64,000 bases of DNA from NCBI RefSeq assembly GCF_000737535.1, contig NZ_CP006269.1:682001-746000 (forward strand). The letters are read 5' to 3'. This document shows, piece after piece, positions 1 through 64,000 of this stretch (position 1 is the first letter of the stretch; each line of letters starts with the position of its first letter). A model generated the notes under the pieces. That model saw only the letters and a list, made by a program, of their open reading frames with translations, was not told where the DNA came from and ran no database searches. The position numbers and the translations under genes were made by a program. Source of the stretch: Synechococcus sp. KORDI-100 (lineage in GTDB: Bacteria > Cyanobacteriota > Cyanobacteriia > PCC-6307 > Cyanobiaceae).

Positions 1-2
1 GC

Positions 3-371
3 GCGCTGTTGCTGGGCCCCGTCCCGATGCAATCGCGTTGGTTGGTGAACACGGTCTGGCCCTGCTGCAACGTGTGGTGGCCGCCCGCGGAACGGACGTC
101 ATGCTTCGCCGTGAATCCGATGGAGCAGCTGGCGGCTCAGCGCTGGGGCCGTGGCAGAGGCCTGCAAGTGCTTGCCGTGGCCCATTCCCATCCGGCAGCA
201 GCGGCGATTCCATCGGACAAAGACCGACGACTTGGGCTCTCCGATGGACTGATGCTGATCACGGATCGCGATGGCTCCCCACTCGCCTGGTGGCTGGATG
301 GGGAGCGTCGGGTGACCTCGATTCCCGTGGAGGTCTGGGACACTCGTCAATGCCAGGAGGCCTGCTCGTGA
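3..371 (+). CDS. JAMM/JAB (M67 family) metallopeptidase, 5' truncated
   Basis: Only the C-terminal ~122 residues are visible; the start lies left of the window. The open frame carries AHSHP followed eleven residues on by SD, the JAMM zinc motif (HxH...D) of Mov34/JAB peptidases. In bacteria these cleave C-terminal extensions from small ubiquitin-like sulfur carriers. The stop codon overlaps the GTG start of the following MoeB-rhodanese gene (GTGA), so the two are probably translationally coupled. That supports a joint role in sulfur-carrier activation. Family assignment rests on the motif and this neighbour; the substrate is inferred. Confidence 0.75.
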   Translation, partial: ALLLGPVPMQSRWLVNTVWPCCNVWWPPAERTSCFAVNPMEQLAAQRWGRGRGLQVLAVAHSHPAAAAIPSDKDRRLGLSDGLMLITDRDGSPLAWWLDGERRVTSIPVEVWDTRQCQEACS

Positions 372-1516
372 TCACGCCCCCGAGTGCTGGCAACGATCTG
401 TCTCCCGATGAACGGGAGCGCTACTCCCGTCATCTGATGCTTCCCGAGGTGGGAGCCGACGGTCAGAAACGGCTTCGAGACGCCTCCGTTCTGTGCGTTG
501 GCTGTGGAGGACTCGGCTCGCCACTGCTGCTTTATCTCGCTGCTGCCGGTGTTGGTCGGATCGGCATCGTGGACGGTGATGTTGTGGAGCTCTCCAACCT
601 TCAGCGACAGGTGATTCATGGGGAACGCTGGTTGGGCCGCTCCAAGGCCCAATCCGCTGCCAGCCGGCTTGCAGATCTCAATCCCGATTGCAGCGTTGAC
701 GTCCATGAGCTGATGCTCTCGGTTGACAACGCCCTGGATCTGATCGCTCCCTACGACCTTGTCTGCGACGGAACCGACAACTTCCCGACCCGCTTCCTGG
801 TGAACGACGCCTGTGTGCTGCTCGGCAAGCCCCTGATCTATGGCTCGGTGCAGCGGTTTCACGGTCAGGTCAGTGTGTTCAATCGAACGGTTGACAGTCC
901 CAACTACAGAGATCTGCTGGCGGAGCCCCCGCCGCCTGGGGAGGTTCCCTCCTGCGCTGAGGCTGGTGTGATGGGCGTGATGCCAGGGCTGATCGGTTTG
1001 ATCCAGGCCAGCGAGGCCATCAAGCTGATCACGGGGATCGGACGCTGCCTCGATGGTCGCCTGCTCGTTGTGGATGCTCTGTCGATGCGTTTCCGCGAGT
1101 TGACTCTGACGGTGGATCAAGACCGTCCGCCGATCGAGAACCTGATTGACTACCGCCAGTTCTGCCGCCCGGAGTCGTCTGCGATGGACAGCATCAGTGT
1201 CAGCGATCTCAATGCGTTGCTGGAGGCCGGCTCTGATGATGTGGTCCTCATCGATGTGCGGAACCCTTCGGAAGCAGCGGTGGCGTCGATTGCTGGAAGC
1301 CATCTCATTCCCCTGTCGTCCATCGAAAACGGAGATTCGCTCGATCAGGTGCGATCGCTGGCGCAGGGGAAGCGTCTCTATGTGCACTGCAAGCTCGGTG
1401 GGCGCTCGGCACGCGCAGTCCAGATCCTGGGGGACCAGGGCGTTGCGGCCGTCAACGTCGATGGAGGCATCGATGCCTGGGCACAGCTCATCGATCCCTC
1501 GATGGCCCGCTACTGA
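368..1516 (+). CDS. moeB: MoeB/ThiF-type adenylyltransferase with C-terminal rhodanese domain
   Basis: A 382-residue E1-like enzyme that adenylates the C-terminal Gly of ThiS/MoaD-type sulfur carriers. The N-terminal half has the nucleotide-binding GCGGLGSP motif and the DGTDNFPTR motif. The last ~110 residues form a rhodanese domain whose active loop reads CKLGGRSA, so it can supply persulfide sulfur. I chose the GTG at 368 because it overlaps the upstream stop and homology starts just after it (LSPDERERYSRH). The open frame runs on to the left but that part is a shadow of the peptidase gene. Cytoplasmic; molybdopterin or thiamine/thiolation role. Confidence 0.9.
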   Translation: MITPPSAGNDLSPDERERYSRHLMLPEVGADGQKRLRDASVLCVGCGGLGSPLLLYLAAAGVGRIGIVDGDVVELSNLQRQVIHGERWLGRSKAQSAASRLADLNPDCSVDVHELMLSVDNALDLIAPYDLVCDGTDNFPTRFLVNDACVLLGKPLIYGSVQRFHGQVSVFNRTVDSPNYRDLLAEPPPPGEVPSCAEAGVMGVMPGLIGLIQASEAIKLITGIGRCLDGRLLVVDALSMRFRELTLTVDQDRPPIENLIDYRQFCRPESSAMDSISVSDLNALLEAGSDDVVLIDVRNPSEAAVASIAGSHLIPLSSIENGDSLDQVRSLAQGKRLYVHCKLGGRSARAVQILGDQGVAAVNVDGGIDAWAQLIDPSMARY

Positions 1517-1522
1517 CAGAGG

Positions 1523-2671
1523 TCAGTAGTCCACGCCGCGTTTGAGATCGACGCCCTGTTCGGCGTAATGCTTGTGGCACACCATCTCGGAGTGAATGCT
1601 GGCGAGGTCGAAGTAAGCGGGCGGCGTCTTGCACCGACCGGTGATGATCACCTCCGTTTCCAATGGTTTTCGTAGAAGGGTCTGAACAATCGGTTCCACC
1701 GGCAGCAGCTCAAGATCCACGGTCGGGTTGAGTTCATCAAGAATCACTGTTTTGTAAAGACCGCTGGAGATGGCAGCCCGAGCGATCTCCCAGGCTCGTT
1801 CCGCCTCCACGTAATCGATCGGTTCCTGCTGGCCGCGCCAGACGATGGCGTCCCGCCCGGAGCGCAGGTGATCCACCAGGTGCGGATAACTTTCCCGAAG
1901 AGCAGCGATGGCCGCGTCCTCGGTGTAGCCCGTTCCTCCTTTCAGCCACTGCAGGATTAGCACTCTGTGGCTTTTGTCCTGGCTGATGCCTCGCCCGATG
2001 GCTTGCAATGCCTTTCCCAGAGCACTTGTTGATTTGCCCTTCCCTTCGCCCGTGTAAATCTCAATCCCGCTGCTCATGCTCAACGGGATCACACGGTCGT
2101 CATCAAGGCCAGGACGACGATGGGCTCGCATTTCGGAGTGGAGGTCTGCCTCCTGAATCAAGGGGGCTGGAGCGGCACGGCCGGTGACGATGATCTCCAT
2201 GCCTTCCGGACGATTCGCCAGGGTTTGGACCACGTCGTCAATGTCCAGCAGTCCGAGATCCAGCACCGGATTCAGTTCGTCGAGAACGACAACGGAATAA
2301 AGGGCGCTGGCGATGGCCCCCTTGGCGATCACCCAACCCCTCTCGGCCTCCTCCCGGTCAAAACGGGTGGATTCCTCCGCCGTGAAATGGTCGGCCCGGC
2401 CTGTGCGCAGTTGATCGATCAGATGGGGAAACCCCTGCTGCAGGGCTTCGATCGCCGCATCCTCGTCGTAGGCACGACCAGGCCCTTTCAGAAAACGGAG
2501 CAGCAGAACCCGTGTTCGCCGCTGTTCACAAATGCCCAGACCAATAGTTCGCAGCACAACGCCGAGGGCAGCCTGGCTTTTGCCCTTGCCCTCTCCGTCA
2601 TAGACGTGCAGCTGTCCCTGGCTGCGTTCTCGGCTGTCTGCCGCGGTATTGATGCCGATGCGGCGGGGCAT
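1523..2671 (-). CDS. Tandem-duplicated CobO/BtuR-like P-loop ATPase
   Basis: A 382-residue protein made of two copies of a CobO-like domain (cob(I)yrinic acid a,c-diamide adenosyltransferase family). Each half has its own Walker A loop, GEGKGKSQAALG near residue 26 and GEGKGKSTSALG near residue 210. Each also repeats VVLDELNPVLD / VILDELNPTVD and an IIVTGR / IIITGR strand. Single-domain CobO is usually about 180-200 residues, so this is a fused duplication. It may adenosylate corrinoids, or it may be a divergent P-loop enzyme; the halves differ enough that only one may be catalytic. It is convergent with moeB and divergent from larE. Confidence 0.75.
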   Translation of the reverse strand: MPRRIGINTAADSRERSQGQLHVYDGEGKGKSQAALGVVLRTIGLGICEQRRTRVLLLRFLKGPGRAYDEDAAIEALQQGFPHLIDQLRTGRADHFTAEESTRFDREEAERGWVIAKGAIASALYSVVVLDELNPVLDLGLLDIDDVVQTLANRPEGMEIIVTGRAAPAPLIQEADLHSEMRAHRRPGLDDDRVIPLSMSSGIEIYTGEGKGKSTSALGKALQAIGRGISQDKSHRVLILQWLKGGTGYTEDAAIAALRESYPHLVDHLRSGRDAIVWRGQQEPIDYVEAERAWEIARAAISSGLYKTVILDELNPTVDLELLPVEPIVQTLLRKPLETEVIITGRCKTPPAYFDLASIHSEMVCHKHYAEQGVDLKRGVDY

Positions 2672-2724
2672 GGACGCAGCTCTTACGGTTGGAGCCTACC
2701 TAGATCGTTCAGGTTGTCCCGTTG

Positions 2725-3564
2725 ATGTTCCGGCTGCAGGAAACGTTGCCAGCTCGGGCGGCTGATCAGCTTGCGCGGCTCAGGCAGTGGTTCAGGCAGG
2801 GGCGAGCCGACACCCCGTTGATCTGTGTCGCCTACTCCGGCGGCGTCGACAGCACCTTGGTGGCAGCGATTGCTCACGAGCAGCAGGGTGAACGGGCTCT
2901 GGCCGTGACTGGAGTCTCTCCAGCGCTGGCCCCCCACCTGTTGCAGGAGGCCAGAACCCAGGCCGGTTGGATCGGAATCCGCCATCAGGAGTGCAGAACC
3001 CGCGAACTGGATGATCCCGGGTACAGCAGTAACCCGCAGGACCGCTGCTATGCCTGCAAACAGGAACTGCACGCCCACCTCAGTGAGGTGATTGCGGCTG
3101 CTGAGGGTGGTTTGGTGGTCGATGGTGTCAATCTCGACGATCTTGGTGATCACCGCCCTGGAATCAAGGCCGCACGCGAGGCGGGTGTTCGTTCTCCTCT
3201 GGCGGAATTGGAGATCGACAAGGCCACGATTCGCCAACTTTCAGAAGCGCTGGGTTTTCCCTGGTGGGACAAACCTGCCCAGCCATGTCTCGCGTCGCGG
3301 TTCCCCTATGGAGAGACGATCACGGCTGAACGTCTGAGGCGGGTCGGCGCTGCTGAGGCATGGCTCATCCAACGGGGTTTCCACCACATCAGGGTCCGCA
3401 GTCAGGGATTGGCGGCGCGGATTGAGATTCCGCGCGATCAGATCGCCAGCCTGGTCGCCCTGACAGAACAAGAGCCACTGGTCACGGAGCTGATGGCGCT
3501 GGGATTCACCTCAGTGAGTGTTGATCTGGAAGGTCTGGTCAGCGGCAAACTCAATCGCCGCTGA
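2725..3564 (+). CDS. larE: LarE-type ATP-dependent sulfur transferase
   Basis: A 279-residue PP-loop ATPase. The AYSGGVDST loop (residues 36-44) binds ATP and KPAQPCLASRFPYG (183-196) is the LarE signature carrying the sulfur-donating cysteine. LarE thiolates the pyridinium precursor of the nickel-pincer nucleotide cofactor. Besides Cys188 there is a Cys108-x2-Cys111 pair (DRCYACK), the three-cysteine arrangement known from LarE proteins that bind a [4Fe-4S] cluster. ATG at 2725 is preferred over the TTG one codon upstream. larA, larB and larC are not in the window, so its partners are unknown. Confidence 0.85.
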   Translation: MFRLQETLPARAADQLARLRQWFRQGRADTPLICVAYSGGVDSTLVAAIAHEQQGERALAVTGVSPALAPHLLQEARTQAGWIGIRHQECRTRELDDPGYSSNPQDRCYACKQELHAHLSEVIAAAEGGLVVDGVNLDDLGDHRPGIKAAREAGVRSPLAELEIDKATIRQLSEALGFPWWDKPAQPCLASRFPYGETITAERLRRVGAAEAWLIQRGFHHIRVRSQGLAARIEIPRDQIASLVALTEQEPLVTELMALGFTSVSVDLEGLVSGKLNRR

Positions 3565-3579
3565 CCGGTTTCAGGCCAT

Positions 3580-4068
3580 TCAGATCGACAGGGACACCGG
3601 GCTCGGTGTTCGAAGTTCCGTTGCCAACGCGGCAGGTGTTTCGCGCAGGAAACTTCTGAGTGCGTGGCGGCCTGCCCGCAGTTCCTCGCTCATGACACGG
3701 CACGCCTGTTCAGGCATGGTGTGGTCACCACAGGTGAACACATCAACGGCGGCGTAGCCGTTTTCAGGCCAGGTGTGAATCGAGATGTGGGATTCGGCCA
3801 GGAGAGCCAAGCCTGTGACGCCCTGGGGCTCGAACCGGTGGGTGATGAGGTTGAGGAGAGTGGCGCCAGCACGCTTTGCAGCGGTCGTGATGGCGGTTCT
3901 CAGGAAAGCTTCGTCGTCGAGTCTTGACTGGTCGCAGTCGTAGAGCTCGAGGATGCAGTGTTTGCCCACCATGTCGGTGGCGCCGGATGGTGCGGTTGGC
4001 TCGGGTCTCTCGGGTTTGTTGTCACCCCATCCCGGGTTGGGATGCAGGTCAGACAGGCTCTGCTTCAT
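3580..4068 (-). CDS. speD: S-adenosylmethionine decarboxylase proenzyme
   Basis: Makes decarboxylated AdoMet, the aminopropyl donor for spermidine. The short bacterial-type motif [20 protein letters not shown] is present; autocleavage at the E-S bond yields the pyruvoyl group on the Ser. Conserved homology starts at [14 protein letters not shown] 4068 gives 162 residues with a low-complexity 30-residue leader, while ATG 3972 would begin right at the conserved core. The open frame upstream of 4068 overlaps recF and is not coding. It lies 29 bases downstream of recF on the same strand. Confidence 0.88.
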
Positions 4069-4097
4069 CAGGCGTCGGCGCAAAATGGCCTCAAAGG

Positions 4098-5216
4098 CTA
4101 TCCGACGTTCAGAGCATTGTTCAGATCGGATTCCACCAGAATCTGAGCATTCTGACGCCAGCCACCATCGAAGGCTTCGAGGTGGGTGGCGCTGACCAGA
4201 CACTGGTGTGACGTCCCGACTGCTTCGAGCAAAAGCTGCTGTCGGGTGGGGTCGAGTTCGGCCAGAACATCGTCCAGCAGAAGCAATGGCGGTTCGCCGC
4301 AGAGCTCCGTCACAAGCTCAAGTTCCGCCAGCTTGAGCGCCAGCACCAGCGTCCGCTGCTGCCCTGCCGAACCGAATCGGCGCGCCGGAGATCCACTCAG
4401 CATCAGCTCGATCTCATCACGGTGAGGACCCACCCTGCAGCTGCCCAGCCGCTCCTCATCGGGTCGTTGCTGTTTCAGCTGCTCTTCGATGGCCAACCGC
4501 CATGGTTCTTCAGCCTCGTCCGCCTCGAGGGTGCTGCCGGGTCGATATCGCAGCTCCAGCGCTTCGGTCCCTCGACTGAGATGGGCCTGCCACTGACGCG
4601 CCAATGGCTCCAGGCGACGCAGGGCTCGTTGCCGTCGCCGGTGGATGCGTGTGCTCACAAGAGCCATCTGCAGGTCAATGGCATCCAGCAGTCCGGCGCG
4701 TTCTTGGTCGCTCATCGTGGCGATGCGTTTCCACAGCTGACTGCGTTGACGCAGCAGTCGACTGAAGCGGCTGATCAGATCGGCGTAGATCGGCTCCAGC
4801 TGCAGCACCACGCGATCCAGCCACTGGCGCCTGAGGGCTGGCTCCCCTCGAACCAGTTCGAGATCGAGAGCACTGAAGCCGATGCAGCGCAGAGGTCCGA
4901 TCAGATCCAACTGACGGCTCAGCAGTTTTCCGTTACGGCGGGCCTGGCGTCCGCCACTGCGACGCAGTTCCAGTTCCAGGCAGTCCCCTTCCCTGAGCTC
5001 GGCGCGCAGCGTGGCCTGGGCTGCGGTCCACTGGATGAGATCCCTGTCCTGGCTGCAGCGATGGGACCGCAGTGTGCCCAGCAGTTCCACGGCCTCCAGC
5101 AGGTTTGACTTTCCAATCCCGTTGGACCCGATCACCAGCAGCCTGGGATGCGTCAGTTCCAGCTGCAGGTTTGTCTGGTTACGAAACCCCCGCAGCGTCA
5201 GCCTTTTAAGCCGGAT
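4098..5216 (-). CDS. recF: DNA replication/repair protein RecF, probable ATC start
   Basis: SMC-like ATPase that loads RecA at gapped DNA. The Walker A is GSNGIGKSN and the signature/Walker B end reads [17 protein letters not shown]...[12 protein letters not shown]. The first standard start in frame, GTG 5135, begins only two codons before Walker A and would remove the first beta strands. Upstream in frame the sequence reads [12 protein letters not shown], typical RecF N-terminus, back to a TAG stop without any ATG, GTG or TTG. The best candidate is ATC at 5216, giving about 372 residues. Either a rare start codon or a base error is present. Confidence 0.85.
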
Positions 5217-5299
5217 GGGTCTCTGAGCAGCGTGTGGGTAAGGTACCTGTAACTGGTCGGCCTAGGTCGATCTTCCGCTGCGGCTCCGGGCCGTTCAGT

Positions 5300-5373
5300 G
5301 GGCATGTAGCTCAGTTGGATAGAGCATCAGATTCCGGTTCTGAGGGTCGGGGGTTCGAGTCCCTCCATGCTCG
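5300..5373 (+). tRNA. tRNA-Arg (anticodon CCG)
   Basis: Full cloverleaf: acceptor GGGCATG pairs with CATGCTC (one G-U), D-arm GCTCAGTTGGATAGAGC, anticodon stem TCAGA/TCTGA around loop TTCCGGT giving CCG, and a T-arm with TTCGAGT. The discriminator base is G and CCA is not encoded. It reads the CGG codon, consistent with the GC-rich flanking genes. Confidence 0.95.
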
Positions 5374-5377
5374 TGTT

Positions 5378-5851
5378 TCATTCCGGCTTGCGGGCTGTCT
5401 TCAAAGGCAGTCCCATCGCGCGAATTCCGCTTGGATCGATCACAAAGCCGTGGGTCTCAAGAGCGGCAACAGCCATCTTCGGAGCGGACACCGACAGGCT
5501 GCAGCCCGGTAGATCCCTGCGCAGCATGTTCAGCGATCTGTGGACGAGCACGCTGAGCAGCTGCGCCTGATCCGGTCCGGGCTTGGCACAGAGATTCCAG
5601 AGGTTGGCATTGAGGGCCAGATCACTGGTGGCCCTGACGAAACCCACCAGTTCCCCACTGCTTTCATCGAGCACACTCAGTTGCCAGAGGCTGTTGTCGA
5701 GGGCGCGCAGCCAGTCGTCCTCGGCATGGGTGGTTTCCTGGCAGGCCGCTAACAGGGTGTTGATTGATTCCGGAGAGGGCGCGATTGAGCTCTCCAACCG
5801 ATATCCGTTCGGCAGCTTGGGTGGGGCTGATTGGTGAAGAAAAGGGAGCAT
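5378..5851 (-). CDS. Putative GNAT-family N-acetyltransferase
   Basis: About 157 residues. The layout fits a small GNAT fold: a central LVGFVRATSD strand, an LLSVLVHRSLNML helix in the acetyl-CoA region, and a C-terminal MAVAALETHGFVID segment like the usual helix-loop before the last strands. The canonical Q/RxxGxG/A loop is weak, so the assignment is tentative and the substrate unknown. ATG 5851 is used; a TTG lies one codon upstream. It sits downstream of ppc on the same strand. Confidence 0.6.
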   Translation of the reverse strand: MLPFLHQSAPPKLPNGYRLESSIAPSPESINTLLAACQETTHAEDDWLRALDNSLWQLSVLDESSGELVGFVRATSDLALNANLWNLCAKPGPDQAQLLSVLVHRSLNMLRRDLPGCSLSVSAPKMAVAALETHGFVIDPSGIRAMGLPLKTARKPE

Positions 5852-5861
5852 CAAGGGAACC

Positions 5862-8800
5862 TCAGCCTGTGTTTCGCATGCCGGCAGCGATGCCGTTTAA
5901 TGTGAGGAGTGCTCCGCGCAGCAGTTCGCTGCGGCTGTAGGTGCGTCGGTCCTCCTCCACGCCGGGGGCCTCACTCATGGGGGGTTGTCTGTTCTGATCC
6001 CGCAGCCGTTTCAGAAGGGCCACCTGCAGGAAACCGAGGGGAACGATCGTCCGGTTGCGAAGATCGACCGAGAGTTGCAGCGCTTGGTCAGCGCCAAGCA
6101 GTCGCGACTGGCCGGTGATGGCGAGCACCAGGGACCGCGTCAGCTCGTATTCATCCGCAATGGTTCGGAAGATCCGCTCAAAGGATTCCCGGTTGTCCGG
6201 TGCCCCCAGGCTGGTCATGTAGTGGTGGGCCAGGTCCAGGTCGACCTTCGAGAGCGTCATCTCCACCTTTGAGATCAGCATTCGGAAGAATGGCCATCGC
6301 TGATGCAGGCGCCTGAGCAGATCCAGCTGTTCAGGGTCATCCTTGACCTCCGCTGCGAGTGCGGTGCCGACGCCAAACCAGCTGGGCAGTAGAAAACGGC
6401 TCTGGGTCCAGCCGAACACCCATGGAATGGCCCTCAGACTGGAGAGATCCTTGGCACCTGTCTTGCGCCGAGCCGGGCGACTGGAAATCTGCAATTTGCT
6501 GATTTCCTCGATCGGGGTGACCTGCTGGAAGAAGGGGACCAGATCTGGGTTGTCATGGACAAGAGCGCGGTAGTGCTCGCGCGAATGACCTGCCAGGCGG
6601 GTCATGAGTTGGTTCCAGCTCGGCGTCGCATCCAGCTGATTGGTGACCAGGCTGTTTTGCACCACAGCGGTGGTCATGGTTTCCAGGTTGTAAAGCGCCA
6701 GTTCGGGCAGGCTGTACTTCGATGCCAGCACCTCGCCCTGCTCGGTGATCTTGATGCGTCCCTGGAGCGTTCCGCTCGGCTGGGCCAGGATGGCCTGATA
6801 GGCCGGTCCGCCGCCTCTGCTCACGGATCCGCCTCGTCCATGGAACAGCCGCAGCGCAACGCCATGGCGGCTGGCCAGCTCCTGCAGAGCCATCTGGGCC
6901 TGGTGAATTTCCCAGTTGCTGGACAGGAAGCCTGAGTCTTTGTTGCTGTCCGAGTACCCCAGCATGAGCTCCTGGAGAGGCTGACGCTGCCCCCCGACGA
7001 GGGGAAGCAGTTGCCTGTAAAGGAGTGATTCGAACAGCTCCTTCATCACCTCTGGAGCCCGCTGCAGGTCTTCGACGGTCTCGAACAGGGGGACAACCAG
7101 CAGTGAGGAATGGCGGGCCGTCGGATCCACCAGACCGGCTTGTTTCGCGAGCAGCAGCACTTCCAGGAGGTCAGAACCCGTGTGACTCATCGAGATCACG
7201 TAGGAGTTGCAGATGCGCTGTCCGAATTCCTGCTGCAGACGCCGCAGCATGCGGAAGACCGCCATGGTCTCGGCCGTTGCGGCTGACCAGTCGACTCCTG
7301 TGGGAATCAGGGGCCGTCGGGTCTGCAGTTCGCGATGCAGCCACTCGACCCGTTCGCCCTCGTCCATTTCGCCGTAGGGCTTGGGCAGCTCCAGATAGCG
7401 AGTCAGTTCATCGATGGCGTCGCTGTGACGGGTGCTCTCCTGCCGAATATCGAGACTGGCCAGGGAGAACCCGAAGATGTGCACCTGGTTCAGCAGGGTG
7501 TCCAGCTGTTCACAACTCAGCGCTGTGCTGACCAGGCTGTTGCGGATCAGCTCGAGATCGCTGCGGAACTCGTCCACCGCCATGTAATGCAGGGTCTCTC
7601 CGACCTGCAGCCGGTCGATGCCCTGTGCCGCCACCTCCTGAGGGGTCTGCCAGCCAGCTTCAGACAGCTGGTTGTTCCGCAGCAGGGTGAGCTGCAAGCG
7701 CTCGAGCACGTAGCTCAACTTCAGCCGGTAGGGCTCCAGTCGGTAACGGGCTGCACGGTCTTCGTAGATGTCAGGGAAGCGCAGCCGATCCATCTCCAGG
7801 GATTCCAGCAGCTCAGGAGCCACCTGGCTCCACTGCATCGAAATGCTGAGCTGGCTGCGCAGATCCTGTACTGAGCGGACATAGCGCTCCAGCATCAGCT
7901 GACGCTGGTAGCAAGCGGTTTGCCAGGTGATTTCCGGGGTGACGGAGGGATTGCCATCCCGATCTGATCCGACCCAGGATCCAAAGGTGCAGAAGGATGC
8001 CTGCGGAAATCTCACATCCGGGTAGTGCCGACTCAGGGCTGATGTGAGCCGCCGCCGCATCTGGGGCATGGCATCGAACAGCACCTGCTGGAAGTGATGC
8101 AGCGTTGAATCGACTTCGTCCAGCACGGTCGGCTTGAACTGGTGCAGTTCGTCGGTCCGCCACCAGAGGCGGATCTCCTCCTCCAGTTGATCGCGCAGGA
8201 CCTCCTCGTCCTGGCTGTTCAGCAGAGAATCGGATTGCAGCCGCTGCAGCAGATTCGCCACCCTGCGTTGCTTGCGACGAACGGTGTGGCGGACGATCTC
8301 GGTGGGATGCGCCGTGAAGACCAGGCGGATATCCAGTTCCTGCAGCAGGCTCTCGATCTGGGCAGGTGGAACATTCAGGCGACGCAGCCTCTCGAACAGT
8401 TCCCCGAAGGTGGCAGGGTCGGTCTGGCTGGCCAGAGGGGGAGCAAACGGATCGAAGGGGTGGTTATGGCTCTGCGTTTGGTTTCGCGATGGGAGAAGGC
8501 TGTCGAGATAGCCGTCCTCCTCGATCCGCTGTTCGACAATGTTGATCAGCTGGAAGTACAGCGAGAAGGCCCTGGCAGCCGCGATGGCTTCAGCCAGATC
8601 CATGGCCTTGATGAGATCGACAATCGCCTCACTGGTGCTGTTGCCGTCTCGGCCATCCAGAGCCACGGGGTCACTGAGTTGCTTCAGGCGAAGAACCCGT
8701 TCGCTCTGTTCAGAAGGACATTCACTGCGGAGAACGGTCTGCCAGAGATCCTCAATTAATTCCAGACGCTGTTGCAGCAGCCCACCATTTCCGGCGACCA

Positions 8801-8891
8801 CACCGTCAGCCCTAAGCAGTTCGCCTCCGGGAGCGTGGACGGTGGGCTGTTGCATCGACGCTCCGCGGTTCTCTTCTTTGGTCATGATCAT
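5862..8891 (-). CDS. ppc: Phosphoenolpyruvate carboxylase
   Basis: Carboxylates PEP with bicarbonate to oxaloacetate, the anaplerotic reaction feeding the incomplete cyanobacterial TCA pathway. Hallmarks: [62 protein letters not shown] and the C-terminal MRNTG. Length is about 1,009 residues from ATG 8891, which overlaps the upstream stop (ATGA). ATG 8855 has a better ribosome binding site (GGAG five bases upstream) and gives 997 residues; it is a serious alternative. The frame upstream of 8891 overlaps the gshA gene and is not coding. Confidence 0.97.
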
Positions 8892-10030
8892 CCCAAAGCG
8901 GCGCTTTCGCCGTGAATCACCAGTTCCTGCTGTTCCATCGCGATCGCTCCATCGCTCAGCAGTGCACTGATGGAATGGCCCTGGGCGTGCACATCCAACC
9001 AACGCATGGCCTGGTTTCCATGCTTCAGAAGGGTTCTGATCGGTTGCAGCCGCTCCAGGAGACCGAAGCGTTCAGCCGTGGGTTCCATGCTCTCGAGCAG
9101 CTGCATGATCCAGTCGCGGCAACGGATCGATCGCCCGTCCTGCCAGTGATTCAGGCTGGCCTCGAGGCTGATCCGGGATGCTGCCGCGTCATTTTGGTCG
9201 GCAAGTGCGGCCAGATCGTCCAGCGACAGTTCGCTGCTGCAGAGAGGATCCAGGCGTGATTGCTGCTCGATCAGCGCCATCACGCGCAATTCCAAAAAAA
9301 CGGTGATCGCGATGAGATCGGCAGGGTCGGTAACGAGATCGCAGATGCGCAGCTCCAGTCGGTTCAGGGAGTGGGGACGATCAGGTCCATTCGGGCGCAC
9401 GGAGGTCCAGAGATGGCGCTCATTCCGCATCGCGCCGGTCGCCAGCTGCTCCTCAACCCAGTCGATGTAATGACGATGGTTGATGAACAGCGGAACGTGT
9501 TCCGGGGTCAGCGGAAACTGCCTCCAACGCTGAGAGTGCTGACCGCTGAGTTGCCCACCGATGAACGGTGAGCTTGCGCTGAGGGCCAGCAGCAGGGCGG
9601 CTTCGCAACGAATCAGCCTCACCGCTGCGAACAGCAGCTCCGGATCCGTGAGGCCGAGGTTGATGTGAACGCTCGCCGTCACAACTCTGGTTCCGTAGGT
9701 CGACTCAATTAGCGAGTGATACGGGTTGGTCGGATCGGAGCGTTCGAACCGATCGCTGTCGCCGAGACTGAGGGTGCTGCCGGGCAGCAGAGTCAGGCCC
9801 AAGGGAGCCAGCCATTGTCTGAGGGTTCGGCGAGGTCGCAGCAGGGCTTCCTCGAGCCGGTCGTAGGACGCTTCGGGTTCGGTGATGTATTCCAGATTCC
9901 GCCTGTCCGGCTCTGTGACGAAACCCGGAAGCTGTCGGGCGACCTCTGAGGCCACACCGACGTTCTCTCCGGAAGGCTTGCCGGTGAACAACTCCACCTC
10001 GAAGCCCTTGAGCAGCAAGGCAGGCCTCAT
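8888..10030 (-). CDS. gshA: Glutamate-cysteine ligase, cyanobacterial type
   Basis: 380 residues. First step of glutathione synthesis: joins glutamate and cysteine using ATP. The protein begins [10 protein letters not shown] and contains [14 protein letters not shown]-like and [10 protein letters not shown] segments, followed by the SVHINLGL strand of the carboxylate-amine ligase fold. It matches the cyanobacterial gshA subgroup by overall pattern. It overlaps trpE upstream and ppc downstream by four bases each, so trpE-gshA-ppc reads as one transcription unit. Confidence 0.85.
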
Positions 10031-11547
10031 GAACCCGGAGGATTGAGACAGGCCAGTGCCGTGAGCATGCCGCGTGCCTTGTTGAGGGTCTCCTCGTATT
10101 CGGCAGTCGGGGTTGAGTCCGCAACAATTCCAGCGCCGGCCTGCACCTTGACGCTGCTGCCTCCTTCAGCCCCCGGCTGAACCACCATGGTGCGGATGGT
10201 GATGGCGGTATTCAACGCACCGCAGAGATCGACGGATCCATAAACGCCGGAATAGGGACCACGGGCATCGGGTTCAAGCTCGTGGATCAATTGCATCGCC
10301 CGGATTTTTGGAGCCCCGCTCACGGTGCCGGCCGGGAAGGCCGCATTCAAGAGGCTCCAGACGTTGTTGTCGGCGGTCAGTTGGCCTTCCACCTCGCTCA
10401 CGATGTGCATCACGTGGGAGTACCGCTCGATGACCATGAGATCACTGACTTTGACACTTCCCGGTCGGCAAACGCGGCCAAGATCGTTACGGCCCAGGTC
10501 AACGAGCATCACGTGCTCGGCACGTTCCTTTGGGTCCGCCAGCAGATCGATCTCCAGTTCCCTGTCTTCCGAGGCCGTGCGCCCTCGGGGTCGAGTGCCT
10601 GCGATTGGTCGAAGGCTGGCACGGATCCCTTCAGCGGCTGGTTCCGCGTGCACCATCACTTCTGGGCTGGAGCCGATCAGCTGCCAGTCTCCGAAATCGA
10701 AGAACGCCATGTACGGCGACGGATTCACCATCCTCAGGCTCCTGTAGAGCTCAAGGGGTTGCTGAGGCACGGTGGTTTCCAGTCTCTGACTGATCACGAG
10801 CTGGAACACGTCACCGGCTGCGATGTGTTCGCGGGCTGTGTGGACGGATGATTCAAAGTCTGCGCGGCTGCGATTGCTTCGCACATCGCTGACTTCCGAG
10901 GTGGCGGGAGTCCATGGCAGCGGTGCGACGGAGGGCAGCGGAGCATTCATGCGCCGACGCAGGTCGTGGATTCTGCTCAGGGCGGCAGACCAGGCGATCT
11001 CCTCGCTTTCAGCCCGTTCGATGTCGGCATAGGCGACAGCGGTGATCAGACGCTTGACCTGATCAAAAATCAGGACGGCATCCATCAGCATCCAGATGCC
11101 ATCGGGGGGATCGCCAGCCGCTCGGGGATGGACCGGCACCGTTGCCTCGATCCATTGGATCAGTTCATAACCCCAGATCCCGTAGAGCTGCCCCAATGGC
11201 GGAAGCCCAGGCAAGTTGGCGCAGCGATAGCCGCTGAGGCACTGCTGGAGTGCCTCCAGAGGGTTCCCCTGAAACGTGTCCTGATCGCCATCGCGCCACC
11301 GTCTTGTCAGGTGGCTGCCTCGTGCCGATGCGGTCCAGAGCGGATCGCAGGCCACAACGCTCCAGCGTCCAAGGGTTTCCCCGCCTTCTACCGACTCGAG
11401 CAGGACGCCTGGAGGCTGGTCCGCTCCCACCTTGATCCATGTGGTGAGAGGAGTCTCCAGGTCGGCCGGCCAGCTTTCCGCCAGCGGAATAAGGTTGGCG
11501 CCAGCTGCAGCAGCCTCGCGAAAGGCTCCGCGATCAGGATTGAACAT
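10027..11547 (-). CDS. trpE: Anthranilate synthase component I
   Basis: 506 residues. Converts chorismate to anthranilate in tryptophan synthesis, with TrpG supplying ammonia. The N-terminal LLESVEGG is the tryptophan feedback site. The chorismate-binding core includes GSSPEVMV, RPIAGTRPRG, LADPKERAEHVMLVDLGRND and the C-terminal KVQAGAGIVADSTP. No TRAP site or leader peptide is evident upstream. First gene of the trpE-gshA-ppc group. Confidence 0.96.
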   Translation of the reverse strand: MFNPDRGAFREAAAAGANLIPLAESWPADLETPLTTWIKVGADQPPGVLLESVEGGETLGRWSVVACDPLWTASARGSHLTRRWRDGDQDTFQGNPLEALQQCLSGYRCANLPGLPPLGQLYGIWGYELIQWIEATVPVHPRAAGDPPDGIWMLMDAVLIFDQVKRLITAVAYADIERAESEEIAWSAALSRIHDLRRRMNAPLPSVAPLPWTPATSEVSDVRSNRSRADFESSVHTAREHIAAGDVFQLVISQRLETTVPQQPLELYRSLRMVNPSPYMAFFDFGDWQLIGSSPEVMVHAEPAAEGIRASLRPIAGTRPRGRTASEDRELEIDLLADPKERAEHVMLVDLGRNDLGRVCRPGSVKVSDLMVIERYSHVMHIVSEVEGQLTADNNVWSLLNAAFPAGTVSGAPKIRAMQLIHELEPDARGPYSGVYGSVDLCGALNTAITIRTMVVQPGAEGGSSVKVQAGAGIVADSTPTAEYEETLNKARGMLTALACLNPPGS

Positions 11548-11602
11548 GCGCGCATCCTGCCAGCTTCACCAGCGTTCAAAGGGAACGCTGAGGATTCTGG
11601 AT

Positions 11603-12034
11603 TCAGGCGTCGTACGTGTTGCGGCCGCTGAACTTGATATTGGCTGGATTGACGTTCTGGCCGATGCGACGGGGGTTGTGACCCACCATGGCGCGTCCTT
11701 CGTTGACCTTCTCAGGGAAGACGCCATCGGCTGGATGCAGGAACTCGGTGTCTCCGCCAGGGAAGATCCGGTAGATCTTGTAGTTCTCGATCCGGGGCTT
11801 GAACTTGGTTCTCAGCTGGGTACCCAGAGCCAGGCACTGCTCCTTGCGAGCGAAGTACATGATGTTGTCGCCTTCATTCATCATCGCCGCCCCCCCGGTG
11901 GGCAGCTCGAAGGCCTGGGCGCTGGCACTGTTCCAGGTGATCGCGTATTTCTCTTCGGTTTCCGCGGAATTCAGAAGGCCGCCAGTGCTGCCGATGTACT
12001 GAGGAAGTTGACCGTTCAACGCCGATGCTGTCAT
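11603..12034 (-). CDS. psaD: Photosystem I subunit II (PsaD)
   Basis: 143 residues. Stromal extrinsic subunit that docks ferredoxin on photosystem I and stabilises PsaC. The conserved stretch [32 protein letters not shown] and [28 protein letters not shown] is intact. ATG 12034 is the usual start ([11 protein letters not shown]); the open frame upstream is not conserved. It lies 92 bases downstream of the sensor kinase gene on the same strand. Confidence 0.97.
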
Positions 12035-12126
12035 GGGCTGCAGGACTCCTGACGGGCCATTACGGCTGGAAAGTAGCACTGCGATCAGGCCGTGATCCAT
12101 GGAGTGATCACAACCGTCACACCCCT

Positions 12127-13494
12127 TCATCCAGTCTCGGTTGCAACTGGAAAAAACACGGTGAGATTTCGGTCTTCCCGTTCGCGGTAGCGGCCCCCGA
12201 GGCTGGCCAGCAGCCGGCGGGTTGCCTGCTGGCTCAGCTGGAGGCTGCCGGTGCTGGGATCCCAGCTCAGGACCGCGCCGACCTGTTCCGTCTGCGAGTG
12301 CTCCTGTCCCGTCCGTTCGGGTGGGGCCCCCTCGCGACTCGGCGGATTGACAAGCATCTGAAGCTTGAGGCGTGCGCCGGCTGCACTGAGCAGCAATGTC
12401 AACCCGCTGCCGGATGGAAGTCCCCGACTGGCCCGGTCGATCAGGCCACCTAGCATTGGCTCGAGTCGCCGTGGATCACTGAGAACCAGTGGAAGCCCAG
12501 CTTCCAAATTGAGTTTGAGCTGGATGCCGCGACGTTCCAACTGGTTGGTCCAGGCAGGCTCAAGAGACTCAAGAATCTGGGCCAGATCGGTGCGGGCCAA
12601 ATTGGATGGCTGCGGTTGCCTCTGCAACTCGGCGGCATGAAAGATCAGGCCGAAGCGGTCGATCTGTTCGCTGCATTCCACATCGATCTGGCGCAGCCGT
12701 TTCATCACCACCGCTGGGAGATCTCGACGTCGGACCAGGGAGCGGACCAGGGTGCGGATCGTTGCAAGGGGGGTGCGGACTTCATGGCTGAGTGCCTCCA
12801 GCAGCCCCAGGTCGTCCTGCGGATCGGATTCACGTTGCGAGGAACTTGTGGGTGTTTGAAGCGTGATGCTGGGGGCCATCGTGGTGAGCCTCTCCGCCAG
12901 CTGGGGCCAGAAACGCTGCGGCAACGTTTCATCGGTGTGGAGCGGTCCGAGCTGTCTCAGGTCGTCCTGAAGCTGGTCCGCCATGGCGGGGTCCTGCTCC
13001 TGCAGCTGACGCCCGATCAGAGCCAGGATGTCCCCAAGTGTGGTGGGATCACTGCTGATCAGCAGCTGACGCCTGCCTTCCAATCCCTGGAGTGCCAGTG
13101 CCAGTTGAAGCTGGGGAGTGATCAGGATCAGCAGTGGGTCACGGCAGTCGTCCGGATGCAGAGCCAGGCGTCTGTAGCTGCGGCCTGAGGGATGGGCCAC
13201 CGCAGAACCGGTTCCAGGCAGAGCCGCTGCGACGGGGAGGAGTTGCCCCAGCTCCTCCGGTGCCCAGACCCACCCGTGCAGGCAACCCAGCAACTGGGGT
13301 TCATAGAGAGCGGGCAGGGGAGCCGCTAGCCAGAGTCCACTCTGCACATCCTCAGGAATGAGCAGATCCTGTTGCAGTGTCTCCAGGGCTGCCCACCAAA
13401 GCCGGCGCACGGATGCTTCGTCACAGCGGCCCGTCGGCCGCTCGGCGGCCAGGCGCTGCCTCAGCTCCTCGAAATGCAGGCCTGTCCCGCTCAC
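12127..13494 (-). CDS. Sensor histidine kinase with degenerate catalytic domain
   Basis: 455 residues from a GTG that overlaps the rodA stop (GTGA). The N-terminal ~200 residues resemble the sensor regions of cyanobacterial kinases ([15 protein letters not shown]). The H-box is intact ([15 protein letters not shown]). The ATP-binding part is eroded: the N-box position reads LIDRASRG with Asp instead of Asn, and no DxGxGI box is visible. The tail [13 protein letters not shown]...LTVFFPV still looks kinase-like. It may be a pseudokinase, or may need a partner kinase. The longer open frame upstream is a shadow of rodA. Confidence 0.8.
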
Positions 13495-14729
13495 CGTCGT
13501 CCAGGGCTCAGCCCTCGGCTCTGACGGACAACCGACAGACAGAGACCAAGGGCGATGAAGTTGACCACCATCGCCGAACGTCCATAGCTCAGAAAGGGGA
13601 GGGGGATGCCGGTCACCGGTCCCAGCCCGATGGTCATGAAGATGTTCACCACCACTTGGAACATGACCATCGTGCCGATTCCGATCACCACCAGGGCCTC
13701 GAAATCGGAGCGGGCATGACGGGCCACCTGCAGGAGTCGGGCCATCAGCAGTGCGAAACCCAGCACCACAAGGATGCATCCGATGAAGCCGGTCTCCTCC
13801 CCCAGTGCGCTGAAGATGAAATCCGTGTGCTGCTCAGGAATGAACCGCAGTTTGGTCAGCTGACCCTGCATCAGGCCCGTGCCGAACAAACCGCCGGATC
13901 CGATCCCCACCGTGCTCTGAAGCAGGTGATAGCCGCCTCCGAGTGGATCTTTGGATGGATCCAGAAACAACACCAGGCGATCCCTCTGGTAATCCTTCAG
14001 CCCGTGCATCCACAGCCACGGCGTCACGAAGGCCATGCTTCCGTGCACCAGCACCGTGACCGCCGCGGCGAGACGCTTCCAGGGAAGCGATCGGTAAGCC
14101 AGGAGAGCCATCAGTGGGATCCAGATGGCCATGGCCCAGGGAAGCAAACCTGCGAAAAGTGCTGTCAGGAGAGGTGACAGCAGCAGAACAACCCATTCGA
14201 TGGGCATTCCTGACCAATAGAGCATGGTGAGCATCAGGGCACCGAACACCAGCGACGTGCCGAGATCGGGCTGGATGAACACCAGCAACCATGGGATCGA
14301 GATCACGCCAAGGGGGCGCATCAGATCAACCGGTCGTTCGACCGGATGGCGCGACAGAACAGCAGCGACAAGAAGAATCGCGGCGATTTTCGCGAATTCC
14401 GACGGCTGCACGTTCACCCCTCCAATGCTGATCCAGCGCTGGGCTCCCAGGGCGGTGGTTCCAATCACCTTGACCGCCACCAGGCTGATCAGCGTCAGTC
14501 CATAAATGGGGATCAGAAACGGTTTCAACCGGTTCAACGGCAGCCGTTCCAGCACCAGCGCGATCAACACACCGGCAGCGGCGGTGATCCAGTGGTGGTA
14601 CCAGTCGGCGTAATCGGCCTGTCGCTGGGTGCTGGCGATGAGCAGCCCCGCGACCGCCACCATGGCCAGTGGGACACCCCAGAGAACCCACTCCCGCCGT
14701 CGTCTCCGACTCTTGCGGCTGGAGTACAT
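13491..14729 (-). CDS. rodA: Rod-shape SEDS glycosyltransferase RodA
   Basis: 412 residues, polytopic membrane protein with about ten hydrophobic segments. SEDS peptidoglycan polymerase of the elongation machinery. Marker segments: GAQRWISIGGVNVQPSEFAK, FIQPDLGTSLVF, and the C-terminal GPVTGIPLPFLSYGRSAM. FtsW is the close alternative, but the short cytoplasmic N-terminus and GxNxQPSEFAK context fit RodA. Start and stop overlap mrp and the kinase gene by three to four bases. Confidence 0.9.
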   Translation of the reverse strand: MYSSRKSRRRRREWVLWGVPLAMVAVAGLLIASTQRQADYADWYHHWITAAAGVLIALVLERLPLNRLKPFLIPIYGLTLISLVAVKVIGTTALGAQRWISIGGVNVQPSEFAKIAAILLVAAVLSRHPVERPVDLMRPLGVISIPWLLVFIQPDLGTSLVFGALMLTMLYWSGMPIEWVVLLLSPLLTALFAGLLPWAMAIWIPLMALLAYRSLPWKRLAAAVTVLVHGSMAFVTPWLWMHGLKDYQRDRLVLFLDPSKDPLGGGYHLLQSTVGIGSGGLFGTGLMQGQLTKLRFIPEQHTDFIFSALGEETGFIGCILVVLGFALLMARLLQVARHARSDFEALVVIGIGTMVMFQVVVNIFMTIGLGPVTGIPLPFLSYGRSAMVVNFIALGLCLSVVRQSRGLSPGRR

Positions 14730-15847
14730 CAGGCCCTGGTGTCTGCCTGTTGCAGCACGCTGTCTGCCAGAGCCCGGAACGCAGCCGCACTGGCGGATTC
14801 GCTGCGGCTGAGAATAATCGGTCGTCCTGAATCCCCACCCTCCTGGACCGGCATTTCCATCGGGATCTGGGTCAGCAGGGGGACGTCGTATTCATCCGCC
14901 AGGCGTTGGCCGCCGCCGCTGCCGAACAGGGCGTATCGCTTGTCAGGTTGATCGGGGGGGATGAACGTGCTCATGTTTTCAACCACCCCAAGAACAGGGA
15001 TGTCGAGCTGACGGAACATGGCCAGACCGCGGCGGGCATCCTGGAGCGAGACCTGCTGGGGGGTCGTCACGATCACGACGCCGGCCATGGGGACCGCCTG
15101 GGCCAATGACAACTGAGCATCCCCGGTTCCAGGTGGAAGGTCCACAACCAGGACATCCCGATCTCCCCATTCCGCCTGATAGAGAAACTGGCGAATGATT
15201 CCGTTGAGCATCGGGCCACGCCAGATCACAGGCTGGTGCTCATCAATCAGCAGGCCCATGGACACCATGGCAACCCCGCAGCTGCTGATCGGGATGATGC
15301 GTTGACCCTCCCCGCTGCCGATCACCTCCGGCGTCTGGTCAGCAACTCCCAACATGGTTGGGGCATTGGGGCCGTAGATGTCGGCGTCGAGCAGGCCGAC
15401 AGTTTTGCCCTGCCGGGCCAATGCGCAAGCCAGATTCACCGCGACAGTGCTCTTGCCGACGCCGCCTTTGCCACTGCTGACGGCGATGACCTGACGAACG
15501 CCTGGAATCCCCTGGCGTTCGGCCTGTTGTCCATGGCCCGCCTGGCCGATGCCGCCTTGACTGGGAGGCTGTCCAAGTTCGATCTGGATGTCGTTGATGC
15601 CGTCCAGAGTCCTCAGCAGGTCTTTGGCTTCGGCGGCGATCCGCTCACGCTGGCTCTGGGCGAATCCGGGAAGTGAGAGCCGGAAGACCACTCTCGGAGG
15701 GGCGACCCGGACCTGATCGATCCATCCCAGCTCGAGGGCGGAGCGACCACTTCCGGCGTCCTTCACCTGTTCGAGGCAGCTCCGCGCCTGCTCCGCCGTA
15801 ACCATCTCGCGTGGTGTTGCGACTCGGATCCTAGAGGCGGCGCCCAT
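14729..15847 (-). CDS. mrp: Mrp/NBP35-family Fe-S cluster carrier ATPase
   Basis: 372 residues. An N-terminal MIP18/DUF59-like domain (residues 15-105) precedes a ParA-like ATPase with the deviant Walker A GKGGVGKSTVAVNLA and DADIYGPNAP. VVENMSTF is the usual Mrp motif, although the CxxC cluster-binding pair normally just after it is not seen. Proposed to carry Fe-S clusters to apoproteins. ATG 15847 has an AGGGA ribosome site five bases upstream, so it is preferred over ATG 15805. Confidence 0.9.
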   Translation of the reverse strand: MGAASRIRVATPREMVTAEQARSCLEQVKDAGSGRSALELGWIDQVRVAPPRVVFRLSLPGFAQSQRERIAAEAKDLLRTLDGINDIQIELGQPPSQGGIGQAGHGQQAERQGIPGVRQVIAVSSGKGGVGKSTVAVNLACALARQGKTVGLLDADIYGPNAPTMLGVADQTPEVIGSGEGQRIIPISSCGVAMVSMGLLIDEHQPVIWRGPMLNGIIRQFLYQAEWGDRDVLVVDLPPGTGDAQLSLAQAVPMAGVVIVTTPQQVSLQDARRGLAMFRQLDIPVLGVVENMSTFIPPDQPDKRYALFGSGGGQRLADEYDVPLLTQIPMEMPVQEGGDSGRPIILSRSESASAAAFRALADSVLQQADTRA

Positions 15848-15922
15848 GACAGTCCCTGACGGGTCCTTGTCGGGGTCTCACCTGACCTGTTTAGGTGCTC
15901 AGATCACCAACCGTTGCCTCCC

Positions 15923-17020
15923 ATGGTCCGCAGCCTGCTTCGACGCGTCCTCGGCCCTGCCGGGAAGCAGGCTGCAAGCCCTTCCCAGCCTGTACTGGAG
16001 AGTCCTCCACGCGACTCGAGAGAGCGTGCCCGCAGCATGGTGCTGGGTCTTCAGGACGAGATCTGTTCCGGTCTTGAAGCTCTCGATGGAGAGAGCCGCT
16101 TCACGGAAGAGAGCTGGGAGCGTCCAGAGGGTGGGGGTGGACGCTCCCGGGTCATGCGGGATGGCCGGATCTTTGAACAGGGAGGCGTCAATTTCTCCGA
16201 GGTGCAGGGCCAGGAGCTCCCCCCTTCAATCCTGAAACAACGTCCTGAAGCCAAGGGACATCACTGGTTCGCAACCGGGACGTCCATGGTCCTGCATCCC
16301 CGCAGTCCGTATATCCCCACCGTTCATCTCAATTACCGCTACTTCGAAGCCGGTCCGGTGTGGTGGTTCGGAGGTGGAGCCGACCTCACTCCCTACTACC
16401 CATTTCTGGAGGATGCACGTCATTTCCACCGCACGCATCAGGCTGCCTGTGATTCGGTGCATCCTGATCTCCACAAGGTGTTCAAGCCATGGTGCGACGA
16501 ATATTTCTTCCTCAAGCACCGAGGCGAGACCCGTGGCGTCGGTGGGATCTTCTACGACTACCAGGATTCCAATGGTGTCCTCTACAAGGGTCAGGACGGC
16601 AGCGGGCCTGCAGCTGCGATGGCGACCGAACTCGGACCGCGACCCCTTGGCTGGGAGCAACTGTTCTCGCTCGGTCAGGCCTGTGGCCGAGCGTTTCTGC
16701 CCTCATACCGCCCGATCGTTGAGAAACGGCACTCGCTTCCCTATGGCGATCGGGAGCGGGAGTTTCAGCTGTATCGACGCGGTCGTTATGTGGAATTCAA
16801 CCTCGTCTGGGATCGGGGAACGATCTTTGGGCTGCAGACGAACGGTCGCACTGAGTCGATCCTGATGTCGCTGCCCCCCCTCGTCCGTTGGGAGTACGGC
16901 TACAAGGCTGAGCCCGGCTCAAGGGAAGCGCTGCTCACAGAGCTGTTCACCAAACCGCAGGACTGGCTTGGAGATCATTCCCTTGATGATCGTTGCCGAC
17001 CGCATCACGCCGTCTATTGA
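15923..17020 (+). CDS. hemF: Oxygen-dependent coproporphyrinogen III oxidase
   Basis: About 365 residues. Aerobic oxidative decarboxylation of coproporphyrinogen III to protoporphyrinogen IX, needed for heme, chlorophyll and bilins. Conserved blocks: [46 protein letters not shown] and [12 protein letters not shown] 15923 gives a poorly conserved 35-residue leader; ATG 16037 is possible. Divergent from mrp. Confidence 0.96.
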
Positions 17021-17048
17021 AACCTCAAGGCAAGGCAGCTGAACATGA

Positions 17049-17870
17049 TCAGCTGCGACCGACACCCCTGACCAGAGCATCCACCACGCGGCTGGCCAGG
17101 CACTGGATGGTCTCCGCGCTTCTGATCGGGTCTCTGAGTTGGGTCTCGAGTTCTCCCTGAAGCATGCCGATTTCAAGGATGCCGATGCCGCGGCGAGGTC
17201 CACCGAGGCCACCACGGAAATCTCTGGGAAACCTGCCAAAGGCTTTGGCAAGGCTTTCATCCACCACGTTGAGGTTGCGGTTGATCGCTGGAATCAGACC
17301 GGAGCCGAAGCCATAGGGGCTGTAGGCATCGAAGTGGATCTCAAGGATGTAATCCCCACGTTCCGACCGCATTTTGGCTTGGGCCCAGTTGGTGGATGGA
17401 TCCCTGTGATTGCGGATGGTCAGTGACGGTGGTGTATAGCCGCTGATGTTCAGGCCCCGTTGCCGTCCCAGCTGCACAATCTGCTGCTGCACCTTGAAGT
17501 TCCAGTACAGCTCGTCGCGCATCCGGCCATCCATCGGGCGCTGCTTCAGCACATCAACCGCGTAGCCAGGGGTGCCGGATCCATCCATGTTCTGGGAATC
17601 GGCATGGCCTGCCATGACAACGATCGGAAGATCGGGGCTGACCGGGGCGAGCCCCCTCCATCGACCGGGCATGCGGGTGCGTGGACCCATCAGAGGGTCG
17701 GGGTTGCTGATAGCTGGACAACTGGCGATGACGGGTTCTTTGCGTTCCGGTGGATCCTGCAGCCAGTTCCGGGGTGGTTCTGCGGCTTTGGCGAGCAAGA
17801 GCAGCGAGAGTGTCGTCAGGGAGATCGTGAGGGAGATCCGACGACGTCGGATCCAACCGGGCAAAGCCAT
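17049..17870 (-). CDS. N-acetylmuramoyl-L-alanine amidase-like protein (Amidase_3 type)
   Basis: 273 residues. Residues 10-30 are hydrophobic (ISLTISLTTLSLLLLAKAA), a signal peptide or anchor, so the enzyme is likely periplasmic. VVMAGHADSQ corresponds to the first zinc His of Amidase_3 enzymes, LEIHFDAY to the second, and ILEIGM to the catalytic Glu. The usual DPGHGG is altered to MAGHADS, so activity should not be taken for granted. Role: cutting the amide bond between MurNAc and the peptide stem. Convergent with hemF. Confidence 0.72.
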   Translation of the reverse strand: MALPGWIRRRRISLTISLTTLSLLLLAKAAEPPRNWLQDPPERKEPVIASCPAISNPDPLMGPRTRMPGRWRGLAPVSPDLPIVVMAGHADSQNMDGSGTPGYAVDVLKQRPMDGRMRDELYWNFKVQQQIVQLGRQRGLNISGYTPPSLTIRNHRDPSTNWAQAKMRSERGDYILEIHFDAYSPYGFGSGLIPAINRNLNVVDESLAKAFGRFPRDFRGGLGGPRRGIGILEIGMLQGELETQLRDPIRSAETIQCLASRVVDALVRGVGRS

Positions 17871-17873
17871 GGA

Positions 17874-18437
17874 TTAGATCGGTGATGAAAGCAGTGAGCC
17901 ATCACTGGCGAGCTCGAGAGACTCCGAGAGTTCGAGCTCAATGGCGATCAGCTCGTCGCGATGAGCTCGCAGTCGCAGGATGCTGCCTGCCTTGAGCGTG
18001 TCGTCGCCCCCTTCGAGGAGGCGAAGTTCGAGGTCTTCGGAGCGCGCGGCCCGCTTGTCATAAACGAGACCGGCCAGGGGACCAAGGCCGATCAGAAGCA
18101 ACGGCCAGCCATGCCATTGGGGGATGAGCTGCTGAAGCACCAGTCCGAAGCAGGCGCCTCCGATGGCCGCAAGAACAGACAGCAACACTGCCAACGGGCG
18201 ACTGGCCGCCACCTGGCCGCGGAAGCGCAGCACCTGCCGTTCGGCATCGCCTCCAGTCCGGCTCCAGCCGCGCTTCTCAAGCCATTGTGTGAGCGTCTCC
18301 AGCACCTCGAGAGGTGGTTTCGGAGAGCTCACGTCAACAACGGTGGTTCGGTCTTTGCTGGCTGCCCGCAGGAAGAAGACCAGCCCGATGGCCAGCAGCA
18401 CCGTCAGTAGGAGGGTGGATTGAAATCCTGCGGGCAT
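17874..18437 (-). CDS. CCB2/CCB4-like complex C cofactor assembly protein
   Basis: 187 residues with a hydrophobic N-terminus (LLLTVLLAIGLVFFLRAASKD) and two further membrane segments around residues 80-125. The pattern of a membrane anchor, a small soluble loop, then a hairpin and a C-terminal soluble domain fits the cyanobacterial relatives of CCB2/CCB4. In chloroplasts those help attach heme ci to cytochrome b6. The function here is inferred from family resemblance. Four bases separate it from the amidase gene downstream. Confidence 0.65.
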   Translation of the reverse strand: MPAGFQSTLLLTVLLAIGLVFFLRAASKDRTTVVDVSSPKPPLEVLETLTQWLEKRGWSRTGGDAERQVLRFRGQVAASRPLAVLLSVLAAIGGACFGLVLQQLIPQWHGWPLLLIGLGPLAGLVYDKRAARSEDLELRLLEGGDDTLKAGSILRLRAHRDELIAIELELSESLELASDGSLLSSPI

Positions 18438-18490
18438 CTCGCCTAGGCGGCGTTGGCAGGAACCTATTCCACTGCCTCCTCAGAAACGGT

Positions 18491-18964
18491 TCAGGTGAGC
18501 ACGAGGCGGTGCGAATCGAGCCAGCTGTGCCAGGGCGACATCAGTTTCTCGGCATCATTGCGGGCTGTCGGGAGCAGGTGGAGCATCCGTCTTGGACGAC
18601 CCCGGCTTGGGCACCGCTGGGTGTAGGTGGTGATCGATCCCTGTTCCTCCAGGAATTCCAGCGCCTGTTGAAGCACGGTTTCAGAGAGCCTCAGCTGGGG
18701 CTCTTCACGGGTCAGTTTCTGCAGGAGTCCGGAGGGATAGTTGTCATCCTTCAGGAGGCATTCGAGAACCCAGCAGACCGCAAGTTCCAGATCGAGGAAC
18801 TGTGGTGGCGGCTGACGGAAATACTGCTGGATATCCGCAAGGCTGTTGCGCGAGGGCTTTCGTCGGGAGAACAAAGCGGCTGTGTCGCTTTTTCCATGAA
18901 AGTCGATCTCATTTTGAGATTCAAGAGGGAATTTCGATTTTTGTGGTCGTTCTGGCGGGCACAC
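18491..18964 (-). CDS. Hypothetical protein, possible winged-helix fold
   Basis: Up to 157 residues. From LADIQQYFRQPP onward the protein looks conserved: ELAVCWVLECLL, ETVLQQALEFLEEQGSI and RCPSRGRPRRMLHL suggest a helix-turn-helix with a basic wing, as in small DNA-binding regulators. The first ~40 residues are unlikely to be conserved and the GTG start at 18964 is uncertain. It is divergent from the RNase D gene, with only about 30 bases between them. I do not recognise a named family. Confidence 0.55.
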   Translation of the reverse strand: MCPPERPQKSKFPLESQNEIDFHGKSDTAALFSRRKPSRNSLADIQQYFRQPPPQFLDLELAVCWVLECLLKDDNYPSGLLQKLTREEPQLRLSETVLQQALEFLEEQGSITTYTQRCPSRGRPRRMLHLLPTARNDAEKLMSPWHSWLDSHRLVLT

Positions 18965-18994
18965 TGGCCGCGATTGATCTGTTCAAGCTTCCCC

Positions 18995-19639
18995 ATGGCT
19001 GAGTCGTTGCCCGCTGCCGCTGAGTTCGCAGTCTTCGATGGCGATCTGGATCCGCTCTGGACCGAGCGGTATCTGGGCGTGTCTGCCCTGGCGGTTGATA
19101 CCGAGGCGATGGGCCTGGTTCATGGGCGCGACCGGCTCTGCTTGGTGCAGATTGCCGATGAAAACGATCGTGTGGCCTGCATCCGCATCGCTCTCGGTCA
19201 ATCCGAGGCGCCGAGGCTCAGAAGCGTGATGGAGGCTGCGGAGGTGGAAAAGGTTTTCCATTACGCCCGCTTCGATGTGGCGGCCCTGGCCAGCGGGCTT
19301 GGTATCGCGGTGAATCCTCTGTTCTGCACCAAGGTCGGCAGCCGTTTAGCTCGCACCTACACCCCGAGGCATGGTCTGAAGGACCTGGTGATGGAGCTGG
19401 TCGGCGTGGAACTGGATAAGGGTGCTCAGAGCAGTGATTGGGGTCGGGTCGATCAACTGTCCGACACCCAGCTCGCCTACGCGGCCAACGACGTTCGCTA
19501 CCTGCTTCCGGCACGCCGCAGGCTCGAAGAGATGCTGCGCAGAGAGGGGCGCTGGGATCTGGCGTGTCGCTGCTTCAGCTGCATTCCCGTTGTCGCCGAA
19601 CTGGATCGTCTGCGGTTTCACCAGACGTTCGAGCATTAG
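18995..19639 (+). CDS. RNase D-like 3'-5' exonuclease
   Basis: 214 residues, a single DEDDy exonuclease domain without the HRDC domain of full RNase D. Exo motifs: VDTEAMG (D and E), FHYARFDVA (second D), and YAANDVRYLL (Y-x3-D). Likely trims structured RNA 3' ends. ATG 18995 fits the start of homology; the long open frame to the left is a shadow. Confidence 0.88.
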   Translation: MAESLPAAAEFAVFDGDLDPLWTERYLGVSALAVDTEAMGLVHGRDRLCLVQIADENDRVACIRIALGQSEAPRLRSVMEAAEVEKVFHYARFDVAALASGLGIAVNPLFCTKVGSRLARTYTPRHGLKDLVMELVGVELDKGAQSSDWGRVDQLSDTQLAYAANDVRYLLPARRRLEEMLRREGRWDLACRCFSCIPVVAELDRLRFHQTFEH

Positions 19640-19668
19640 TTTCGAGTGCTGGCGAGGGGTTGGTTGAG

Positions 19669-19926
19669 TCAGTCCTCCAGCAGGAAATTGCCATCTCCTT
19701 CGCTGTTGCTGAGCAGGGAATTGAGACGTTGTCTTGCTGCATCGCCATCGCGTTTCGCCTCTTCCAGCAAGGTTGCGGCGAGGTTGCGCCTGCGCTCGTT
19801 GTCGCGGGTTCCCTCACGCGCTGCCATCTGATCGACCTGGCGACGCGCACTGGCCAGACTGATTCCTAATTCGCTGGCCAGCTGGGCGCAGAGTTTCACA
19901 TAGGCGTGATCCTGGATTGCAGCCAT
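19669..19926 (-). CDS. Small conserved hypothetical protein
   Basis: 85 residues, strongly helical and charged (RRQVDQMAAREGTRDNERRR). It begins MAAIQDHAYVKLCAQLASELGIS and its ATG overlaps the stop of the upstream LpxB-like gene (ATGA), implying coupled translation. No motif identifies a function. The overlap and codon use support a real gene. Confidence 0.65.
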   Translation of the reverse strand: MAAIQDHAYVKLCAQLASELGISLASARRQVDQMAAREGTRDNERRRNLAATLLEEAKRDGDAARQRLNSLLSNSEGDGNFLLED

Positions 19927-21173
19927 CAAAAGTTCCCGCAGAGTTGCTTGAGGACCAGCCTCGCAAGCCGTTGGCTCCCCCCCGCAGGTCCCATCCGTTG
20001 TTGCCCGATTCGGCCAAGACGCTCAGCAAGGTCGTCGTCGCTGAGCAGGCGTTCGAGCCTGCCTGCGAGCTCGGTGGCGTCCCTGCAGGGGTAGACGGCT
20101 CCTCCGAGAAGACGACTCTGACGTCTGGCAAAACCTTTTTTGAACTGGGGGCCAGGGCCAGGGAGGGATACGGCTGGTATGCCGAGTCCCACGAGCTGCT
20201 CCGTCGCCGTACCGGCTGTTGTCAAGCCGGCTTCCGCCCAGCCCGCCCAGCGATCGAAGCAGCGCTGCCCGATCAGCACCAGCAGAGGTCCTCTGACCCA
20301 GCAGGCAGCGGCTCCCAGCTCGTCGGACGGCGGCAGGCTTCTGCGGTAGCCGTCTTGCTGCAAGAGCCGTTCGAGAACCTCAAGAGGCGGTTGAGATCCC
20401 ACGGCCGCGAGCAGTGCCACAGGCGTTGATGACGTCTCGAGTGGACGGGCTGCTGCCAGCAGTCGCCGGAAATTGTTGCCGGCCTCCGGCATCCGACTGC
20501 CGCAGAGCATCAGGATCCGCCGGCAACGCTCCAAGGCGGCAGGAGGCGACTCTCGACGGAGGCCATCCATCATCGGGTTCCCTGGTGCGACGGCTGCAAC
20601 CCCGTGACGCTGCAGCCCCCGAGCGGTCAGTCGGTCTCTCATGGCCACCAAACGGCAGTGCCGTGAGCTCATCAGGGTCCATTCCCAGGGATCCCATTCA
20701 GTGCCTTTCAGGCGGTGATACAGATCGCTGAGGGCCTGCCCAGGGCCACTGCGCCAGGTGTAATCGCTCTTCGGGGTTCCAATGAACCCGAAGCGTGCTC
20801 CACTGCTGCGTGCCAACAGAAGCGGTAGCAGGTCACCAATGGCCAGCATCACCCTGTTCTGGCGAGCCAGTCGTCTGCATAGCCTCCACTGCCGCCAGCT
20901 GAGCAGAGGCAGGCCAGCCGAGAGATCGGAGACCAGGCCTTTGAGGCTCTGGTTGCTGAAGCCTCCGCTGGGCAGGGTCGCTGACGGTCCGATTCTCTCC
21001 AGCCAGCCGCTTTCGACGGGCGCATCAAAGGCCTGACCCTGTCCCACCAGGGGCAGCACTTCCAGAGACAGCTGAGGGCAGAGCCGGTGGATCGCCTCAA
21101 GCACTCTGAGTGCGATCAGATCCTCGCCATGTCCGTTGCAGAGCACCAGAAGGGTGGTCCTGACGTGGCTGAT
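19926..21173 (-). CDS. Lipid-A-disaccharide synthase-related glycosyltransferase, probable ATC start
   Basis: About 415 residues. LVLCNGHGEDLIALRVLEAI and the C-terminal TTAGTATEQLVGLGIPAVSLPG are typical of the LpxB-related family found across cyanobacteria. The acceptor is unknown; true lipid A synthesis is not implied. The frame has no ATG, GTG or TTG before GTG 21146, which would start inside the first conserved strand. ATC 21173 has AGGGG five bases upstream and gives ISHVRTTLLVLCNGHGED. The frame further left runs into tRNA-Cys and is not coding. Confidence 0.8.
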   Translation of the reverse strand: MSHVRTTLLVLCNGHGEDLIALRVLEAIHRLCPQLSLEVLPLVGQGQAFDAPVESGWLERIGPSATLPSGGFSNQSLKGLVSDLSAGLPLLSWRQWRLCRRLARQNRVMLAIGDLLPLLLARSSGARFGFIGTPKSDYTWRSGPGQALSDLYHRLKGTEWDPWEWTLMSSRHCRLVAMRDRLTARGLQRHGVAAVAPGNPMMDGLRRESPPAALERCRRILMLCGSRMPEAGNNFRRLLAAARPLETSSTPVALLAAVGSQPPLEVLERLLQQDGYRRSLPPSDELGAAACWVRGPLLVLIGQRCFDRWAGWAEAGLTTAGTATEQLVGLGIPAVSLPGPGPQFKKGFARRQSRLLGGAVYPCRDATELAGRLERLLSDDDLAERLGRIGQQRMGPAGGSQRLARLVLKQLCGNF

Positions 21174-21206
21174 ACGATCCCCTGATGGGGACTGAGGTTC
21201 CCCTCT

Positions 21207-21277
21207 GGCGGCATGGCCAAGTGGTAAGGCAGAGGATTGCAAATCCTTTATCCCCAGTTCGAATCTGGGTGCCGCCT
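21207..21277 (+). tRNA. tRNA-Cys (anticodon GCA)
   Basis: Acceptor GGCGGCA pairs with TGCCGCC, short D-loop (AAGTGGTAAG), anticodon stem AGGAT/ATCCT around the loop TTGCAAA giving GCA, and T-arm CCCAG-TTCGAAT-CTGGG. The discriminator is T (U), the identity base for Cys tRNA. CCA is not encoded. Confidence 0.95.
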
Positions 21278-21288
21278 TCGATTGCATC

Positions 21289-21801
21289 TCAGAGCCTGGC
21301 TTCCGCGCTCAGGGTCCAACCACTGCGCGACTGACTCTGGCAGGAGATCTGCTTCTCAGAAAGTCTGCAGGTACCACGCATCGACTGGGCCTTGGGAAGG
21401 TTGTTCGGCAGTCCCCTCACATCGAACTGCGCGGTGGAGCCACTGATCACCCTGGCTGACCATGCCGGAATCGACGGTTTGCAGTGGCCTTTGTCGCAGG
21501 ACAGTGCCGGTTCGCCGGGGGGATGGCTGGCGATGAAGGTCACCCTGGTACTGGATCCGGGTTCCTCTCCGGGGCCTGAGAAACGGATCCGCAACCCAGA
21601 GGGCCCGCGCTGTGTCAGCTGCACACGGGAACAGCTCTGAACGGTTCCATGGCGATTCATGGTGCAACGGCTCACGTTGACCTCAAAGTTGCCGAAGTTG
21701 GAGTCCTGGGTCGGCCTCGATGTCTGGGCCGTTGCTGTCCTCGATATGGGAAGCGGAAGCAGCATCGTGAGAACAAACGAGATCCTGAGCAGTCGCTCCA
21801 T
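21289..21801 (-). CDS. Secreted hypothetical protein
   Basis: 170 residues. The N-terminus MERLLRISFVLTMLLPLPIS followed by an ATAQ cleavage-like site is a signal peptide. The mature part has six cysteines (RCTMNRHG, SCSRVQL, SCDKGHC, TCRLSEKQISC) suited to disulfides, and appears to be a beta-rich periplasmic protein. No family recognised. It ends 12 bases from tRNA-Cys, on the opposite strand. Confidence 0.7.
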   Translation of the reverse strand: MERLLRISFVLTMLLPLPISRTATAQTSRPTQDSNFGNFEVNVSRCTMNRHGTVQSCSRVQLTQRGPSGLRIRFSGPGEEPGSSTRVTFIASHPPGEPALSCDKGHCKPSIPAWSARVISGSTAQFDVRGLPNNLPKAQSMRGTCRLSEKQISCQSQSRSGWTLSAEARL

Positions 21802-21994
21802 CAGTAATCACTGTCAGCCACGCACATTCCGAGGCATCGGATGCCGTTCGTCGCCGTGCGCTGGCAATGTTGACAAAGAACTTTCTCGTTGTTGGAGGTC
21901 TCTGCTGCTTCCGCAGACAGCCCTGCTGAGGCATCAGCGGAGGCTTGGGTTGTTGGTCTGCCGGGCATATACGAATGCCGAAGATGGCACGATC

Positions 21995-22978
21995 ATGGCC
22001 CGTAGCAGCGTGTTCCGGTTGAACGGGATCGGATTCGGCACCTGGGCCTGGGGGAATCAACTGGTCTGGGGGTATGACCCCCAACGGGACGACGACCGTC
22101 TGTCCCAGACGTTCCGTGAGGCCGTCAAGGGTGGCCTGAGACTGGTGGACACAGCCGATTCCTATGGCACAGGTCGGCTGAACGGGCGCAGCGAGACCCT
22201 TCTCGGTCGGTTCATTGCAGCTCTGCCGCCATCACAGAAGACCGATCTTGTGATCGCAACCAAGCTGGCTCCCTTTCCGTGGAGGCTTGGTCGCCGGGGG
22301 TTTGATCGAGCGTTTCGGGCCAGCTGCACCCGACTGCAGGGTCATCTTCAACGGGTTCAGTTGCACTGGAGCACGGCCCGCTATGCCCCCTGGCAGGAGT
22401 CTGCCCTGCTCGATGGCATGGCGGATCTGGTTCTTGAGGGCAAGGTGCAGGAGCTTGGGGTGTCCAATGTCGGTCCGACACGCCTGGCCTGGATGCACAA
22501 CCGACTGCAGGACCGTGGTGTGGTCTTGCGCAGCGTGCAGCTGCAGTATTCCCTGCTGGCTCCAGGAGATCAACGCCTCGATCAGCTGCTGCATCTCTGT
22601 TCGGAGCTTCAGATCGAGGTTCTGGCCTACAGCCCGCTGGCGTTCGGAATTCTTGGGCAGGCACCCGATGCCAACCCGGTTCCTTCAACCCCTCTGCGTC
22701 GCGGTCTGTTCCATCGACTCCTTCCGGCCAGCCTGCCGTTGCGACGCCTGATCGAAGAGATCGCCATCGGACATCAGGCCTCGATGGTGCAGGTGGCTCT
22801 GAACTGGTGCCGAGCCCATGGAACAATCCCGATTCCTGGTCTGCGGAGTCCGGAACAAGCTCGTGATGTGGCCGCGGCCCTGAGCTGGTCGCTGACGTCT
22901 GAGGAGCTACGACGACTGGACGACGCCAGGCAGCGTTGTACCGAAAGGATGCCGTCCAATCCTTTTCAAAGTTGCTGA
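21995..22978 (+). CDS. Aldo/keto reductase
   Basis: 327 residues, NADPH-dependent (alpha/beta)8 barrel oxidoreductase. Residues include the catalytic Asp-Tyr region LVDTADSYGTG, Lys in VIATKLAPFPW and His/Trp in VQLHWSTARY; the cofactor end reads IPIPGLRSPEQARD. Physiological substrate unknown. ATG 21995 fits the family start (FRLNGIGFGTWAWG). Confidence 0.9.
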   Translation: MARSSVFRLNGIGFGTWAWGNQLVWGYDPQRDDDRLSQTFREAVKGGLRLVDTADSYGTGRLNGRSETLLGRFIAALPPSQKTDLVIATKLAPFPWRLGRRGFDRAFRASCTRLQGHLQRVQLHWSTARYAPWQESALLDGMADLVLEGKVQELGVSNVGPTRLAWMHNRLQDRGVVLRSVQLQYSLLAPGDQRLDQLLHLCSELQIEVLAYSPLAFGILGQAPDANPVPSTPLRRGLFHRLLPASLPLRRLIEEIAIGHQASMVQVALNWCRAHGTIPIPGLRSPEQARDVAAALSWSLTSEELRRLDDARQRCTERMPSNPFQSC

Positions 22979-22985
22979 AACCCGG

Positions 22986-23606
22986 TCATGCCCCGGCGGC
23001 ATTGTCCTCGGGGTCTGGACTGACCACAACCGGGAGACTGGCATCCTGTCGAAGAGGAACCACCTTTTCAGGTTTAGGAGTTTCCTGCTGAGGTTTCTGC
23101 CCCTGTTCGCAGGCGGCGAGCGCTTCCTGGAGCAATGAGTCGAATGTTGTGCCGGGGAGGCGATGACGTGCGACCTCGAGGAAGGTCCTGGGTAACGACT
23201 CTCCTGCTGCACGGCGCAGGGCAGGGTTGTTGCGTCGCTGCTCCTGCTCGTCCTGGATGGCACGGATGAAGCGACGGGTCACATCACGCTTGGTTGAAGC
23301 CTTGATCAGGGTGTCGCGATCCTGCGTCGGCTGATTGGGATCCTGCTCCAGATCAGCGATCCGTCGCTCCAGGCTCATCAACACTTCTTCGGCTTCCTTG
23401 CCGATATGTGAGAGTTGCCCATCGGAGAGGTAGGGCATGTCAGCGACAAAGACCTTCCCGTGATCTCTCAGGGTCAGAAACGTCGGGCGAGGCCCCTGTC
23501 GATGTCCGATGCCCCGATCGTGCGCTGTGGGAATCGGGCGACGGGGGGGAGTGGGACCCGCAGACGAACGCCGGCGGGTTATGCGCTGTGATTTATCAAA
23601 AGGCAT
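22986..23606 (-). CDS. Conserved hypothetical protein
   Basis: 206 residues. A basic, Pro/Arg-rich first 45 residues precede a helical middle with a coiled-coil look (EAEEVLMSLERRIADLEQD) and an acidic, Pro-rich tail. No catalytic motif or membrane segment. Convergent with the aldo/keto reductase gene. Function unknown. Confidence 0.65.
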   Translation of the reverse strand: MPFDKSQRITRRRSSAGPTPPRRPIPTAHDRGIGHRQGPRPTFLTLRDHGKVFVADMPYLSDGQLSHIGKEAEEVLMSLERRIADLEQDPNQPTQDRDTLIKASTKRDVTRRFIRAIQDEQEQRRNNPALRRAAGESLPRTFLEVARHRLPGTTFDSLLQEALAACEQGQKPQQETPKPEKVVPLRQDASLPVVVSPDPEDNAAGA

Positions 23607-23726
23607 CGGAATAGACCTGATGTATCGACGCTGCTATCGGATCAGGATCCGATGTGCTGAATAAAACTTAGGTCATCCACCAGGCCTGATGCCTGCTTTA
23701 CCCGATCTTGATTGACAGTGAAGCAA

Positions 23727-24764
23727 TCACGCTGGGATCCCGATCAACTGGGGCGTGCTGCGATCGGGACCGGTTGACACCTCACCGATCGCCCAGCTCT
23801 GGAAACCGCTGCTCTGACAAATCGCCATCGCGCTGCTCGCCTGATGGTCCGGAAGCACGAGGCAGAAGCCGATGCCGAGATTGAAGGTCTGCCACATGTC
23901 CTGCTCGGGAATCGCCCCGTTGCTCTGAAGCCAGTTGAAGAGTGCCGGTCGTGGCCAGCTTGAGGGATCAATCACGGCCGCGGTGCCCTCCGGCAGACAG
24001 CGCGGGAGGTTTTCTGGAAGTCCGCCTCCTGTGATGTGAGCCATGCCATGAACCTCGATGTCGCCGTCCAGGAGGCATTTCACCAGTGATGGGTAGAGAC
24101 GGGTGGGGCAGAGGAGATCGTCAATCAGACGTCGGCCCTCGGATCCATATGTGGTGTCCGCTGTTGCTTCGGCGCTGTTCAGCACGCTCCGCACCAGGCT
24201 GAAACCATTGCTGTGAACCCCATTGCTGGCGATGCCGATGATGCGATCACCGGGCTGAACGCGTTGCGAGTCGATCAGCTCCGATTCCTCCACCACGGCG
24301 ACACAGAATCCCGCCAGGTCGTAGCGACCGGCTGGGTAGAACCCGGGCATTTCGGCTGTCTCCCCGCCAAGCAGGGTGCATCCGCTCTGGCGGCAGCCAT
24401 CGGCGATTCCCTCGACAACCTCCGCCATGGCTGATGGCGTCAGCGCTCCTGTGGCCATGTAATCCAGAAAGAACAGGGGCGAGGCCCCTGATGTGATCAC
24501 GTCGTTCACACACATCGCGACCAGATCAATACCGACTCCGCGGTGTTGTTGATGCATCTGAGCCAGTTCGAGTTTGGTTCCCACCCCATCGGTTCCAGCG
24601 ATGAGCAGTGGCTGGCGCATCCCCTCCGGAAGCCGCATGATGCCTCCAAACCCCCCGAGTCCACCCAGCACCTCGGGGCGTCGCGTGGAGTCCACCGAAC
24701 CACGGATCCGTTCAACAAAGTCCCGTCCGGCCTGAACATCCACGCCGGCAGCTTTGTAATCCAT
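23727..24764 (-). CDS. purM: Phosphoribosylformylglycinamidine cyclo-ligase
   Basis: 345 residues. Fifth step of purine synthesis: ATP-dependent closure of FGAM to AIR. Conserved blocks: [68 protein letters not shown] and [15 protein letters not shown]. Length and start are as usual for the family. Confidence 0.97.
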
Positions 24765-25070
24765 GGCTTCTGGTCGTCCTGCCTCGATCCTGCACCGCCA
24801 TGTGTTCCATGACGGTGCGACAACCGTCTTGGCGGAAATTAGTGGCGCTTTTATCTGCTATCAGCCCGGCTTATCATTGAGCCCCTGTGGCCGCACGACA
24901 GACAGCTGTGGTCCCAGGCTTTCGGGAGAGATTCAGGCGCTGGAAGCGGTTGTTGAACGAGGGGGTGAGATCAACGTCACATGAGTCATTTTGCTTACGG
25001 TTTTAAGGCTGTTTGACACGTAGAGGTTCAGGATGTCGCTGCCCAACGAAAGCGATTTAGGCCTGAATCG
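24765..25070. other. Intergenic region between purM and the RlpA-like gene
   Basis: 306 bases separating divergent genes, so it must hold promoters for both. Moderately AT-rich around 24836-24880 and 24985-25020. I see no convincing small gene, riboswitch or strong terminator. An ATG at 25033 opens a frame different from the RlpA gene and soon ends. Confidence 0.5.
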
Positions 25071-25709
25071 TTGGTTTTGCGCAATCTGCTCATCCTTCTC
25101 GGTCTCTGCGGGACCGTTTCCGCCAGCCCAGCCCTCTACCCAGTTGTCGCTGGCGACCTTGAGGCACGTGACCTAACGAACCCTCTGGCTGAAACATCGG
25201 ACCTTGAAACAGCGTCACCGGCAGAGCCAGCCGCCATGGATTCGGTTCAGTCAGGGATTCAGACCTCAGCTCCAACCGCCTCGGAACCTGGGACGGCGGA
25301 ACCGGCCACGGGCGCTGACGCCATCAAAGCCACCCTGACTCCTGAGGAGGTCATCGAATCTCCTGAGCTGGCGCCTGCTCCGCCTGCGCCGAGGGTCAAG
25401 GTTGTGCCAGACGTGGTGCAGGTCATCACGGGAGAGGCCAGTTGGTATGGCCCGGGCTTTTACGGCAATCGCACGGCCAACGGTGAGATCTACCGTCCCG
25501 GCACCATGACGGCAGCCCACCGCACATTGCCCTTCGGGACGAAAGTCCGAGTGACCAACCTCTGGAATGGCCGTTCGGCGGTGATTCGAATCAATGATCG
25601 AGGTCCCTTCGTAGGGCATCGCGTCATTGATCTCGGCCATGGCGCTGCCAGCAGTCTCGGCCTGACGGCATCCGGGATCGCTCAGGTGCGTCTCGAGGTG
25701 TTGCGCTGA
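25071..25709 (+). CDS. RlpA-like septal ring lytic transglycosylase family protein
   Basis: 212 residues. Signal peptide (LRNLLILLGLCGTVSAS), then a ~100-residue Pro/Ala/Glu-rich spacer, then a double-psi beta-barrel domain: ASWYGPGFYGNRTANGEIY, HRTLPFGTKVRVTNL and IRINDRGPFVGHRVIDLG with the conserved Asp. Likely acts on peptidoglycan in the periplasm. TTG at 25071 is the first usable start after an in-frame stop. The 3' end overlaps the PanC-Cmk frame by four bases if CTG is its start. Confidence 0.85.
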   Translation: MVLRNLLILLGLCGTVSASPALYPVVAGDLEARDLTNPLAETSDLETASPAEPAAMDSVQSGIQTSAPTASEPGTAEPATGADAIKATLTPEEVIESPELAPAPPAPRVKVVPDVVQVITGEASWYGPGFYGNRTANGEIYRPGTMTAAHRTLPFGTKVRVTNLWNGRSAVIRINDRGPFVGHRVIDLGHGAASSLGLTASGIAQVRLEVLR

Positions 25710-27229
25710 CCTCAGTCCTGCTTCGAACAGCACAGGAGCTTCGTGCCTGGTTGCAGGGAGAGCGTGCTCCTCTCACGCTCATTCCCACCATGGGTGGGCT
25801 CCATCAGGGGCATGTCCGCCTGATGGAGGTGGCCCGATCCAGCTCCGCTGGCTCAACCCTCCTCAGTCTGTTCGTCAACCCACTGCAATTCGGTCCGAAC
25901 GAGGACTACGACCGTTATCCGCGGACTCTGCAATCGGATCTTGCCCTTGCGGAGTCCGCAGGAGTCGACGCCGTCTGGGCTCCCGACATCGGCGACGTCT
26001 TCCCGGACGGCCCTGAAGACAGTGTTGGCCTGACGGTTCCAGCCCTCTTGCAATCCAATCTCTGTGGGCGTGTGCGCCCGGGGCATTTTGATGGTGTTGC
26101 CACCGTTGTGGCGCGTCTTCTGGCGCTGGTGAAGCCGCAGCGTCTGGTGTTGGGCGAGAAGGACTGGCAGCAGCTGGTCATTCTTCGGCGTCTTGTGGAA
26201 GACATGAACCTTCCGGTCACGGTGCTTGGGGTGCCAACGGTGCGAGAGGCCGATGGCCTTGCCATGAGTTCGCGGAATCGATATCTCTCCCCGGAGAACC
26301 GCGAACGAGCCGTCGCGTTGCCCCGTGCGCTCCAAGCGGCGGATTTCAAAGACGATGCGGCCGATGTTCGGAAGGTTCTCATCGCCGCTGGGCTCGAGGT
26401 CGAGTATGTAGAAAGGGTGACTCCAACCAGCCTGCAGCCCTGCGGACAGGAGACTGCGATTTCGCTGCTCGCAGCGGCCGTGCGCTGTGGAAACACCCGT
26501 TTGATCGATCACGTCTTTCTGATGAGCCGAGCTCCTCTTGTCGCCATTGATGGACCTGCAGGGGCTGGCAAGAGCACGGTGACCCGCGCCTTCGCAGAGC
26601 GGCTCGGGCTCACCTACCTCGACACGGGCGCGATGTATCGCGCGGTCACCTGGTTGGTGCAACAGCGCCAGGTGAATCCGGAGGATGTTGCCGCGATTGC
26701 GTCTCTGCTGGTCGATTTCAACCTTGCTCTGCGCTCGTTGCCTGGTGGTCGCCAGCAGGTCCTGGTGAATGGGGAAGACGTCAGCGATGCGATCCGCTCA
26801 CCGGAGGTGACGGCTGCTGTGTCCGCCGTGGCAGCGCATCGTTGTGTGAGAAAGTCACTCACGGAGCAGCAGAAAGCCATGGGCGCCGAAGGTGGGCTTG
26901 TGGCCGAGGGCCGCGATATCGGGACAGCCGTTTTTCCCGATGCCGACCTCAAGGTTTTTCTGACCGCCACGGTCAGCGAGAGGGCACGACGGCGGGCCAT
27001 GGATCTGGAGCAGCGTGGGTTTGCCGCCCCGATCCGCAGCGAACTTGAGGCTCAGATCGCTGAGCGTGATCGGAAGGACAGCACCCGAGAGGAGGCTCCT
27101 CTCGTGAAGGCCTCCGATGCTGTCGAACTGGTGACTGACGGTATGGCGATCGATGCGGTGATCGATGCACTGGTACAGCTGTTTCGAGCTCGGGTCGCTG
27201 AGGAGGCCTGGCCTACTCCTGAGCACTGA
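25706..27229 (+). CDS. panC/cmk: Bifunctional pantoate-beta-alanine ligase / cytidylate kinase, probable CTG start
   Basis: Fusion typical of cyanobacteria. The PanC part (to ~ residue 275) has PTMGGLHQGHVRLM, FVNPLQFGPNEDY and LGEKDWQQL and makes pantothenate. The Cmk part has GPAGAGKSTVTRAFAE, YLDTGAMYRAVTW and VAEGRDIGTAVFPDADLK and phosphorylates CMP/dCMP. Homology (LLRTAQELRAWLQG) begins upstream of the first standard start, TTG 25751. In frame there is CTG 25706, which overlaps the RlpA stop as CTGA, the same overlap geometry seen as ATGA/GTGA/TTGA elsewhere here. About 507 residues from CTG. Confidence 0.93.
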   Translation: MTSVLLRTAQELRAWLQGERAPLTLIPTMGGLHQGHVRLMEVARSSSAGSTLLSLFVNPLQFGPNEDYDRYPRTLQSDLALAESAGVDAVWAPDIGDVFPDGPEDSVGLTVPALLQSNLCGRVRPGHFDGVATVVARLLALVKPQRLVLGEKDWQQLVILRRLVEDMNLPVTVLGVPTVREADGLAMSSRNRYLSPENRERAVALPRALQAADFKDDAADVRKVLIAAGLEVEYVERVTPTSLQPCGQETAISLLAAAVRCGNTRLIDHVFLMSRAPLVAIDGPAGAGKSTVTRAFAERLGLTYLDTGAMYRAVTWLVQQRQVNPEDVAAIASLLVDFNLALRSLPGGRQQVLVNGEDVSDAIRSPEVTAAVSAVAAHRCVRKSLTEQQKAMGAEGGLVAEGRDIGTAVFPDADLKVFLTATVSERARRRAMDLEQRGFAAPIRSELEAQIAERDRKDSTREEAPLVKASDAVELVTDGMAIDAVIDALVQLFRARVAEEAWPTPEH

Positions 27230-27686
27230 GCTTGTCGAGCAACGTCGAACAGGCATCCTCAAGCAGGTCCAGCACATGCTCGAATCCCGCGTCGCCGCCG
27301 TAGTAGGGGTCGGGCACGTCGGTTTCAGTGAACGTGCTGGCGTACGTGAGCATCGGTTCGATCGCCGCTGTTGCACGATCGCCTGCTTCCGCCGCCAAGC
27401 TCCTGACCGCGTCCAGATTGGACTGGTCCATGGTCAGGACCAGATCAAACTCGCTCAGGTCATCCAGAGTGATCTGTCGAGCGCGACTTGGCAGCTGAAT
27501 GCCTCGACGGTTCGCAGCTGCCTGCATGCGCCGATCCGCTGGATTGCCGACATGCCAGCTCCCTGTGCCGGCTGAATCCACGACGAAATCCTTGCTGAGG
27601 CCCCGCTCAGCGAGCAGGTGAAGAAACACACCTTCTGCAGCTGGTGATCGGCAGATATTGCCAAGGCAGACGAACAAAACCTTCAT
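27213..27686 (-). CDS. Low molecular weight protein-tyrosine phosphatase
   Basis: 157 residues. P-loop CLGNICRS at residues 7-14 (C-x5-R) and the general acid in DPYYGG are both intact, so it should be active on phosphotyrosine proteins or low-molecular phosphates. Its ATG overlaps the rpcG stop (ATGA), so it is probably co-translated with this bilin lyase-isomerase. The 3' end overlaps the convergent panC-cmk gene by 17 bases. Confidence 0.93.
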   Translation of the reverse strand: MKVLFVCLGNICRSPAAEGVFLHLLAERGLSKDFVVDSAGTGSWHVGNPADRRMQAAANRRGIQLPSRARQITLDDLSEFDLVLTMDQSNLDAVRSLAAEAGDRATAAIEPMLTYASTFTETDVPDPYYGGDAGFEHVLDLLEDACSTLLDKLSAQE

Positions 27687-29107
27687 GACATTGAACCTTG
27701 CGTGACGTGATTGACATGGGCAGGTTTCGTTCTGAAGAGAGCTAGTCCGATCCGCGTTTTAACGACAAAGTCGTTTTCAATCTCATAGGCATGGTTTAAG
27801 GATTCTTGCGCCTCATGATTTGCAATCTGATCCAGAGCTGCAGCGGCACCGTATCGCAATCCCCAATCTTCTGGATGAACAATCGTCCAGGTCAATTTGC
27901 TGACGATTTGGCTACATACAAGAGGTTCTGCTGTCTCCGATCCGATGCGTCCAAGACCGCAAGCGGCAACCCTGCGGATGTTGCCTTGGCAATGATTGGC
28001 AATTTCAAGCCCAATAGCTTCCATGAGCACCGTTGCATACTCAGAGCATCCCGTCGATGCCATGACTTTGATCAGGCCCATGATCACATCCTGGTCAGTT
28101 TCTTTTTGGTGGAGCGTGAGAACGATGTCTGGACTTTGATGAGACAAATCACTTAAGAGTTTCACGCCATACTCTCGATCATGGAGTGAACGGCTTTTTA
28201 GAAGTGTTACGGCATCGTCAAGAATGAATGGGATAGAGTTCTTCTCTTTTGAACGATCTGGTGAGGGGGCGATAGGATTTTCCTGATTCAACAGATGTCC
28301 ACTCATTGTTTCGGCGACCAGTTGGTCCAACGTTGTCATCCACTCCTGTTCTTGGCGTGACAATGACTCGGATTTATTGCGAAAATCTACGCAATTTTGT
28401 GTCATTGATCGAGTTAAAATTTCTTTGATCGCATGCATTTTTATAGTGTTCGGAAGAGTTGCATTTTGGATGGCCAATCCTTCGTCCAGCGTGGCGACTC
28501 GAGCCAAGTCAAATGCTGCTGCTTGTCGGGCAAATGGATTGTCGTGATTCAGCAAAGAAAGGATCTTTTTCAGATAATCTTTGTTACTTGTGCAAGCGAA
28601 AAAATAGGCGCTCGCAGCACCCTGTATTCGAGCAGAATCATCGAGAAAATAAGGCCTTATTTGATCCTGTACGCTCCATACCTGAAAGCGAGTGAAAGCT
28701 TCAATTAAGGCTTCAGTGGGTTTTTCGCGTACATTGGAGTTGAAGTAATTAATAAGGGGGTCGACACATTTTTGTGAGCCAAGGTTGATGAGAGAGCGAA
28801 TACTTGCTTCGTGCAATTGGATGTCGTTGCTTGTTGCTAATGTCTTGACAAGTTCGCCTATGCAGCTTTTGTCGCCGATAAGACCCAGGGATCGGGCTGC
28901 TTGGCGTCTTAAGGGGAAGCCGCCCGTCGATGTTTCCTCGCCTCTGTCATGGAGACAGCGAATGAGTGCGGGAACAGAGTTTTTTGCGCGATTTTTACCG
29001 AGCCACCAGGCTGCGTGGTAACGAATTGAGGGATCGTTACTCTCAAGGGCAGCAAGTGCTGATTGCTCGGAGTTGATCAGGCTCAAAAGACCGGGTTGCA
29101 AACGCAA
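27683..29107 (-). CDS. rpcG: Phycoerythrobilin:phycocyanin lyase-isomerase RpcG
   Basis: 474 residues, a CpcE/PecE-like N-terminal half fused to a CpcF/PecF-like C-terminal half, all HEAT-type repeats. The N-terminal part shows RYHAAWWLGKN and GGFPLRRQAARSLG; the C-terminal part shows EDWGLRYGAAAALDQI. The key motif is NHCQGN (about residue 376), shared by PecF and RpcG and linked to isomerisation but absent from plain CpcF. RpcG attaches phycoerythrobilin to Cys84 of RpcA as phycourobilin. AT-rich compared with flanking housekeeping genes. Start ATG or alternative at 29107; divergent from mpeE. Confidence 0.88.
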   Translation of the reverse strand: MRLQPGLLSLINSEQSALAALESNDPSIRYHAAWWLGKNRAKNSVPALIRCLHDRGEETSTGGFPLRRQAARSLGLIGDKSCIGELVKTLATSNDIQLHEASIRSLINLGSQKCVDPLINYFNSNVREKPTEALIEAFTRFQVWSVQDQIRPYFLDDSARIQGAASAYFFACTSNKDYLKKILSLLNHDNPFARQAAAFDLARVATLDEGLAIQNATLPNTIKMHAIKEILTRSMTQNCVDFRNKSESLSRQEQEWMTTLDQLVAETMSGHLLNQENPIAPSPDRSKEKNSIPFILDDAVTLLKSRSLHDREYGVKLLSDLSHQSPDIVLTLHQKETDQDVIMGLIKVMASTGCSEYATVLMEAIGLEIANHCQGNIRRVAACGLGRIGSETAEPLVCSQIVSKLTWTIVHPEDWGLRYGAAAALDQIANHEAQESLNHAYEIENDFVVKTRIGLALFRTKPAHVNHVTQGSMS

Positions 29108-29352
29108 GTCGTACTTGGATTTTAGATGACAAGATTGGGTGCCGAAGCTGATCTGTTAAGACAGGCGTCAATCCTTGTTCCGTGTGCCGCGGTCCTTCCA
29201 CTGCGTGAGAACATGAGATCGCATTTGAAATGGTGACATTTTTAGCTCTTCGCAATCGCGTTGATCTCTCGAGGCAGATCAGGGGAAGCTCAAGAGCGGT
29301 CACCTTCACTTGCCCCCACGAATTGATCCATTGCCTTTTTCAACCTGAATTC

Positions 29353-30222
29353 ATGTCAAGCACGCAATCTCGAGCTCTTGATTTCGTCGCAGAAGCGGGA
29401 GGTCAGGTTTCACGTTCCTATCAGAGTCGCTTCTCAAAAACGAAAAAGCCAGCTGTGACAGTTGCTGAATTCAAGCTGAAAAGCTGCAGCAAGATGTCCA
29501 TTGGCATCGGTCCAAGAATTCACGAGGACTGCCCTTTTGGCAGCGTTTTTGGCGAATTGACGTCATTGGACACGTCGTCTTTGGATGCTGTGATCACCGC
29601 TGCCTACAAGCAGGTTTTCGGCAATGTGCCACCAACACTGAATGAGCGTTGCACAGAGTTGGAAGCACGTCTGCGTCAAGGGGACATCAGCGTTAGGGAG
29701 TTTGTGGCAGGCCTTGCTAAATCTGAATTTTATAAAAGGAATTTCTTTCACCAGGTTTCACCGCAGCGTGGAATTGAGTTGAACTACAAGCATCTTTTCG
29801 GTCGTCCTCCTGTCGATCAAGCGGAGATGTCGAGGAGTATTTCTTTACTCGCTGATCAAGGTTTTGATGCATTGATCGATCACCTCACCGGTTCAGCTGA
29901 ATACGCTGAGGTTTTTGGAGATAACACCGTACCTTACGTCCGAGCTTTTAAATCAGCGGCAGGAGCCTATACCTCCACCTTCTCATCGATGGTTGAGCTT
30001 CATCACCCATCTGCTTCTAGCGATCGTTCACTTGGCAATAGAAGTTTGATTATGGGGAGAGTTGCCTCTCTCGGCCGCATCAAGACATCAGCCAATCCGA
30101 ATTATGTTTACACCAAGGCCATGGCTCCAACCATCAGCCCTAACTTCTTTGACAAGTATGCCAAAGCAAGTGTTCCCGTGAGTTACAACAATTTCAGTTA
30201 CGCAAAAGTAGCTCGTGCTTAA
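29353..30222 (+). CDS. mpeE: Phycoerythrin II-associated rod linker MpeE
   Basis: 289 residues with one phycobilisome linker domain (~ residues 60-190: AVITAAYKQVFGN...RGIELNYKHLFGRPP...SAEYAEVFG) and no CpcD domain. The N-terminal extension carries Cys45 (LKSCSKM) and Cys60, at the place where MpeC-type gamma linkers bind phycourobilin. By size and its place near the phycocyanin genes it matches the linker MpeE described in strain WH8102; it is a paralog of mpeC. ATG 29353 is chosen; the frame to 29230 is not conserved. Confidence 0.85.
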   Translation: MSSTQSRALDFVAEAGGQVSRSYQSRFSKTKKPAVTVAEFKLKSCSKMSIGIGPRIHEDCPFGSVFGELTSLDTSSLDAVITAAYKQVFGNVPPTLNERCTELEARLRQGDISVREFVAGLAKSEFYKRNFFHQVSPQRGIELNYKHLFGRPPVDQAEMSRSISLLADQGFDALIDHLTGSAEYAEVFGDNTVPYVRAFKSAAGAYTSTFSSMVELHHPSASSDRSLGNRSLIMGRVASLGRIKTSANPNYVYTKAMAPTISPNFFDKYAKASVPVSYNNFSYAKVARA

Positions 30223-30248
30223 GTAATCGTTCAATAAATCTTTTACGA

Positions 30249-30272
30249 GCCGGTCAATCGACCGGCTTTTTT
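30249..30272 (+). terminator. Rho-independent terminator of mpeE
   Basis: Stem GCCGGTC / GACCGGC with an AATC loop followed by TTTTTT, 27 bases after the mpeE stop. Confidence 0.85.
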
Positions 30273-30275
30273 AAG

Positions 30276-30310
30276 AATAAAAAAGCTCCCTAGTTCGAAC
30301 CAGGGAGCTT
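30276..30310 (-). terminator. Rho-independent terminator of rpcBA
   Basis: On the minus strand, nine-base stem AAGCTCCCT / AGGGAGCTT with a ten-base loop, ending in TTTTTT (complement of 30279-30284). It lies 32 bases beyond the rpcA stop. T residues also follow on the plus strand, so it could work both ways. Confidence 0.85.
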
Positions 30311-30342
30311 GCTTTTTTAATTTGAATCTGAGTTAAGAATGC

Positions 30343-30831
30343 TCAGATCAGAGCGTTGATGGCGTAATCGATGTAGCTGTTGGCTTCTGTTGCGGCATCA
30401 CCACTGAGGCCGTGGTTGCCTTTGATGTGCTTAAGGGCTTCCACATACCAGGATGGGGAAAGCTCGAAGGTGCGGTTAATTTCAGCCAGGCCGGCGATTA
30501 GATAATCGTCCATCGGACCTGTTCCACCGGCGACCAGGCAATACGTGATCATCCGCAGGTAGTAGCTGACGTCACGGGAGCACTTCTCCTTGCCACGTGC
30601 ATCGGCAGCGTAGTTCGCGCCCTGCATTTGGGTGGTGTAGGGGAACTTCGTGTAGACGGCTTGCGCTGCACCTGCCACAAGGGAATCGGCTTTGCTGGTG
30701 AGGACCTTGGCGGCTTCGAGACTTGCCTGGGCCCGGGTGAAACGGCCGGAAGCACCCTGGATCTCGGTATTGCTCAGAAAGCGACCCTGGGAATCAGCAG
30801 CTGCGACAGCCTCGGTGAGAGGGGTTTTCAT
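30343..30831 (-). CDS. rpcA: R-phycocyanin alpha subunit
   Basis: 162 residues. Antenna subunit of the rod-proximal disc. Starts [20 protein letters not shown]; the bilin cysteine is Cys84 in KCSRD. With rpcG present this site is expected to carry phycourobilin. It is the second gene of rpcBA and is followed by a terminator. Whether it is called cpcA or rpcA depends on the bilin; R-phycocyanin is inferred from rpcG. Confidence 0.95.
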
Positions 30832-30878
30832 GAAGAAACGGGGAAATGTGGTGTGTCGTTAAAGGCTCAGAACCTGGT

Positions 30879-31397
30879 TCAGGCCACGGAGGCGGCGGCG
30901 CGATCGAAATAGGTGCCGATTTCGCTGCTGAGTGAGGCGCAGTCTCCAGCGGTGATGCCGGCGCGGTCGTTGACGAGATCAAGAGCAGCGCTCTTCATCA
31001 GGTTCACGCCAGCGGCCACGGAGGCTCCAGGAGTTCCAAGGGCCAGATAGGTCTCGCGAAGACCGTTGAGGCAGCGATCTTCCATCACTGAAGCGTCACC
31101 TGTGAACACGGAATAGGTGACGTAACGGAGGATGATTTCCATGTCCCGAAGGCAGGCAGCCATGCGTCGGGAGGTGTAGGCATTTCCGCCGGGAGCAATC
31201 AACGCAGGCTGTTGAGCGAACAGCTCACGGGCGGCGTTGGCAACGATGGTGGAGGCGTTGCTTGAGATGCGGTTCACGGCGTCAAGACGCTTGTTGCTGT
31301 CGGAAACCACCGAGGCGAGAGCATCAATCTCACTGGTGCTGATGAACTGTCCCCTGGCATCGGCCTGGGCGACAACCTTTGTGAAGGCGTCGAACAT
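30879..31397 (-). CDS. rpcB: R-phycocyanin beta subunit
   Basis: 172 residues. Bilin cysteines are Cys82 (ACLRD) and Cys153 (GDCASL); Asn72 of the PGGNAY loop, the usual methylated residue, is present. Forms (alpha-beta)6 discs with RpcA. The expected lyases, a CpcS/CpeS-type for Cys82 and CpcT for Cys153, are in this same locus. First gene of rpcBA; the 183-base gap upstream should hold the promoter. Confidence 0.96.
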
Positions 31398-31580
31398 TTG
31401 GAACTCCTTTGGGCAGCGTCTAAATGGGTGTCACAGACACCGGAGGGGACATCCTAAGGAGAGTCCCGTCGGGTCGGGATGATTCTCGCGAAGGCTTCGA
31501 GGCGCTCCCGATACCTGTTCATAATGTTTAATCCGTTGCTGCACTAAGCATTTCGCTGACCGCCATCAGTGAGCTGATTT

Positions 31581-32353
31581 CTAGAGATCAAAAAGCACGC
31601 TGTGGATATAGGCCTCAGTCCACTCGCTTCCATGAAATCGCGTCAGCATGCCCCGGGCAGGATCCTTCTCAGCTCTGTAGGCGGTGTAGCGCTGTTGCCC
31701 CGCTAGGAGATGCTGCTGCCGCTCTGCAGGAACGGCCTCCGCTTCTGCGCTGAGTTCAAAGTAGAGCTTGAGGTAGTCATTGAAAGCAGGGCGAACGACG
31801 GATTCGATGATCTGATCTCCTTCCTCTCCGAGCGGGAGTCGTGTCCAGAGAAAGGCCGGTGAGAAAAAGGGCTGAGCTTCTTCTGGAATCGGTCCTCCAT
31901 CGGGGAGTTCCTGACGCCAACGTTCAAAAATCGGCATCAGGCGATCCCAGACCGGTTGCGTGTGATCGGGATCGTCCTTGTCCGCCGGCTGTAGATCCAG
32001 GGCGAGCAGATGTCCTGAGGGCAGAGTCACAAGATCTCCACCGAAAAAAGGAAGATCAAACCGGCTTGACGGGTTGATCACAAAGTTGAGAACCGATGCC
32101 GCTCGGCCTGCATTCACACAAGCGGCCCGCACCTGGCGGTATTTCTCGGTTTTGCAGGCCCATGTCGCCGTGGTCACGGTGAAGGGATTGGCCTTGGATC
32201 CGCTCTGGTCCTCCCGTTGCAGAAACCGATCTGGAACGGGGTAGGGCTCCACACTGAGTGGCTTCAAGGCCTCAACCGCGTCATCAAGAAAGGGTTGCCA
32301 GGCCCAGCCGGCCAGGCAGACCGGGTCAGTGCTCGAACTGCGAAACGAGGACA

Positions 32354-32354
<1 letters not shown>
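31581..32354 (-). CDS. pebB: Phycoerythrobilin:ferredoxin oxidoreductase
   Basis: 257 residues, ferredoxin-dependent bilin reductase. Reduces 15,16-dihydrobiliverdin to phycoerythrobilin. Family blocks: [39 protein letters not shown] with the catalytic Asp region, and FLWTRLPLG. Its start overlaps the pebA stop by one base, so product channelling from PebA is plausible, as proposed for this pair. Confidence 0.95.
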
Positions 32355-33055
<701 letters not shown>

Positions 33056-33658
33056 TCAGATCACTGCTCCCACCTCGGTTTGAGCTGCAAGAGCTTCGGC
33101 AGATTCAGCAAGTCTCTGGATGTCATCCTCCTCGTGACATCGCAACTCGGTGCAATAGGTGGTCATCGACACTCCCCCCATGTACTGAACTGAACTCACA
33201 CGCATCCGCACCTGATCGGTGACGAACCAACAGCGTTCAATGCCGACGTTCGTGTCGTATCGCGTCGTGATCGTGAGGACGCCATCGTCCGCAAACTGAT
33301 AGGTGCTGAGAACGGGCTGTTTTTCAACGTATCCAACATCCCTCACCAGCAGACCAAGCAAGCTGTTGTCAGCCGATGGGATGTCCACCACAACGGCGGC
33401 ATAGTCCTCATTGCGGACACCATGCTTGAGGTTGCTTTCCCACCAAAAACGGGCACCGCCAGTGGCTTGAGAGGCGTTCATCTTGAGGGTGCGGCAAACC
33501 TTCTCGACCGCAGGATCATCAGCAGCGAATGGCTCGATCACCAGGTTAGAATCTGCTGCTTCGTCGTCTTGATGGTCGAGATGATGGATTGAACGTCGAT
33601 TCAGCCAAGTTCCTCGACTCGCTTCGAAGAAATCAGCCATTGTCATCGGTTGGAACAT
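33056..33658 (-). CDS. CpeS/CpcS-family phycobiliprotein lyase (copy next to pebAB)
   Basis: About 200 residues, a lipocalin-like beta barrel that attaches bilins to Cys82-type sites. Near residue 9 DFFEASRGTWLNRRSIHHL and then YVEKQPVLSTYQFADDGVLTITTRY and ERCWFVTDQVRMRVSSVQ follow the CpeS/CpcS/CpcU pattern. Its N-terminus looks somewhat closer to CpcS-type sequences than that of the second copy at 44344, but cpeU or cpeS cannot be excluded. Three ATG codons lie within the first seven residues. It leads directly into pebA, so bilin synthesis and attachment are co-expressed. Confidence 0.8.
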   Translation of the reverse strand: MFQPMTMADFFEASRGTWLNRRSIHHLDHQDDEAADSNLVIEPFAADDPAVEKVCRTLKMNASQATGGARFWWESNLKHGVRNEDYAAVVVDIPSADNSLLGLLVRDVGYVEKQPVLSTYQFADDGVLTITTRYDTNVGIERCWFVTDQVRMRVSSVQYMGGVSMTTYCTELRCHEEDDIQRLAESAEALAAQTEVGAVI

Positions 33659-33699
33659 GGGTCGACCGTGATGTTTCCAGGTGTCTTGCTTCAGGACAT

Positions 33700-33942
33700 C
33701 TATGTCATGGCGTCGCGCTGCTGGGTTAGCTGCTCAAGGATTTCCCCGAGGCGCTGCAATTCGGCGTGATCATCCACAGCCGCCTGGATCTTTTTCTGGG
33801 GCATCCGCAGTTTCTGACCCATCGCTTTGACGTCGCCCTCGAGCCGCTCCCTGTAGGCGGTGAGTTGTTCGATCGAGTCCTGAAGTTCCTCAAGGCTTGG
33901 TTCCATCGTCTTGTCTCGCAAGATGGCCACATCATCCAGCAT
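33700..33942 (-). CDS. Small coiled-coil protein heading the pebAB operon
   Basis: 80 residues, almost wholly helical with heptads (LEELQDSIEQLTAYRERLEGDV, AELQRLGEILEQLTQQ). No cysteines, no membrane segment. It sits 41 bases upstream of the CpeS-family gene on the same strand and 225 bases from divergent cpeB, so it is probably the first gene of the lyase-pebA-pebB unit. Matches the kind of conserved unknown genes known in marine Synechococcus rod loci. Confidence 0.7.
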   Translation of the reverse strand: MLDDVAILRDKTMEPSLEELQDSIEQLTAYRERLEGDVKAMGQKLRMPQKKIQAAVDDHAELQRLGEILEQLTQQRDAMT

Positions 33943-33975
33943 GGACCTTCCCTGGAGAGGGCATCGCTGCTCTAG

Positions 33976-34722
<747 letters not shown>

Positions 34723-34763
34723 GTCAATTCGTTCATTCCATCAACCAACTTTTCAGGATCTGA

Positions 34764-35261
<498 letters not shown>

Positions 35262-35293
35262 GCTTGATTCTGGCAAGATTTTCTTGTGATCAA

Positions 35294-35317
35294 GGGGGCT
35301 CTTTGAGCCCCCTTTTT
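35294..35317 (+). terminator. Rho-independent terminator of cpeBA
   Basis: Perfect eight-base stem GGGGGCTC / GAGCCCCC with a TTT loop, followed by TTTTT, 32 bases after the cpeA stop. Confidence 0.92.
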
Positions 35318-35375
35318 GATGGAATTCATGTTTGACGACGACTCATCCGGACCGACCTTCTGGAGCTGAACACGA

Positions 35376-36014
35376 ATGCACAATGCCGAAATCCCATCGC
35401 TGGACGAATTGTTTGATGATCTGACGACTCATCCAAGTCCCAGGATTCAGGAGCAAGCGTCTTGGGTGATGGTCGATCACTATCCAGCGGAATCCATGCC
35501 ACGTTTGATTGATTTAATTGAGAATCCTGACCCAGCGATTTACAGAGCTGCTGTTAAGGCGTTGGGCCTGTTTGGATTGGACGCTCTCGGTCCATTATGT
35601 AATAAATACCGTTCCAGCAAGAATCCTACTGTGCGCGCTTGCTGCATCAAGGCATTTGTACAAGTCTCTGCTAAACATCCTGATCAGGTGTTTACCGATA
35701 ATGCGATGAAGGTTCTGGAGGATGGATTATCGGATGATGATCCTGTCGTTTCTCAGTCGGCTGTGATGGCAATTGCACAGGTGGGTAAGCAGAGCGCAAC
35801 CCGAGCAGAAGCTCTGCCATTACTTTTAAATGTTTCGCGTGGCGATAACACTGCTCACGCGATATCTGCCATCATGGCCTTAGGTGAAATCAACAATATT
35901 GATGCCAATCAGGCGCTTGAAAATCTGATCAACGATACTACCCTTGATCCGATTATCAGTGAAATCGCCAAGTCTTCCTTGGAACGTTCTCAGATGAATA
36001 AACCGAAGAATTGA
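35376..36014 (+). CDS. cpeZ: Phycoerythrin bilin lyase/chaperone CpeZ
   Basis: 212 residues of HEAT-like repeats (NPDPAIYRAAVKALGLFGLDALGPL, DDDPVVSQSAVMAIAQVG, AHAISAIMALGEIN). Length and position right after cpeBA match CpeZ, which assists CpeY and CpeF-type enzymes as a partner or chaperone. Downstream of the cpeBA terminator, so it is read through at a lower level or has its own promoter. It ends two bases from the convergent cpeF/mpeV gene. Confidence 0.85.
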   Translation: MHNAEIPSLDELFDDLTTHPSPRIQEQASWVMVDHYPAESMPRLIDLIENPDPAIYRAAVKALGLFGLDALGPLCNKYRSSKNPTVRACCIKAFVQVSAKHPDQVFTDNAMKVLEDGLSDDDPVVSQSAVMAIAQVGKQSATRAEALPLLLNVSRGDNTAHAISAIMALGEINNIDANQALENLINDTTLDPIISEIAKSSLERSQMNKPKN

Positions 36015-36016
36015 AT

Positions 36017-36883
36017 TTATCTGTCAATCTGATTGATGGCAACAGCAAAAACTGCCTTTACATCGTTGTTTTGCTCTAGTTCTAGAGCTTGATTCAAGGC
36101 TTTTAGCGCATCCTCTGCCTCAAGTTTCATCAGCGACAAGGCGGCATTTTTTCTGACTTGAGGGCAGGTGTCTTCCAGAGAAGAGCATAGAAGTGGTGTT
36201 GCCTCTTCCGGATCCTGAAGCTTGCCCAGGAGTGTTGCTGCTTCAGCCCGAACTTCTTGATTGACGTCCTTGAGAGCTGATACTAATAACTCTTTCGCTT
36301 CTAAGTCTTGCAGCGATTGTATTTGATCTCCTAACGCTGAGATCGCAGCAACCCTTACTTCAGCATGCTCTGATCGAGCAGCGTCACGCAAGGCTTCAGG
36401 TGCTTTTGATCCAATGAAAGACAGGCCTAGGTTGGCGAGACCGATCTGAAATGGCGTGCAGTTTGGGTTATTCAGTATGCTCAGAATGGTCTCGATCGCT
36501 GGTGGTCCGATGGTGGCCATGGCGCCGGCTGAAGACCCCTGCACAACTGGATCCTCATCTTCGATAAATGCTTCATAGAGATAAGGGAGTGCATCGGCGC
36601 TGCCAATGATGTTGAGAGTTTTGGCTGCGGCCCTGCGAACAATCACATTCGAGTGGTTTCTCAATGCAGAGCACAAAGCCGGCAAGGCTGCCTCCCCGAC
36701 TAAACCAAGGCTTTTGGCAAACGTCAAACGTAGTTTGCCTCGGTTATCACCAAGACCGGCAATCATTCGGCTAATTGATTCCTGATCCGAGTTCACAAGA
36801 CACCCATCACTCAACTGCTGTTGAAGCGTCTTCGCCAATGATTGTGCCTCCTCAGTACTGAGCTCGAGATTCTGATCATCCAT
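36017..36883 (-). CDS. cpeF: CpeF/MpeV-type bilin lyase for the doubly linked beta-subunit site
   Basis: 288 residues from ATG 36883, HEAT-repeat fold (RRAAAKTLNIIGSADALPYL, DEDPVVQGSSAGAMATIG). Members attach the chromophore linked to Cys50 and Cys61 of CpeB or MpeB. CpeF acts as a lyase for phycoerythrobilin; the marine MpeV acts as lyase-isomerase giving phycourobilin. The two cannot be separated by eye. ATG 36940 would add 19 poorly conserved residues and leave only 23 bases to the divergent gene, so 36883 is preferred. Confidence 0.8.
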   Translation of the reverse strand: MDDQNLELSTEEAQSLAKTLQQQLSDGCLVNSDQESISRMIAGLGDNRGKLRLTFAKSLGLVGEAALPALCSALRNHSNVIVRRAAAKTLNIIGSADALPYLYEAFIEDEDPVVQGSSAGAMATIGPPAIETILSILNNPNCTPFQIGLANLGLSFIGSKAPEALRDAARSEHAEVRVAAISALGDQIQSLQDLEAKELLVSALKDVNQEVRAEAATLLGKLQDPEEATPLLCSSLEDTCPQVRKNAALSLMKLEAEDALKALNQALELEQNNDVKAVFAVAINQIDR

Positions 36884-36963
36884 AGACGACGTGCCTGCTT
36901 CCCTTTTACGCGGGGCTGTACCTGATCCATTATCCTTCATGATTGAGCCAGGATCGTCCCCGA

Positions 36964-37398
36964 ATGACTCAGTTCGTGTTGTCCCATAATCCTCAGGTGG
37001 CTTCTCAATCGCTGCCTGTCATGTCGGCATCGGAACTGGCCAATGGCTTAAGTGATCAGGGAATGCAGGGAGTGAACGTTAGTGCTTTGCAGCATCCACA
37101 TTGGAAAGTTCGGGTTGATTCTGATCTCGATCCTGAATCACTCGCTCAAACGCTGCTTCAAGCCTGGCGACGTTTTCGCGAGAGTAACGGCGTTCAGACC
37201 GATTTCACGATTCTGGCTCTTGGTGGACGCAAAGATGGGGTTGCTATGTCGAATTCGTTATTGCAAACAGGGTCCTGGGGTGTGGATGTTGTGGAAACAG
37301 ACCGGCCCTCTGAATTCTTGGGAAGTATTAATTGGGAAGGCTTGAAGTCAGGTCGCCCTGCTGATGCAATCTTCGAAATTCACGACGCTCCTCGTTAA
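36964..37398 (+). CDS. Conserved unknown protein of the rod locus
   Basis: 144 residues, no cysteine and no membrane segment. Shows VNVSALQHPHWKVRVDSDLDPESLAQTLLQAWRRF and a C-terminal NWEGLKSGRPADAIFEIHDAP, a mixed alpha/beta pattern. It is divergent from cpeF/mpeV with 80 bases between starts and lies 17 bases before cpeY, so it is probably co-transcribed with cpeY. Function unknown; neighbours suggest a role in phycoerythrin I maturation. Confidence 0.8.
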   Translation: MTQFVLSHNPQVASQSLPVMSASELANGLSDQGMQGVNVSALQHPHWKVRVDSDLDPESLAQTLLQAWRRFRESNGVQTDFTILALGGRKDGVAMSNSLLQTGSWGVDVVETDRPSEFLGSINWEGLKSGRPADAIFEIHDAPR

Positions 37399-37415
37399 TT
37401 GATTTTTGGTTTTTT

Positions 37416-38738
37416 ATGGCAGGACAGTTTGATAATATTCACCCGAGTTTATCCTTCGAAAAAGCTTTAGGGATTCTTGCAACTCCTGAGGAAGACTTGG
37501 ATTTATCTAGCGATTACTACATGGCGGTGTGTCACCTTCTAAATTTTCCAGGTGATCGGACAGAAGATGCACTTCTGAACATTGCAAGTAATGAGTCTGA
37601 TACTCAAGCAATTCGCTTGGCAAGACGAAAGTCACTTGAGATATTGGGTCGCTTGGGCTGCTCCAGGGCCTTACCAGTTTTAGCACGATGTCTTGACGAT
37701 TCTGATCCTTATCTTGTTGAAAATGCCGTCTGGAGCCTTCTTCAGATTGGCAGCAATGACCCCGACGTCCATCAACGGCTGATGGACCTCCTGGTTGAGA
37801 ATCAGGCGAATCAGCGCATCATTATTCAGTGCTTGGCTGGTCTTGATGTTCAAGAAGCAGTTGATGTCATCCAACAATGCCTGAAATCACCGACCGATTC
37901 TGTGAGGACGGCCGCTGGATCTGCTTTGTGCAGACTCACAGGTGATCGCGGATATCTTGATGCCCTCGAACCGTTGTTGTTCTCGGTGAGTCAGATGGAT
38001 CGTCAGATGGTGATTGAAGATTTAGCCGATTGCGGGGGGATTGAGCTGTTGGACTCCATCCTCAAATCTCCAGTTTCTCCTGTTTTCCGCCTGCGCTTCG
38101 TTCAGGCAGTCTTGCCCCCTCTGGAGACGTCCTTGACGGCGAAATGGAATCTTCTAGACGTGCTGGATCAAATCCTTACCGATTCGCCCGACTCACTTCT
38201 GCTGAGACAAACTCTTGATATGGAGATGTCGATCAGTGAGTGTTTGGAAGGATTGTTTTCCAACGATTTTGCTCGCTGTTATCAATGTCTGTTGTATTTG
38301 AGTGGTGTTGATGGATCGAAGTTGGGGCCTTTGCTTTTGCAGCAATGGAATGATCGAGCGTTCAACGATTATGGGGCCCATTATTTCTTCGTGCGCCTGA
38401 TCGGGCTTGTCTCTTCTTGGCCCGATGACACTATTTCGATATTGGAAAAATTGTTGTTGGAGGCTGTTGATAATTTAAGGCCGCAGTTCAGTAAATCAAG
38501 GCCTGCGGCGTTGTTGTCATTGTTGAATCTTTCGTCTAAGCAGTTATCCTCTCACTTCCTGATTGAAATCCTGGAGTCTTCCAACAGTTCCTGGCAGCTG
38601 CAGTATGCGGCTCTTATGGTTGCTGAGCAGTTGCCAGAGCGGGAACTGCTGATTCTGCACCAACATCTTGGTGCAGAGGGTCATCTTTCTGCGGCTCACG
38701 CATATGTCCGAAAAAAGCTCTCGCGCGTGTTGGCATGA
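37416..38738 (+). CDS. cpeY: Phycoerythrobilin lyase CpeY
   Basis: 440 residues, E/F-type HEAT-repeat lyase (RLARRKSLEILGRLGCSRALPVL, DSDPYLVENAVWSLLQIG, DSVRTAAGSALCRLTGDRGYLDAL). CpeY attaches phycoerythrobilin to Cys82 of CpeA, helped by CpeZ. Position beside cpeZ and cpeBA supports this. MpeY/MpeZ relatives are the alternative, but the gene at 41161 fits that role better. Its stop runs into the mpeC terminator on the other strand. Confidence 0.85.
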   Translation: MAGQFDNIHPSLSFEKALGILATPEEDLDLSSDYYMAVCHLLNFPGDRTEDALLNIASNESDTQAIRLARRKSLEILGRLGCSRALPVLARCLDDSDPYLVENAVWSLLQIGSNDPDVHQRLMDLLVENQANQRIIIQCLAGLDVQEAVDVIQQCLKSPTDSVRTAAGSALCRLTGDRGYLDALEPLLFSVSQMDRQMVIEDLADCGGIELLDSILKSPVSPVFRLRFVQAVLPPLETSLTAKWNLLDVLDQILTDSPDSLLLRQTLDMEMSISECLEGLFSNDFARCYQCLLYLSGVDGSKLGPLLLQQWNDRAFNDYGAHYFFVRLIGLVSSWPDDTISILEKLLLEAVDNLRPQFSKSRPAALLSLLNLSSKQLSSHFLIEILESSNSSWQLQYAALMVAEQLPERELLILHQHLGAEGHLSAAHAYVRKKLSRVLA

Positions 38739-38767
38739 AAAAAGCGCTGCAAAATCTTCGCAGCGCT
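38738..38767 (-). terminator. Rho-independent terminator of mpeC
   Basis: On the minus strand, eight-base stem AGCGCTGC / GCAGCGCT with a nine-base loop, followed by TTTTTT. It lies 37 bases beyond the mpeC stop and touches the cpeY stop codon. Confidence 0.85.
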
Positions 38768-38804
38768 GCACCAATCGTGCTTTCAAATCAGTTGAGGGAG
38801 TGAT

Positions 38805-39650
38805 TTATTTGCAACCCCAGGCACGGAACACCACAGGCTTTTCTAATTTGGGGGGGTTGTGGCCTTTGAATTGCTGAGTCGGCAAGGTCACGCTGACACT
38901 GCCAGTGGTGATGGTGGTTTTGTTCAACATACGAGCGTTGAGCTGGCTGTAGATTCTGCTGCGAGAACCCAGGGCATTGTCACTGACAACACGGCTGGCT
39001 TCGAGATCCACCATGTTGTTGAAGCTGGCCGTTGTCATTCCAGCCAATGATCCGAGCGCCCGAGGATAAGGAACAATGTCGCTGCCGAAGACTTCGGTGT
39101 ATTCAGCAGAATCAGTCAGCGCATGGATGACCGCCTCAAATCCATGTTCTGCCAGGATTGCAATGTATTTGCTTACCTCCGCATGATTGAGTGGCGGGCG
39201 TCCAAGGAGATGCTTGAAATTGAGTTCAATACCACGCTGTGGTGAAACGTTGTGGAAATACTGGTCTTTGTAAAACTGGGATGTAGCCAGACCGGCGACA
39301 AAGTCGCGGACGCAGATTTCACCATTGAGCAAGCGGGCTTCCAGTGAATCACATCGCTGGTTCAAGGTTGGATTTTTATTGCCAAATACCTGCCTGTAGG
39401 CAGCAGTGATCACCGCATCAAGGGCTTCACGGTCACTGGGATTGAACTCGTCAAAGAGGGGTCGGTGCGGGCATTCACCGTACTTACGGGGGCCAATGGC
39501 GATTGCCATGTTGGAGCAGGCCTGCCGATTGAACTCTGCAATCGTTAATGCTGCACCTGAAGAGGTGGATGGAGAGGTTGCATAGCCAACAGGTTCATGC
39601 CTGCGCGCCTCAACGAGAAATTTTTTGGAGCGACTTTCGATTTTCAGCAT
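38805..39650 (-). CDS. mpeC: Phycoerythrin II gamma-type linker MpeC
   Basis: 281 residues with a linker domain (AVITAAYRQVFGN...RGIELNFKHLLGRPP...SAEYTEVFGSDIVPYPRA). The N-terminal extension carries Cys45 (RQACSNM) and Cys60 (GECPH); MpeC of related strains binds phycourobilin through an N-terminal cysteine in this block. It follows mpeBA on the same strand, as expected. A strong terminator lies between mpeA and mpeC, so its transcription is probably partly separate. ATG 39650 (MLKIESRSKK) is preferred; the frame upstream is not conserved. Confidence 0.88.
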   Translation of the reverse strand: MLKIESRSKKFLVEARRHEPVGYATSPSTSSGAALTIAEFNRQACSNMAIAIGPRKYGECPHRPLFDEFNPSDREALDAVITAAYRQVFGNKNPTLNQRCDSLEARLLNGEICVRDFVAGLATSQFYKDQYFHNVSPQRGIELNFKHLLGRPPLNHAEVSKYIAILAEHGFEAVIHALTDSAEYTEVFGSDIVPYPRALGSLAGMTTASFNNMVDLEASRVVSDNALGSRSRIYSQLNARMLNKTTITTGSVSVTLPTQQFKGHNPPKLEKPVVFRAWGCK

Positions 39651-39871
39651 GTTGATTGTGGTTGGAAAGGTGAGTTCGTCTTGGTGTGTTCGCTGCTTGG
39701 CTCCTCTTGAGGGTTCAACAAGGTGAGTGGCATGAACACAAAAAATGAGCGTCAATATATTATTCTGATTTTCTTCGTTAGTAGTGCGAATGATGTTTTT
39801 GAACTAAAAAATAATAATACTTAAGAACTAGTTGGTCGCCGTAACGTGATGAATGGGCAGCTCAATTGGAT

Positions 39872-39900
39872 AAAAAAAAGGGCGGGTAGATCCCGCCCTT
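39872..39900 (-). terminator. Rho-independent terminator of mpeBA
   Basis: On the minus strand, nine-base stem AAGGGCGGG / CCCGCCCTT with a five-base loop, followed by eight T. It lies 22 bases beyond the mpeA stop and upstream of mpeC. Confidence 0.93.
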
Positions 39901-39922
39901 AATCCTGATAGGGATTGTTGGA

Positions 39923-41060
<1,138 letters not shown>

Positions 41061-41160
41061 TTACAAGCGGCGAAAGAAACTCCCCTTTCACTTCTCATGA
41101 TCTATACACAAGTTCACTTTAAGTTTCCAGAAGAAAATCAAAGCGAGCCTGGCCCCAAGA

Positions 41161-42357
41161 TTATGACAGTTCCTCAACAACTCTTCGGCAGGCCCATTTC
41201 AGTGGTACCCAGCGAGCGGTGTCATTAAGTTCCATTAAGAAATTCTTCTCCGCGCTTAGTTCAAGCCTCAAACAGCCCCAAGTTGCTGCAACGCGAGATT
41301 TCGTGTACTGCGGAATTGTTTCGTGCAACGATGTGACGATCAGTTTTTCGTGCTCGGATAGAGCCATCAGGCCAGCGCACATTGTGAGGTAGTAGTGAAT
41401 GACATAGTCGCTGCCAAGTTTTTCATGGAGGGTTTCAATAATCCTGCTGGCTGTCTCTCGCGTCGTTGTCAGAAGACGCTTTGCAGCACCATATTGCTTC
41501 GCTTCATCGCGGTGTTGGAGATAATTCTCGATCGCTTCTGCTGAGTCAGGGCAGGTATGTTCCTCCTTCAGCGCAAGGTTATTTGGATCGTCTATTAACA
41601 ATTGGCGGAATAAATCCCTCTCTTCAGCATTTTCTTTGTCGTATTCTAATTCAGGTATTAATTCCAGTACACTTTTGGCCCGCAGCGGCATCGATACTGG
41701 ACATTGAATAAGGTTGTGGACTTGTTTGCGATCACCGCTGTCCCCAAGATCAATCACAGCAGCGCGACGTTGGCCCGGTGCGTCACTGTGAAGTTGCTCA
41801 ACGAGTTGGGGCAATAGATCTGTCTCACCGTGTCGCTTTGCGAAATAGCTTCGTGCAGCGCCGGAGACGAGGGGATTGTCGTGATTGATTAGATCGCGGA
41901 TCGCATCGACGGCGTTGTTTAATCCAAGCCTGGTGTGAGCCTGGATGATCACGCGCTTGCGATTATCAGAACCATCGAGAGCTTCCGAAAGAGAGTTGCT
42001 CTGTTGGGGAGTTAATACACCATTGATTTTGATGATGGCATCGACGGCATCAATGATGGCGATTTCGTCTTCTCCGATCAGGCAATTCAGCAAATGTGGC
42101 AATGCACGTGTATCACGTCGTCTGCCAAGTGCCTCGATGGCTTTACGCCGTGTGATTCGTTCATATAAATCATCGATTGTGAGATTCAAGCATCCGATCA
42201 AGGCCTGGAGAGATTCTTCGGAATGACAAGCTCCAAGACGCGTTGCAGCCATGTATTTTGAAACTGGGTTATCGAGCTGCGAGGCGGACAACTTTATTTG
42301 CTGAAGTGCGCTTTCTTCGCTGATGCCGGCGAATAGCGAGTCAAACCTTTCGGCCAT
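41161..42357 (-). CDS. mpeY: MpeY/MpeQ-type bilin lyase for phycoerythrin II alpha
   Basis: 398 residues of HEAT-like repeats (RITRRKAIEALGRRRDTRALPHLLNCL, DNPLVSGAARSYFAKRHGE, APGQRRAAVIDLGDSGDRKQV). It lies directly upstream of mpeBA, the known place of mpeY. MpeY attaches phycoerythrobilin to MpeA Cys83; related MpeZ and MpeQ isomerise it to phycourobilin at the same site. Blue-light specialists carry MpeQ, so the symbol is provisional. More AT-rich than the pigment genes it serves. Confidence 0.82.
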   Translation of the reverse strand: MAERFDSLFAGISEESALQQIKLSASQLDNPVSKYMAATRLGACHSEESLQALIGCLNLTIDDLYERITRRKAIEALGRRRDTRALPHLLNCLIGEDEIAIIDAVDAIIKINGVLTPQQSNSLSEALDGSDNRKRVIIQAHTRLGLNNAVDAIRDLINHDNPLVSGAARSYFAKRHGETDLLPQLVEQLHSDAPGQRRAAVIDLGDSGDRKQVHNLIQCPVSMPLRAKSVLELIPELEYDKENAEERDLFRQLLIDDPNNLALKEEHTCPDSAEAIENYLQHRDEAKQYGAAKRLLTTTRETASRIIETLHEKLGSDYVIHYYLTMCAGLMALSEHEKLIVTSLHETIPQYTKSRVAATWGCLRLELSAEKNFLMELNDTARWVPLKWACRRVVEELS

Positions 42358-42516
42358 TTTAACTTCAATTATTCTGAATGATCGTAGCCGATGCTTGCTG
42401 AATTGAGATTTGTTTCGTCAAGGGTGAATGTCCCTGGCTCAATGTTATGAAAGCGAAGGCCCCTGGATGATTGATCCATCCTGATAGTAAGATCCAAGCG
42501 ATGATGATTCTGGACA

Positions 42517-42837
42517 ATGCCTGCGTCTGTTGAAGCTGAGGCCGCGCTCTCAGAATTCATTGCGTCTTGTGGGAAGGATCCTGCCAGTGTTCAATCTCTT
42601 CAAACGATCTCTGATCTTGATCAGCTCAAGCAATTTGTTGATTCCGTGGATTCATCAATTACTGGGTTGGCGTTGATACCTCTCGATCAAGCGACGAGAA
42701 AAGCCAAAATAACCGTTGATTCAGGTCATCTTCATGATGCCATTCCGTGGAGACTCCTGCGCTGCCCTGGCGGTCCACTCGTACTCCAGTTGATATGCAA
42801 AAGTGCTAACTTCGCGTTGTGGATTGAGAGCTGCTGA
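42517..42837 (+). CDS. Conserved unknown protein divergent from the mpeY-type gene
   Basis: 106 residues: a helical first half (AEAALSEFIASCGKD, LDQLKQFVDSVDSS) then GLALIPLDQATRKAKITVDSGHLHDAIPWRLLRCPGGPLVLQLIC. The end is hydrophobic but too short for a sure membrane helix. It is followed three bases later by the tandem Nif11 gene, so both are probably one unit read from a promoter shared with the mpeY-type gene. Function unknown. Confidence 0.72.
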   Translation: MPASVEAEAALSEFIASCGKDPASVQSLQTISDLDQLKQFVDSVDSSITGLALIPLDQATRKAKITVDSGHLHDAIPWRLLRCPGGPLVLQLICKSANFALWIESC

Positions 42838-42840
42838 AGA

Positions 42841-43392
42841 ATGTCACCAACCGAGCTCCAGCGTTTCGTTAAATGCATCGAGACTGAGCATGAACTTGCG
42901 ACCGGATTAAAAGAGCTTTCAAGTCATCATGCCATTGTTCAATTTGCTGTAAGTCAGGGCTTTAATTTTAGTTTGAGTGAATGGATTCGTTTCTGTTGGC
43001 TGGATCAGCTCCAACTCACCGATCAAGATTTGGAGATGATATGGACAACAAAAAATGATCATTGGTCCTGGGCCTTCCGTCAGATTGCCCCATGGCGGGC
43101 TTTGCTTATGGATGGTGCCAATCAAGACAGTGCGATGGTTTCCGTGGAGACACCCTCAGCTTTGATGACTGACAGTGGTGTTGACGACAAAGATAAGCTT
43201 TTAGAGAATTTTATAGCGCTTGCCCGCCAGGATCAAAGTCTCCAACAGAAGATTCGTGAAGCGAGAAATGATACTGAAATTTTGGAAATTGCGAATGTTC
43301 ATGGTTTCGCGATTGATTCTATGACTTTGCTCAAAAAGTGGAGTCAGCATACTGATTTCTCCAAGCCTACTTGGCTGGGTTGGTTTGAATAA
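42841..43392 (+). CDS. Tandem Nif11-domain protein of the rod locus
   Basis: 183 residues with two Nif11-like domains. The first (about 5-50) reads LQRFVKCIETEHELATGLKE then AVSQGFNFSLSEW; the second (about 120-165) reads LENFIALARQDQSLQQKIRE then ANVHGFAIDSMTLLKKW. The linker is acidic. Nif11 domains are known as leader regions of ribosomally made peptides and as short proteins in nitrogen-fixing and marine cyanobacteria. There is no Gly-Gly cleavage site or Cys/Ser/Thr-rich core here, so it is probably not a peptide precursor. It abuts convergent cpeR without a gap. Confidence 0.75.
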   Translation: MSPTELQRFVKCIETEHELATGLKELSSHHAIVQFAVSQGFNFSLSEWIRFCWLDQLQLTDQDLEMIWTTKNDHWSWAFRQIAPWRALLMDGANQDSAMVSVETPSALMTDSGVDDKDKLLENFIALARQDQSLQQKIREARNDTEILEIANVHGFAIDSMTLLKKWSQHTDFSKPTWLGWFE

Positions 43393-43704
43393 TCATCGAT
43401 TAATGTCTGAGTAGCGTGTTTCAGACGAACCATGCTTTGCCCAATATTCAACGATTTTTTCACCACCGGGTCTTGGGACCGAAGCTTTTGTACGCAGAAT
43501 TTTAAATGCTCGACCCAATCCCATCGGCCAATTTCCGACTGCTTCAACACTCCTTACTTGTCCGCCAAGAACAACGAGGCATCGTTCAAATCGCTCTAAA
43601 TGCGATTGGTCAACGGTCTCAAAGATGAAATCACGATCAAAGCAAATCAGATGTTGTGTCCTAATCCAACCCTTGAGATGCTTTTCTGCATCTTTTCTGT
43701 TCAT
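43393..43704 (-). CDS. cpeR: Phycoerythrin operon activator CpeR
   Basis: 103 residues. MNRKDAEKHLKGWIRTQHLI, YIFETVDQ-like FIFETVDQSHLERFE, GNWPMGLGRAFKIL and a final KHGSSETRYSDINR fit CpeR, the activator of phycoerythrin genes in other cyanobacteria. It follows cpeT with an ATGA overlap, the same cpeS-cpeT-cpeR order as in the freshwater cpe operon. The product has no obvious helix-turn-helix; activation is known genetically. Confidence 0.85.
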   Translation of the reverse strand: MNRKDAEKHLKGWIRTQHLICFDRDFIFETVDQSHLERFERCLVVLGGQVRSVEAVGNWPMGLGRAFKILRTKASVPRPGGEKIVEYWAKHGSSETRYSDINR

Positions 43705-44318
43705 CTCGTCACACCGTTTTCTTGTTTCATCCAGTCTTCGTTGATGCAATCATTCAGCTCTTTAATGCGTTGAAAACGAAGTAAGCCATGTTCACTTCCC
43801 CAGCATTGAATATCCGTCTCCAGATCATATCCCCTGTCACGACTGTTCCAAGATTGTGAGCTAAGTTCTACTTCGCTAACAAGATAGGTCAATTTTCCAT
43901 CCCGTGGCACAAGACACTTCTTGCCTGGTTCAACTGAACCTTCATAATATCCTTCCTTGACTTCTCTGAAGTGCATTGCACAGCCACAACGTGCCTCAAT
44001 TTGTTCGGGTTGGATCTTATTCAGTAAATCCGGATGACGACCAGCACCAGCAATACGATGCTGTTGTTGATATCCAAAATTTTCAACAATAAAGATATCT
44101 CCTTCTTGTTTCAGGTTGTGCATGCCTTGGCGATAAGGATTCCACGGATCGTGGTCATAACTCTGCTCCGAATACAAAGATGGCTTACCAAAAATCTTGA
44201 AAGGAAGTGGTCGGAAGTAAATATTTATGCGCGCAAAATCTTTTGGATTATGTTGTGCTTGCTGATAATTGCTGAAATGCCCGGCGAGTATCCGCGCAAA
44301 TTTTAAGAGCGAATGCAT
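43701..44318 (-). CDS. cpeT: Bilin lyase CpeT
   Basis: 205 residues, T-type lyase (beta barrel). LLKFARILAGHFSNYQQAQ, INIYFRPLPF, YSEQSYDHDPWNPYRQGM and a GCAMHF segment are family marks. CpeT attaches phycoerythrobilin to the last cysteine of CpeB (Cys165 here). ATG 44318 is used; a TTG lies just before. Between cpeS and cpeR on the same strand. Confidence 0.9.
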   Translation of the reverse strand: MHSLLKFARILAGHFSNYQQAQHNPKDFARINIYFRPLPFKIFGKPSLYSEQSYDHDPWNPYRQGMHNLKQEGDIFIVENFGYQQQHRIAGAGRHPDLLNKIQPEQIEARCGCAMHFREVKEGYYEGSVEPGKKCLVPRDGKLTYLVSEVELSSQSWNSRDRGYDLETDIQCWGSEHGLLRFQRIKELNDCINEDWMKQENGVTR

Positions 44319-44343
44319 CAACGGTGGATATCACGACATTATC

Positions 44344-44874
44344 TTAGACGGCAAGTCGCCTTACTTCGGAGGCAAATGATGCTTGAAGAATTCCCGCGCC
44401 CTCGGACGTGCGAATGATCGAGGAGCGGCATCGAACGTTGTCTGAGACAAACCATATCCTTTCTTCAGCGATTGATTGACCATATTGCGTTTTTAATGTG
44501 AATGTACCATCATCGAGTATGTGATAGGTAGAAATTGCTTCTTCTGATTCTGCATAGCCAATGCTACGAATCAAGCGGCCTGTTGAATTATCTACTGGAA
44601 TAGGAATAAGAAGGCACTCGCCTTTGGAAACTTCCCCTGGATTGTCTGGCTCCCAATCGCTATCAGCCTCCCATTGCATAAAAAAAGGGCATATACCTTC
44701 AGAGCTGATCCCTGTTTTATTCAGTAATTTTAAAACGCGAGGGTCATCTTTCTTTATAGAGATGATACTGATTTCGCTAACGACATCTTCAAAAATTTGA
44801 AAAGCAAGCGAATGTCCGCTCCGCATTGATTTCCAGTCGCCAATGCTTTGAGCAACAAATTGCTCAATTGTCAT
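44344..44874 (-). CDS. cpeS: Bilin lyase CpeS
   Basis: 176 residues, S-type lyase. MTIEQFVAQSIGDWKSMRSGHSL, EGECLLIPIPVDNSTGRLIRSIGYAE-like sequence, LDDGTFTLKTQYG and ERIWFVSDNVRCRSSI match CpeS closely. CpeS attaches phycoerythrobilin to Cys82 of CpeB. Position cpeS-cpeT-cpeR supports the name. The start overlaps a 57-residue ORF upstream. Confidence 0.88.
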   Translation of the reverse strand: MTIEQFVAQSIGDWKSMRSGHSLAFQIFEDVVSEISIISIKKDDPRVLKLLNKTGISSEGICPFFMQWEADSDWEPDNPGEVSKGECLLIPIPVDNSTGRLIRSIGYAESEEAISTYHILDDGTFTLKTQYGQSIAEERIWFVSDNVRCRSSIIRTSEGAGILQASFASEVRRLAV

Positions 44875-45037
44875 GCGATGAATCTCGTTGGCTTGTGTCG
44901 AGTTCTGCTTTCCTTGATATCTGAACCATGTTGACCATTGAATCGATCATCATGGACATCGAAGCAGGAACTTCCTGAATTGATTCGTTGAATAATCGGT
45001 TGTAGTGGTTGCGTCCGGGGGCGCGAACGATGGCCAT
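44864..45037 (-). CDS. 57-residue ORF overlapping the cpeS start
   Basis: Reads MAIVRAPGRNHYNRLFNESI, then a methionine-rich MSMMIDSMVNMVQIS helix and a polar tail. It starts 57 bases after the cpeE stop and ends 11 bases inside cpeS, filling the gap in the cpeE-cpeS interval on the same strand. The amphipathic methionine-rich helix and clean overlap suggest a real gene; no ribosome site stands out. Function unknown. Confidence 0.5.
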   Translation of the reverse strand: MAIVRAPGRNHYNRLFNESIQEVPASMSMMIDSMVNMVQISRKAELDTSQRDSSHDN

Positions 45038-45093
45038 GGTTGGTGGTGATTTCGATTGAATTTTAGGTTTTTTAAAGTTTTATTTTTGGCGTT

Positions 45094-45819
45094 TTAACTA
45101 TTCGTTGTGATGGAAACGATTTGACCACCTTGCTGGTGGATGCTTTTGACCGTAGCTGACAATGATGTCTGGCTGACCACAGATCGTTGAGCCACTCGGC
45201 GATTGACGCCAAGTTGTCTCCGAGATTTCCACAGAACAGTGAGGGTCGAACCAATGCCGACGCTTTTGCGACCAACAAGATCAGGTGTTTCTCCGGTGGC
45301 GAGACTGTTCAACAATCTTGAACGTGAGACACCGTCAAATCCCGCATCCCCCGGGTCAACTGCATTGGCTCGGTTGTATGCAAGTGTTGTGGAACCAACG
45401 ATTGTTTGCTTATTCCTAAGAAATGGAACCTGATCAACGCCGAAGGCCTTCAGGTATTCGTCGCTATAGGTGTAACTGGCTATTTCGGCATTAAATCCTT
45501 CATCCGCCATCAGGCGAACGTGCTCCATGACTTCGGCTTGATCGTTAGGGGATCGTCCCAATAAGTGTTTGAAGTTGAGTTCTACAAATCGATAGGGGCT
45601 GTTTTTCTCCAGGAATATTCTGCGGTAAGTTTCAGACTGTGCCAGAGCTGTGATTAAGCCTTGGACAGTGAGGTCACCATTCATGAATAGTGCATCGACT
45701 GAAGGAAGGACATCCAATTCCATGAGATGCATGTTGCCAAATACCTGCCGGTAGGCGGCATCGAGAACCTCTCGGGAGTGTCCTGGGTCGAGATTGGCTG
45801 TCGTTGCTTGGGTAATCAT
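45094..45819 (-). CDS. cpeE: Phycoerythrin I rod linker CpeE
   Basis: 241 residues: a linker domain (VLDAAYRQVFGN...RFVELNFKHLLGRSP...SDEYLKAFGVDQVPFLR, ~ 18-140) and a C-terminal CpcD domain (TVKSIHQQGGQIVSITT) that binds the next disc. No N-terminal cysteine extension, so it is a non-pigmented linker. ATG 45819 is preferred; a TTG at 45840 is possible. Downstream of mpeD. Confidence 0.85.
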   Translation of the reverse strand: MITQATTANLDPGHSREVLDAAYRQVFGNMHLMELDVLPSVDALFMNGDLTVQGLITALAQSETYRRIFLEKNSPYRFVELNFKHLLGRSPNDQAEVMEHVRLMADEGFNAEIASYTYSDEYLKAFGVDQVPFLRNKQTIVGSTTLAYNRANAVDPGDAGFDGVSRSRLLNSLATGETPDLVGRKSVGIGSTLTVLWKSRRQLGVNRRVAQRSVVSQTSLSATVKSIHQQGGQIVSITTNS

Positions 45820-45884
45820 TGATGAGAGAATTGAGGTCAATCAAACGTATTTCCAAAATATTTTCGGAAATAACACAACAGTTA

Positions 45885-47540
45885 TCACATCACTTCTGTG
45901 ATTGAAACAATTTTTCCGCCGCGAGCGTGAATGTATTTCATCTGGGAACTCATGTCCTTTCCGGTCACCAAATAGGTGTTGTTAGCAGTGCGCTGCCTTG
46001 CATTCCGGGTTTGAGCGCTAACAACAATACGGAACCTCTTTGTTGTCGGATCTGGTGATCCTGACTGTGCACTGTTGCGATTGATCCGACTTGTTGTGTT
46101 CGACCAGCCGCTTGGAACCATCCCTGTTGCGACTGAGTTCACAAGGGCAGAACCTGTTAAGACAGTGTCGCTGGCTGCGAAACCTTCTGCCAGGGATAAA
46201 TGGCGGTTAAATGCAACCTGTGAACGACCATTTTCGCTGAGGATACGCATATAAGGAATGGTGTCTTCTCCAAACACTTCTTGATACTCCGAAGAATCGA
46301 CGTAGCTGCTGATTTCAGCTTCGTACCCCTGATCGGCGAGGATTTGAATATGTTCACTGACTTCCTGTTGAGATTTTGGTGCTCGCCCAAGGAAGTGTTT
46401 GAAGTTCAGTTCGATGAATCGATAAGGAGCGTTGGTTTCAAAGAAGCGACGCTTGTACTCAGCTGAATTACCAATGGCACGTACGAATTCGCGGGTACTG
46501 AGGTAACCATCGCAATAACGGCTCTCAGCTGACATGGAGCGCTCAAACTCCATCAGATGGGGATTACCCATGACCTGGCGATAGCAGGCTCTGATCAGAG
46601 CATTGATCTGGTCAGAGCTATCACCGGGGCAGCGCTGGAAAACTTCCTGCTCTCTTTGTCCGAGGCCGAAGTTCACGTAGGCGTCGTTGCGAATTGGAGC
46701 AGCATCTTTGCCAGAGGTCACTCCAGGTTTCTTCGCTGCAAACGCGGCACGCGCATAGATGCCTGTCAGTGAGGTGGTTCCACCTGTCACCTGGCTTGGC
46801 GTGTTGATTCTCTGCGTTGTGTTCTTGGCCAGGTTGCCCTGCAGGATGCTGCGGGCACCAACTGCACTGTCACTGATTGCGAAACTTCTCTCAAGTGCCG
46901 CCATATTGGGGAAGCAAGCGGTCGAGAGATCCGCTGGCGAGTTCCAAGCACGGGCGTAAGGGATGATGTCTTCGCCAAACACCTCTGCATATTCTGCTGA
47001 GTCAACCAGGGCATCGACAACGGCATCGTGGCCTCCGTCATTGAGAATGCCGATGAGACGAGACATCTCAGATTGGCTCTGGGGAGGACGTCCAAGCAGG
47101 TGTTTTGTGTTCAGTTCGATTCCCCTCTGTGGTGCAACTCCCTCAAAAAATCTTTTTTTGTAGAAGCTGCTCTTGGCTAAGCCACGGATGAAGTCGCGGA
47201 CATTTAAGTCTCCGTTGCAGAGCTGAGCTTCAAGCTCAACGGAACGCTCAAAATCCATCACGTGAGCATTGCCATAGACCTGACGGTATCCAGCAGTGAT
47301 CGCCTGCTCAAGTGCTGCGCTGTCGTTCGGACTGTACAGCTCTTGAATCACACCATGAGGGCAGTTTTCGTGAGTGCGAGGTCCGATGGCGATATTCATT
47401 TTGGCGCAGGACTGACGCAGGAATTCGCTGTTTGTCAGTGCTGGCTTGTTCTGTGTTGTCCCTCCACGATTAAAAGAAACAGGGCTTGACCACTTGCTGG
47501 TGGCACCGAATCCGCTTGAGGCTGGCTTACTGATTGACAT
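45885..47540 (-). CDS. mpeD: Double-domain phycoerythrin linker MpeD
   Basis: 551 residues. N-terminal MpeC-like half with the Cys45 (RQSCAKM) / Cys60 (ENCPH) block and a linker domain, then a CpeD-like half with a second linker domain (LIRACYRQVMGN...RFIELNFKHFLGRAP...SSEYQEVFGEDTIPYMR) and a CpcD tail (MKYIHARGGKIVSITE). This is the fusion described as MpeD in strain WH8102 (548 residues). It probably bridges phycoerythrin II and I discs and carries phycourobilin. Confidence 0.92.
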   Translation of the reverse strand: MSISKPASSGFGATSKWSSPVSFNRGGTTQNKPALTNSEFLRQSCAKMNIAIGPRTHENCPHGVIQELYSPNDSAALEQAITAGYRQVYGNAHVMDFERSVELEAQLCNGDLNVRDFIRGLAKSSFYKKRFFEGVAPQRGIELNTKHLLGRPPQSQSEMSRLIGILNDGGHDAVVDALVDSAEYAEVFGEDIIPYARAWNSPADLSTACFPNMAALERSFAISDSAVGARSILQGNLAKNTTQRINTPSQVTGGTTSLTGIYARAAFAAKKPGVTSGKDAAPIRNDAYVNFGLGQREQEVFQRCPGDSSDQINALIRACYRQVMGNPHLMEFERSMSAESRYCDGYLSTREFVRAIGNSAEYKRRFFETNAPYRFIELNFKHFLGRAPKSQQEVSEHIQILADQGYEAEISSYVDSSEYQEVFGEDTIPYMRILSENGRSQVAFNRHLSLAEGFAASDTVLTGSALVNSVATGMVPSGWSNTTSRINRNSAQSGSPDPTTKRFRIVVSAQTRNARQRTANNTYLVTGKDMSSQMKYIHARGGKIVSITEVM

Positions 47541-47596
47541 GGTGAAAGTGTGGTGTGGATGAGAATGGTTGGATGTCTTGACGAACAGTCAGATCA

Positions 47597-48475
47597 TCAA
47601 CTGATGGGAGTAATGCTGGAGATTTTGCCGCCTTCGCGGTGGATGCGAATGAATTGTTCAGATAACTTGTCGAAGGGCACGTAATAGACCCTGTTTGACT
47701 TCACGTAGCGAGAGATTCGTTTCAAGTTGTTTGACCTGTAGCCAGTCACTTCAACACGAAAAGTCTTCCCTTCAGACCCTGCCCCGACGCCAAGCCGAGT
47801 AGGGGCTTCCTGGAGATTGGCTGCTGGACGAAAGCTCCAACCGGTGCTCTCTTCAGATGATGGCCGAACGACTGGGAGAGGACGATTTTGGTATGCCGCT
47901 CCTCCCAGCTTTGAGGCTTTACCCGACAGATCACCCTTGAGACTGCTACTGCTGTTGCCTCGTAACAGCTGAAAATTCCACGTGAATTCCTGCATCGTTC
48001 CGCAGGATTCGGTTTTCCACCCACGTTGATAGGGAACGATCCACTCTCCAAAGGTGTCTTGGTATTCTTTCGAGTCAATAAACGTGTCGATGTCTTTCTC
48101 AAATCCAGCAGAGTCGAGTGTGTCGGAGTGACCCCTCATTTCCTCATAATCTGTTGGCGCCCGCCCGAGTAAATGACGAAAGGTAAGTTCAATGTAGCGA
48201 TAGCGTGAACAGCTATCGAAAAATCTTGTTCTGTAGAGGTCGCTTTTGGCGAGCTTGCGAACTAGTTCTCGAACGCTTAATTCGCCCAATTTAAATTGCG
48301 ATTCAGTGATGAGATCTCGCTCACTGTCCATGACGTAGGCATTGCCTAGCACCTGGCGGTAGGTTGCGCGAATGATCTCAGCTTTTTTGAGATCATCATC
48401 TCCCGGCAGAAGTTCAACCACTGCATCGGTATCGAAGCTTTCTACCCCAAGGAGCGAGGCCGGACCGAATGGCAT
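47597..48475 (-). CDS. cpeC: Phycoerythrin I rod linker CpeC
   Basis: 292 residues: linker domain (IIRATYRQVLGN...RYIELTFRHLLGRAP...SKEYQDTFGEWIVPYQR), a Ser/Pro-rich spacer and a CpcD domain (FIRIHREGGKISSITP). ATG 48475 (MPFGPASLLGV) matches the usual start; 25 codons of open frame upstream contain another ATG (48523). First gene of the apparent cpeC-mpeD-cpeE-cpeS-cpeT-cpeR series. Confidence 0.86.
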   Translation of the reverse strand: MPFGPASLLGVESFDTDAVVELLPGDDDLKKAEIIRATYRQVLGNAYVMDSERDLITESQFKLGELSVRELVRKLAKSDLYRTRFFDSCSRYRYIELTFRHLLGRAPTDYEEMRGHSDTLDSAGFEKDIDTFIDSKEYQDTFGEWIVPYQRGWKTESCGTMQEFTWNFQLLRGNSSSSLKGDLSGKASKLGGAAYQNRPLPVVRPSSEESTGWSFRPAANLQEAPTRLGVGAGSEGKTFRVEVTGYRSNNLKRISRYVKSNRVYYVPFDKLSEQFIRIHREGGKISSITPIS

Positions 48476-48602
48476 GGACAGGATCCACTTATCGCCGTAC
48501 CATGATCGGGCAAGTGTCGTCATGTATACGGCGGTCTTTACAAACCTCAACCCGCACTGCCTTGAGCCACGGCAGGGGTTCCAGGCTTGAGACGTTCGAT
48601 TA

Positions 48603-49286
48603 TCAGCCTTGAAGATTTTGAAGGCTCACGCGTGTTGTCTGCCGTGTGATCGGGTTCCAATGATCGAGCTGATCTGACGGTCGCGTCAGCAAGATCGTGG
48701 TCATCGTTTCGAAATTCTTGCAGTAGGAAAAATCCGCACCCTTGATTGAATCGGCGGTTTCAAAATCCGCGTTTTCAAGGTCGGCGCCGCGAAAATCGGC
48801 CAGATCCAGCTGTGAAGTGCCGAAGCGTGCTCGTTTGCAGCAGGCTCCTTTAAAGCTGGCGTTTCGAAGGTCAGCACCAACAAATGACACGTCATTCAGA
48901 ACGGAACCGCTCAGATCAGCACCACTGAGGTAGGCCCCCAAAAAACTGGCACCTCTGAGGTCGAGTCCTCGGAGGTCTGCGCCATTGAAAAACTGACCAT
49001 TCAGCCTGGCTCCGGGACCAACGGCTCCGGTAGATACATGGTTGAATTCACGTGGCCAGCGCGTGGCCCAGTCAAATCTGGCGAGTCGAAGATCAGCACC
49101 CTCCAAGTTGGCATTGCTGAGATCAGCCCCCCTCAGATCAACACGACAGAGCTTTGCCTGGCTCAAATTGGCTTCTTTCAGGTCTGCATTTCTCCAGGAG
49201 GCGCCCCTTGCATCGATGCCTTCGCTCCCATCTCGATCAAGAAAAAGCGGTTGTTGTTGCTCAGGAGCTACCCAATTCTCTAGCAA
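48603..49286 (-). CDS. Pentapeptide-repeat protein
   Basis: 227 residues. Two blocks of A(D/N)LxX repeats (ADLSNANLEGADLRLA; ADLRGLDLRGASFLGAYLSGADLSG; ADFRGADLENADF) should form right-handed beta-helices, joined by a ~30-residue insert. Start is a TTG at 49286. It lies 127 bases upstream of cpeC on the same strand. Similar proteins occur in rod loci of related strains; role unknown, possibly scaffold or assembly. Confidence 0.8.
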   Translation of the reverse strand: MLENWVAPEQQQPLFLDRDGSEGIDARGASWRNADLKEANLSQAKLCRVDLRGADLSNANLEGADLRLARFDWATRWPREFNHVSTGAVGPGARLNGQFFNGADLRGLDLRGASFLGAYLSGADLSGSVLNDVSFVGADLRNASFKGACCKRARFGTSQLDLADFRGADLENADFETADSIKGADFSYCKNFETMTTILLTRPSDQLDHWNPITRQTTRVSLQNLQG

Positions 49287-49480
49287 GTCTGATTATTCGT
49301 AAAAAAAGTACTATACAGGGTTGTAACCAGGCGATTTGCCTGGCGTTCTCTGTCACTGCGCCATTTCAATCAATTGTTAACAATGTGAAGTGAGTATTGA
49401 GTAATTTGTAGATTTCTTTTCGTCGCAAAATTGTTTGTCGCTATGTTTTATGCTCGGCGTTGTTCATTGTGACGTCCCGC

Positions 49481-49828
49481 ATGAGTAAGAGCGAGTTAAG
49501 AAGGTTCATTCGTGACGCTAACCGTTCGGATGAGATGAAAGCAAAGCTCTCGACTGCTGAGCCTGAGCAAATTCTGAAAATTGCAGAACATTATGGGTTT
49601 GCATTCTCCGATGAAATAAAGGGTCGATTTATTAATCGATGGTACGGCGTTTATTTTTGTCCTGATCGCGAAGAGGTCGATCAGTTGTGCCCGCGCTTAA
49701 AGCCGAATGGATTTCCTACATTGGCGCACTATTCGCAATCGACTTGCAATGTTGAAATGCAGCAGGAAGAAAGGGACTTTCGCTCAGGACAAAAGTATTT
49801 TTCTGAAGATCTGAAGGGGTCTAAATAA
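49481..49828 (+). CDS. Nif11-domain protein with Cys-containing tail
   Basis: 115 residues. Residues 1-50 form a Nif11-like domain (ELRRFIRDANRSDEMKAKL, then AEHYGFAFSDEI). The tail has three cysteines (YFCPDREE, LCPRLKP, STCNVEMQ) and many aromatic residues but no Gly-Gly cleavage site. It stands alone on the plus strand, divergent from the pentapeptide gene across an AT-rich 194-base gap. Function unknown. Confidence 0.7.
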   Translation: MSKSELRRFIRDANRSDEMKAKLSTAEPEQILKIAEHYGFAFSDEIKGRFINRWYGVYFCPDREEVDQLCPRLKPNGFPTLAHYSQSTCNVEMQQEERDFRSGQKYFSEDLKGSK

Positions 49829-49834
49829 GCTGAA

Positions 49835-50014
49835 TTACAGCCCAAGGAATTTGGCAGGTATTCCATCAAGCCCGTTGTAGCCGAGCATCTGAGCGATCAG
49901 GTTGATGGCCATGCCGCCCAGGTGAATTGCTGCAACGAGAATCAAGCCGCGCCAGAGTTTTTCGAATGTTGCGGGAGGGTTGCCCTGGGACCATGCACTC
50001 GACTGCTCTGGCAT
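49835..50014 (-). CDS. 59-residue single-span membrane protein
   Basis: Reads MPEQSSAWSQGNPPATFEKL, then a hydrophobic helix (GLILVAAIHLGGMAINLIAQML, about 23-44) and a short GIPAKFLGL end. It lacks the ExxNxR chlorophyll motif of high-light-inducible proteins. It is AT-normal, sits between the Nif11 and cpcT genes on the cpcT strand, and is too short for routine ORF filters. The length, membrane helix and codon pattern support a gene. Possible photosystem or thylakoid partner; function unknown. Confidence 0.6.
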   Translation of the reverse strand: MPEQSSAWSQGNPPATFEKLWRGLILVAAIHLGGMAINLIAQMLGYNGLDGIPAKFLGL

Positions 50015-50099
50015 GAATCAACATAAAAGATCTCCAATAAAAATACATTTTTAAGGATTTCATGGCGCGTTCCTCATTACTTCTTTACAAAAAAACTGC

Positions 50100-50708
50100 T
50101 TACCGCCACCAGTGTGGTGGGATTTCATCAGACCAGTCTTCCTCGCGCTGAAAGGTGAACTCCCCAGCGACTGACCCCCAGACCCGTTGATGTGTCGTCA
50201 GGTCATAGCCCCGATCCAAGGTGGTCATCCCCTCCGGACTGAGTTGAAAACGACTCTTCAGATAGGTGTCGACACCATTGCGATGCACGATGCAGCGACA
50301 GCCTGGTTCAGTGGTCCCCGCAAAGGTTGAATGGCCGCTTGGGGTGACGTCGTAGGCGCAGCCCTCAAGGACGCCGAACGCTGTTTCTGCGATCGTATCG
50401 CGGATCATCCGATCATCAGAGGCGCCCTGAAAACGCTGAAGTTCATGCAAGCGGAAGTTGATCACGCGGATGGACGTTTCACCCTGCAGTGTTGGACGCA
50501 GAATTCGAACCCGATAGGGCTGGCTGGGATCGACGGCATATCCCTGCTCAAGCAGCAGCGTTGGCTGATCAAACTGGGGCAACGCCCTGTACTTGAGAAT
50601 GATGTGGGCGAAGAAGGGAGGATTATCAAAGGCCTGCTGCTGATTGCTGTGCCGTCCAGCGAGCAAACCGCAGAACCGTTGAAGACGCTCCTGGCCGGCC
50701 TGGGCCAT
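50100..50708 (-). CDS. cpcT: Phycocyanin beta lyase CpcT
   Basis: 202 residues, T-type lyase. RLQRFCGLLAGRHSNQQQAF, FAHIILKYRALPQFDQPTL, EQGYAVDPSQPYRVR and GCAYDVTPSG are family marks. It probably attaches the bilin to Cys153 of RpcB, whereas the second T-type gene (43701) acts on phycoerythrin. Downstream of cpcG. Confidence 0.86.
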   Translation of the reverse strand: MAQAGQERLQRFCGLLAGRHSNQQQAFDNPPFFAHIILKYRALPQFDQPTLLLEQGYAVDPSQPYRVRILRPTLQGETSIRVINFRLHELQRFQGASDDRMIRDTIAETAFGVLEGCAYDVTPSGHSTFAGTTEPGCRCIVHRNGVDTYLKSRFQLSPEGMTTLDRGYDLTTHQRVWGSVAGEFTFQREEDWSDEIPPHWWR

Positions 50709-50771
50709 CGATCATGAATGGGTGTGCATGGGTCGAACCTATGTCACACCCCCTGGTCAGCCTGAAATGTC

Positions 50772-51539
50772 TCAGGTGTGCAGCATCTCACTTGCAATCG
50801 TGAGCAGCACGCGTCCCAGTTCAAAACCACCTATGGCTGCAAGGGTCAGCCAGGCTTTGAGAGCCCAGGCCGGAGGCTGGCCATTGATCCAGGCAGCCGA
50901 GGTCTGCGGCGGGGATGCAACAAGGAGCTCCATTTTGTTCGGGCTGGGAGCCCGATCCTTCAGAGAATTCCGCCAGTCAGCTCCGTAGCGCGGAAATTGC
51001 TGATAGATCGGAGTTTCACCCAGGGCTCGACCGGGTAGAACGCGCGACCGCTGCTGCGGAACCAGGTCATACCCGAAGCAATGCATGTACTCCGTGCTGT
51101 CCAGCAAGGTGTCGACGAAGGCCGTGAAGCCCTTCTCTCCAATCACGATCGACCATGCTCGGCGTTCGGCATCGCCATGGACAGGGCGGCCGAGAACCCG
51201 CCCGACAACCTGATCCACCATGCGGTAGTTCGAGCTGCACTGGTAGTAGCCCTGCTTGAATCGCATGGAGAGCAGCAGTCCGCGGATGAAATCCCGGACG
51301 GTGATGTTGCCGCTGCGGAGTTGTGATTCCAGGAACGGCTCACGATCACTGCGCATGGCATGGAAGAACACCTGGAGGTAGGCCTGTTCAATCAGCGCAT
51401 CCATGGCGATGCGGTTGGTGTCGTCCCCAGCGGCTGCGGAGGGATAGAGCTGGCTACGAACGGTGCTCTCGTCGCCGGCAAGATTGCTGACACGGCCGTT
51501 CTGGGAGCTGAGCGGGTATTGAAGGAGCGGGATGGCCAT
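50772..51539 (-). CDS. cpcG2: Rod-core linker CpcG with hydrophobic C-terminus
   Basis: 255 residues: linker domain (LIEQAYLQVFFHAMRSDREPFLESQLRSG-type start, DFIRGLLLSMRF, RMVDQVVGRVLGRP, STEYMHCFGYDLVPQQR). The C-terminus ends in a hydrophobic helix (WALKAWLTLAAIGGFELGRV) rather than the polar tail of core-binding CpcG1. That resembles CpcL-type linkers which tie rods to the membrane and photosystem I. Named after the second rod-core linker known in marine Synechococcus. Upstream of cpcT. Confidence 0.82.
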   Translation of the reverse strand: MAIPLLQYPLSSQNGRVSNLAGDESTVRSQLYPSAAAGDDTNRIAMDALIEQAYLQVFFHAMRSDREPFLESQLRSGNITVRDFIRGLLLSMRFKQGYYQCSSNYRMVDQVVGRVLGRPVHGDAERRAWSIVIGEKGFTAFVDTLLDSTEYMHCFGYDLVPQQRSRVLPGRALGETPIYQQFPRYGADWRNSLKDRAPSPNKMELLVASPPQTSAAWINGQPPAWALKAWLTLAAIGGFELGRVLLTIASEMLHT

Positions 51540-51611
51540 GGAGTACGCCGTAGGTAAAAATACTTGCCGCAGATCTTGCTTCGGCTCGTCTGGTTCCCGG
51601 TCTGCCTCTTA

Positions 51612-52187
51612 TCAGCTCTTAACTGCAGATTTGTTGAGCTGGGCGCCGAGGTGCTGGAAGCAGTCACGAATCAACTGCTGCTCGCCTGTCTGTGAAACCC
51701 CCTCCAGGGCAAGCTCTTTCAGCTGCTCTAGGGCGATTTTCATCCCCTCTGTCGGCACGTTCATCCGCCTGTAAAGCTCCCGCAGTGCGTCCATGCCTCC
51801 CGGGTTTGTGAACGTGCTGTGATTGCAGGCCACCGCGTACGTGATCACGCGGAGAAAGTTCCAGCAATCCCGCCAGCAGGCCTCAGCCCTCTCCTGAGGG
51901 AACAGGGCCCCGCCCGGCTGAACCAGTTGCGGCTGTGATTCCAGCAGGTGGGCCCTTGCCTGGTTCACCAATTGATCCGCCCTCTCCCCCAGATGGCTGG
52001 GGATGCTGGGGTTGATTCCGGATGCATGGCAAATGCTCTCCAGCTCCCCATGGGTCAGCAGGCGTTGAGCCAGGTCGGCTTTGTCGATCAAAGCGCGTGT
52101 GGTCTGCGACAGCGCACGGTTGGTGCTGAGTCCCTGAACCCGGGCGTTTTGGGCCAGGGTTTTGATGTCGGTGTATTGGTGGATCAA
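51612..52187 (-). CDS. Phycobiliprotein-like protein with conserved bilin cysteine
   Basis: 191 residues from a TTG that overlaps the upstream stop (TTGA). Residues 88-160 align by eye with the beta subunit: QPGGALFPQERAEACWRDCW against [20 protein letters not shown], then FLRVITYAV, DALRELYRRMNVP and ALEQLKELALEG. Cys104, Arg106 and Asp107 occupy the positions of bilin-binding Cys82 and its Arg/Asp partners. The N-terminal ~85 residues differ from any antenna subunit. Could be a chromoprotein, a bilin carrier or a rod-assembly factor. The frame left of 52187 is not coding. Confidence 0.75.
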   Translation of the reverse strand: MIHQYTDIKTLAQNARVQGLSTNRALSQTTRALIDKADLAQRLLTHGELESICHASGINPSIPSHLGERADQLVNQARAHLLESQPQLVQPGGALFPQERAEACWRDCWNFLRVITYAVACNHSTFTNPGGMDALRELYRRMNVPTEGMKIALEQLKELALEGVSQTGEQQLIRDCFQHLGAQLNKSAVKS

Positions 52188-52609
52188 GAGCTGATCCCGG
52201 CAACCGGTGTAGCAATCAACCAGCCGTGGCGCTCCAGATAAAAGGCCCACACCAGATCCTTGCCGAGCCCCGGGCATCGGTCGACGGCAGCCTCCGTGAG
52301 TTCTGGTGAAATACCCAGTTGCGATAACAGCCGAGCGACGGCATCGGGGCTGGAGGCTGTTGCCGTGCGGATGGCTGAGCCAACGACCCAGGTCAGACGC
52401 GTGTCCTTGAGATCGCCGCTGCTCTTCTCGCACGCAAGCAGAAGATTGGCCGGCGTGGTGTGTTGATCAAAGGTCTCCCGCCAGAGCTCGATGTTTTCAT
52501 CGAGCAGATTGATCCGAAAACAACCTTCTCCTACGGGTAGATCCAGCTCACCTCTGCTGCCGGCCTGCTCCTGCAGTGCAGCAATTCTCGGATCAGCCAG
52601 TGGGCTCAT
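52184..52609 (-). CDS. Conserved unknown protein at the edge of the rod locus
   Basis: 141 residues, no membrane segment. Shows GCFRINLLDENIELWRETFD, LTWVVGSAIRTATA and WAFYLERHGWLIATPVAG. The stop overlaps the TTG start of the phycobiliprotein-like gene, so the pair is coupled, followed by cpcG and cpcT. It fits the conserved unknown genes that border rod loci. ATG 52609 is used. Confidence 0.72.
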   Translation of the reverse strand: MSPLADPRIAALQEQAGSRGELDLPVGEGCFRINLLDENIELWRETFDQHTTPANLLLACEKSSGDLKDTRLTWVVGSAIRTATASSPDAVARLLSQLGISPELTEAAVDRCPGLGKDLVWAFYLERHGWLIATPVAGISS

Positions 52610-52785
52610 CAAGAAACGCCACGAAAATAGGGTCTATCCAGTGTCCCGGAATTTCTGGGCCCCAGTCGCCGGTTCGTGGGAATCGACATGCATCTGTCTG
52701 CAACTGGTGCTGTTTCTTCCGGGGCATCAGCCACGAAGGCCTGGAGCTCGCAACCTGATGGCTGGCTAGGGATCGATGGCGTTGT

Positions 52786-53442
52786 TTATGTGGACTCCTT
52801 GGAGGATGCGACTGAGGATCTCTTCTTCAACAGGCCGGTGAAGGTGGCAAGAGCAAACATCGCGAGTAACGCAATGCCCAGCGACACACTGGCGCCCTTC
52901 GTGACTCCCGCTCCAACGGCAACAAGAATCGAATCACTGATCAGCACGCTGATCAGAAGGGCCGGCGCAAAGATCCTCCAGTGGGTTCGGCTGATACCGA
53001 TGGCGTAGCTGAGGAAATCGAACAGGCCTGTCATGAGCAGTCCGGTCATCAGGAAGAAGTTGCCTTCCAGCTGGTTCTTGCTGAACCCGTCGATCTTTTC
53101 CATGGCGCCGGCACCCACAAGACGGCTGACAGGGCCGCGCCCCCAGCGGCGAGCGATGTAAAAGGCCGAACTGCAGAACACCAGATCCGAGAGGATGATG
53201 GTCATGTATCCAACCTTGAAGCCCAGAAGGGACCCCGCCAGGAGCGAGTAAACGGAACTCGGCAGAGCCGGAAGAATGATGCTGATTCCACGCAGGACAA
53301 ACAGCCCCAGGGGAGCCCAGAACCCCATTTCATTGACAGCGTTTTGAAGCGGCGCGATGCCGTAGCGCTGGAGGTAAACGACGACGACAACGAACACAGC
53401 GATCCAGGCGCTGATCTTCAGTGCTGTCTTCAGCCTGGACAT
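52786..53442 (-). CDS. TVP38/TMEM64-family membrane protein
   Basis: 218 residues, about five membrane segments. Contains the VTT-domain pattern: LPALPSSVYSLLAGSLLGFKVG and FFLMTGLLMTGLFDFLSYAIGIS, with the G-rich loop region. Related DedA/VTT proteins act in lipid scrambling or ion homeostasis; the role here is unknown. It marks the return to housekeeping genes right of the rod locus. Confidence 0.85.
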   Translation of the reverse strand: MSRLKTALKISAWIAVFVVVVVYLQRYGIAPLQNAVNEMGFWAPLGLFVLRGISIILPALPSSVYSLLAGSLLGFKVGYMTIILSDLVFCSSAFYIARRWGRGPVSRLVGAGAMEKIDGFSKNQLEGNFFLMTGLLMTGLFDFLSYAIGISRTHWRIFAPALLISVLISDSILVAVGAGVTKGASVSLGIALLAMFALATFTGLLKKRSSVASSKEST

Positions 53443-53483
53443 CTCAATCGCTCGAGAGCACCTGGGAATTTAGGGCAGCCGTT

Positions 53484-53957
53484 GTGTGCATCACTGCCGT
53501 GGACACAAGGCACAGCATCGATACCATCAGCGAAATCTCTCCATTCGAGGCCAGCCCGGTGACCACCACCTCCCCGCGCACCGAGTTTGAGCAGCAGCTG
53601 TGCACCCAGCTGCTGAGCCTCAGTGAAGTGGTGGAGACCCTGGCCGATCGGTTGATGGAGCTGGACGCCAGGCTGTCCGAAGTCGAGGGGCAACAGGTCG
53701 CTGATGCGGCGACCGCTGCCGTGAGTGATGACGCCAGTGATCTGCTTTCCGCGAGCGAAGAAAAGGTTCGGATGCTGCTGGACCGTCTGAATCCGAGCGA
53801 GGTGACCCCCCTTCATGCCGTGGATCTCTCGGATGGTCCCGAACCGGAGACATCTCCATCCCCGGATGCGTCCGAGGACGAACGTGTTGAGGACGAGGCG
53901 ATCAGTGATGACACCGAATACGTCGATGATCCCCAAATTGATCTGCTATCCGCCTGA
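53484..53957 (+). CDS. Hypothetical acidic protein with coiled coil
   Basis: About 157 residues. The core TEFEQQLCTQLLSLSEVVETLADRL and LDARLSEVEGQQ is a predicted coiled coil; the rest is very acidic (DASEDERVEDEAISDDTEYVDD). GTG 53484 has AGGG eight bases upstream; GTG 53499 is an alternative. Its stop codon is next to the convergent 79-residue gene. Function unknown. Confidence 0.6.
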   Translation: MCITAVDTRHSIDTISEISPFEASPVTTTSPRTEFEQQLCTQLLSLSEVVETLADRLMELDARLSEVEGQQVADAATAAVSDDASDLLSASEEKVRMLLDRLNPSEVTPLHAVDLSDGPEPETSPSPDASEDERVEDEAISDDTEYVDDPQIDLLSA

Positions 53958-54197
53958 TCAATCCAGCTCCAGAAGGCGTATGCGAAATCCAGCCACCTGC
54001 CTCGCCATGTCGGGTGAACTGATCAGAAACGGGTGATCGGCCATCGCAGCCAACACGGTCTCCAGATGGTCTCCCTGGCTCACCTTCGAGTTGTTTCCGC
54101 CTCGAAGTTGTTTCCACGTGCGGTCAAAGACCATCGCGAAACTATCGGCGTTGTTGAACAGCCTGTCGGTCGCCGCATCGGGGGGGATGAAGGACAC
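53958..54197 (-). CDS. Small hypothetical protein
   Basis: 79 residues: MSFIPPDAATDRLFNNADSF, a basic middle and MADHPFLISSPDMARQVAGFRIRLLELD. No recognised domain. Lies just downstream of tRNA-Phe on the same strand and abuts the convergent gene end to end. Confidence 0.5.
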   Translation of the reverse strand: MSFIPPDAATDRLFNNADSFAMVFDRTWKQLRGGNNSKVSQGDHLETVLAAMADHPFLISSPDMARQVAGFRIRLLELD

Positions 54198-54219
54198 AGG
54201 ACATTCGGCATCAGGGTGA

Positions 54220-54292
54220 TGCCAGGACCCAGATTTGAACTGGGGACACGGCGATTTTCAGTCGCCTGCTCTACCAACTGAGCTATCCCGGC
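54220..54292 (-). tRNA. tRNA-Phe (anticodon GAA)
   Basis: On the minus strand, acceptor GCCGGGA pairs with TCCTGGC (one G-U), D-arm GCTCAGTTGGTAGAGC, anticodon loop CTGAAAA giving GAA, T-arm with TTCAAAT. Discriminator A, no encoded CCA. The first ten bases overlap the end of the comF-like gene, including its TAG stop. Confidence 0.95.
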
Positions 54293-54960
54293 GTGTCGCC
54301 TTGGCGACGGCGATATCTTAAATCACGGCATGGGGATGGGGTGCGGGCAAGACAGATCAGGCCTGCGACGCGATGGCCGGATGCCTCGAGAGCTGAACGG
54401 GCCGCCATGGCTGTCCCACCGGTGGTGAGAATGTCGTCGACAAGCCAGATGATGCGATCGTTGTTGTGCGCGACACCCGTGTTGTCGACACTGAAGACTC
54501 CCCGAAGATTGGCGAGCCGCTGCTGGCGATTCAGGTTGTGCTGACCAACGCCAGCACGGGTCCGCCGCAGGATCGGTCGATGCTCCATCCCCAGGCCGGT
54601 TGCAATCAGGTCAGCAAAAGACCGTCGTTGTTGGCGACGCCAGCTTGGTATCGGCACCAGCACCGCATCCTTCTCGACAGTGCAGCGATCAGCCAGAAGC
54701 TGAACCAGGCCATTCAGCCGAGAGGGTTCGGGGGCCTTGCGCTGCCTGTTGACAAATGTTCGGACTGCTCCGGAATAGTGGGCGAGGGCTTGCCACGGCA
54801 GCGGGTCCTCCCCTTTCAGCACGGCTGAAGGAACCCCCAGTCGTCGGCGACAGTCCGGGCAGGGCAGGCCGCTCGCAAAGGCATCGACGGGTTGCCGGCA
54901 GAACGGGCAGCTGGGTTCAACCAGAAGGCTGCGGGCAGCCTTGAGAATGCCATTCAGCAA
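54283..54960 (-). CDS. ComF-like phosphoribosyltransferase family protein
   Basis: 225 residues. N-terminal zinc-finger-like CPFCRQP ... CPDCRRR, then a phosphoribosyltransferase fold with the PRPP loop WLVDDILTTGGTAMAAR. ComF relatives take part in DNA uptake in competent bacteria, and marine Synechococcus carry competence genes, but a PRTase activity is equally possible. Its stop codon lies within tRNA-Phe. Confidence 0.88.
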   Translation of the reverse strand: MLNGILKAARSLLVEPSCPFCRQPVDAFASGLPCPDCRRRLGVPSAVLKGEDPLPWQALAHYSGAVRTFVNRQRKAPEPSRLNGLVQLLADRCTVEKDAVLVPIPSWRRQQRRSFADLIATGLGMEHRPILRRTRAGVGQHNLNRQQRLANLRGVFSVDNTGVAHNNDRIIWLVDDILTTGGTAMAARSALEASGHRVAGLICLARTPSPCRDLRYRRRQGDTPG

Positions 54961-54993
54961 GGGTGCGCTCGCCGTTCCTCAACAGGATTCCCC

Positions 54994-55269
54994 TCAGTCC
55001 TTGTCGTTCGGCATGGCCCGAAGCATCGTGACCAGCGTGCGATGGGCATCTTCGCTGTCGGTGAGGCTGTGATCGAAGCGAATGCGAACGCTCTCGCCAT
55101 CAACCTCCAGCTCCATGTCGTCGGGGGTGACGGCCACCATGCGTGCGTTGGTCGGGGCTGTGATGCCCCCGTAGTGACGCGCGTAGGCCAAGACCGCCTC
55201 AGCGTGATCGTTATTCATGTGTCGGCAGATCCGAGTGCTGACGTCGGCGGTTAGGGGATCAGCTGGCAT
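54994..55269 (-). CDS. DUF2470 domain protein
   Basis: 91 residues. ICRHMNNDHAEAVLAYARHYGG is the conserved DUF2470 helix, related to the C-terminal part of heme-utilisation HugZ proteins. The second half (PDDMELEVDGESVRIRFDH) is a beta hairpin. DUF2470 proteins in plants and cyanobacteria are linked to tetrapyrrole regulation; heme binding here is inferred. Confidence 0.85.
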   Translation of the reverse strand: MPADPLTADVSTRICRHMNNDHAEAVLAYARHYGGITAPTNARMVAVTPDDMELEVDGESVRIRFDHSLTDSEDAHRTLVTMLRAMPNDKD

Positions 55270-55309
55270 GACGGAAACGGTTCCTGTGCAAACTCTGGCA
55301 GTGATTGGG

Positions 55310-55423
55310 TCAGCCGAAGCGTTCCAGGAGCAGCAAGCCCAGCCGGATGCCGCTGAACGTCACATAGCCGGCAAGGATGACGAACAGGCCGATGGCCAGA
55401 CCATCGCGCAACTTGTTGGGCAT
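55310..55423 (-). CDS. 37-residue putative membrane miniprotein
   Basis: Reads MPNKLRDGLAIGLFVILAGY then VTFSGIRLGLLLLERFG: one hydrophobic span with charged ends. It occupies the gap between the sugar kinase and DUF2470 genes on the same strand. Size and shape recall small photosystem or cytochrome subunits, but no known one is matched. Too short for certainty. Confidence 0.5.
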   Translation of the reverse strand: MPNKLRDGLAIGLFVILAGYVTFSGIRLGLLLLERFG

Positions 55424-55447
55424 GGCGCTCCAGGGATGGATGAATTC

Positions 55448-56686
55448 TTACCTGGCGACGGCATCGAGTGCCAAACGTGCGGCGCCGGCTGCCGGCGGAC
55501 GGAAGCAACTCACGACCGGAATCTTCAGACGACGTTCGCGAAGACGTCTCCACTGCGGATTGCGGGCACCTCCGCCCAGGCTGATCACCCGTCTTGGGGC
55601 CGGGGCACCCAGTTCAGTCAGGCAACGCCAGCCCTGTTGTTCGATCTCCGCCAACCCTTCAAGCAATCCGTGGAGATAAAGCGCGTCGCTGACTGGTCGT
55701 GGCTCCAGAACGGGTTGAAGGTTGGGATTGTCGACGGGAAAGCGCTCTCCAGGGCCAGGGTATGGCCGCAGGCACAGGCCACTGTCGGACTCCGGGTCAA
55801 TCTGACGGCTGAGTTCCTGGAGAACACTGGGATCAAACAGCTTGCTGAGCACGCCACCGCCGGCGTTGGAAGCCCCTCCACAGAGCCAGCGTCCACCCAC
55901 CCGGTGTAGGGTGATCCCCGGTCCCCGGATGGGTCGATCGGTGAAGCGCTTCATCACCAACGTGGTCCCCAACACGGTGATGCCATCGTCGTCTCCGGGA
56001 TCCGCCGCCAGAACGGCTGCATTGGAATCCGTTGTCCCAGCGATGACTTGAAGCTGATGCGGCAGATCCAGCTCATTGGCACGTTCAGCGTCAATGAGCC
56101 CGAGCCTTGATCCGCTGGGACAGATCTGGGGCAGGGCTTGCCCCCATGCCTGGTCGATCAGTCCAGGCAGCCAGGCGTTGCGCTCGAGATCCCATCCCAG
56201 CCGCACGTTGTTGCCTTCCTCTCCCCATCGCCAGTCGTTGAGAAGCCAACCGTTCAGCCAGTCCGCCTGATGCCGAAGCAGCAGATCTTGGCCGTACTGT
56301 TCCATCAGCCGCAGGCCTCGAGCCAGGCTGCTGCTCGAGCTGGCGGCTGGCCCTCCTTCTGGAACGAGCTGTTGAAGTTGTTCCGTGTGGGCTGGAAAGG
56401 CTTCGGAGTACCGGAGAGCTCGGCTAATCGGGGTTCCATTGGCCTCGCAGGCCAACAGGGTGCCCGATGTGCCATCCACTGCGAGGGCTACGAGTCTGGA
56501 GCGCATGCACTCCGGGATGGCCCGGATGAGCTCCCGGCATCCCTGCTGCCAGTCTTCCGGTTGCGTCAGACCCGTTCGATAGCGCGAGGATTGGCTGTGC
56601 AGAATCGTTGTCTGCCGATCAAGCACGGCAACCCTGATGCCGCTGGTCCCGAGGTCGATGCCCAGTACCAGCGGGCTCTCACCCAT
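55448..56686 (-). CDS. FGGY-family carbohydrate kinase
   Basis: 412 residues, ATPase fold with phosphate-1 loop GIDLGTSGIRVAV and phosphate-2 loop GTTDSNAAVLA, GGGVLSKLF, and a C-terminal SLGGGARNPQWRRLR adenosine region. Cyanobacterial homologs include enzymes assigned to D-ribulose or xylulose; the substrate cannot be read here. It begins five bases after metK ends, on the same strand. Confidence 0.88.
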   Translation of the reverse strand: MGESPLVLGIDLGTSGIRVAVLDRQTTILHSQSSRYRTGLTQPEDWQQGCRELIRAIPECMRSRLVALAVDGTSGTLLACEANGTPISRALRYSEAFPAHTEQLQQLVPEGGPAASSSSSLARGLRLMEQYGQDLLLRHQADWLNGWLLNDWRWGEEGNNVRLGWDLERNAWLPGLIDQAWGQALPQICPSGSRLGLIDAERANELDLPHQLQVIAGTTDSNAAVLAADPGDDDGITVLGTTLVMKRFTDRPIRGPGITLHRVGGRWLCGGASNAGGGVLSKLFDPSVLQELSRQIDPESDSGLCLRPYPGPGERFPVDNPNLQPVLEPRPVSDALYLHGLLEGLAEIEQQGWRCLTELGAPAPRRVISLGGGARNPQWRRLRERRLKIPVVSCFRPPAAGAARLALDAVAR

Positions 56687-56691
56687 CGGGT

Positions 56692-57951
56692 TCAGACGGT
56701 GACGCCTTGCTTCAAGCGGCTCGCTTCAGCCTGCAGGAGCTCCGCGCTCTTGTCGGCAACATCTTCCCAGGGGGCCTTGAGATCATTCCGTCCGAAGTGC
56801 CCGTAAGCGGCGGTGTTTTGGTAGAACCGACCTCCCCTTTGCTGGGGGAGGGTTCGCAGGCCGAAGCTTTCGATTATGGCGCCGGGACGCAGGTCGAAGT
56901 GCTCCTGCACAAGTTCGGTGAGTTCCGCATTGGAGACCTTCCCTGTACCGAAGGACTCGACCAGGATCGAGACGGGTCGCGCCACGCCAATGGCGTAACT
57001 CAGCTGCACTTCGGCGCGCTCTGCAAGCCCTGATGCCACAAGGCATTTGGCCACGTAACGAGCTGCGTAAGCCGCTGAACGGTCCACCTTGGTTGGGTCC
57101 TTGCCGGAGAAGGCCCCTCCGCCATGACGGGCGTAACCGCCATAGGTGTCAACGATGATCTTGCGGCCGGTCAGGCCTGCGTCGCCCTGGGGGCCCCCCA
57201 CCACAAATTTTCCGGTGGGGTTCACCAGATACCTTGTGTCAGCCCGGTTGGGCTTGAGGGCGAGATCGGCAGTGGCAGGTTCCACGACATGGGTCCAAAG
57301 ATCCTCTGTGATGCGATCCCGGATCCCTTGCTCGTCACTGATGCCGGCCACCTCGGCGGTGTGCTGGGTGGAGATCAGGATGGTGTCGATGGCGACGGGT
57401 CGGTCGTCCTCGTAGACGACGCTGACCTGGGTTTTCCCGTCAGGCAGCAGGTAGTCGAGGGTGCCGGCATGGCGAACCTCGGCCAGACGTTTGGAGAGAC
57501 GGTGAGCCAGGCTGATTGGCAGCGGCATCAGCTCCGGAGTCTCATTGCAGGCATAGCCGAACATGATTCCCTGATCTCCGGCTCCGACACGGTCGAGGGG
57601 ATCACCTTCATGGTCATCGGCTTCATCGACCCCTTGGGCAATATCCGGCGATTGCTGATCCAGGGCCACCAGCACAGCGCAACTGTTGGCATCGAATCCT
57701 CCGGCTCTGGCGCCGCTGTAGCCAATCTCCCGGATCACATTGCGAACCAGATGGATGAAATCCACCTGGGCTTTGGACGTCACCTCGCCCGTGATCATGC
57801 AAAGACCTGTGTTCACCACGGTCTCGCAGGCGACCCGGCTTGAGGGATCCTGAGCCAGGAGTGCATCGAGCACGGCGTCACTGACCTGATCGCAGATCTT
57901 GTCTGGATGTCCCTCCGTGACCGACTCAGACGTGAACACGTGGCGGCTCAT
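56692..57951 (-). CDS. metK: S-adenosylmethionine synthetase
   Basis: 419 residues. Makes AdoMet from methionine and ATP. Shows [51 protein letters not shown] and the C-terminal AYGHFGR. ATG 57951 (MSRHVF) is the family start; an ATG four codons upstream is less likely. AdoMet also feeds SpeD in this window. Confidence 0.97.
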
Positions 57952-57978
57952 GGATGCGATCAATCAGTTCGGCGGACT

Positions 57979-58755
57979 TTACGCGGAGGCTTTCACATTC
58001 AGATCTGCCCATCGTTCAAAAAGATGATCGGCGCTTGGCAGGTGTGGGGGCACGGCCCAGCCGCCACGGAAACCGAGCACAACGCCGATGCCAGCCGCGG
58101 TGGCCATCGTCAGATCCGTTTCCGCATCGCCAATCAGGGCACAGTCCTTCGGTTGCAGATCACACTGCGCGCAGAGCGCCTGCACGGCGCCGGGATCAGG
58201 TTTCGACGGTGCGTCGTCGGCACTCCAGAGGCCGCTGATCCGCTTGTGCAGGTCGTGGTGAGACAAGAACTGATCAATCCCGTCCCTGGTGTCATTGCTG
58301 ATCACGGCCATCGTGACCGCTGCCTGATTAAGGGCTTCGATCAGGCCATCGACGCCTGGCAACAGCTCACTGATCGTCGGCAAGCCTGATGGAGATTGAT
58401 CGCTTGCGTCGAAACTGTCTGATGCGATCCGGCTGGCTTCCGGCCAGCTGCAACCCTGAAGACAGAGCACGGTTGCCATCGAGGTGAGATTGTCACGCCG
58501 TGCCGCAACAGCCAGGGTTCCCGCTGGATCGAGACCGTTGTCCCGTCGGCCGAACGCATCGCGCAGTTGTTGCCGCAAGGCATCTTCCGAGAGTGCTGCC
58601 CTCCCCAATGTTTTCCAGATCTGCAGTGCTTGCGAAATTCGATCGTCCGCAAGCTTCAGCAGGTGAGGCTCACTGCGCGAAAGGGTGCCGTCCTTATCGA
58701 ACAGCACCCCTTTCACCCGTCCGATGGGCTGACCCTTCAACAGCAGTTCAGCCAT
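57979..58755 (-). CDS. HAD-family phosphatase (phosphoglycolate phosphatase-like)
   Basis: 258 residues. HAD motifs I-IV are visible: FDKDGTLS, VISNDT, KPDPG and GDAETDLTMA, with a helical cap between I and II. Subfamily I HAD hydrolase; phosphoglycolate phosphatase is the usual label but the substrate is not proven. Starts 11 bases after rps1 ends. Confidence 0.85.
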   Translation of the reverse strand: MAELLLKGQPIGRVKGVLFDKDGTLSRSEPHLLKLADDRISQALQIWKTLGRAALSEDALRQQLRDAFGRRDNGLDPAGTLAVAARRDNLTSMATVLCLQGCSWPEASRIASDSFDASDQSPSGLPTISELLPGVDGLIEALNQAAVTMAVISNDTRDGIDQFLSHHDLHKRISGLWSADDAPSKPDPGAVQALCAQCDLQPKDCALIGDAETDLTMATAAGIGVVLGFRGGWAVPPHLPSADHLFERWADLNVKASA

Positions 58756-58766
58756 CGCTGGCTGTC

Positions 58767-59885
58767 TCAGACCATCATCACTCCAAGGCCTTCCTCGCCT
58801 TCCTCAGCCTGCTCCAGCAACATCTTCTTGTAGCGAGCGGCCATTTCCTCGGCGTTGTCGAAGACCTTCTGCGGATCGGTCAGCATGTCGCCCGGTTCGG
58901 GTTCCAGCGCTTTGGTGGAGAGCGAAATCCTTCCCCGTTCCGCATCGAGATCGATGATCATCACCTTCATCTGATCGTTGACGTTCAGCACCGAGTGCGG
59001 CGTTTCGATGTGTTCATGGCTGATCTCTGAAATGTGAAGCAGGCCGCTCACACCGCCGATATCAATGAAAGCGCCGTAGGGCTTGATGCCTCGAACGGTT
59101 CCGATGACCACTTCTCCCACCTCGAGGCGATTCATCTTGCGTTCGACCAGCGCCCTCCGATGGCTGAGCACCAGGCGATTGCGCTCCTCATCCACTTCCA
59201 GGAACTTCAGCGGCAGGAAGTCTGCAACCAGCTCTTCCTTCGGCTTGCGGGTGCTGATGTGAGAGCCGGGAATGAAGCCTCTCAGTCCTTCAACCCTCAC
59301 CAGTGCACCACCACGGTTGGTGGCAAAGACCTCTGAATAAATCGTGGCGTCTTCTTTCTGAAGTTGTCGGACCCGCTCCCAGGCGCGTTGGTATTCGATC
59401 CGGCGAACCGACAGGGCGAGTTGACCGTCCTCGTTCTCCTCACTCATGATGAAGAACTCACGGATTTCACCGGGCTGCAGGACGTCACCGAGCCCTTCGA
59501 CCCGGTTGATCGACACCTCCTGCAGTGGCATGAAAGCCGCGGTCTTGGCACCGATATCGATCATGGCGCCCTTGGATTCGAGGGCGAACACGGTGCCGTT
59601 AACGATGTCGCCTGGCTTGAAGTTGTAGTCGTACTTGCTTAGAAGAGCAGCAAATTCATCCAGGGTGAACCCGGCATCATCAAGGCTTCGGCTTGTGGCT
59701 CTGCTGCTTGGGTCATCCGCACTTGGGACGTCCTCAGGGATGCTCAGATCGTCCTCGCCGAATGCCTGTTCAGCGTCGTCGACGGCAGAGCTCTGATCCG
59801 CTGATGTCTCAGTGGTCACAGAGGCGTTTGTCGCTTCAGCTGCTGGAGTTTCCTGAACCTGCTCTTCGGTGGGCGTCGCGGACAT
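58767..59885 (-). CDS. rpsA: 30S ribosomal protein S1
   Basis: 372 residues. An acidic, Ser/Thr-rich N-terminal tail (1-70) precedes three S1 RNA-binding repeats (GDIVNGTVFALESKGAMIDIG, an AWERVRQLQK-containing second, and GEVVIGTVRGIKPYGAFIDIG). Three repeats is the cyanobacterial/chloroplast form, shorter than the six of E. coli. Downstream of nrdR. Confidence 0.97.
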   Translation of the reverse strand: MSATPTEEQVQETPAAEATNASVTTETSADQSSAVDDAEQAFGEDDLSIPEDVPSADDPSSRATSRSLDDAGFTLDEFAALLSKYDYNFKPGDIVNGTVFALESKGAMIDIGAKTAAFMPLQEVSINRVEGLGDVLQPGEIREFFIMSEENEDGQLALSVRRIEYQRAWERVRQLQKEDATIYSEVFATNRGGALVRVEGLRGFIPGSHISTRKPKEELVADFLPLKFLEVDEERNRLVLSHRRALVERKMNRLEVGEVVIGTVRGIKPYGAFIDIGGVSGLLHISEISHEHIETPHSVLNVNDQMKVMIIDLDAERGRISLSTKALEPEPGDMLTDPQKVFDNAEEMAARYKKMLLEQAEEGEEGLGVMMV

Positions 59886-59996
59886 GGGGGTATGGCGGTC
59901 TGCCTCGGGAGGGCAGTACGAGAATGTCCATGGTTCGCCCGCCGACGATCCACGGAGAATTCACGATCTTACAGACTGGACTTCAGCCTTCGGACG

Positions 59997-60473
59997 TCAG
60001 CCGACGGCCGCGAGGTGCGTCTCGTCCCGATTCATGGTTTCCAGAGTCGAAATGAAATCGCTGATGCCGCGGAACTGTCGATACACCGAGGCGAAACGGA
60101 TGTAGGCCACTTCACTCATCACCTTGAGCTGAGCCAGCACCAGTTCGCCAATCTCGGCGCTGCTGACATCCCGTCCGCTGCGTTGCTGCAGCTGCAGTTC
60201 CAGCTCTTCAACCATCGTTTCGAGCCGGGAAGCGTCGAGACCGGTTTTTTCACACGCTCTGTTCAGACCGTGCAGAAGCTTGCTGCGACTGAAGATCTCA
60301 CGGCTGCCATCGCGTTTGACAACGGTGATTGGAACGGTTTCCACCCGCTCGTAGGTGGTGAACCGGAACTCGCAGTTGAGACATTCTCGGCGTCGCCGCA
60401 CACTGCGACCGGAATCAGCTGCGCGTGATTCGAGCACACGACTATCGGTGTTCTGGCAGGAGGGGCACTGCAC
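59997..60473 (-). CDS. nrdR: Transcriptional repressor NrdR
   Basis: 158 residues from GTG. Zinc ribbon [15 protein letters not shown]...[18 protein letters not shown], then an ATP cone ([26 protein letters not shown]). Represses ribonucleotide reductase genes according to nucleotide state. The upstream open frame is not conserved. Confidence 0.96.
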
Positions 60474-60648
60474 GCCCTGTTCAACCTTGAAGGTGCACCA
60501 ACTGTAGACAGTGTTTTGAGTCTTGAGAAGGGCCTTCACGACATCAGTCTCAGCTTTGATTCGCCAGGATGCTTGCCGCTGTAATGAGACTGGCCGTTTC
60601 ACGGATCCAGATCGAGATCAGCCTGCGACGAGGTCTCGGCAGGAAATG

Positions 60649-60675
60649 AAAAAACCCTGCCGCGGCAGGGTTTTT
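60649..60675. terminator. Bidirectional terminator after psbT
   Basis: Palindrome CCCTGCCGCGGCAGGG (60655-60670) with A6 before and T5 after on the plus strand, so U-runs follow the hairpin in both directions. On the minus strand it lies just downstream of psbT. Confidence 0.93.
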
Positions 60676-60683
60676 GGGGACAC

Positions 60684-60779
60684 CTATTTACCGATCTTTG
60701 GAGGATCTCGGAAGGCGATTGCGAAAAACAAAGTCGCGATCGCGAAGGTGAGGATGAGGATGTAAGCGAAGCTTTCCAT
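60684..60779 (-). CDS. psbT: Photosystem II reaction centre protein T
   Basis: 31 residues, one membrane span: [20 protein letters not shown] then [11 protein letters not shown]. Sits at the PSII dimer interface. Follows psbB by 21 bases on the same strand, the conserved psbB-psbT order. Too short for routine ORF filters. Confidence 0.97.
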
Positions 60780-60800
60780 CGGAAGACTCCTGTAGGGCGA

Positions 60801-62360
60801 TTATTTGAGTGGAGTTCCCGCGGGGGGAACGTAACCATCGGGAAGACGGCGGGTGGTTTGGTCACCGAGCTTGGCGAAGAGGCCGAACTCAACCTGATCG
60901 CCAAGATCGGGGTCAATACCCGCGAACACATCGCGATACAGGGTTCGGGCACCGTGCCAGATGTGTCCGAAGAAGAACAGCAATGCAAAGGTTGCGTGAC
61001 CGAAGGTGAACCAACCTCGGGGTGAACTCCTGAAGACACCGTCGGAGTTGTAAGTCTCTCTGTCGAAGTCGAAGGCCTCGCCGAGCTGAGATTTACGAGC
61101 CAGACGCTTCACGTCAGCTGGGTCGCTGAATGTTTGACCATCGAGGGCTCCTCCAAACACCTGAGCCGTCACACCCTGCTGCTCGAAGGAGTACTTCGCT
61201 TCAGCACGACGGAAGGGGATGTCGGCGCGGACAATTCCCTGCTCATCTTCGAGGACAACAGGGAAGTTTTCGAAGAAGTTCGGAAGACGACGAACCTGGA
61301 GCTCTCTGCCATCGCGATCTGTGAACACGATGTGACCAAGCCACGACGTGGGAAGGCCATCACCATTCACCATCGGTCCGACCCGGAACAGACCGCCCTT
61401 CGCAGGGCTGTTACCGACGTAGTCATAGAAGGCAAGTTTTTCAGGAATGGCTGCGTAGGCTTCCTCCCGTGTTGCTCCATCGTCCATCGCCGTTTGAACG
61501 CGACGGTTGATTTCGGTTTTGAAATAGCTCTGGTCCCACTGATAACGAGTCGGTCCGAACAGCTCAACCGGTGTGGCAGCGGAGCCGTACCACATGGTTC
61601 CAGCCACGATGAAGGCAGCGAAGAAAACAGCTGCGATGGCACTGGCCAGGACGGTTTCGATGTTTCCCATCCGGAGGGCTTTGTAGAGCCTCTCGGGGGG
61701 TCGGGTCGTGATGTGGAAGATTCCCGCGATGATTCCGACGATGCCTGCAGCGATGTGGTGGGCAACGATTCCTCCCGGATTAAAGGGGTTAAAACCCTCT
61801 GGTCCCCAAGCGGGTTGAACAGGTTCAAGATGTCCGGTGATTCCGTATGGGTCTGAGATCCACATCCCGGGACCGAAAACACCTGTGAGGTGGAAGGCTC
61901 CGAAGCCGAAGCATCCCAGGCCTGCAAGAAGGAGGTGAATCCCGAAAATCTTGGGAAGATCAAGGGCTGGCTCCCCGGTGCGCGGGTCCTGCCAGATTTC
62001 GAGATCCCAGTAGGTCCAGTGCCAGATCGCGGCCAGCATCAGAAGGCCACTGAAAATGATGTGGGCTGCTGCGACCCCTTCAAAGCTCCAGAAACCAGGA
62101 TCGACACCTGTTTCTCCTGTGATGCTCCAGCCGCCCCAGCTGCCTGTGACCCCGAGTCGGGACATGAAGGGCATGACGAACATCCCCTGACGCCACATCG
62201 GATTCAGAACCGGATCTGAGGGGTCAAAGATGGCAAGTTCGTAGAGGGCCATGGAGCCGGCCCAGCCGGCGACCAGGGCTGTATGCATGAGGTGCACGGC
62301 CAGAAGTCGGCCCGGATCGTTGATAACGACGGTGTGCACCCGATACCAGGGCAATCCCAT
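60801..62360 (-). CDS. psbB: Photosystem II CP47 chlorophyll protein
   Basis: 519 residues. Core antenna with six membrane helices binding chlorophyll; begins [20 protein letters not shown] and has the His-rich helices ([49 protein letters not shown]) and the large lumenal loop near 260-440. First gene of psbB-psbT, divergent from the ferredoxin gene; the 180-base gap contains the promoter. Confidence 0.98.
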
Positions 62361-62540
62361 GGGACAGGTTTGAGGAACAAGGCTGCATCGGCAGCCAGAC
62401 CAAGCGATGGTAAGGGTTATCAGCTGTGCTTCGTCGGCTTCGGTCGCGGGACGAAACGTGCCGTGACACGGATTTCAGAAGCCCCTTATTCACAAAACGC
62501 AATCCTTCCACTCATAGTGGTGCCCGTTTAACCGTCCTGC

Positions 62541-62984
62541 ATGCCCGTCATTCGATTCGTGCGCGAGGGTCGCGATGTTGAGTGCTACCCCGGAGAAAAT
62601 CTCAGAGACGTTGCACTGCGGGAAGGGATCGAGCTCTATGGCCTGAAGGGTCAGCTGGGCAACTGCGGGGGCTGCGGACAATGCATCACCTGTTTCGTGT
62701 CCGTGGTTGACGAGGAGAAAAACGATGCCCTGACCGCCCGAACCGTCGTTGAAGACAACAAGCTCCGCCGACGACCGCAGGACTGGCGTTTGGCTTGTCA
62801 GGCTCTCGTGGAGCGTTCGGTGCTGATCCTCACCCGCCCACAGGTGCGCCTCCCCAACGCGGAAGCCCGTTTGACAGCAGCACGCCAAGCAGCTCTTCCT
62901 GTGGGTCCGACAGCCTGGCCTGCCGCAGCCATTGAGGAGCAGGACGAGGATCCAGAAGCTGCTACCGCCGGTGAAGAGGACTGA
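62541..62984 (+). CDS. [2Fe-2S] ferredoxin, adrenodoxin-type spacing
   Basis: 147 residues. Cysteines at 42, 45, 48, 51 (NCGGCGQCITC) and 86 (LACQALVER). The set 42-48-51-86 gives C-x5-C-x2-C-x34-C, the ISC/adrenodoxin spacing, not the C-x4-C-x2-C of photosynthetic PetF; Cys45 is extra. A ~50-residue Ala/Glu-rich tail follows. Between psbB and psbM, the usual picocyanobacterial neighbourhood. Confidence 0.9.
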   Translation: MPVIRFVREGRDVECYPGENLRDVALREGIELYGLKGQLGNCGGCGQCITCFVSVVDEEKNDALTARTVVEDNKLRRRPQDWRLACQALVERSVLILTRPQVRLPNAEARLTAARQAALPVGPTAWPAAAIEEQDEDPEAATAGEED

Positions 62985-63043
62985 GCCCGGTGGGCTGATC
63001 GACACGTGTCGGTGATACCTTCGCGTGGCTCGTCCCAGCGGCC

Positions 63044-63151
63044 ATGGAAACCAACGATCTCGGATTCGTCGCCAGCCTTCTCTTCATCCTGGTTCCGGGG
63101 ATCTTTTTGCTGATTCTCTACATCCAGACCAACAGCAGAGAGCAGGGCTGA
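63044..63151 (+). CDS. psbM: Photosystem II reaction centre protein M
   Basis: 35 residues, single span: METNDLGFVASLLFILVPGI then FLLILYIQTNSREQG. A dimer-interface PSII subunit. Starts 59 bases after the ferredoxin stop. Confidence 0.97.
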   Translation: METNDLGFVASLLFILVPGIFLLILYIQTNSREQG

Positions 63152-63153
63152 GG

Positions 63154-64000
63154 TCAGTTCTGTTCAGCCTCACGGACCAGGAGAACAGGTGCAGGAGCAT
63201 GAACTCTGATGTAATCGCTCACTGAACCTCCCAGCAGCTTGTCCAGGTCGACGAGACCTCTGGCCACAAGCGGTCGACGGTCCTGAGAGGCGATCACAAC
63301 CAGATCCGCCTGGGTGTCCTGTGCTGCACGACAGACCTCGCGGCCGATATCGGCACCGGTTGCGTGAAAAGTTTTCAAGACGATGCCAAAACTTCGAGCC
63401 CGCTGCACGGCTGCGTCGAGAACCTCGTCCGCCTTGGTTCGTCCGCCGCGAGTCGGTGTGATGTCCTGACGGCTGACATGGACGCCGGTCAGGATTCCGC
63501 CGGGAATGTCCCGAACCAGTTCGCAGGCCACCCGCACGGCGTCGTCCCCAACACCAGTGCCGTCGACGGTGACCATCACCCGATTGACGTGGCGGACGTA
63601 GAGGTCATCACGCACCAGCAGCATCGGACGGGTGGACAGCTGAAACACGTACTGGCTGGTGCTGTTGGCGAGAATGGACTGAAGTCGTCCTAGTCCTCGC
63701 GAACCCATCACGATCAGGTCGCAGCTGAGCTCCTCAGCAACATTCAGGACGGTTTGCTTGGGATCGCCCTCGCGAACCAAGCTGTTCACCCCGTTCGGAT
63801 TCAGGGCCATCCTTTCGATAGCGCTATTCAGCAGCTGTTCAGCGTTGCTGCGGTGATCATCCGCCTGGGATTTGCTCTGTTCCTGAACGACATGCAGGAG
63901 ATTGACCTTGGCTCGCCCGAAACTCGGGATGTCCTGCAGCATCCGCACCATCTCCTCGACATGCCCTGTCCCTGAGTCGGCAACCAGCAGGTTTCTGAAC
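63154..64000 (-). CDS. Tandem universal stress protein (5' end at the window edge)
   Basis: About 281 residues in two UspA-like halves: the first contains DLIVMGSRGLGRLQSILANSTS (GxxG(9)G(S/T) ATP loop) and the second LVVIASQDRRPLV...LGGSVSDYI. The frame continues through FRNLLVADSGTGHVEE to the last base; the final window base fits the G of an ATG, so probably only two bases are missing. ATP-binding stress or signalling protein; no other role can be read. Confidence 0.88.
   Translation of the reverse strand, partial: FRNLLVADSGTGHVEEMVRMLQDIPSFGRAKVNLLHVVQEQSKSQADDHRSNAEQLLNSAIERMALNPNGVNSLVREGDPKQTVLNVAEELSCDLIVMGSRGLGRLQSILANSTSQYVFQLSTRPMLLVRDDLYVRHVNRVMVTVDGTGVGDDAVRVACELVRDIPGGILTGVHVSRQDITPTRGGRTKADEVLDAAVQRARSFGIVLKTFHATGADIGREVCRAAQDTQADLVVIASQDRRPLVARGLVDLDKLLGGSVSDYIRVHAPAPVLLVREAEQN

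Follow-up and report, generated by a model that had tools for sequence, protein, structure and literature searches.

Allophycocyanin-like (Apl) proteins of cyanobacteria are said to have changes at the positions for alpha-beta pairing and an N-terminal extension of about 28 residues, and AplA of Fremyella diplosiphon reportedly carries a covalently attached chromophore. The Fremyella protein and its marine Synechococcus counterpart have in common a single phycobiliprotein domain, the N-terminal extension and the bilin-binding residues. In marine Synechococcus, according to Six et al. 2007 (PMC2246261), the gene located between unk4 and cpcGII is an ortholog of Fremyella aplA, and the same gene name, aplA, is used in two other papers (PMC6363710 and PMC5478717). 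The bilin biosynthesis-associated globins (BBAGs), which another paper (PMC10151467) describes as having a function not yet known, are like Apl in being bilin-type globins tied to bilin-reductase genes.

The window, a stretch of 64,000 nucleotides of the Synechococcus sp. KORDI-100 genome, encodes on its minus strand a protein of 191 amino acids with a TTG start (51612..52187) that is almost certainly AplA, an allophycocyanin-like protein: it contains a phycobiliprotein domain (PF00502), belongs to the Apl clade and fits the description by Six et al., its gene occupying the same slot between unk4 and cpcGII. The likeness to Fremyella AplA is drawn from descriptions of the Fremyella protein. 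The original prediction had treated the protein as unassigned, but the gene itself is already known: Six et al. had identified it in 2007 as an ortholog of aplA (PMC2246261). Upstream of aplA is the orphan gene unk4 (52184..52609, minus strand, 141 amino acids, assigned by position and content), the TGA stop of which has 4 bp in common with the TTG start of aplA; this overlap recurs in all 17 of the loci L014-L030, and more distant relatives have other spacings. Downstream on the same strand are the rod-core linker gene cpcG2 (cpcGII; 50772..51539, minus strand, PF00427, 1.3e-36), a CpcT/CpeT-family lyase gene (50100..50708, minus strand, PF06206, 5.6e-49) and the pentapeptide-repeat gene unk5 (48603..49286, minus strand, assigned by position and content), a relative of which is also close to aplA in several phycoerythrin-containing genomes of other families. 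The reading frame, its coupling to a 141-residue gene, the cpcG and cpcT genes that follow it and the lack of a paired subunit gene had all been predicted correctly; no phycobiliprotein gene adjacent to aplA was found in the window. A Nif11-domain frame of 122 residues (49460-49828, plus strand, PF07862, E 5.8e-7) sits between unk5 and the cpcT-type gene, in the opposite orientation to both. A scan for promoters and terminators gave no more than in shuffled sequences.

The PF00502 domain spans residues 33-184 of AplA (E 1.6e-32), far beyond chance, so that the predicted phycobiliprotein likeness holds but extends well past the roughly 70 residues first allotted to it. None of the curated subunit models reaches its cut-off with AplA; the best is ApcA (65.1 bits versus a cut-off of 270), followed by ApcB and then by phycocyanin beta. 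The top sequence match in the PDB is ApcA2 (4.5e-16) and the second is a phycocyanin beta chain (3.6e-15), and no match was found in PHROGs. An AlphaFold2 model made from ten aligned sequences (mean pLDDT 87.9, pTM 0.86) has the globin fold, the absence of which had been named as grounds for abandoning the original prediction: among the 50 matches listed, VIA-align superimposes it on solved phycobiliproteins with Z of 13.5-14.2 and rmsd of 2.2-4.0, and Foldseek alone gives TM of 0.50-0.68 with rmsd above 8. The model also has an extra N-terminal helix (residues 2-14), its first ten residues having a pLDDT of only 66. Residue 26 of AplA is aligned with Met1 of CpeB, which leaves an N-terminal extension of 25 residues (52113..52187, minus strand), and the stretch of residues 151-170 of CpeB, the equivalent of which carries the second bilin cysteine in beta subunits, faces two AplA residues and is thus largely missing.

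In a tree of 88 sequences, 71 Apl proteins are split from 17 ordinary subunits by a branch with 100/100 support, and AplA of the window shares a single clade (100/100) with the proteins encoded in 33 genomes of other cyanobacterial families. When the tree is rooted with 11 BBAG-like globins, Apl is placed with the light-harvesting phycobiliproteins, beside the alpha-type subunits of allophycocyanin and rod kinds together (98/87); the Apl branch has a length of 1.7, which makes its joining point less certain than the Apl clade, and some picocyanobacterial branches within it are long. The identification of AplA as a BBAG was ruled out by the 100/100 separation of Apl from the 11 BBAG-like proteins, a label that rests on their V4R neighbours; five of the 11 lack Cys-x-Arg-Asp. 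Phycocyanin beta (CpcB) has both the fold and Cys-x-Arg-Asp in common with AplA, but it is not the nearest lineage to Apl in the BBAG-rooted tree, and the phycocyanin beta kinship that had been proposed for AplA is contradicted by this placement and by the curated models, in which ApcA, of the ApcA/ApcD-type alpha subunits, ranks best. Unlike allophycocyanin alpha, AplA scores far below the ApcA cut-off, has the extension and has no partner gene, and Apl proteins have a tryptophan directly after the bilin cysteine (71 of 71, versus none of 29 ordinary subunits) and mostly replace the equivalents of Asn72 and Arg37. AplA is best explained as an alpha-side phycobiliprotein that left the antenna, and the earlier view of it as a globin of the bilin-binding type, other than an ordinary antenna subunit, is supported.

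The aplA gene is clear in 80 of the 299 genomes of the order, among which G282, with a partial match of 112 residues, was counted as aplA-bearing and is absent from the fetched sequences. Outside the family, aplA was found in 33 genomes among the matches listed, with a gap between Apl (at least 126.9 bits) and the next listed matches (at most 95.6 bits); in the phylum searches, the best eight candidates per genome at most were scored. The picocyanobacterial set of 83 sequences (30-77% identical to AplA of the window) consists of 79 fetched from genomes of the order and four from other records, with overlap possible; row L102 (G190) was in an early count of 84 and was later dropped as a match at the level of ordinary subunits.

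The predicted bilin site of AplA, Cys104-Trp-Arg-Asp-Cys108 (51864..51878, minus strand), has Cys104, Arg106 and Asp107 exactly where they had been predicted. The equivalent of Cys104 is kept in all 116 relatives (83/83 picocyanobacterial and 33/33 other), and the residues in contact with the chromophore are conserved among the 71 Apl proteins in the tree (Cys 71/71, Arg 70/71, Asp 71/71). That AplA is a relic with no present function is highly improbable: eight phycoerythrin-containing phycobilisome genomes do without it and the picocyanobacterial branches already mentioned are long, but the bilin cysteine persists in all 83 picocyanobacterial proteins despite identities to the window protein as low as 30%. 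A role as minor antenna subunit, for example on rods of the CpcG2 type and paired with an ordinary subunit, would agree with the finding that cpcG2 follows aplA in many marine genomes, with conservation of the equivalents of Arg91 and Tyr95 (71/71) and of Asp13 (61/71), and with retention of Tyr/Phe at position 18 by all 33 Apl proteins from outside the family. The same position lacks Tyr/Phe in 79 of the 83 picocyanobacterial AplA proteins, however, the window has no adjacent partner gene, and the Fremyella homolog is reported by Six et al. (PMC2246261) not to be linked to the phycobilisome, so that an antenna role is decidedly unlikely.

Picocyanobacterial AplA also differs from Apl of other families in its second cysteine, which is located at +4 from the bilin cysteine (Cys108) in 72 of 83 sequences and at +10 in nine, but at +10 in 31 of 33 proteins from other families, one of which has a cysteine at +4 too (L174, from a genome without phycoerythrin or pebAB). 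Overall, a second cysteine on the helix that bears the bilin cysteine (+4 or +10) is present in 112 of 116 Apl proteins and in none of 29 ordinary subunits. Cys53 (52029..52031, minus strand) and Cys108 are both present in 68 of the 83 picocyanobacterial relatives and both absent from nine, six having one only; the idea that the two form a pair was not upheld, because these sequences share kinship and common ancestry could give the same co-occurrence.

The distribution of aplA follows that of phycoerythrin, the presence of which was defined as a match to the CpeB model NF058508 over its cut-off. A CpeB gene is found by this measure in 105 of the 113 genomes with aplA, and of the 113 phycobilisome genomes with such a CpeB gene, eight are missing aplA. 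Among the 147 phycobilisome genomes of the order (those of the 299 with at least three matches in the phycobiliprotein search), 77 have both genes, three have aplA only, six have phycoerythrin only and 61 have neither; among 126 phycobilisome genomes from outside the family, defined by a match at 1e-12, the corresponding numbers, among the matches listed, are 28, five, two and 91. Fisher p values for the association are 2.4e-30 in the order and 1.1e-20 outside the family, both of which ignore kinship. Picocyanobacterial aplA is mostly inside the rod gene region, and joint inheritance could therefore explain the co-occurrence there. The order also includes 39 genomes that gave just one or two matches, labelled Prochlorococcus-like, all of which contain a CpeB-family gene but lack aplA. 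Clusters of type IIB that lack mpeBA contain aplA, according to PMC6363710, and genomes with a single CpeB-family match, such as G022, G051 and G110, also possess it; thus, aplA is no mark of PEII.

Map position outside the family points the same way. With neighbour thresholds set by the analyst, and with some loci stopping at contig ends, aplA is within about 5 kb of phycoerythrin or bilin-synthesis genes in 20 of the 28 phycoerythrin genomes, 16 of which have pebA or pebB at such a distance; no such gene passes the thresholds near aplA in the other eight, nor in the five aplA genomes without phycoerythrin. In L143, L152 and L175, pebA, pebB and aplA are consecutive and in the same direction, and in the others pebAB is opposite. 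Proximity to pebA or pebB and co-occurrence with phycoerythrin would be expected of a bilin carrier or chaperone that receives new phycoerythrobilin from PebA/PebB and passes it to phycoerythrin lyases, akin to the bilin shuttle of the original prediction. This role is nevertheless unlikely: a thioether-type cysteine in 116 of 116 proteins argues against hand-over and fits better with a permanent chromophore, and aplA occurs without pebAB in seven genomes. Five of these, from outside the family (G334, G512, G514, G527 and G571), lack CpeB over the cut-off as well and have one distant bilin-reductase match each (aplA loci L159, L163, L167, L169 and L174); the remaining two, from the order (G153 and G167), have aplA and none of CpeB over the cut-off, pebA and pebB. 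The third genome of the order with aplA and no CpeB (G294) possesses pebA and pebB, and phycoerythrin may be missing from its assembly only. The existence of aplA in genomes with neither phycoerythrin nor pebAB suggests that in some species the bilin of AplA, if it has one, is phycocyanobilin.

On the strength of the invariant attachment cysteine, a sensor, regulator or quencher would be likelier than a carrier. As a quencher or sink, AplA would take up surplus free bilin made for phycoerythrin, dissipate its excitation and protect the cell, a role to which the closeness of aplA to bilin-synthesis genes in many phycoerythrin genomes would be suited, along with retention of the bilin site while the equivalents of Asn72, Arg37 and Arg77 are mostly replaced. 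It is quite unlikely, given that eight phycoerythrin-containing phycobilisome genomes manage without aplA and that some genomes without pebAB have it.

An unk4 gene lies before aplA in 68 of the 79 fetched picocyanobacterial loci, one of them with a weak, truncated match and another with both genes in the same reading frame, and is kept in all six picocyanobacterial phycoerythrin genomes without aplA; it is absent from the six picocyanobacterial genomes without phycoerythrin that were tested, and no match to it was found in the three tested genomes of genera g21 and g30 (G114, G195 and G201) or in any of the 33 aplA genomes outside the family. Since unk4 persists without aplA (6/6) and aplA outside the family occurs without unk4 (33/33), Unk4 was rejected as an obligate partner of AplA: the two genes are neighbours, not inseparable. 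The same six genomes bear on the proposal that AplA is an assembly factor for the rod linker, which is not favoured because cpcG2 persists without aplA: cpcG2 follows unk4 in four of them, one has unk5 there and one locus ends early, and Synechococcus WH7805 has cpcGII but no aplA, according to Six et al. (PMC2246261). Cys60 and Arg81 are invariant in an alignment of 87 Unk4 sequences, in which some genomes are represented twice. Unk4 is modelled as an alpha/beta structure, with mean pLDDT above 80 in only two of five models; Foldseek found no match to it in the PDB at E of 0.001 or below, and sequence searches gave no PDB match by profile and no convincing Pfam family. In L043 (G294), unk4 and aplA are in one reading frame, but a fusion was not accepted because the junction differs by one base from near relatives and an assembly error is possible. 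In L196 (G169), a weak relative of unk4 adjoins pebB and pebA (opposite direction) instead of aplA.

The best explanation overall, to which a probability of about 0.5 is assigned, is that AplA is a covalently bilin-loaded protein outside the antenna with a sensing or regulating function for the phycoerythrin system. Cys104 would receive a single bilin from a lyase of the CpcS/CpeS type, and the chromophore-bearing protein would remain outside the phycobilisome and serve as a sensor or regulator through its binding to other proteins; the signal sensed may be light colour or bilin supply, and the target may be phycoerythrin synthesis and rod assembly. This regulatory mechanism is plausible but tentative. 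The seven aplA genomes without CpeB over the cut-off speak against this explanation, as do the eight phycobilisome genomes with phycoerythrin and all 39 Prochlorococcus-like genomes with a CpeB-family gene that do without aplA, and the eight phycoerythrin genomes outside the family in which no phycoerythrin gene passes the thresholds near aplA. A speculative and rather unlikely elaboration is that the second cysteine provides a reversible or a double linkage to the bilin. Apl proteins would then be phycobiliprotein sensors with two cysteines, which respond to light or bilin and adjust phycoerythrin synthesis, and would belong almost as standard to the set of phycoerythrin genes in cyanobacteria at large.

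No earlier statement of a tie between aplA and phycoerythrin outside the picocyanobacteria was found in the open-licence papers searched, and the wide extent of this tie is possibly new. Expressed both in gene content and in map position, and in distant lineages, it would point experimenters to phycoerythrin content, control of phycoerythrin genes and bilin supply, and direct attention away from the allophycocyanin core that the name of the protein suggests.
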